Shown piece after piece: positions 1-33,887 of a stretch of 33,887 nucleotides of DNA. The notes beneath the pieces are model-generated. The model searched no databases and was not told the origin of the DNA. It saw only the letters and a program-made list of their open reading frames with translations. The DNA is taken from assembly GCA_016933395.1 (NCBI GenBank), contig JAFGBA010000084.1, forward strand, positions 1 to 33,887. The letters are read 5' to 3'. A program made the position numbers and the translations under genes. Numbering within the stretch: position 1 is the stretch's first letter; every line of letters starts with the position of its first letter. The DNA comes from Sedimentisphaerales bacterium. GTDB lineage: Bacteria; Planctomycetota; Phycisphaerae; Sedimentisphaerales; SM23-30.

Positions 1-40
1 AATAACAGAGGACAGCCGGACGAAAACGCTGTAAACAGAT

Positions 41-1267
41 ATGCCAAACTATCGTTACGAATTACGACAAAACACCGGGCAGGTGATCACGGGCGTTATT
101 GCCGCTGAATCCAGCAAGGCGGCGGCGTTATTGCTGCGCAATCAAGGCGGCTACGTCCTTAAACTCAACGAGGCCGCCGGTTCCAGAGGCAAAGGCCTTG
201 GCAGCCTGCTGAACTTTAGTATTGAAACCGGCCCCAGCCAAAAAGATGTTCTCAATTTCACCCGCCAGCTGGCCGTCATGATGAAGGCGGGCATCAGCAT
301 CCGCGCCGGCCTGGAAGCCATCACCGATCAGATTGAAAATCGGAAATTCCGCACCATGCTTGAAAACGTCCGCCGTGACGTCGAATCCGGTAAACCATTT
401 TCTGACGCCCTGGCCAAGTATCCGCGCGTCTTCAGTCCCTTATATATCAATATGGTGCGTGCTTCGGAATTATCCGGCTCCTTTGGTGAAATGCTTGAGC
501 GTATTGCCGAATACCTCGGTCAGCAAATAGAAACCAGAGCTCAGGTGCGCGGCGCCATGGTGTATCCAATTATTATTGCTGTTATGGCGGTTTCCACTAC
601 GGTGTTCCTGCTGACTTTTGTATTGCCCAAATTCGTCGTTATTTTCCAGGGCAAGGAAGCCGCTCTGCCCACACCTACTAAAGTTATTTTGTGGCTTAGC
701 CACATGATGCGAACCTACTGGTATATCTTTTTGACCGGTGCGGTTGGCCTTGCTTGGGCCTTTATGTGGACCATTAATACCCGCTGGGGGCGAGCTTGGT
801 GGGACCAGGTAAAGCTTATACTGCCTGTTTTCAAAAAACTCTGTCGTTGTATTTATATTTCTCGCTCTATGCATACGATGGGTGAACTTGTCAACGCCGG
901 CGTACCCATGCTCGACACCTTGAGCATCACCGCCAATATTTCCGGTAACACCGTCTATAAACGTATGTGGCGGCAGGTATTCGTCTCCGTTAAACAAGGT
1001 AAAAAAATATCACAGCCCCTGAGCCGCGGTAATCTTTTGCCCAAGAGCGTTGTCCAGATGATTAATTCCGGCGAAGAAAGCGGCAAACTCGCTGAAGTAC
1101 TCGTGGACATCAGCGAATTCTATCAAAAGGAACTCAAAAACATCATCCGCACCGTCACCGCCATGATCGAACCGTTAATGATCGTCATCATGGGTTTCGT
1201 GGTTGGTTTCATCGCCATGAGTATTATTCTGCCGATTTTCAAACTATCGAGCCTTGTCAAAGGCTGA
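41..1267 (+). CDS. Type II secretion / type IV pilus inner-membrane platform protein (GspF/PilC family)
   Basis: 408-aa ORF; N-terminal 'YRYELRQNTGQVITGVIAAESSKAAALLLRNQG', F-domain 'FTRQLAVMMKAGISIRAGLEAI', C-terminal 'MIEPLMIVIMGFVVGFIAMSIILPIFKL' typical of GspF/PilC. Confidence 0.95.
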   Translation: MPNYRYELRQNTGQVITGVIAAESSKAAALLLRNQGGYVLKLNEAAGSRGKGLGSLLNFSIETGPSQKDVLNFTRQLAVMMKAGISIRAGLEAITDQIENRKFRTMLENVRRDVESGKPFSDALAKYPRVFSPLYINMVRASELSGSFGEMLERIAEYLGQQIETRAQVRGAMVYPIIIAVMAVSTTVFLLTFVLPKFVVIFQGKEAALPTPTKVILWLSHMMRTYWYIFLTGAVGLAWAFMWTINTRWGRAWWDQVKLILPVFKKLCRCIYISRSMHTMGELVNAGVPMLDTLSITANISGNTVYKRMWRQVFVSVKQGKKISQPLSRGNLLPKSVVQMINSGEESGKLAEVLVDISEFYQKELKNIIRTVTAMIEPLMIVIMGFVVGFIAMSIILPIFKLSSLVKG

Positions 1268-1330
1268 AAGTAAAATCAAAGGGTAAAAAGCAAAAATAAA
1301 AATGACAAATTAAAAATCAAAAATTGAAAA

Positions 1331-1416
1331 TCTGCGTCAATCTGCGTTATCTGCGGATAAAAATCCGTTTTAATCTGTGACACGCAGAGCCTGCGAAGCA
1401 GAAAATCCGTGGTTAA
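1331..1416 (+). repeat. Degenerate tandem AATCTGYG/AATCCGYG element ending in GTGGTTAAGG directly upstream of the next CDS
   Basis: aatctgcgtc-aatctgcgtt-atctgcgg...aatccgtttt-aatctgtgac...aaaatccgtggttaagg read directly; similar shorter element at 17140-17167. Confidence 0.6.
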
Positions 1417-1426
1417 GGAATATATT

Positions 1427-1867
1427 ATGAAAACCTCTGTGAAACCTTCGCACTATCGCCGTGGCGGCGGGTTCACCCTGATCGAGGCCATGTATTCGAT
1501 CATGATCGTCGGCCTGGGCGTCGTGGCCCTGATGATGCTCATGGCTTCAGGAACCACCGTCAACGCCTTTGGCAACGACCTGTCCTCGGCGGTCTTCCTG
1601 GCCGATGAGTTACGCGCCATGACCGATGACGTGCCGTTCAACAACCTGCTCGCTTATAACGGCTCAACCTTCAATGGCGTGGACGCCAATGGCAACACCG
1701 TCGATGGCCTGGCGGGTTTTCAACAACAATTGGCCGTTGTCAAAGTGGACCCGGTTACACTAGCGACTCTGGTAGGCCCGACGCCCGCGCAAACTCTGCG
1801 CTTGACTGCCACCGTCACCAACGCCAATGGCACGCAAGCCCGTTTTAGCTGGCTGAGGTCGCAATAA
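1427..1867 (+). CDS. Prepilin-like protein (PilV/GspI type) with N-terminal methylation motif
   Basis: ORF 1409-1867 with ATG at 1427 preceded by 'aagga'; prepilin motif RRGGG|FTLIEAMYSIMIVGLGVVALMML. Confidence 0.85.
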   Translation: MKTSVKPSHYRRGGGFTLIEAMYSIMIVGLGVVALMMLMASGTTVNAFGNDLSSAVFLADELRAMTDDVPFNNLLAYNGSTFNGVDANGNTVDGLAGFQQQLAVVKVDPVTLATLVGPTPAQTLRLTATVTNANGTQARFSWLRSQ

Positions 1868-1991
1868 TGTCCCATAAGTGAAGCAGGCGTCTCGCCCGTG
1901 GTTTGGCTTTGAATAAACCATCGCGCTGCGACACCGAAATTTTGCTGTTTGCTTTTTAATTTTCTTGGGCAGCCGGAGAAAGGCGCCGATT

Positions 1992-3614
1992 ATGAAACGT
2001 TATATTCCATCCTGCCACGGCGGCAGTTCCGTACTGGCGGTCTTTTTCGTCAGTCTTTTTGCCGTTCTGGCGATTTCCTTCACCGTTGTTAGCAACACCA
2101 ACGTCCAGGTGTCCGAAAACCATTCCCAGATGGTTGCCGCTCAGGCCGCCGCTGAATCCGGATTGGCCTACACCAATGGCCTTTTCTCCGGCTGGACACC
2201 TGTGGAAACGCCGCGAAACACGGTTTCTGAGACGGAAGCCGCCCAAACCTGGCAGTCCTTCTGCATACACCTGCGCGATTATCACGGCCTGAATATTTAT
2301 GCCAATCCCGATTGCACTATTCCCTGGACCGCCGGTCATAATTGCCTCTACCTGCCGTCGCGCACTATTGAAACCGGGTCGCCGGCATGTTTTACCATCG
2401 AAATGCAGTTCATTCTAGGCGATCTTGACAACCCGCATCGACTGGTTATCAGCAGCACTGGCGCTCTCGGTAATATTTCTCGTCGCGTCAGCATCATGTA
2501 TCTTGTCCAGAAAAACGCCCAGGTTCTCGAATACGCCATCGCCAGCCGCGGCCGCATGTGGCTCACCGGCGATTCCACCATCGAAGGTGATGTCTTTAGT
2601 TCCTGGGATCGTACCGATATCTCTCCTTTCAACATGACCAGTGATTCTCGTATTAACGGTACGTTTAATACTGTTCTTAATCATGACGATATTGAAAACG
2701 CCGGCCATTTCCAGATGGAAACACTCGTGGATGGTCATCCCATTGATATTTATGGCAATCCCCTCGGCGATAACTACGAAGAACGTTACTATAGCGCTGA
2801 GGATGAGTTGCAGGGTTATCACGAAGGCGTCAATTACGATGCTCCCTTTGTGGACATGCCCGGTATGGACATTTCCGACTACAATACGGATGATTACCTG
2901 ATTGGTTTAACCGATGTTCCCACAACCTCAAACAGGCAAGTTGAGTATTTTCCTCATGCCGCCGGTGACTATACCCAGCCCAGAGATGGGGGGTCGCGTT
3001 ATTTAAATCGCTACGTTTACGAAAATCAAACCTTCACCAATTGTCGGCTGCCTGATAACCACAATGCTGTTTTTAAAAACTGCACCTTTGAAGGCGTGCT
3101 TTATATAGACTGCTATAAAAGCGGCTCCACCGGCTACAACAACGTCCGCTTCGATAATTGCACCTTCAACGGCGTTATCGTTTCCGATACGCCGCAAATA
3201 TTAAAATGGCAATATAACTGCCTCTATTTCACCGGTTCGGCCACCTTTGACAATCAGTCCTCCGTGCAGGAAGCCACTATCCTCGCCCCGCATTTTAACG
3301 TCAACCTCGGCAATACCAACCCCATTGAAGGCGAGACCAACACCCTGACGGGTGCCATCGTCGGCGGCATCGTGGACATCCGCGGCAACGCTGAAATCTA
3401 CGGCACCATTATCTCCATGTGCGACACCACCTGCTGGTCCAGCGGTTACGTCACCAACATCGGCGCTACGCTTGGCGACGGCGGCTCCGAAACCACCGAG
3501 CCTGGCGATATCGGCACCATACATATCACCCCTGATCCTGATAATATGCTCCCCAGTGGCATTATGACGCCAATTGTCTTTGTCCGCGATGGGGATAGCT
3601 ATGTGAATTTTTAA
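1992..3614 (+). CDS. PilX-like minor pilin-like protein with a long N/C/F-rich C-terminal region, possibly beta-helical
   Basis: ATG at 1992 (ORF opens at 1965); 'GGSSVLAVFFVSLFAVLAISFTVVSNTNVQVSENHSQMVAAQAAAESGLAY' resembles PilX N-termini; repeated 'FKNCTFEGVLYIDC..VRFDNCTFNGVIVSD'. Confidence 0.75.
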   Translation: MKRYIPSCHGGSSVLAVFFVSLFAVLAISFTVVSNTNVQVSENHSQMVAAQAAAESGLAYTNGLFSGWTPVETPRNTVSETEAAQTWQSFCIHLRDYHGLNIYANPDCTIPWTAGHNCLYLPSRTIETGSPACFTIEMQFILGDLDNPHRLVISSTGALGNISRRVSIMYLVQKNAQVLEYAIASRGRMWLTGDSTIEGDVFSSWDRTDISPFNMTSDSRINGTFNTVLNHDDIENAGHFQMETLVDGHPIDIYGNPLGDNYEERYYSAEDELQGYHEGVNYDAPFVDMPGMDISDYNTDDYLIGLTDVPTTSNRQVEYFPHAAGDYTQPRDGGSRYLNRYVYENQTFTNCRLPDNHNAVFKNCTFEGVLYIDCYKSGSTGYNNVRFDNCTFNGVIVSDTPQILKWQYNCLYFTGSATFDNQSSVQEATILAPHFNVNLGNTNPIEGETNTLTGAIVGGIVDIRGNAEIYGTIISMCDTTCWSSGYVTNIGATLGDGGSETTEPGDIGTIHITPDPDNMLPSGIMTPIVFVRDGDSYVNF

Positions 3615-3661
3615 CGGAAAATAAGTCATCAACATAAATTTTATCAAGACGGCGAATAACC

Positions 3662-4228
3662 ATGATTACCAAAAACATTTTGCTCAAACATCGGCGCCGA
3701 CGAGGTTTGTCCCTCGTTGAAATTCTCGTTGCTCTGGCCATAACCGCTCTGTTGCTTACGGCCACGGCCATCGCCTTCGAAGCCGCCATGGACAGTTATA
3801 CAACCAATCATGATCTGGCCATGGTAAGCATCTCAACGCGCAATGTGCTCCACCAGATGTGCTCCAATATTCGCTCCTCCTGGAACGACCCCGTAGGCCC
3901 TCCGCCTGCTCCTACCTATGTTACCGCTGACGGCACTGAATGCACCTTTTTCGATCAAGGCGGCCGGGAGATTACTTATGCTTATAACGCGGCCCAACAT
4001 CGCCTGGAAGTCAACATCGACAACGGCCCTGATTGGTTTACGCTCGTGGAGAATGTTTACCCCATTACCGCCGGTGATCATATTTTTACACTTACGGACC
4101 CCGAAGATACATCCAGTTTTCCCGCTGGAACTGCCGGCCGAGTCGAAATTCGCTTCCGGGTCGTTCAAAACGATGTTTCTCGGACCGTTTCGGCTGCCGC
4201 TGTTCCCTGCAACGTTCTTTATCACTGA
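3662..4228 (+). CDS. PilW-like prepilin with N-terminal methylation motif
   Basis: 188-aa ORF, RRRRG|LSLVEILVALAITALLLTATAIAFEAAMDSY. Confidence 0.85.
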   Translation: MITKNILLKHRRRRGLSLVEILVALAITALLLTATAIAFEAAMDSYTTNHDLAMVSISTRNVLHQMCSNIRSSWNDPVGPPPAPTYVTADGTECTFFDQGGREITYAYNAAQHRLEVNIDNGPDWFTLVENVYPITAGDHIFTLTDPEDTSSFPAGTAGRVEIRFRVVQNDVSRTVSAAAVPCNVLYH

Positions 4229-4237
4229 TTTGACGGA

Positions 4238-6019
4238 CTATTCCAGCGGCAGGCGGAGTTCGACGATGGTGCCTTTACCGAATGTGCTTTGTAGTTGCAC
4301 CTGAGCGCCAAGCTGTTCAGCGGCGTGTTTGACAATAGCCAGCCCCAAACCGGTGCCGCGAATGCGAGCATCACCGCTGCGTGAAACATCAGCCTGATAA
4401 AATCGTTCGAAAACCCGTTTTTGGTCTTCCGGCCGGATGCCGCAACCGGTGTCCTCAACGCTGATGCAAACAACGTCCTCTTCTCGGGTCAAACGACAAA
4501 TTATCGTGTCCCCTGAAGCCGTAAACTTGACCGCATTATCGAGCAGGTTTTGCACAATCAGGCTTAAAAGCCGCCGATCGGTTTGTAAAATAATCGAAGG
4601 ATTAACCGGAACAAGCTGAAACGTGAGTTTTTTCTCCTCAGCACGAACAGCATAAGGCTCCGCCAGCGTCTGTATAAACGAATTAAGTTGCACATCTTCA
4701 CATTGCAGACGATACCGGTCGTTTTCCACGATTTGCAAATCCAGTAAATCACGCGTCATTTCCTCCAGGCGGCCGACTTGACGATGAAGAATATCTATCA
4801 GGCGGGCGCGATCGCGCGGATGTTCACCGTCGCCTTCCTGAAGCGAATCCACCGCTGCCCGTAATGTCGCCACGGGTGTTCTCAGCTCATGTGAGGCGTT
4901 GGCCACGAATTCTGATTTCATGGCCGCAGTGCGCACCAGTGCAGTAACATCGTGCAATACAATCAGCCCTGCGATGCCGTCCTGTCCGGTGGTTCCAAAC
5001 CGATGAGCATAAACCTCCAGATGATGTGTCTGTCCCAAATAGTTGATAGTCACCTGCCTGCCTGCCGGCGAACCTCCCGCAGGCGTTTCATAATATATGT
5101 CCACAATGTCGGCATACCGCACCACCGCCTGCAGGTGCTTACCCTGCACCCTCGCATCATCCGGATGAATAATATTCATCGCCGCCTCGTTCATCAGCAC
5201 AATGCAATCGCCGGCGTCTATTGCCAATACTCCCTCGCGCAAATTCGCCACCGTCTGCATCAGATTATCCCGTTGAGTGTTGCTGCGAGAGATTTGGCGG
5301 GCCAAATGATCACGCATATCGTTGAGCGCCCGGCCCATTCGGGCCATTTCGTTCGTTCCAATAGTAACGGTTCGAGCGTCCAAATTGCCATCCGCAATGG
5401 CCCGCGCTGCGGTAGTTATTTTTCGCAACGGCGCGTACCAGAACCGTTCGATCAACGCCGTTGCAATTCCTGCGGATAAAAGAACCACTACAGGCAGCCA
5501 AGCCGCCGTTTGGCCGACGAATTCCTTGTTATCTGCGGGAGTTTCAACCGGCTGGGACAACCGCACAACCCCAATAATTTGCTCCCCCTGATAAATCGGC
5601 AAAGCGGTGTAACGTAGGCGCCGTTTAATCGTCTCGCTCCAGCGGGTGGCGTCGCCCAATTGACCCTTCATCGCCTGAGTTAATTCCGAGCGTTCAGGGG
5701 TAAAATGGTTCTCCATATCCATCGGATCGCTTTGGTTATCGCCCAGCACCTTGCCATCGGCCCCCACAACCGTCAAACGTATATTGTCCGCCAGCGGAAT
5801 GGATTTCACTAGTCCCTGAATATTTCCATTGGAAATGGCCCACTGGTTTTCTATAGTGTGCCGCAAGATTCTCAGTTGGGCGTCAAAATCCTTATTGTGC
5901 TCCTGTTGATATTGTTTTTCCAGGGGATAATAAATCAGCAAAACGCTCAGCACTAGCGCCAGAGTTATTCCCAATGCGCTACTGAGATAGACTTTGAAGA
6001 TGTGATTATACCTTTTCAT
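4238..6019 (-). CDS. phoR: Phosphate regulon sensor histidine kinase PhoR (HAMP, PAS, HisKA, HATPase)
   Basis: 593 aa; H-box 'SEFVANASHELRTPVATLRAAVDSL', N-box 'LIVQNLLDNAVKFT', G-boxes 'VEDTGCGIRPEDQKRVFERFYQ' and 'GTGLGLAIVKH'; adjacent to phoB and divergent from pst genes. Confidence 0.93.
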   Translation of the reverse strand: MKRYNHIFKVYLSSALGITLALVLSVLLIYYPLEKQYQQEHNKDFDAQLRILRHTIENQWAISNGNIQGLVKSIPLADNIRLTVVGADGKVLGDNQSDPMDMENHFTPERSELTQAMKGQLGDATRWSETIKRRLRYTALPIYQGEQIIGVVRLSQPVETPADNKEFVGQTAAWLPVVVLLSAGIATALIERFWYAPLRKITTAARAIADGNLDARTVTIGTNEMARMGRALNDMRDHLARQISRSNTQRDNLMQTVANLREGVLAIDAGDCIVLMNEAAMNIIHPDDARVQGKHLQAVVRYADIVDIYYETPAGGSPAGRQVTINYLGQTHHLEVYAHRFGTTGQDGIAGLIVLHDVTALVRTAAMKSEFVANASHELRTPVATLRAAVDSLQEGDGEHPRDRARLIDILHRQVGRLEEMTRDLLDLQIVENDRYRLQCEDVQLNSFIQTLAEPYAVRAEEKKLTFQLVPVNPSIILQTDRRLLSLIVQNLLDNAVKFTASGDTIICRLTREEDVVCISVEDTGCGIRPEDQKRVFERFYQADVSRSGDARIRGTGLGLAIVKHAAEQLGAQVQLQSTFGKGTIVELRLPLE

Positions 6020-6710
6020 TTTCCGGGAGAGCCAGGCGATACCCCAGCCCCCTGACGGTTTCTATAAGATGGCGAGCGTCGCCGAGTTTTCGCCGCAGGG
6101 CGGTAAGATGAACATCAATGGTGCGGTCGGTGACAATGGCGTCCTGCCCCAAGGCGTGATCAATCAATTGGTTGCGGTTAAGCACCCGTCCTCGCGCCGC
6201 GATAATGGCGCTAAGCAACCGAAACTCCGTCAATGTTAAACTTACTTCCTTATCATTAACCGTAACACGATGCTGTTGCGTGTCGATATTGATCGGACCG
6301 GCGCTGAGAAGCGCGCCATTGCCGGTTCCCATCGGCTGGGCGCGACGAAGCATCGCACTGACACGAGCGACTAATACTGACATACTAAATGGTTTGGTGA
6401 CATAATCGTCGGCGCCGGTTTGCAATCCGACAATAACATCGGCATCCTCGGTCCGGGCGGTTAGCATAATCACCGGCGTTCGCGCCAAACGAGGATTATT
6501 GCGCATCTGCCGTAATACCTCAACCCCGTTCATGCCCGGTAACATGATATCCAAAAGCACCAGGTCCGGAGGTTCCGTCTGCACCCGCCGCCAGCCCTCG
6601 GCGCCGTCATGGCAAACCTCCACCTGATAGCCTTCGCGCTTAAGCCGCAGGGCCGCCAATTCGGCCATATCCGTCTCGTCTTCAACCAGTAGAATGCGTT
6701 TTTTGCTCAT
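6006..6710 (-). CDS. phoB: PhoB-family response regulator (receiver + winged-helix DNA-binding domain)
   Basis: 234 aa; 'ILLVEDETDMAELAALRLKREGY', 'PDLVLLDIMLPGMNGVEVLRQMR', 'YVTKPFSMSVLVARV', C-terminal 'VTDRTIDVHLTALRRKLGDARHLIETVRGLGYRL'; overlaps phoR start by 14 nt. Confidence 0.95.
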   Translation of the reverse strand: MSKKRILLVEDETDMAELAALRLKREGYQVEVCHDGAEGWRRVQTEPPDLVLLDIMLPGMNGVEVLRQMRNNPRLARTPVIMLTARTEDADVIVGLQTGADDYVTKPFSMSVLVARVSAMLRRAQPMGTGNGALLSAGPINIDTQQHRVTVNDKEVSLTLTEFRLLSAIIAARGRVLNRNQLIDHALGQDAIVTDRTIDVHLTALRRKLGDARHLIETVRGLGYRLALPENEKV

Positions 6711-6773
6711 TTGAAAGGTGATTATAATCCGAGACTAAACAATCACAATAGTTTACGAAAAAACTAATTTAAA

Positions 6774-6829
6774 CTTAGCTTAATCTTAACATAATCTTAA
6801 ACATTGGGAAATATATTCTTAACATTATT
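6774..6829 (+). promoter_or_regulatory. Candidate Pho box cluster A (11-bp phased CTTAA repeats)
   Basis: CTTAGCTTAAT (6774), CTTAACATAAT (6785), CTTAAACATTG (6796), CTTAACATTAT (6818): starts separated by 11, 11 and 22 nt, in the phoB-pstS intergenic region. Confidence 0.75.
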
Positions 6830-6847
6830 CCGGCAATATGATGACGC

Positions 6848-6891
6848 CTTAACGAAATATTAATGTGATCTTGATAAAACCCTAAGCGAAG
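6848..6891 (+). promoter_or_regulatory. Candidate Pho box cluster B (11-bp phased repeats closer to pstS)
   Basis: CTTAACGAAAT (6848), ATTAATGTGAT (6859), CTTGATAAAAC (6870), CCTAAGCGAAG (6881): four consecutive 11-bp units, more degenerate than cluster A. Confidence 0.6.
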
Positions 6892-6966
6892 ACTACTAAG
6901 CTCTTTGCAACGCTGAAGATGGGCTTTGGCGAAAAATGTGTAACGCAAAAGTTTAGGAGATCTAAA

Positions 6967-7791
6967 ATGACAAAAAAAATTATCCTTTTGATTGCGGTGT
7001 CGGCCATGGTTTTTGGCGTTCAAATGGCGCCGGCGGCGGAAAGACTGGAAATCGAAGGTTCCACGACGGTAGGCCCGATTGCTGACGCCTTTGCCGAGGC
7101 CTTCAAACAAATGCAACCGGATGTGGATATCACGGTGAAAAAGACCGGCAGTGGTGATGGCTCCGCCGCATTAATAGACGGCCGCTGCTCTATCGCCAGC
7201 ATGAGCCGGTTCATGAAGCCCAAAGAGTTCAAAGACGCCGTGGATAAAGGAATCATGCCCGTCGCTCACGTCATCGCGATGGATGGCGTATGCGTCGTGG
7301 TTCACCCCTCCAATCCGGTCAGCGCCCTGACCAGCGGCCAGATTAAAGACGTCTATATGGGTAAAATCACCAACTGGAAGGAGCTTGGCGGTGCGGATAT
7401 GCCCATCGTCGCCATCACTCGCGACACATCATCCGGTACCTATGAGACATTCCACGAACTGGTAATGAAAAAGGAAAAAATGGCCGGTGCCGTGGAAACC
7501 GTCAGTAGTAATGTCCCGGCGCAAAATCGCGTAAAAACCACCCCTGGCGCTATCGCTTATGTGGGCTTGGGATTTCTGGACGGCGTTAAAGCTTTAAAAG
7601 TCGATGGCGTGGCGCCCACCAAACGCTCTATTGCCGCCGGGACATATCCCGTAGCCCGCCCATTGTACCTGTTCACCAATGGCTATCCCAAGCTTGGTTC
7701 ACTGGTGCATCAATTTTGCACGTTTTATTTGTCGGAAGCGGGTCAGGAAATTATCGAAGAAAAAGGGTTCGTACCCCTGACGAATTACTAA
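6967..7791 (+). CDS. pstS: Phosphate ABC transporter substrate-binding protein PstS
   Basis: Start at 6967 with SD 'aggaga'; signal peptide MTKKIILLIAVSAMVFGVQMAPAAE; 'IEGSTTVGPIADAFAEAF', 'TRDTSSGTYETFHELV', 'TPGAIAYVGLGF'. Confidence 0.95.
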   Translation: MTKKIILLIAVSAMVFGVQMAPAAERLEIEGSTTVGPIADAFAEAFKQMQPDVDITVKKTGSGDGSAALIDGRCSIASMSRFMKPKEFKDAVDKGIMPVAHVIAMDGVCVVVHPSNPVSALTSGQIKDVYMGKITNWKELGGADMPIVAITRDTSSGTYETFHELVMKKEKMAGAVETVSSNVPAQNRVKTTPGAIAYVGLGFLDGVKALKVDGVAPTKRSIAAGTYPVARPLYLFTNGYPKLGSLVHQFCTFYLSEAGQEIIEEKGFVPLTNY

Positions 7792-7804
7792 CAAAAAAGA
7801 AGTT

Positions 7805-8779
7805 ATGGCGAATCAAACTCCGCAATCAACGAAAGTGGCCGACTTCGATCGGCCGCTTTTACTTACTCCCGGCCAGGACTGGGGAAATTACCTCATTAAT
7901 ATACTGGGCCAGGCCCTGTTGTTTTTGATTACTTCTCTTAGTGTTGTGGCGGTGTTATTGATTTTCTTTTTCATTATACGAAAAGCTTTACCGTTTTTTT
8001 TAAAACATGGCGTTATGGAATTTTTCACCAGTACGGCCTGGTACCCGGAAGGCTCCCCGGCGGAATTCGGAGCCGGAACGTTAATGGCCGGTTCGTTGTA
8101 CGTTACCGTTGGGGCACTGCTTTTTGCCGTACCCGGCGGCATTCTGGCGGCCGTGTTTCTTAGCGACATTTTGCCGTTCAAAGCCCGGCAAATCGTCAAG
8201 CCGATTATTGAAATCCTGGCGGCAATTCCCTCCGTTGCCTATGGATTTTTCGCCATTATTGTCGTCGCTCCCTGGTTGCAAAAGCACCTGGGATTGGTGA
8301 CGGGGACAAATATCTTCAATGCCTCTCTCATCCTGGCCGTTATGGCCGTACCGACCATCATCAGTGTCGCCGAAGACGCTCTTACCGCCGCCGGACGGGA
8401 GTTGCGGGAGGCGTCTTTGGCTCTGGGGGCCACACGGGCGGAAACCATCATCAAGGTTATGCTCCCCGCCGCCCATAGCGGTATTATTGCCGCCATTATC
8501 CTGGGAATGATGCGGGCCATCGGTGAAACGATGGTCGTATGGATGGCGGCCGGGAACGCGTCGCAAATTCCCACGCCCTGGTGGAATATTTTCGCCTCGG
8601 TGCGAACCATGACCGCGACCATTGCCGGAGATATGGCCGAATCGCCCGAAGGTTCCGACCATCGCCTGGCCCTCTTCGCCGTGGGATTGACGCTGCTGGC
8701 GTTTACTTTCCTTTTGAATCTTGCCAGCGAACATTTCCTGGGGCGGAGCCGTGGCGGAGGAAAGGGGCGTAAAAAATGA
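7805..8779 (+). CDS. pstC: Phosphate ABC transporter permease PstC
   Basis: 324 aa; 'FGAGTLMAGSLYVTVGALLFAVPGGILAAVFLSD', 'ILAAIPSVAYGFFAIIVVAPWL', EAA loop 'REASLALGATRAETIIKVMLPAAHSGI'. Confidence 0.95.
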   Translation: MANQTPQSTKVADFDRPLLLTPGQDWGNYLINILGQALLFLITSLSVVAVLLIFFFIIRKALPFFLKHGVMEFFTSTAWYPEGSPAEFGAGTLMAGSLYVTVGALLFAVPGGILAAVFLSDILPFKARQIVKPIIEILAAIPSVAYGFFAIIVVAPWLQKHLGLVTGTNIFNASLILAVMAVPTIISVAEDALTAAGRELREASLALGATRAETIIKVMLPAAHSGIIAAIILGMMRAIGETMVVWMAAGNASQIPTPWWNIFASVRTMTATIAGDMAESPEGSDHRLALFAVGLTLLAFTFLLNLASEHFLGRSRGGGKGRKK

Positions 8780-10407
8780 CCATTGGTTTCCGTCAGAAAC
8801 TGGACGCCCTGTTCACGAGTATCAGCGGATTGTCCGTCATACTGATGACCGCGGCCTTGGTGTTGGTATTGGGGCCGATTCTTCTCAAAGGCGCTTCGGC
8901 GGTGGTTTTTCGCGGCACGGTGGAATTCCGCCAGATGCAATTGGAATTGTTCGGCCGAGGCAACGTATTGGACATACAGGCCGAAACCACTGAAGTGGAA
9001 GCCGCTCGTAACGAAGTTTATAGTATTATTGACCACTTCAAAAAGGGCATTGACGCCGACGTCCAGATCAAACAGGCTCGCGATATTTACCGTGAATATG
9101 GCCGCCAGTTGCGCCTCCGCCAAATACCGTCGGATAAATTCACCGCTTGGCGACAAAAGGTGCGAAAATTACGTGATGCACTGGAAACGGCTTATACCAC
9201 TTCAGACGAAAAAGAGGCCTTGGAACAACTCGATTTCGTCCTTTCGCAGCAGAATATTCCCGAAGTTGATGATACCGCCGCCGGCCAATATTTCCAGATG
9301 GCGCGTGATTATCGCAAAATCGTTACGGAAGTAGGTCTGGACCATAAAGAAGAATACGCCGATAAATTTAAACAAGTGGAGGAAATTATCAAAGATATCT
9401 TTGGCCCACGACCCGGTGAATCCACTATTCTTATGGCCAGCGAACAATTTGGCATGACTCGCTGGGATCGCACCCTGTTTCACCTTAACCGTCTTTTATG
9501 GGTGGAGGAATGGGTCGAGAAGAAACCCGGTGAGCCGCTGGTTAAGGTGCAACGGCCGCGGGTCGAACAGTTTGCCGGTACGGAAATGGTCAAAGTATTT
9601 GACTTGATGGAAGATAATCTCCAAGCCATGCAGCACCCGAAGTTGACGATTTATTGGCAGTATTTTTTTGACGGCGACAAAACCACGGGGCACTTTTTCG
9701 GCGGCGTCGGCCCGGAAATTCTCGGCACTCTGTTACTGACCATTTTATCCATGCTGTTTGCTTTTCCCCTGGGCGTCATTAGTGCCGCATATCTTATCGA
9801 ATGTGCCGGCGATAATCTGGTTATACGCATCATCCGCACCTGCATCAATACGCTGGCGGGTGTGCCCAGTATCGTGTTTGGCCTGTTTGGTCTGGCTTTT
9901 TGGGTTCCGATGATCTCTACAATATCGGGGAATCCGGCCGGTTCCAGCATTATGGCGGGTTCGTTAACCCTGGCTATGTTGATTCTTCCCATTATTATAA
10001 GAGCCAGCGAAGAGGCGATCCGTTCAGTGCCGCATACCTACAAAGAAGCATCTCTATCGCTGGGCGCCAGCAAACTGCGAACGTTTGTCACCGTGCAGTT
10101 TCCGGCAGCTTTGCCGGGTATTCTTACCGGTGTAATCCTCAGCATGAGCCGGGCCGCCGGAGAAACCGCCCCCATCCTCTTTACCGCCGCTGTTGCCGTA
10201 GGCGGTGTGCCGGATTCTTTATTTCACGGGGGAACTCTGGCTCTGCCTTACTCGGCCTATAATCTGGCCGTTGGCGATGTGACGGGAGCACGTGTGCCGC
10301 ATAACCAGTTTGGCATGGTGATGACCCTGGTGCTGCTGGTGCTGCTGCTGAATATCGTGGCGATTGTTATCCGTTCTCGAGTGTCTAAAAAACTGCTGGG
10401 ACACTAA
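8776..10407 (+). CDS. pstA: Phosphate ABC transporter permease PstA with a large insertion after TM1
   Basis: 543 aa; permease core 'LIECAGDNLVIRIIRTCINTLAGVPSIVFGLFGLAF', EAA loop 'KEASLSLGASKLRTFVTVQFPAALPGILTGVILSMSRAAGETAPILF'; ATGA overlap with pstC; about 260 charged residues between TM1 and the core. Confidence 0.93.
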   Translation: MTIGFRQKLDALFTSISGLSVILMTAALVLVLGPILLKGASAVVFRGTVEFRQMQLELFGRGNVLDIQAETTEVEAARNEVYSIIDHFKKGIDADVQIKQARDIYREYGRQLRLRQIPSDKFTAWRQKVRKLRDALETAYTTSDEKEALEQLDFVLSQQNIPEVDDTAAGQYFQMARDYRKIVTEVGLDHKEEYADKFKQVEEIIKDIFGPRPGESTILMASEQFGMTRWDRTLFHLNRLLWVEEWVEKKPGEPLVKVQRPRVEQFAGTEMVKVFDLMEDNLQAMQHPKLTIYWQYFFDGDKTTGHFFGGVGPEILGTLLLTILSMLFAFPLGVISAAYLIECAGDNLVIRIIRTCINTLAGVPSIVFGLFGLAFWVPMISTISGNPAGSSIMAGSLTLAMLILPIIIRASEEAIRSVPHTYKEASLSLGASKLRTFVTVQFPAALPGILTGVILSMSRAAGETAPILFTAAVAVGGVPDSLFHGGTLALPYSAYNLAVGDVTGARVPHNQFGMVMTLVLLVLLLNIVAIVIRSRVSKKLLGH

Positions 10408-11307
10408 ATGAACATTGATCCAGAGATAAATCCGGAAGAAACCGATATGACGCAAACGCAGATCCCTCAACTTGCAAAAAATAATTCAAGCGTTAGACTT
10501 GCTCAAATGCAGATGTTTTCAGCAGACAGTTACGCCACTCTTGTCGCCGCCGAACCGGCGATTATTACCTCGCACAATTTCTCCCTATTCTATGGCGACA
10601 AAGCAGGCGTCAAAGACGTAACTATGGACATCTATCCTCGTTCCGTCACGGCCATTATTGGACCGAGTGGTTGTGGCAAAAGCACTTTTCTTCGCAGCAT
10701 TAATCGCATGAATGATCTCATCCCCCACACTCGTGCCGAAGGGGGACTAATGGTTAATGGCATAAACGTCTATGACAAACAGATCAATCTGGTCAACCTG
10801 CGTCAACAGGTGGGCATGGTTTTCCAAAAACCCAATCCGTTCCCTAAAAGCATCTATGATAATATCGCCTATGGTCCGCGTCTGCAAAGCGTTAAACGTC
10901 GTAGTGATCTCGATAATATGGTGGAACAATGCCTCCGTAGTGCGGCTCTGTGGGATGAAGTGAAAGATGACCTGAAAAAATCAGCCCTGGCGCTTTCCGG
11001 CGGCCAGCAGCAGCGGCTCTGCATCGCCCGGGCGCTGGCGACCAAACCCAAGGTGCTTCTTATGGATGAACCTTGTTCGGCTCTTGATCCTGTTGCTACC
11101 GGCCGTATCGAAGAACTGATGACCCAGCTTAAAGACACCTATACCATTGTCATTGTCACCCACAACATGCAACAGGCCGCCCGTGTCAGTGAACGTACGG
11201 CCTTTTTCTGCCTGGGTGAATTGATAGAATACGATTTAACGCGGACAATTTTCACCAATCCCTCAATAAAACAAACTGAGGATTATGTAACCGGCCGCTT
11301 CGGCTAA
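10408..11307 (+). CDS. pstB: Phosphate ABC transporter ATP-binding protein PstB
   Basis: 299 aa; Walker A 'GPSGCGKST', signature '[16 protein letters not shown]', Walker B '[13 protein letters not shown]', PstB-typical '[24 protein letters not shown]'. True start may be at 10447. Confidence 0.97.
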
Positions 11308-11326
11308 GAAAACAGGTTTAGCTATT

Positions 11327-12025
11327 ATGTCGGAACTCCAAAAACGTCTTGATAAACTGATATTGCGAATGGATCACATGGGCCTGCGCGTCGAACAATC
11401 CGTCAATGACGCCCTGCAGGCATTGCGTGATAACGATGTCGAAGCAGGTCATGCCATCGCCTTGAATGACAATATCATTGATCGCGAAGAGGTGGAAATT
11501 GAACAGGAGTGTATTCGCCTGCTGGCCTTGTATCAACCCGCGGCGATTGACCTGCGCACGATTTGTATGATAATCAAAGTCAATAACGACCTGGAACGCA
11601 TCGCCGACAAGGCCTGTAGCATCGCCCGCCGCATCAAGCATTTCAATGTACAAAACATCCATTTTAACAACTATCCTGAACTGGTAAAAATGGCTGATCA
11701 CGTCGTGGATGTCTTGCGAAAAACCATCACTATGCTGCGCGACGCTGACCCCAACTTCGCCCGCGGCATCATCGAATTCGACAAACATATCGACCAGTGT
11801 TACAAACAATTCGTGCGTAAAATCGTCGAGCGTGAAGATCAACGCATTGGCGGTGCGGAAGTCGCCCTCACGCTGAGCCTTATGGCTCGCGCCCTCGAAC
11901 GCATCGGCGACCTGTGCACCAACATCGCTGAAGATATTATTTTCCTCAAAACCGGCGACATCATCCGCCATTATCATCCCGAAAATACCAGTAGTGAAGG
12001 CTCTGAGGGTGAAATGTCAGACTGA
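11327..12025 (+). CDS. phoU: Phosphate transport regulator PhoU
   Basis: 232 aa; 'AIDLRTICMIIKVNNDLERIADKACSIARR' and 'LMARALERIGDLCTNIAEDIIFLKTG' PhoU repeats; follows pstB. Confidence 0.95.
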   Translation: MSELQKRLDKLILRMDHMGLRVEQSVNDALQALRDNDVEAGHAIALNDNIIDREEVEIEQECIRLLALYQPAAIDLRTICMIIKVNNDLERIADKACSIARRIKHFNVQNIHFNNYPELVKMADHVVDVLRKTITMLRDADPNFARGIIEFDKHIDQCYKQFVRKIVEREDQRIGGAEVALTLSLMARALERIGDLCTNIAEDIIFLKTGDIIRHYHPENTSSEGSEGEMSD

Positions 12026-12223
12026 TTTACGCGATTTGTGAAAACCCACACGACTTTCCAAAAAAACGGTAGTATCTCAAACGAATTCTCCCGCCACATC
12101 ACCTCAAGTTATTGAATATAGCCTCTTACCCGGTTTTGTGCTTGACCATCTGCTCTGATGTTTTTACGATAGCCGGGTTTTCACGATTAATACAGGAATT
12201 CGTTGAAAGGAAGTCAACACGCT

Positions 12224-15019
12224 ATGGCCAAGAATAAGAAGAAGAAAGATAAAAAAGCGAAAACCGCCCAAAGGGTGTACTTTTTCGGCAACGGCAAGGC
12301 CCAGGGCAAAGCGGGCATGAAGGAACTGCTGGGCGGCAAAGGCGCCAACCTGGCGGAAATGACCAACCTCGGCGTTCCCGTCCCACCCGGTTTCACCATC
12401 ACCACCGAAACCTGTGCCGACTACTACACCTCCGGCGGCAAATGGCCCAAACACCTTAAGGAAGAAGTGGCCCAGAACATCGCCAAGCTGGAAAAGGCCA
12501 TGGACGCCGAGTTCGGCAATCCCAACAAACCCCTACTGGTTTCGGTCCGTTCCGGTGCGGCCGTCTCCATGCCCGGCATGATGGACACCGTCCTGAACCT
12601 GGGCCTCAACGACGCCGTCTGTGAGGGTCTCATCGCCAGGACCGGCAACGCCCGCTGGGTCTATGACTCCTTCCGACGGTTCATTGACATGTTCGGTGAT
12701 GTGGTTATGGGCTGCGACCATGAACACTTCGAGCACGTCATCGACGCGGCCAAGAAAAAGGCCGGCGTCAGACTCGATAACGAACTAAACGCCGATCAGC
12801 TTAAAGCCGTATGTGCCGAATATGAAAAGGTTTACAAAAAGCATGTCGGTGAACCCTTCCCCCAAAATCCCCGTGTGCAGCTCGAATACTCAATTAATGC
12901 CGTCTTCGGCTCCTGGAACAGTGCCCGGGCTATTAAATACCGGCAATTGAACGAGATTAAGGGCCTGCTCGGTACCGCCGTCAACGTCCAGGCGATGGTA
13001 TTCGGCAATATGGGCGACGATTGCGGTACGGGCGTATGCTTTACCCGCAATCCCTCCACCGGCACTAAGGAATTCTACGGTGAGTATCTGATTAACGCCC
13101 AGGGAGAAGACGTCGTTGCCGGCATTCGCACGCCCGAACCCATGATTAATCTCAAAGCCTACTCCGGCCGTCTCTATAAAGAACTCACCGGCCTGATGAC
13201 CTACCTGGAAAAGCACTATAAAGAGATGCAGGACATCGAATTCACCATCCAGCAGGGCAAACTCTATATCCTCCAGACACGCACGGGTAAACGCACCGCT
13301 ACCGCCGCCGTCAAAATCGCCGTCGATATGCTCAAAGAGAAACTCATCGACAAGAAAATCGCCATCAGCCGCGTCACACCCGCCCAACTGGATCAATTGC
13401 TTCACCCGAGTTTTAAATCCGGAGTCAAACGCGATGTTATCGCCAAGGGCCTACCGGCCAGTCCCGGCGCAGCCGTCGGCCAGGTGGCCTATGACGCCGA
13501 AACCGCTGAAAAGTGGAAGGAAGAAGGCAAGAAAATCATCCTGGTTCGTATTGAGACCAGCCCGGAAGACATCGGCGGTATGGCCGCCGCCCAGGGCGTC
13601 CTTACGGCCCGCGGTGGTATGACCAGCCACGCCGCCGTGGTCGCCCGCGGGATGGGCTGCTGCTGCGTAGCGGGCGTGGGCGCTCTGGAAATCGACTACG
13701 CCAAAAAGCAGATGAAGGTCGGCGCCCTCACCATCAAGGAAGGCGACTGGCTCAGCCTCGACGGCACCAGCGGCGAGGTTATCAACGGCCGGCTTGAAAC
13801 CGTCGATCCGGAAATGTCCGGCGACTTCGGCAAGTTCATGTCCTGGTGCGATGAAGTTCGCATCCTGGGCGTCCGCACCAACGCCGACACGCCCGAAGAC
13901 GCCGAGCGAGCACGTAACTTCGGCGCCCAAGGCATCGGTCTGTGTCGGACGGAACATATGTTCTTTGAAGGCGAGCGTATCTGGGCCGTGCGGCAGATGA
14001 TTCTGGCCGCGGATGACTACCAGAAACTCAGCGATCAGATCGACGCCTTAACCGGCCAGGGTGAACTCGACGCCAAGGGCCAGAAGGAATTGGCCAAACT
14101 TCAGAAAGCTTTCGCTGATCCCAAGGCCAAATTCGAAGGCGCTCTGGCGACGCTGCTTCCTTATCAGCGGGACGACTTCGTGGGCATCTTCACGGCGATG
14201 GCCGGCCTGCCCGTGACCATCCGTCTGCTCGATCCGCCGCTGCATGAATTCCTGCCGCAGGACGCCAAGAGCCAGGCCGAAATGGCCCGCCGCCTGGGCG
14301 TCACTCCGTCCAAGGTCAAGACCAAGGTCGAGGAACTTCACGAGTTCAACCCCATGCTCGGTCATCGCGGCTGCCGCCTGACGATCACCTATCCGGCCCT
14401 GGCCCGTATGCAGACCCGCGCCATTATTGAAGCCGCCCTGCAGGTGACCGCCAAGGGCAAGAAGGTCCACCCCGAAATCATGATTCCGCTGGTCGGGACG
14501 GTGCGGGAACTGGACTTCGTCAAGGCCCACGTCGAGGCGGAAATCGCCGCGGTTTTCAAGGAAAAGGGCAAGAAAGTCGGCTACATGATCGGCACGATGA
14601 TCGAAGTGCCTCGCGCTGCAGTTACCGCCGACCAGATCGCTCGGTCGGCCGAGTTCTTCAGCTTCGGCACCAACGACCTGACGCAGATGGGCTGCGGCTT
14701 CAGCCGCGACGATGCGGGCAAGTTCCTGGCCGACTACGTCAAGAAAGGCATCTTCGACGCCGATCCGTTCCAGAGCCTCGATACCGAAGGCGTGGGCCGA
14801 TTGGTCGAACTGGGTATTACCCTCGGCCGCAAAACGCGCCAGAACCTTAAGGTCGGCATCTGCGGCGAGCACGGGGGCGATCCCGCCAGTATCGCCTTCT
14901 GCCACAAGGTCGGCATGAACTACGTGAGCTGCTCACCCTTCCGCGTGCCCATCGCCCGCCTGGCGGCCGCCCGCGCGGCGCTGGCGGAGGGTAAAGCCAA
15001 AAAAGCCAAAAAGAAATGA
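12224..15019 (+). CDS. ppdK: Pyruvate, phosphate dikinase
   Basis: About 931 aa; 'GGKGANLAEMTNLGVPVPPGFTITTETC', 'GMTSHAAVVARGMGCCCVAG' (phospho-His region), 'GLCRTEHMFF', 'FSFGTNDLTQMGCGFSRDDAGKFL', 'KVGICGEHGGDPASIAFCHKVGMNYVSCSPFRVPIARLAAA'. ORF opens at 12203, ATG with better SD spacing at 12224. Confidence 0.97.
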   Translation: MAKNKKKKDKKAKTAQRVYFFGNGKAQGKAGMKELLGGKGANLAEMTNLGVPVPPGFTITTETCADYYTSGGKWPKHLKEEVAQNIAKLEKAMDAEFGNPNKPLLVSVRSGAAVSMPGMMDTVLNLGLNDAVCEGLIARTGNARWVYDSFRRFIDMFGDVVMGCDHEHFEHVIDAAKKKAGVRLDNELNADQLKAVCAEYEKVYKKHVGEPFPQNPRVQLEYSINAVFGSWNSARAIKYRQLNEIKGLLGTAVNVQAMVFGNMGDDCGTGVCFTRNPSTGTKEFYGEYLINAQGEDVVAGIRTPEPMINLKAYSGRLYKELTGLMTYLEKHYKEMQDIEFTIQQGKLYILQTRTGKRTATAAVKIAVDMLKEKLIDKKIAISRVTPAQLDQLLHPSFKSGVKRDVIAKGLPASPGAAVGQVAYDAETAEKWKEEGKKIILVRIETSPEDIGGMAAAQGVLTARGGMTSHAAVVARGMGCCCVAGVGALEIDYAKKQMKVGALTIKEGDWLSLDGTSGEVINGRLETVDPEMSGDFGKFMSWCDEVRILGVRTNADTPEDAERARNFGAQGIGLCRTEHMFFEGERIWAVRQMILAADDYQKLSDQIDALTGQGELDAKGQKELAKLQKAFADPKAKFEGALATLLPYQRDDFVGIFTAMAGLPVTIRLLDPPLHEFLPQDAKSQAEMARRLGVTPSKVKTKVEELHEFNPMLGHRGCRLTITYPALARMQTRAIIEAALQVTAKGKKVHPEIMIPLVGTVRELDFVKAHVEAEIAAVFKEKGKKVGYMIGTMIEVPRAAVTADQIARSAEFFSFGTNDLTQMGCGFSRDDAGKFLADYVKKGIFDADPFQSLDTEGVGRLVELGITLGRKTRQNLKVGICGEHGGDPASIAFCHKVGMNYVSCSPFRVPIARLAAARAALAEGKAKKAKKK

Positions 15020-15101
15020 AGGCCATAGGCCTTAATACATAGCCCGCGATGATAATCGCGGATCGGACGCCAAACACATCCCCATACAGCCAACCCTATA
15101 C

Positions 15102-15128
15102 CCCCCGATTTCTTGTCGGGGGTTTTTT
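15102..15128 (+). terminator. Intrinsic terminator downstream of ppdK
   Basis: CCCCCGA-TTTCTTG-TCGGGGG (7-bp perfect stem) followed by TTTTTT. Confidence 0.9.
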
Positions 15129-15220
15129 ATAATAAACCGATAATGAAAACGGCGTCAATGTCGCCGGCGATACACATATTCCGGCAATAGCCGGCCCAAA
15201 ACCCTGCACGTAGGAAATTT

Positions 15221-15988
15221 TTAGTCGACAGGTTTTTCCGGCCGACCGAGTTGACGGCGAAAGGCGTTATCCTTTTTGATTTCTTCCTGAAAATATTCTT
15301 CCTCCATTTTTTTAACATGGCAGTCAAGATAAAGTACATTCCGTACGTCACGGTTATGGTTCTCGGCTTTATCATACGCCAGGATCATATACCCCGGATC
15401 GTTCATGGTCAGGTCCGCTCCCCGGTATATATAGGAAATGCCCGAAGGGAAGTACGCGAAGATGCTTTCTTCTTTATCCAATGGCCAGATTTGCCCCATG
15501 GCCGCCAGTTCATCCTTCACGCCGGTGACAGGCTCTTCCATCTCGGCGCTGGGACAAATCAGCATGTGGGGCACAATATCTTCTGTCGCCATCAGTGTCT
15601 GCAAATCAGGCGGGCAGGCTCCGCCAAAATCATTCTGATACAAGGCAATCGCTTTGCCAATCCCGTTCAGTTGTGCACCACACGCCACTTGTTTGGCTAA
15701 TTCTCTCGCCCGCCCCAACGCCGGCATGAGAATGCTGATGGGAATTACTAACATGAAAAAAACAGATAAAACGATCCCGGCTATCGCCATTCCCTTGCCT
15801 TTTAATCTTTGCGCATTGCCGCTGATTTGCACCAGGGCGATAATGCCCAGAACCAATCCCACCAGAGCGCATAAGGGAATGAGACCCAAAATTCCCAGTA
15901 TTAGTGATGCAACCGCCATTCCTGACGTTTTCTTCACCATAACCTGTGCTTGATTCATATTCTGTTGTTCGTTCATTTGCATACCCAT
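15221..15988 (-). CDS. DUF4190-like membrane hairpin fused to a pseudopilin-like (H-X9-DG/DUF1559-like) domain, paralog 1
   Basis: 255 aa; 'SGMAVASLILGILGLIPLCALVGLVLGIIALVQI...GKGMAIAGIVLS' then 'ILMPALGRARELAKQVACGAQLNGIGKAIALYQNDFGGACPPDLQTLM' and 'NVLYLDCHVKKM'. Confidence 0.8.
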   Translation of the reverse strand: MGMQMNEQQNMNQAQVMVKKTSGMAVASLILGILGLIPLCALVGLVLGIIALVQISGNAQRLKGKGMAIAGIVLSVFFMLVIPISILMPALGRARELAKQVACGAQLNGIGKAIALYQNDFGGACPPDLQTLMATEDIVPHMLICPSAEMEEPVTGVKDELAAMGQIWPLDKEESIFAYFPSGISYIYRGADLTMNDPGYMILAYDKAENHNRDVRNVLYLDCHVKKMEEEYFQEEIKKDNAFRRQLGRPEKPVD

Positions 15989-16030
15989 TTCCTTTCGTTT
16001 TGGCGGCCTTGGTTACTCATTTTCATACAT

Positions 16031-16819
16031 CTATTGGACTTCGATCTCCACTTTTCCTTGCTGACGGCGTATTTCGTTATCTTTATCAATCAATTCCAAC
16101 AATTCTTTCTCTTCCATCTTTTTCACATGGCTGTCCAAAAAAAGCACATTCCGCCGTCCATCGGGATGGTTCCCGGCCTTGTCGTACGCCACAATCATAT
16201 CCGCCGGATCATTCATGGTCAGGTCCGCTCCCCGGTACGCAAAGGAAATCCCCTCCGGAAAATATACCCACATAACACCCTGATTATCCAAAGACCAAAC
16301 CTGCCCCCGGGCCTCTAGTTCTTCCTTTGCACCCGTGACAGGCTCCGCAATTTCTATGCTAGGACAAATAAACATGTCTGGAACAAGATCCTCCGTCGCC
16401 ATCAGCGTTTGTAGATCCGGCGGACACGCGCCGCCAAAGTCGTTTTGATACAAGGCAATCGCTTTGCCAATCCCGTTAAGCTGCGTGGCACATTTTACCT
16501 GATTGGCCAATTCCCGCGCCCGTCCCATCGCCGGAATAAACATCGTAATTGCGGAAATAAATAATGAAAATAGCACTAACGCCGCTAATGACACACACAT
16601 CCCGGCAATCGCCAGCCCCTGACCCTGCAATCGTTGAGGATGCCTGATGATTTGAATCAGGGCCGCAACGCCCAGGATTAGCCCAATCAGCGCTAGCGGC
16701 CCCAGAAGGATGCCAATGATTCCCAGCACCAGCGAAGCAACCGCCAAACCCGATGTTTTCTTCTCAATATACTGATTTCCTGTTTCACGATTCATTTCAT
16801 TCTGAATTTCCGGTTGCAT
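16031..16819 (-). CDS. DUF4190-like membrane hairpin fused to a pseudopilin-like domain, paralog 2
   Basis: 262 aa, colinear with 15221-15988: 'GLAVASLVLGIIGILLGPLALIGLILGVAALIQI', 'FIPAMGRARELANQVKCATQLNGIGKAIALYQNDFGGACPPDLQTLMATEDLVP', 'NVLFLDSHVKKMEE'. Confidence 0.8.
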   Translation of the reverse strand: MQPEIQNEMNRETGNQYIEKKTSGLAVASLVLGIIGILLGPLALIGLILGVAALIQIIRHPQRLQGQGLAIAGMCVSLAALVLFSLFISAITMFIPAMGRARELANQVKCATQLNGIGKAIALYQNDFGGACPPDLQTLMATEDLVPDMFICPSIEIAEPVTGAKEELEARGQVWSLDNQGVMWVYFPEGISFAYRGADLTMNDPADMIVAYDKAGNHPDGRRNVLFLDSHVKKMEEKELLELIDKDNEIRRQQGKVEIEVQ

Positions 16820-17139
16820 AAGTTATCCTTTTTTCTGAGTCTTCCAAATATGTTCTCGCGACAAACGGCGACAAAAGAAGATCCCGCCGAAAGCGGGTTA
16901 AATCCGCCAAAATACGGTTTTACCCTATGCAAAATCGGGGATTATGTCAAGAGCTATCTTTTGGAGTTTTTAGAACGCCGCCAATATTGTCATTCATACC
17001 TTTGTTCTCCGCGATTTTCGCGTCTTCTGAGGGAAGATTTTGTCCCCTTGTTTTTTCCCGCCTGTTCCGGTAATATAAAATGAGCGTTTGGTGGCGGCCG
17101 TATAACGCTAAAACCTTAATGACGTGTGTTTTATAAAAT

Positions 17140-17167
17140 TTGTGTAATCTGTGAAATTTGTGGTTAA
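17140..17167 (+). repeat. Short AATTTGTG/AATCTGTG element ending in GTGGTTAAA, overlapping the GTG start region of the next CDS
   Basis: 'ttgtgtaatctgtgaaatttgtggttaaa'; same unit and same terminal GTGGTTAA as the element at 1331-1416. Confidence 0.55.
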
Positions 17168-18674
17168 ACCTATTCGTATAAAGTCGCGTTCATTCATCGT
17201 CCTGAATCTATTGGTGTTGGTTTTAGTTCTGGCTGTTCTAATCGGCGCCGGCGGGGGAACAAAACCAGACGAAATCGTACTGGACAAAACCCAGCCGCGC
17301 CCCGTCTCCGCGCCGCCTTCACCGCCGGAGGATGCCTTTGCCGTCTTTATTACCGGCAACTGGATGGGCCGGATGGAGCCTTGCGGCTGTTCCGATATGC
17401 AATTGGGCGGCATCGACCGCCGCACGCATTTACTCAAGGCCGTGCCCGATAACCGCCGCCTGCTTTTGGAAGCCGGCCCGGTGCTCGCCAAACAGAACCG
17501 TCAACAGCAGTTGAAGCTTGAGGCGTTTCTTTTCAGCCTTAAATACCTGGGCTATGACGCCGTTGGGCTGACGCCTTATGAAATTGATGTTACGCGTAAT
17601 CAGTTGAATATGGCCGCCGATAAGCGACCGCCGCTGGTTGTCACTAACATGGATGAATCCAACCGTCGGACTTATCGGGCAGTTGATGTAGTGAAAAAAA
17701 ATATGTGTGTCAACGGCCGAACGCTTGAAGCGGTTGTTCTGGCCGTAGCTCAGCCGGAAGAAAGTGGAATATCCGCCGCCATGCCCCTGGAGCCGCCTTT
17801 TGGCGCGATTGAGAAGATGGTTAAGGAATACGGTACGGAAGAAGATGGCCGACGCAAGCTGGTTATTGCCATGCTTTCCGCCTTTAACTCCGAGTTGACC
17901 GCCAAACTCAGCGAAATAAAAGAAGTGGATATTGTTGTCACGGTGGGCACGGCTGATGAGCCGGAATGGTGCAACGAAAAAACGCCGCAAGAACGTCCCA
18001 TGCTGGTCACAGCGGGAAAAATGGGCAAATACATACTGCGGCTGGATGTGCAGTTGCCCGAAGATAACGGCCCGAAGAAAATCACTTTTCACCGTGTTCC
18101 CGTCGAGGATGAATTTCGCCAAGATCCAAATATTGTAAAACTTCTCGATGATTATCAGTTTCAGGTCGAATTGGAGGACATGATAAACAATCCCCAGGCC
18201 AACCCTCGTTTGGCCTTGGATGATGACAATACTTTTGTCGGCAATGCGACCTGCGGTGTGCAGTGCCATGACCATGAGGATATTTTTGAGCGTTGGAGTG
18301 AATTCAAACATGCTAAAGCTATTGAGACGCTCGAAGAAGTGAATCGCCAGTTTGATCCCGAATGCGTCGTGTGCCATGTCATCGGCATGGAATACGAGGG
18401 CGGATATCAGTCGATGGAGAAGACACCCGATTTGGCCGATGTAGGCTGCGAAATGTGCCACGGCCCCGGTAAAAAACACTGCGATGAGCCGGAAGCGCCT
18501 TACAAAGTGCAGTTCACCACTTGCGAAAAGTGCCACGACCACGAAAACAGCCCCAACTTTGACATCCAGTGTGAGCAATATTTTGAAAAAATAAAGCACT
18601 GGGAAGGCGGCCTGAAGTACTGGCGCACACCTTGTCCAGGTGTCCAACGAGAACCCGAAAACCAATCAAAATAG
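17151..18674 (+). CDS. Membrane-anchored multiheme c-type cytochrome (cytochrome c554-like C-terminus) with UshA/metallophosphatase-like N-terminal domain
   Basis: 507 aa, GTG start; TM 'FIVLNLLVLVLVLAVLIGAG'; 'MEPCGCSDMQLGGIDRRTHLLKAV'; heme motifs CGVQCH (CX3CH), CVVCH, CEMCH, CEKCH. Confidence 0.8.
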   Translation: MKFVVKPIRIKSRSFIVLNLLVLVLVLAVLIGAGGGTKPDEIVLDKTQPRPVSAPPSPPEDAFAVFITGNWMGRMEPCGCSDMQLGGIDRRTHLLKAVPDNRRLLLEAGPVLAKQNRQQQLKLEAFLFSLKYLGYDAVGLTPYEIDVTRNQLNMAADKRPPLVVTNMDESNRRTYRAVDVVKKNMCVNGRTLEAVVLAVAQPEESGISAAMPLEPPFGAIEKMVKEYGTEEDGRRKLVIAMLSAFNSELTAKLSEIKEVDIVVTVGTADEPEWCNEKTPQERPMLVTAGKMGKYILRLDVQLPEDNGPKKITFHRVPVEDEFRQDPNIVKLLDDYQFQVELEDMINNPQANPRLALDDDNTFVGNATCGVQCHDHEDIFERWSEFKHAKAIETLEEVNRQFDPECVVCHVIGMEYEGGYQSMEKTPDLADVGCEMCHGPGKKHCDEPEAPYKVQFTTCEKCHDHENSPNFDIQCEQYFEKIKHWEGGLKYWRTPCPGVQREPENQSK

Positions 18675-18903
18675 TGGGGATTTAACTAAAAAATCAAAGG
18701 AGCCATGGATGGCGGATAAAACAGTAAAAGGCAATCGTCCGATAATTACAGCCTTTTTCGTTAACTTGCCGATAATAAAGGAAATAGATTCATGGGAACC
18801 GTACGGAATCAGGTGTGTCTAACTAGTGGAATCTGATTAAACAGGATATCGGGAGAAAAGGTCACGAGGCGACAAGCTGGATTATATGTAAGTCTTTGTT
18901 ATC

Positions 18904-19689
18904 ATGGAAGTTAAATTCGAAATCAAGACCCCTCAGCAGCTTCGTCGTCTTTGGTGTGTCGATGTGGCCCTGGGAGCCATAGCGGCAATCGTTTTGTTAT
19001 TGGCCATAGCCAGCGCCTTCGGGGCTTTTGTTCCACGTGGAACATTTTCCGAGGGCCGCGAGAAGCGAGGGGCCGACGAGGACGCAACTCTGGCGATGGC
19101 CGATTCCCCCTTAGTCACGGAGGCAAAGGCCTATACCGCAAGATGGCTTACACCGCCGCCGCCTCCGCCGCCACCAACAAAACCTACTACAAGACGGGAG
19201 CAAACTCCTCCACCACCTCCACCGAAACCAGTGATACCAGAGCCGGAACCAGTGACGCCGCCTCCACCGCAACCTCCGCCACCAAAAAAGGAGCCGCCTC
19301 CGCCACCGCCATCATTTTCGTTGGTGGCGACGATTGTGGCGGGGAATGGGTATGGCTGGGCATGGGTTCAAAAGCCCGGTAAGCCCGCTAGTGAATTGGT
19401 ATATACGGGAGATGATTTGGATGGTTATACGGTCACGAATATCGAAGAAGGCAAGATGACGGTGTACATCAAGGGGCAAGAAAAATGGCATGAATATAAC
19501 CTGGAAGTGCCCAAGCCGAAGCCGGGCGCTCCGGTAGTCGCATCCTCGCCTCCGCCAACCGTTGCCGGCAGGCCGACACCCGCACCCACACCCACACCGC
19601 CTGCGTCAAGACGGACGCCGCCTTCAAGACCGCCGATAACGAGGCCATCAAGGACAATACCCGATCGTCAACCTCAAAAGGAAAAGTAA
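18904..19689 (+). CDS. GspC/PilP-like type II secretion inner-membrane protein with proline-rich linker
   Basis: 261 aa; single TM 'VALGAIAAIVLLLAIASAFGAF', proline-rich linker, HR-like domain 'FSLVATIVAGNGYGWAWVQKPGKPASELVYTGDDLDGYTVTNIEEGKMTVYIKGQEKWHEYNLE'; first gene of a C-D-E-F order. Confidence 0.7.
   Translation: MEVKFEIKTPQQLRRLWCVDVALGAIAAIVLLLAIASAFGAFVPRGTFSEGREKRGADEDATLAMADSPLVTEAKAYTARWLTPPPPPPPPTKPTTRREQTPPPPPPKPVIPEPEPVTPPPPQPPPPKKEPPPPPPSFSLVATIVAGNGYGWAWVQKPGKPASELVYTGDDLDGYTVTNIEEGKMTVYIKGQEKWHEYNLEVPKPKPGAPVVASSPPPTVAGRPTPAPTPTPPASRRTPPSRPPITRPSRTIPDRQPQKEK
19029..19044. other. Candidate parS (ParB/Spo0J binding) site, perfect 16-bp palindrome
   Basis: TGTTCCACGTGGAACA is its own reverse complement and fits the bacterial parS consensus TGTTYCACGTGRAACA at every position. 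Confidence 0.8.
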
Positions 19690-19764
19690 AATTGATTATG
19701 GTTCCGGCTTATATGGAAAAGAGGCAGAATAAGAGAACGCGGGCAATAAATACAGCACCGTGTA

Positions 19765-20268
19765 TTACGGGAGCAGCAGACACCATTGATATTTAGAGGA
19801 ACAACGCAGGAATTTGAAGCGAAAAGTAGCGGTTTCCAAGGGGCCGCCGGGGCGACGGCGATAGCTGACGGGAATCGCCGTCCAGGTAATTTGTCTATCT
19901 TCACTGAATCGAAGTGTTATGAATTGGGCGTTCCATTTTTCGATGACGGTAGTTCCGATGGCGTTACCGAGAAAAATTTCCGCAACGTAGCGGCCGGTGC
20001 GGTCATCGTCAGGGAGCAAAAACCCCCGAAGTGTCCGATAGTCTCGAAGGGAAAGGGCCAGCAGGACGTTATCCGTGAGGTTTCTTACGGTGAGGACATC
20101 GTCGGCCTGGCGGGAGGAAAGCCGGTCGGGCGAGAGGATGGCGGGTTTCCGGGATTCAGTGCAGCCGGTTATGGCCCAAAAGAGGGGGCATATTACGATA
20201 AGAATCGCAAAAAGCGATAAATATTTTATGGAGCATTTGAGCAAATGAGCCAGCATGCAAAGTATCAT
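19765..20268 (-). CDS. Hypothetical lipoprotein, antisense within the secretion operon
   Basis: 167 aa; hydrophobic N-terminus 'IKYLSLFAILIVICPLFWAITGC' (lipobox-like, C about residue 36) and a credible soluble domain; the competing + strand ORF 19786-20220 is low in protein-like features. Confidence 0.5.
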   Translation of the reverse strand: MILCMLAHLLKCSIKYLSLFAILIVICPLFWAITGCTESRKPAILSPDRLSSRQADDVLTVRNLTDNVLLALSLRDYRTLRGFLLPDDDRTGRYVAEIFLGNAIGTTVIEKWNAQFITLRFSEDRQITWTAIPVSYRRRPGGPLETATFRFKFLRCSSKYQWCLLLP

Positions 20269-20325
20269 AAGAGCACGACGGTGGAGTCCGCAAGGATTTG
20301 TTGGGCGAGTGGAATGATTTTTTCG

Positions 20326-23300
20326 ATGGAGCGCAGCCGCCGGGTGATGGGGTGGTTGTGCGGATTGATGGCGGTTGTGCTATGTACGGGGATAGTGAAA
20401 GCTCAAGAAAACGTTGGGCCGGAGCCGCCCGCGACTGATTCGCCGGCAACCGAGCAACAGGAAGCACCTGTGGAAGAGCCGGCCGCTTCTGTTGATCAGG
20501 ATCGCATAGCGGAGATCGTGGAAGAACTGGCGGCGGAAACGGGTAAGGAAAATCCCGATAAGGCCAAAATCGAAGCCTTGCAGAAGGAGTTAGATAGTCT
20601 GTTGGAGAAACAGGTGTTAGCAGAGGCTGAACTGCCGGAAGAGCCGGTGGTTTCAAAAGAACAGGCGGCTTTGGAAAACCGTTTGTTTGCTTTGATGGCG
20701 GAGTGGGGTGAAGAAAGTGCAAAAGATCCGGAAAGCGAAAAAACCAAGGCGTTAACAAAAGAAATAGAAGAAATCAGCAAGCAGATAGAGGCTTTGGTTA
20801 TGGCCGAAGCTTCGAAAGAGACTCCGGAGGTCGTTACACCTCCCGTAAAGGAAGAGCCGGTTCGTTCTGCGCCAAGTCGGACGCCTCCGTTTTCAGGGCC
20901 ACAGGCCCCGCCACCGCCGTCACCCGGCGTGCAGCCTGTAGAACCAGAAACGAAGGAACCGGCAACCGAGCCGAAAGAAACAGAAAAATCCGAAAAGCCG
21001 GAGATAAAGACCGCCGCGCCGCCCGGGCCGGATGATGTGATAAAGTTGACGCTGCGGGATAATATGATCGATATCAATTATTTGCTGGAACTCATTGGCA
21101 AGGAAATGGGTTTTATCTTCCTGTACGATGCGATTCCGCCCGCCACGAATGTCAGGATACAGCAATATGGCGACCTTCACCGGAGGGATTTGCTGCCGTT
21201 ATTGGAATCGCTGCTGCGATTCAACGGATTTAGCATGGTGCGGGAGGATCCGTTTATTCGTATTGTGCAAATTGGTCAAGCGGTCAAAACAACGGAAATT
21301 AAAATAGATTATGGCGGTGAAGAGAAGTCGCTGGAACCGGGCGATATGGTAGTGGTGCAGATTTTTGAATTGCAGCATGTTCCTCTGTCTCAGATACAAA
21401 ATATATTAGCGAATTTTACCACGGCCCAGGGGGTTATTCTGCCGGTTCCCACGAATCCGAATATGATGATTATCACGGAATACGCCAGGCGGATGCCGCG
21501 ATTGCTGGAATTGATTGATTTACTGGATCAGCCCGGACCGCCGCGTCGGCTGGAAGTAACCGAGGTGACGTATATTGTAGCGGCGGACGCCGCAACGCAG
21601 TTACAAAATCTGATCCGAGATTTGGGCGAATACACCGCAACTGTATCCAAAGCACCGGTGCCGAGTCGTCGGCAAATCGGCCGGCCAACCACACGTACCG
21701 GACCACGTCCGCCGACACCGCAACCACAGCCTGAGCAGGCGCAGGTGACGCCGGAGGCTGCCGGGCCAGTTATACATGTGGATGAACGGACGAATCGATT
21801 GTTTATCATCGGCACCGATGAACAAATTGAGCAAACCAAGCAATTGCTGACGTTGTTGGATGTCAAGGTGAAGGATCCGGTACTCATACGAGCGTTTGTG
21901 ATGAAGGAAGTAATGCCCAGTGATATCGGTCAGCAAATTATATCTTTGTTGGAAGCCATCGGCGAGGATGAGGAAGATCAGGTTATTCCGACATCCGAAG
22001 AAAAACCGTTGCCACAACCACAACGAACGCCGCGACCCGTCGGACGAAATCGTACAACGCAAACGCAACGATCCCTGATGCAGGCGGGAGAAGGCGGACC
22101 GTTTTTGCTGGGTGATGACCGCACCAATCGTTTGATTGTGGTGGGAAAAGAGTCGCAGATTGAAAAGATACAGGAATTGCTGGAATTGCTGGATGTGCCG
22201 GCGGCGATGATAACCGGGGCACACATTGTTGTTTATACTTTAAAGAACGTCGAAGCGGCTGAGGCGGAGGATATTCTCAACGCCCTGGAAGTTACGCGTT
22301 CCACCGAACGGCCCAACGCCCGCGAACGCGCACGTGGAATAGGACGGCCCGGTCAGCCGACAACGGGATCGGTGAGCGGACAGGTAATGACGGGTGAGGT
22401 GCAGGGGTTGCCGACCGAGGAGGATTTCGAAGTCAAGACGGCCATTCAGGAATCGACCAATCGGTTGTTCGTATTGGCGACCAACAAGCAGCATGAACAA
22501 ATCGCCAATATCATTGAGAAGGTCGATATGGAGCCGCCCGATGATATGGGGGCGATTCAGGTGTATTTTCTGGAAAATCGCGATCCGGAAGAGGTGGCGA
22601 GTATGCTGGAATCACTGCTGGAGTCGGAACAGCGGGATGATAAAGGACAGGTTAATGTGCCGGGCAAGGAAGGGGCCCCGATTGTGGTATCCCTGCCGGA
22701 GATATACGCGGTGGCGGTGCGGGCGTCGGCCAAACAGCATGATAATATCCGCCGACTGGTGGAGATTCTGGACAAGCGTCTGCCGCAGGTGCTGGTGGAG
22801 GCGATTCTGGTGCAGGTGAATGCTGATGATGCGCTGGATTTAGGCGTGAGTTTACAAAATGCTTATGACACCAAGGCCGCGCGTTCCTCCACGCGCATGA
22901 TATCAGGACTGTCACCGTTCGGTGTGGCCGGCTCCACCCTAAGCGTTCCCGGGGCGACCGGTGTGGTTGGGGGCAGTGGCGCAACGCTGGCGTTTTATAC
23001 CGATGATTTGGTTTATGCATCCGTCGAGGCTTTAGAGACCGATGGCAAAGGCAAAGTGGTGTCGATGCCGCGAATTCTTGTTAATGATAACGAGGAAGGA
23101 AAGATCGACTCAAAACGTGAGGAACCAACAACCAAGACAACCGTACCGGCGGGATCGGATACGCCGATTATTGAGTTCGCCGGGTATGAAGACGCGGGCA
23201 CAACGTTAACCATTACTCCCCATATCAGTGAAGGGGATTTTCTCAAATTGGAAATCACACTGAGCGTAAACAGTTTTTTGGGTGAAAGTTCCGGTAGCGT

Positions 23301-23685
23301 CCCGCCGCCAAAATCAACAAATGAAATATCGACCATGGTGACAGTCCCCAACAATACGACCATCGTTCTGGGCGGTTTGACTACGGAAACGACGGGCACG
23401 ACCGTGAACAAGATTCCTTTATTGGGTGATATTCCATTTGCGGGGGCGCTGTTCCGCAATGTAAGTTATTCGCAAAACAAGAACGTGCTTTATGTATTTG
23501 TAAAGGCGAACATTATTCGCAGCGACAAAGGCGGTGAGACATCGTTCGAGGATTTGGACATATTATCGGAAAAACATCGGGAGAAACTCCGTAAACTGGA
23601 AAAAGGGTATGAGAATTTGCCGATTATTCCAGGCATACCGGCGGACAAAAAGGAGGATCGCAGCGTACTGGATGAAGATTATTAA
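20326..23685 (+). CDS. gspD: Type II secretion system secretin (GspD-like), extended periplasmic repeats
   Basis: ORF opens at 20245; likely start 20326 (MERSRRVMGWLCGLMAVVLCTGIVKAQ signal peptide). Secretin core 'VLVEAILVQVNADDALDLGVSLQ', 'TLTITPHISEGDFLKLEI', 'TTIVLGGLTTETTGTTVNKIPLLGDIPFAGALFRN'. Confidence 0.95.
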   Translation: MERSRRVMGWLCGLMAVVLCTGIVKAQENVGPEPPATDSPATEQQEAPVEEPAASVDQDRIAEIVEELAAETGKENPDKAKIEALQKELDSLLEKQVLAEAELPEEPVVSKEQAALENRLFALMAEWGEESAKDPESEKTKALTKEIEEISKQIEALVMAEASKETPEVVTPPVKEEPVRSAPSRTPPFSGPQAPPPPSPGVQPVEPETKEPATEPKETEKSEKPEIKTAAPPGPDDVIKLTLRDNMIDINYLLELIGKEMGFIFLYDAIPPATNVRIQQYGDLHRRDLLPLLESLLRFNGFSMVREDPFIRIVQIGQAVKTTEIKIDYGGEEKSLEPGDMVVVQIFELQHVPLSQIQNILANFTTAQGVILPVPTNPNMMIITEYARRMPRLLELIDLLDQPGPPRRLEVTEVTYIVAADAATQLQNLIRDLGEYTATVSKAPVPSRRQIGRPTTRTGPRPPTPQPQPEQAQVTPEAAGPVIHVDERTNRLFIIGTDEQIEQTKQLLTLLDVKVKDPVLIRAFVMKEVMPSDIGQQIISLLEAIGEDEEDQVIPTSEEKPLPQPQRTPRPVGRNRTTQTQRSLMQAGEGGPFLLGDDRTNRLIVVGKESQIEKIQELLELLDVPAAMITGAHIVVYTLKNVEAAEAEDILNALEVTRSTERPNARERARGIGRPGQPTTGSVSGQVMTGEVQGLPTEEDFEVKTAIQESTNRLFVLATNKQHEQIANIIEKVDMEPPDDMGAIQVYFLENRDPEEVASMLESLLESEQRDDKGQVNVPGKEGAPIVVSLPEIYAVAVRASAKQHDNIRRLVEILDKRLPQVLVEAILVQVNADDALDLGVSLQNAYDTKAARSSTRMISGLSPFGVAGSTLSVPGATGVVGGSGATLAFYTDDLVYASVEALETDGKGKVVSMPRILVNDNEEGKIDSKREEPTTKTTVPAGSDTPIIEFAGYEDAGTTLTITPHISEGDFLKLEITLSVNSFLGESSGSVPPPKSTNEISTMVTVPNNTTIVLGGLTTETTGTTVNKIPLLGDIPFAGALFRNVSYSQNKNVLYVFVKANIIRSDKGGETSFEDLDILSEKHREKLRKLEKGYENLPIIPGIPADKKEDRSVLDEDY

Positions 23686-23799
23686 AGAGAATAGAATACT
23701 GAATGCATCCGGCTTCGTCTTTGACTACGCCGAGACAGGGAAGCCGGAATAAAACACCGGAATCCGGCATTCGCGGATTGATAACGTGATGAGTGATTG

Positions 23800-25491
23800 A
23801 TGAAAGAGAAATTATTGGAGATAGCGCGGCGGACGAAGGTAGTCGATGAAATCGCCTTAAAGGAATTTCTCGACCGGCAGGTGGAAGATGTGCGCCTGGA
23901 TCAGGCGCTATTAAGCAAAAGTCTGTTTTCGGAAGAACAGGTGCTCAAACTTTTTGCGGCATACCTGGATGTGCCCTTTGTAGAGCAAATAAAAGTGGAT
24001 GCGGTGCCGGAGGACTTCATCGCGAAGATTCCTGCATCGTATGCACAGCATCACAGCCTAATCGCCACGACGGCGGAGAACGGCTGCATCACGGTGGCGA
24101 CCAGCCAGCCGTTGAGCATGTACCCATTGGATAACGTAGGCAAGATGCTGGGACGGGCGGTCAAGCCGGCGCTGGCGTGCCGGGCGGCGATTACGGACGC
24201 CATTAACGCCGCCTATGAACAACGTGTTGCCGTATTGGAGGAAGTGGCCGAGGAAATGGATGCACAGAACCTCGAAGGGTTGATCGGGGATGTGGCCAGT
24301 TCCGAGGATCTACTCGACGTGGTGAATCGCCCGCCGGTAATTCGGCTGGTGAATGATATTTTATTCCGTGCTTTGCAACTAAGGGCCAGTGATGTGCATG
24401 TGCATCCGTTCGAGGAAAAAGTCGTGGTGCGTTACCGCATCGACGGATTGCTCTATGACATGCTGTCACTGGACCAGCGGGTATTGCCGGTGGTGGTGTC
24501 GCGCATCAAGGTGATGGCGGGGATGGATATTGCGGAGCGGCGCATGCCGCAGGATGGACGCTGCAGCGTGCGTATCGGGCCTCGGGAAGTTGACTTGCGC
24601 GTTAGTACGGTGCCGACGGCTTACGGGGAGCGGACGGTGTTGCGTTTATTGGATAAGAGCACGGGAATTTATACGCTCAATGATCTGGGCATGAGCGATC
24701 TTGATCTCAAGCGGGTGGATAGCCAGTTGCACCGGCCGCACGGGGTGTTTTTCGTAACGGGGCCGACGGGCAGCGGCAAGACAACGACACTGTACGCCTT
24801 TTTGAAGCGGATTAATTCGGCGGAAAAGAACGTTATCACCATCGAAGATCCGATCGAGTATCAACTCGAAGGCATCAGTCAGATTCAAGTGGCGCATCGC
24901 AAGGGGATGACGTTCGTAACGGCGTTGCGGCACGTGTTGCGACAGGATCCGGACGTCATCATGGTCGGCGAAGTGCGAGACAACGAAACGGCCCGAATGG
25001 TGATTCAATCATCGCTGACGGGTCATTTGGTGTTTAGTACGGTGCATACCAATGACGCCGCGGGCGCCATTACGCGCATGCTGGACCTGGGAGTGGAACC
25101 GTATTTAGTGGCGTCATCAGTGATCGGTGTGCTGGCTCAGCGGTTGGTGCGGCGGTTGTGCCCGGAATGCAAGGAATGCGTGCCGGCGGATTCGGCGAAA
25201 TTGCAGGAAATGGATATCCAGCATCGCGGTATGGAAACAATTTACATTCCCAAAGGGTGCGATAAATGTTTCAATACGGGCTATCGCGGCCGGACGGGTA
25301 TTTATGAATTCATGGTGGTGGATGATCGTGTGCGGCAGTGCATTTATCAACGGGAGACGGCCGGCGCCATCAAAAAAGTCGCCCTGGAGGCGGGGATGAC
25401 CACCCTGCGTATGGATGGAATGATTAAAGTGGAGCAGGGGCAAACAAGTCTGGAGGAGGTGCTGCGCGTGGCGCAGACGGATGAGAATTGA
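23800..25491 (+). CDS. gspE: Type II secretion assembly ATPase GspE
   Basis: ATG 23800; Walker A 'GPTGSGKTTTLY', 'ITIEDPIEYQL', 'LRQDPDVIMVGEVRDNETA', 'HLVFSTVHTNDAAGAITRM', tetracysteine 'CPECKEC...CDKC'. Confidence 0.97.
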   Translation: MKEKLLEIARRTKVVDEIALKEFLDRQVEDVRLDQALLSKSLFSEEQVLKLFAAYLDVPFVEQIKVDAVPEDFIAKIPASYAQHHSLIATTAENGCITVATSQPLSMYPLDNVGKMLGRAVKPALACRAAITDAINAAYEQRVAVLEEVAEEMDAQNLEGLIGDVASSEDLLDVVNRPPVIRLVNDILFRALQLRASDVHVHPFEEKVVVRYRIDGLLYDMLSLDQRVLPVVVSRIKVMAGMDIAERRMPQDGRCSVRIGPREVDLRVSTVPTAYGERTVLRLLDKSTGIYTLNDLGMSDLDLKRVDSQLHRPHGVFFVTGPTGSGKTTTLYAFLKRINSAEKNVITIEDPIEYQLEGISQIQVAHRKGMTFVTALRHVLRQDPDVIMVGEVRDNETARMVIQSSLTGHLVFSTVHTNDAAGAITRMLDLGVEPYLVASSVIGVLAQRLVRRLCPECKECVPADSAKLQEMDIQHRGMETIYIPKGCDKCFNTGYRGRTGIYEFMVVDDRVRQCIYQRETAGAIKKVALEAGMTTLRMDGMIKVEQGQTSLEEVLRVAQTDEN

Positions 25492-25557
25492 AGAAAAAGA
25501 CAAAGAATTCAGGAGCCGGAATAAGAAATAAAACTCAGAGTACTCAATTGATAATTT

Positions 25558-26778
25558 ATGCCGACGTTTGAATATATTGCGTTGGACGCCCAGGGGCGAT
25601 CCACGAAGGGGAGTGTTACGGCGGAAAGTTCCGCCGCGGCGCGGCGAATGCTGCGCGGTCGGCAACTGCATGCGACGTCGATTAACGCCGTCAGCAGCCT
25701 GGCGCAGGCGGGCGGGATCGAGTTGTCACGGCTTTTCAAGGGGCGTCGTCGGCGGGGAATTCTGGAGTTTACGCGGCAGTTGCAGACCATGATCGGGGCG
25801 GAGGTGCAGTTGACCGAGGCGTTGGGGATTCTTATTGCCCAGACCGATGACAAGCGTTTTGCCCAGGTGTTGCAAAACATTCGTGATGCGGTGGTGTCGG
25901 GTGAGAGTTTCGCCGATGGGTTGCGGGAGTATCCCGGCTGGTTTGATTCCATTTACGTATCCATGATTCGCGTGGGTGAAGTGACGGGCAACCTGCATCG
26001 TTCCCTGGAATTGTTGAGCGCCTATATCGGCAAGCGCCAAAAGCTGGAAGCTCGCGTGAAATCCGCTTTGGCGTATCCGATATTTTTGGCGGCAATGTCG
26101 GTAGTGGTCATTATTGTTTTGATGACATTTATTGTCCCGCGCATTACAAACATGCTGGTGCAAAGCGGAAGACCGCTGCCGGGCATCACCGTTGCTTTAA
26201 TGGGCGTCAGCCATTTTCTGCTTAATTACGGCTGGATTGTGTTGTTGGGGCTTATCGCGGGCATCGGAATGTTGCGGCGCAGTCTGCGGACGCGGACAGG
26301 CCGCATGGCGTTTGATCGCTTATTGCTGAAAATGCCGGTGATAGGTTCATTTTTAAAGCAAAGCGTGGTGGCGCGGTTCGCGACGACGCTGGCGGCATTG
26401 ATTCGTTCGGGAATGCCGATGGCGGATGCTTTACAGGTGGTGGCCGATGTGACCGGCAACAGCATCTTGGCCCAGGCGATTCGTAATGCCCGCGAACGGA
26501 TTATCGCCGGCGCCGATATCGCCACGCCGTTGCGGGAAAGCCACGTAGTCGGGCCGGCCGTGGCGCACATGATTTCCGTTGGCGAGCGAACCGGTGAACT
26601 CGAAAGCATGTTGCTGAATATAGCGGAGAGTCTGGAGGAAAATACCGATTTGGTGGCGCAGCGCATCAGTTCGTTGATAGAACCGGTGATTATCGTGGTG
26701 ATGGCGGCAGTAGTCAGCATTATTATGCTGGGGACGCTGTTGCCGATTCTGCGTATATCTGATGTGGCAGGGATGTAG
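25558..26778 (+). CDS. gspF: Type II secretion inner-membrane platform protein GspF
   Basis: 406 aa; 'MPTFEYIALDAQGRSTKGSVTAESSAAARRMLRGRQL', 'FTRQLQTMIGAEVQLTEAL', 'LIEPVIIVVMAAVVSIIMLGTLLPIL'. Confidence 0.96.
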   Translation: MPTFEYIALDAQGRSTKGSVTAESSAAARRMLRGRQLHATSINAVSSLAQAGGIELSRLFKGRRRRGILEFTRQLQTMIGAEVQLTEALGILIAQTDDKRFAQVLQNIRDAVVSGESFADGLREYPGWFDSIYVSMIRVGEVTGNLHRSLELLSAYIGKRQKLEARVKSALAYPIFLAAMSVVVIIVLMTFIVPRITNMLVQSGRPLPGITVALMGVSHFLLNYGWIVLLGLIAGIGMLRRSLRTRTGRMAFDRLLLKMPVIGSFLKQSVVARFATTLAALIRSGMPMADALQVVADVTGNSILAQAIRNARERIIAGADIATPLRESHVVGPAVAHMISVGERTGELESMLLNIAESLEENTDLVAQRISSLIEPVIIVVMAAVVSIIMLGTLLPILRISDVAGM

Positions 26779-26813
26779 ATGAATTGTTTATAAGAGACTG
26801 GAAGGAGTTGATT

Positions 26814-27278
26814 ATGAATACGGATAAACAAAACAACGTCAGAAGAAGACCTTCCGCGGGTTTTACCTTGTTAGAGCTGATGGTGGTGATCTTGATCATC
26901 GGACTATTGGCGACGGTGGTTACCACGGAAGTTGTCAGTAAAATCGAGAAGGCTCGCGTTGTAAGAGCGAAAGCGGATATAAAACAATTTGAAGATGCGA
27001 TTTTACAGTACAAGATTGACACCGGTCATTATCCGGAAAGCCTCTATGACTTGATTGAGCAACCGGCGGATGAGCCACGTTGGAATCCTGAAGGGTATTT
27101 GAATGTCAATAATATCCCGGCGGATCCATGGGGAGGGGAATATATTTATGTATATCCCGGAGAATACAGCAAGTTCGACATCATCAGTTACGGTCCGGAT
27201 GAGCAGGAAGGCGGCGATGACGATATTTATAATTCCGATGTCGAGGCCGTCAGCAATGAAGGCGAGCCAACGACATAA
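26814..27278 (+). CDS. gspG: Type II secretion major pseudopilin GspG
   Basis: 'SAG|FTLLELMVVILIIGLLATVV', 'ADIKQFEDAILQYKIDTGHYPES', 'PADPWGGEYIYVYPGEYSKFDIISYGPDEQEGGDDDIYN'. Confidence 0.96.
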   Translation: MNTDKQNNVRRRPSAGFTLLELMVVILIIGLLATVVTTEVVSKIEKARVVRAKADIKQFEDAILQYKIDTGHYPESLYDLIEQPADEPRWNPEGYLNVNNIPADPWGGEYIYVYPGEYSKFDIISYGPDEQEGGDDDIYNSDVEAVSNEGEPTT

Positions 27279-27292
27279 TTAGGATAGGGCAA

Positions 27293-27844
27293 ATGAGTAA
27301 CCGTCGTCACGGCCGTGAAGCATACACTCTGATAGAGGCGATGGCCGTTTTAACGTTAATGGCCCTGGTGGTGGGCTTATTGAGTGTGCCGGTGATTAGT
27401 CGCATTCGCCAAGCGCATTTTCTTGACGATGTGGATCGATTCGCACGGACGCTGCGGCGTACGGCCGAACAGGCGGTGCTGACCGGGCAGCCGTATACCA
27501 TCGTTGTCGAAGTTGAGGATGGATATTATACGGTTTATCCCGGCAATGATGAGGACATTTACGATCCGGAAGAAAGCGAAACACTGATAGATGAGCAGAT
27601 TCTGGATAAAAGTTATATCGTGGAAATCGAGACGGATGAAGGCGATCAGTCCTCGTTGAGTGAGCTTTTGCTCAAGGTCGGGCCGAGCGGTTGGCGGAGT
27701 ACGGTGACGATGGCCTTGAAGGATTTGGATGATCGTGATTATTACATTCGTTGCGACCGAGAGACGCCGCGCGTGACAGTATCGATGGAACGGCAGGAAA
27801 TCCCGGAACCCATGATGGACGTGGATATGACCACGCCGTTATAA
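27293..27844 (+). CDS. Pseudopilin GspH-like
   Basis: 'GREA|YTLIEAMAVLTLMALVVGLLSVPVISRI'; position between gspG and GspI-like gene. Confidence 0.8.
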   Translation: MSNRRHGREAYTLIEAMAVLTLMALVVGLLSVPVISRIRQAHFLDDVDRFARTLRRTAEQAVLTGQPYTIVVEVEDGYYTVYPGNDEDIYDPEESETLIDEQILDKSYIVEIETDEGDQSSLSELLLKVGPSGWRSTVTMALKDLDDRDYYIRCDRETPRVTVSMERQEIPEPMMDVDMTTPL

Positions 27845-27889
27845 AAAACGCGGTTTGGTATGAAACCTGGAATAACCGAAGACGGCATC

Positions 27890-28546
27890 ATGAAGCGGGG
27901 GAGGCGTGCGGCGTATACCTTGATAGAGGTTATGACGACGCTGGTGATTATTTCCATCCTGTTCGGCGGCGTACTGGCGGCTTATGAGCGAGTATTGGAT
28001 GCTTTTATTGATGCCGACATGCACGAGCGGGCGATGACCGTCGCCCAGCGGCAAATGGAGCGGCTGATCGCTAGTAGGCAGGAGCCTAACAGTGTGGACT
28101 TGATGGGCGTGGATGAACTTGACCCGGATTTTGAGTGGGAAATGACGCTCAAACGCGAGCCGTTGCCCGGGGCGAAGCCGCCGGTGAGTTTGCCGCAAAC
28201 GGTGATTGTGGCGACGGTAACGGTGACGCAGGTTAACCAGCGGGATTTGGCTTATGAGGATGAGGAGGAAGTGAATACAGAAGGAGTGGAAACGAAGAAA
28301 GTTGAACTGGTGCGATATTTTCCGTGGCTAACGCCGCGGCTGGGCGAAACCATCGCGGTGCCGTTGGGGCCGGAGGTGTTTGAAGAACCGGCCTGGTTGA
28401 TAGAATTGCGCCAGGAATTGGGCCGTGAGCCGACGTTGGACGAAATTATCCGCAAGCTTGGCTTGCCGATGCCCGAAGAACTGGAAGAAATGGAAAGTGA
28501 AATTCCTGAAGAAAGTGATGAAAAGGAACCGTTACAACCTGACTAA
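27890..28546 (+). CDS. Pseudopilin GspI-like
   Basis: ATG at 27890 (ORF opens 27860); 'GRRAA|YTLIEVMTTLVIISILFGGVLAAYERVLDAF'. Confidence 0.8.
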   Translation: MKRGRRAAYTLIEVMTTLVIISILFGGVLAAYERVLDAFIDADMHERAMTVAQRQMERLIASRQEPNSVDLMGVDELDPDFEWEMTLKREPLPGAKPPVSLPQTVIVATVTVTQVNQRDLAYEDEEEVNTEGVETKKVELVRYFPWLTPRLGETIAVPLGPEVFEEPAWLIELRQELGREPTLDEIIRKLGLPMPEELEEMESEIPEESDEKEPLQPD

Positions 28547-29162
28547 TGCACCATCAACGAGGCGTTTTCTTGGTGTAACGTTGTTGGAATTGCTGGTGAC
28601 GCTGCTGATTGTCGCCATGATTCTAACGGCGGTGGTGGGCATTCTCAGCCAGGTGCGCGGGCAAATGTCGCGGCTTGACCTGCGTTTGAGTCGGCGGGCG
28701 GCGCTGCAGCATAGTTTTGACCGGATGTTGAGTGATATTGTGTCCTCCAGCGAGCATCAGGCTCAGTTGCAGGTGGAGACGGCTTCTTTTGGTGAATTGG
28801 CGACCAGCCATTTGATTATCGGTGATGCGGAAAAGAGCAATGAAAACCAGGCCTATCATCGTATTGACTGGGTGGCGGCGCCCCGACTGGAGGAGGAAGA
28901 CTTGGTGCTGTTTCGGAGGGAAATACGCATTTCTGATGAAGATGACGCTGTTTTTGTGCCTTTTTGTGATAATTTATATTCGTTTGAAGTGGATTTGATG
29001 GACACTTCCGGGGAGGCACTGGATGATCCGAACTCTCCCTATGCCATGCTGGAGGTGCGGGCGGGTTTGTTCACCGATGATGACCGATCGGCGGAAAGAG
29101 TGACGATGTTCAGCCGGACGTTTTGCTTAAACCGTTTTCAATATGATCCTCCGGATAAATAA
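28518..29162 (+). CDS. Pseudopilin GspJ-like
   Basis: ATG at 28518 overlapping the previous gene; 'RRFLG|VTLLELLVTLLIVAMILTAVVGILSQVRGQM'. Confidence 0.8.
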   Translation: MKRNRYNLTNAPSTRRFLGVTLLELLVTLLIVAMILTAVVGILSQVRGQMSRLDLRLSRRAALQHSFDRMLSDIVSSSEHQAQLQVETASFGELATSHLIIGDAEKSNENQAYHRIDWVAAPRLEEEDLVLFRREIRISDEDDAVFVPFCDNLYSFEVDLMDTSGEALDDPNSPYAMLEVRAGLFTDDDRSAERVTMFSRTFCLNRFQYDPPDK

Positions 29163-30370
29163 TGCAACAAGACCTTGACATGCGATTTGTTCGGCGCCAT
29201 AACCGTTCCGGCGGTGTGACGCTGCTGTTGACGCTGATGATTCTCGTCGTTCTGGCGACGGTCGTGGTTCAGTTTCAGGCGGACACCATGCTGCATTTGC
29301 GTACGGCGGGTTATCGTCAGCAACGTCTGGAGTGTCAGTATGCGGCGGAATCGGGTGTGATTCTGGGTTCGGCGATTATCAAGCAAAAGTTTTTCGAAGG
29401 CAGCCAGGAACGCGCCTTGAACCTGCAATCATCCGCGGTTGATCCGAATGCATTATTATCGGAATTAACCGAAGATCCGAATGCTTTGCCGGAGACGGAT
29501 GAGTTACTGTTGGAGCAAGCATCATCGCGGCCGAATTTTATGATTGACCGCAAGGAATTTAAAATTGGTCGGGCCGATGTTGTGGTGGAAATCCATGATG
29601 AAAACGCCAAATTTCCGATGGTCTGGTTTTTGTCCACCCCCTATCAGGGGGGGCGTCAGGTTCGTAAATTGGATGATTCGCTGGATATCTGGTCGGAGGC
29701 TGTTGGCGCTAATTATGAGCAATCCTCGCAGGCGCAAAAGTTGCTGGGAAGCCTGGCGGGAAAAGTTAATGTGCCTCGACCAATGATTATTATTGACTTG
29801 TCGAGTAGGGATGAAGATATTCAATCGTCCGGCGATCGTCGAACGCCCGCCAGGAGGCGCTCCACTCGCCGGCGCATGACTTATTCACAACGACTGGAAG
29901 AGGCCAAAAAACGTCATGAAGCCATGGGTGTTTTTGCGGATTTATGGTGTAAGGAAATGTCAGCCAACGAGGATTATGAGGATTTACGTCGTCCCTGCGA
30001 CGATGATGAATATACTCTCAGTAATTACCTGAGTATTTGGGGCGCTGACGCGGTGAATATTAATACGGCTTCGGAAGAGTTGATTTATAGCGTATTCGAG
30101 CCGTTCGGTGTGACAAAGGAGATGGCCCGCGGCATCGTGGAGCGCCGACGGGAAAAACCTTTCACCAATACCGGTGAAATCACTCAGGCGTTGCAACTTG
30201 GCAATCGTAACCTGAGCATCGATTTGAGCCGTTTGTTTGTTACGGAGGCGGATACCTATTCACTGCATGTTACGGCCACGCTGGGACGGGCGCAAGCCCG
30301 GATGCAGGGCGGTCTTTTTAAACACCGGGGACGTATGTATAATTTATCGGTTATTGCAGGAGACGGCTAA
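29162..30370 (+). CDS. gspK: Type II secretion minor pseudopilin GspK
   Basis: 402 aa; 'SGGVTLLLTLMILVVLATVVVQFQADT', 'NINTASEELIYSVFEPFGVTKEMARGIVERRREKPFTNTGEI' (helix-hairpin-helix-like GspK region). Confidence 0.88.
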   Translation: MQQDLDMRFVRRHNRSGGVTLLLTLMILVVLATVVVQFQADTMLHLRTAGYRQQRLECQYAAESGVILGSAIIKQKFFEGSQERALNLQSSAVDPNALLSELTEDPNALPETDELLLEQASSRPNFMIDRKEFKIGRADVVVEIHDENAKFPMVWFLSTPYQGGRQVRKLDDSLDIWSEAVGANYEQSSQAQKLLGSLAGKVNVPRPMIIIDLSSRDEDIQSSGDRRTPARRRSTRRRMTYSQRLEEAKKRHEAMGVFADLWCKEMSANEDYEDLRRPCDDDEYTLSNYLSIWGADAVNINTASEELIYSVFEPFGVTKEMARGIVERRREKPFTNTGEITQALQLGNRNLSIDLSRLFVTEADTYSLHVTATLGRAQARMQGGLFKHRGRMYNLSVIAGDG

Positions 30371-30371
30371 C

Positions 30372-31847
30372 GTGGCGAAACGGGCGTGTGCAGGGATTGT
30401 TTTGACGTCAACACAGGTGACGGCGGCCGTGGTCGAATCTGTGGGGGATGCGGCCGAATTGCGGTTCACTTTGTCAGAGAAGCGCAGCGAGGCAACGTCG
30501 GATGCCTCGTCAGCGATAGCATGGCGGTCGGCGCTGGAACGCCTGGCTGATGAAGTTAAAGCGACGTGCGGCCGATTACCCTCCGCGGTGCTGGCGCTGC
30601 CGGCGCAAATGTATTTCAGTTTGGTGCATCATTCTGAATTTACGGATTTCGGGCGCATTAACGCCACGTTGCGTTTTGATGTGGAGGACAGTTACTGTTT
30701 TGATGCCGAAACGGCGGTGTTTTGTTTTGATCAGTTAAATGCCACGGATAAAGGTTCTGACCTGCTGGTTCATGCCGTAATGCGAGACCGCCTGGAGCCG
30801 TTGTTGGATGAATTGTATCAGGTCGGATTGGACGCCCTTGCTGTTGTGCCGGATATTGACGCCTGGCGGGAATACCTGGTGCGGAAGCTGTTGCCGAAGG
30901 GGGAGGGGCTTTCTCTGGTGCTTGCCTCACATGAAAATATTGTATATGTGTTGGCGCTGGATCATATCGGCCAAATGCGTTTGGGGCGAACACTGCTGGT
31001 GGGAGCGACTGAGAATCCCGCGGCGATTTTAGAGAAGGAATTGCCGCGGATGATAACGGCCCTGTCGGAGGAACAGCAACCTCGTCGTTTGTTATATTGC
31101 GGAGACAGATTGTCCGCCGCGGATATGAATCGATTGGCGAAGACGATCAATATTTCAGCGACATCGCTGGGAAATATCAATTGGCCTCAGGCAATCGCGG
31201 CCGGCGCCGCCATGGCGTGGCTCCATCGGGATGATTTGACTGATTTTCGTGCTGATCGGCTGCCGCCTAAGTCGCTGGTGAAGGGACAAAGCAAGGCATT
31301 GATGGCTCTGGCCGGCGTTGCGGCGATATTGTTTTTCGCGTTGGCGCTGTTGTTTACTTTTCATACGGCCGCTTGCCGAAAGCAAAGCAGCAAGGACCTG
31401 GCGTTGATGGGGAAAACCTGGACAACCGTTTATGGTGACCGTAGAGTGCCCGGGTCCGCCGCGGAAATTGCCAGACAATTATCAAAAGCTCTAAAGGCAA
31501 TTATCAATGAGAGTGATAAACGCGGTGAAAGGAAGGCGCAACAGGCTTCAGCGGTATGTTTGACCTTCATGCTGCGGAATATCAATCGGTTGCCGGATAA
31601 ATTCGATTTACGGATTGATTCCCTGCGAATAAGCGGAGAAAATATCTTTTTCTCCGGTTCGGTGCCGGCCATGAAGGATTGCGATTTATTACAAACGTTG
31701 TTTAATGAGGATCAGTCGGGATTGGTTGTCGATCGTATATCGTTTAAGACCAGCACGGGCGACAAAACCTCCCCCGGCAGCCGCATCAGTTTTGATATGC
31801 GTCTGGTTTTAAAAACCACTGATGAACGGGAGACGAGAAAAAGATGA
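30372..31847 (+). CDS. GspL/PilM-like actin-fold protein
   Basis: GTG start at 30372 two nt after the gspK stop; 'CAGIVLTSTQVTAAVVE', 'LPSAVLALPAQMYFSLVHHSEF', C-terminal TM 'ALMALAGVAAILFFALALLFTF'. Confidence 0.75.
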   Translation: MAKRACAGIVLTSTQVTAAVVESVGDAAELRFTLSEKRSEATSDASSAIAWRSALERLADEVKATCGRLPSAVLALPAQMYFSLVHHSEFTDFGRINATLRFDVEDSYCFDAETAVFCFDQLNATDKGSDLLVHAVMRDRLEPLLDELYQVGLDALAVVPDIDAWREYLVRKLLPKGEGLSLVLASHENIVYVLALDHIGQMRLGRTLLVGATENPAAILEKELPRMITALSEEQQPRRLLYCGDRLSAADMNRLAKTINISATSLGNINWPQAIAAGAAMAWLHRDDLTDFRADRLPPKSLVKGQSKALMALAGVAAILFFALALLFTFHTAACRKQSSKDLALMGKTWTTVYGDRRVPGSAAEIARQLSKALKAIINESDKRGERKAQQASAVCLTFMLRNINRLPDKFDLRIDSLRISGENIFFSGSVPAMKDCDLLQTLFNEDQSGLVVDRISFKTSTGDKTSPGSRISFDMRLVLKTTDERETRKR

Positions 31848-32350
31848 ATTGGGATATCATTCGAACTCCGCGATTTTGGGCGGTGGTGCTGCCGCCGCTT
31901 CTGGCGCTATGGGCTGGCTCTTCGCTGTTTAAAATGCTTGACGCCCGCAAGGAAATACAACAAACCGCCGGCTATCTTGCCGACGTGGAACATACGTCTA
32001 AACTTCTTTTATCCGCCCGTCAGGAAGGTATGGGAGGGAGAAATGGAACGGTGAAAACGGTATTTACACCGGTCACCAGCGCTCTGGAATCGGCGCGTAA
32101 GGCCGGCATTCCCGAAGCGAGGGTATCGCGTGGGGAAAGCTCCCTGTCATCGCAGTCGAAGGATGGAAAAACACAAAACCGTGAAAATTATAATCTGGCG
32201 GGCGTGCGTTTGATGCAACTGGTGACGTTTATCGACCATATTGAAAATGATTACGCGGATGTCAATTGCACCCAGATAAACCTGACGCCAATTCCCGGTG
32301 GCCTGGATAACTGGGATGTTAGTATAGAATTACGTTACCTGGGACAATAG
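31844..32350 (+). CDS. GspM/PilO-like small inner-membrane protein
   Basis: 168 aa; ATGA overlap with upstream gene; N-terminal TM 'FWAVVLPPLLALWAGSSLFKML', coiled segment, ferredoxin-like C-terminus; position at operon end. Confidence 0.6.
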   Translation: MNWDIIRTPRFWAVVLPPLLALWAGSSLFKMLDARKEIQQTAGYLADVEHTSKLLLSARQEGMGGRNGTVKTVFTPVTSALESARKAGIPEARVSRGESSLSSQSKDGKTQNRENYNLAGVRLMQLVTFIDHIENDYADVNCTQINLTPIPGGLDNWDVSIELRYLGQ

Positions 32351-32395
32351 ACGGAGGGATAAAAGGGGGATTTTTTGCTTGCAAAAGCCGGCGAG

Positions 32396-32418
32396 TTGGA
32401 TATGGTGAACATATCTAA
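32396..32418. promoter_or_regulatory. Dyad symmetry upstream of the topoisomerase VI B gene
   Basis: TTGGATATG-GTGAA-CATATCTAA, 9-bp arms with one G-T pair, centred about 47 nt upstream of the ATG at 32454. Confidence 0.4.
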
Positions 32419-32453
32419 CTTGTGCTGTAATAAGGATATAAGGAGGCCACGGA

Positions 32454-33887
32454 ATGGCCGAAACCATTAACGTTTTTCCCCGCCAACTCGGCTTTGCTTT
32501 TGACGCCGAGGAGCAGTCAGATACCCCCATGGCCCAAAGCAAGAAAACAAAAAAAAACACTCCCAAAAGCACTACTCGAAAAACCGGCAAAACGGCCGTT
32601 AAAGAAAAACCAGGCAGGTCGAAATCGTCTTCAAAAACCGAAGTAGTGACATCAAAGGAAACCAAAGTCATCCCTCGGCGTACGGTTCAGGCGTTGAGCG
32701 ATGACCATATCGAAGCCAAGGCCAAAGAGATGGCCGGCGCCCAGCGGGAGATCAGCGTCAGTGAATTTTTCGCCAAAAACCGGCACCTGCTCGGTTTTGA
32801 CAATCCCCGCAAGGCGTTACTTACCGCGGTGAAGGAGGCCGTGGATAATTCGCTGGACGCCTGTGAGGAGGCGCATATCCTGCCCGATCTTGAGATTGCC
32901 ATAAAGCAACTGGCGGAAGACCGCTTTGTTATTAGCGTGCAGGACAACGGGCCGGGTATCATCAAAAATCAAATCCCCAATATATTTGGCCGCTTGTTAT
33001 ACGGCAGTAAATTTCATCGTCTGCGCATGAGTCGCGGCCAGCAGGGCATCGGCATCAGTGCGGCCGGCATGTACGGATTGCTCACGACGGGCAAACCTGT
33101 AAAAATCGTCTCCAAAACCGGCCCGCGCGCCCAGGCGCATTATTATGAATTGCGCATCAACACCAAGGTGAACCGTCCGGAGATCATCAAGGACGAAACT
33201 ATCGAGTGGGACGCCAAAAGCGGCACCAAGGTCGAGATCGAGTTGGAAGGGCGGTTCCAGCGCGGCCGGCAAAGCGTTGATGAATATCTGGCCCAAACCG
33301 CCATCACCAATCCGCACGCCCGCATTCGTTATCTTGCCCCGGACGGACAGGATACGGTTTACGAACGTGCTGACGGCAATGTCGTCGAAGTGCCCAAGGC
33401 CATCAAGCCGCATCCTTACGGCGTTGAACTGGGCGTCTTGATGAAAATGGCCAAGGATACGGCCGCCAAGACCATGACGTCATTCCTCACCGATGAGTTC
33501 AGCCGGGTCAGCGACCGCGTCAGCCAGGAAATCCTCTCCAAGGCCAAACTTTCATCGCGCAAAAATCCGCATCAAATCACCCCCGCCGAAACGGAACATC
33601 TCCATCGCGCCATCAACGAAATTAAAATCATGGCGCCCAGCACCGACTGCATCGTCCCCATCGGAGAGGAGGCCTTGCATAAGAGCCTGCAGCGCGTCGT
33701 GGAAGCGGATTTTTATAAGGTCATCACCCGCCCGCCATCGGTTTATCGCGGCAACCCCTTCCAGATCGAAGTGGCCCTGGCTTACGGCGGTACAACCGGT
33801 GATGCGGAAGACGGCGACGAGGACGATGTCTTCGAAAAGGGCAAAAACGGCGCCAACGGCGACGAACAGCAAACCATGCGCGTCATG
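32454..33887 (+). CDS. top6B: DNA topoisomerase VI subunit B (5' part, truncated by window end)
   Basis: Open frame from ATG 32454 (SD 'aaggagg') to the window end, 478 codons; GHKL motifs 'LTAVKEAVDNSLDACEEAHILPDL', 'VQDNGPGI', 'FGRLLYGSKFHRLRMSRGQQGIGISAAGMYGLLTTGKPVKI', 'RPPSVYRGNPFQIEVALAYGG'. Confidence 0.93.
   Translation, partial: MAETINVFPRQLGFAFDAEEQSDTPMAQSKKTKKNTPKSTTRKTGKTAVKEKPGRSKSSSKTEVVTSKETKVIPRRTVQALSDDHIEAKAKEMAGAQREISVSEFFAKNRHLLGFDNPRKALLTAVKEAVDNSLDACEEAHILPDLEIAIKQLAEDRFVISVQDNGPGIIKNQIPNIFGRLLYGSKFHRLRMSRGQQGIGISAAGMYGLLTTGKPVKIVSKTGPRAQAHYYELRINTKVNRPEIIKDETIEWDAKSGTKVEIELEGRFQRGRQSVDEYLAQTAITNPHARIRYLAPDGQDTVYERADGNVVEVPKAIKPHPYGVELGVLMKMAKDTAAKTMTSFLTDEFSRVSDRVSQEILSKAKLSSRKNPHQITPAETEHLHRAINEIKIMAPSTDCIVPIGEEALHKSLQRVVEADFYKVITRPPSVYRGNPFQIEVALAYGGTTGDAEDGDEDDVFEKGKNGANGDEQQTMRVM

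Follow-up and report, generated by a model that had tools for sequence, protein, structure and literature searches.

Is a perfect palindrome within a secretion gene of an uncultured planctomycete a chromosomal parS site, and where does such a site stand in relation to parB? The palindrome lies in a stretch of 33,887 nucleotides (the window), which is contig C136 of a Sedimentisphaerales-like MAG of the Phycisphaerae (G000; 3.37 Mb, 384 contigs, 70% complete). The initial annotation had described a 16-bp parS-like palindrome embedded in a secretion gene just after a TM helix, and both its coordinates and its symmetry were confirmed: TGTTCCACGTGGAACA, at window positions 19029-19044, is a perfect palindrome that fits the parS consensus TGTTYCACGTGRAACA, and no other position in the window comes within three mismatches of that consensus. 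The features of the locus are:

19029..19044, no strand assigned: putative parS palindrome TGTTCCACGTGGAACA, identical to six other loci in the MAG
19029..19049, + strand: putative parS core with the T-rich right flank common to the other copies
18904..19689, + strand: host gene, encoding a GspC-like T2SS protein of the inner membrane (261 aa), whose linker is rich in proline
20245..23685, + strand: secretin (GspD-like), the downstream neighbour that marks the T2SS operon
23797..25491, + strand: GspE-like ATPase, T2SS context
25558..26778, + strand: GspF-like protein, T2SS context
26784..27278, + strand: GspG-like pseudopilin, T2SS context

The 16-mer spans the last base of codon F42 and codons V43-P44-R45-G46-T47 of the 261-aa ORF, and V43-T47 follow directly after the predicted single TM/hydrophobic segment, so the description of a site in a secretion gene holds. 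The ORF has no Pfam match, and a scan of the genome contigs with the GspC-like protein found no relatives. The name "GspC-like" is nonetheless reasonable because the ORF lies directly upstream of the secretin, GspE, GspF and GspG genes and because family members encode weak homologues of it. Elsewhere in the window (4238-11307), a PhoR/PhoB-like two-component pair adjoins a phosphate ABC transporter cluster consisting of a PstS-like binding protein, two permeases and an ATPase.

Seven perfect copies of the 16-mer are present on seven contigs of G000, together with three one-mismatch copies, while a reversed control pattern gave no copies in the G000 assembly. A third-order Markov model of the G000 genome, applied to four consensus variants, predicts 2.4e-5 copies for the window and 0.0024 for the whole MAG, and the observed number (seven exact and at least one near copy) is far above this chance expectation. 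One of the one-mismatch copies, TGTTCCATGTGGAACA at C24:1364, has the same flanks as the perfect copies and was counted as an eighth site; on these sequences, G000 very probably has at least eight dispersed parS sites. The extended consensus of the copies is roughly AATGTTCCACGTGGAACATTTTT, with AT-rich flanks. In the window copy most of the T-rich flank on the right is retained, with C at 19049 where the other copies have T, and the left flank is TT where the others have AA.

The copies are found in quite different surroundings. Some are within genes, namely those for ValRS, a UDP-GlcNAc 2-epimerase (Epimerase_2), an HI0933-like flavoprotein, the GspC-like protein and one unassigned ORF, and two are intergenic. 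Translated, the 16-mer gives VPRGT in the GspC-like protein and the epimerase but FHVEH in both ValRS and the HI0933-like protein. Because unrelated genes carry the same 16-mer in different frames, selection acts on the DNA and not on the peptide, and the intergenic copies fit the same constraint. In the GspC frame, the exact VPRGT codons have a probability of ~1e-4 under the codon usage of the genome. Conservation of the position in orthologous gspC genes was considered and rejected: in the GspC-like proteins of family relatives a TM helix is present and the linker is variable, and neither the FVPRGT or VPRGT peptide nor the site was found in any of these orthologues. The gspC site is therefore recent and lineage-specific, and the lack of a conserved position was counted against the parS reading. 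The site probably arose in place, through substitutions that the protein could bear in the rapidly evolving linker behind the TM helix. More widely, this would show that parS evolves within genes, in more than one frame, at places where the encoded protein can accept the change.

The same motif adjoins parB in close relatives. Of the 42 chromosomal parB loci that matched best, most of them from Planctomycetota/Phycisphaerae, 41 carry it upstream of parB and within 1.3 kb (32 exact, 9 with one mismatch). A canonical ParB (ParB_N + HTH_ParB + ParB_C) is encoded by 8 of 12 family relatives, in which the motif stands just upstream of the gene. Named relatives are Sedimentisphaerales/Phycisphaerae MAGs, and the relatives' ParBs match solved ParB/Spo0J structures. 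The exact site adjoins parB in seven of these eight genomes, and the remaining one, G003, has three one-mismatch sites. These three variants (locus L138) are identical, TGTTTCATGTGAAACA, and lie about 77-198 bp upstream of parB. Their core is CATGTG instead of CACGTG, and the same change occurs at C24:1364 in G000 and at L149 and L154, which suggests that CATGTG is a tolerated asymmetric core variant.

Three lines point the same way: the genome-wide copies, the independence of reading frame and the presence of copies beside parB in relatives. Very probably, the gspC palindrome belongs to a set of at least eight chromosomal parS sites scattered over this genome. The initial annotation had argued that the 16-mer exceeds chance and had called for a genome-wide search, and the seven perfect copies bear it out; its further proposal of an outlying parS, with no parB nearby, also stands, in that no parB is present on the site's contig. 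The identity and the multiplicity of the sites are given by their sequence, and the later steps are modeled on the established ParABS system, in which a ParB-CTP clamp, ParA segregation and SMC recruitment operate (reviewed in PMC7333895). By that analogy, G000 would encode a ParB whose dimer would bind the palindrome, close as a CTP-dependent clamp and slide onto flanking DNA. The T2SS region would then join the ParB-DNA complex, which ParA would segregate and at which SMC would be loaded.

The comparison with better known systems shows both likenesses and differences. The 16-mer is that of parS2/parS3 of Pseudomonas aeruginosa (PMC4368675) and of the P. putida parS consensus (PMC7022226), and G000 resembles these species both in the identical TGTTCCACGTGGAACA and in having several copies per chromosome; in G000, by contrast, AA/TT and a T-run extend the core, and the assembly yielded no parB. 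Of the ten parS sites of P. aeruginosa PAO1, nine are predicted to fall within genes and two are ~3 Mb away from oriC, on the opposite side (PMC4368675). The parB-adjacent clusters of other Phycisphaerae (for example G006 C34, G010 C62 and G007 C132) have the same consensus as G000, and the two parB-proximal copies of G006 also have AA...TT flanks. However, the Phycisphaerae relatives have one to three sites just upstream of parB, whereas the G000 assembly has dispersed copies and no parB-adjacent cluster. The chromosomal ParABS systems of Bacillus and Caulobacter share the motif class, and a ParA/Soj-like ATPase is likewise present in G000; parS is origin-proximal in those bacteria, whereas the G000 assembly offers no demonstrable linkage of the sites to oriC or parB. 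Intragenic parS sites are already known and the coding-sequence location is ordinary; the only unusual feature is the displaced or missing parB. No dedicated ParABS study of Planctomycetota was found among the papers searched, and the present sites would document dispersed intragenic parS in an uncultured planctomycete order.

Searches of the 70%-complete G000 with ParB_N, HTH_ParB and a family-ParB alignment found no ParB, and the result was the same when the ParB_N search was repeated to E = 10. According to the initial annotation, a genome that encodes no ParB would refute the parS reading. Formally that is the situation in the assembly, but it is not decisive for a MAG that is only 70% complete. 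In most relatives, the usual gene order is parB, then an HHH gene, a ~163-aa "MEQW" gene and a DUF4292-like gene, and parB is missing from this conserved slot upstream of HHH in two genomes:

G000, C338:15198-18952 (L128): a divergent mfd gene precedes HHH on an unbroken contig, and an alanine dehydrogenase gene lies between the HHH and MEQW genes
G008, C246:3194-4792 (L130): a divergent fpg gene precedes HHH on an unbroken contig

The failure to find ParB in the MAG and the absence of parB from its slot were both counted against the parS reading. G008 (88% complete, with five or six parS-type sites) is also a genome in which no canonical ParB was found, and G000 and G008 are the two genomes with the most sites; trees of the two did not settle whether they are sisters. 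A 208-aa ParB_N-like protein of G008 was rejected as a chromosomal ParB (25.9 bits, no HTH_ParB). Both genomes keep a ParA orthologue; that of G000, a ParA/Soj-type ATPase at C278:422-1384, matches AAA_31 with 179 bits and is 66% identical to its G006 C45 counterpart. As a separate observation, the 19-kb contig C32 of G008 (L076) has 87-bp perfect inverted terminal repeats (positions 1-87 and the other end), each holding a parS palindrome; the contig is an invertible segment, or else the repeats reflect a turn-around in the assembly.

The strongest competing explanation is that the sites are parS by descent, that G000 and G008 have lost canonical ParB, and that some other DNA-binding protein reads the palindromes, using the same sequence in nucleoid organisation or regulation. 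It draws on the two genomes richest in sites being those without a detected canonical ParB, on the mfd and fpg genes that occupy the slot on unbroken contigs, on the low chance that ParB is missing from both bins by incompleteness (~0.3 x 0.12 = 4%, from the completeness figures), and on the sites nevertheless remaining perfect. However, both MAGs are incomplete, and a parB relocated into the missing DNA explains all of this more simply; moreover, the ParA orthologue has been kept in both genomes and the motif is exactly the one that adjoins parB in relatives. A substitute reader of this kind is judged unlikely. A slightly smaller probability still is given to one specific history, in which parB left its ancestral place and disappeared altogether from both lineages (G000 and G008) while perfect palindromes and ParA persisted; the reader of parS would then have to be strongly diverged or not a ParB at all. 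Loss or replacement of parB, with a substitute reader, is the less probable course, and relocation into unassembled sequence is favoured as the most likely one. The dispersed sites would point to a genome whose parB has moved out of its conserved surroundings.

Two other explanations are much weaker. The palindrome could be the operator of an unrelated transcription factor, parS-like by convergence, and some copies are indeed near gene starts (the C294 copy precedes a polyprenyl synthetase gene by 25 bp, and the C203 copy is in an intergenic region). At least four copies, however, lie deep in Pfam-supported or conserved genes, in arbitrary frames and away from promoters, and the 16-mer is the parB-adjoining motif throughout the Phycisphaerae, which leaves an operator very improbable. 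No more credit is due to a mobile or repeated short palindrome that has spread in the genome. Such an element would account for multiple near-identical copies, but the similarity is limited to 20-28 bp, with nothing common beyond the palindrome and its AT flanks; because it ends there, the copies are neither a duplicated gene nor a mobile element, and the sites also lie within otherwise recognisable ValRS, HI0933-like and epimerase family sequence. Finally, a chance codon accident in gspC, conceivable for the single copy in the window taken alone, was rejected as having a negligible probability in view of the other genome copies.

The initial annotation had also suggested that the site may mark an origin-proximal region. 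The site-bearing contigs of G000, an assembly of many pieces, had too few confident orthologues when mapped onto G006 and G020 to judge this; G006 C34 does carry a T2SS-like cluster, but its orthology to the window cluster is not clear (GspE 41%). The cumulative GC skew of the complete relative G033 gave no readable signal. In the complete order-mate G020 (25% genome sample), parB-parS lies near the cumulative GC-skew minimum and ~1.26 Mb from a dnaA-type gene at the record start, as follows:

G020:C1: parS at 1929585; DnaA_C genes at about 1.2 kb and 3066046

Because the G020 parB-parS locus is near the skew minimum and far from dnaA, parS may mark the origin better than dnaA in this order. 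A search of seven genomes (G000, G006, G008, G015, G020, G024 and G033) found two DnaA_C genes in every one.
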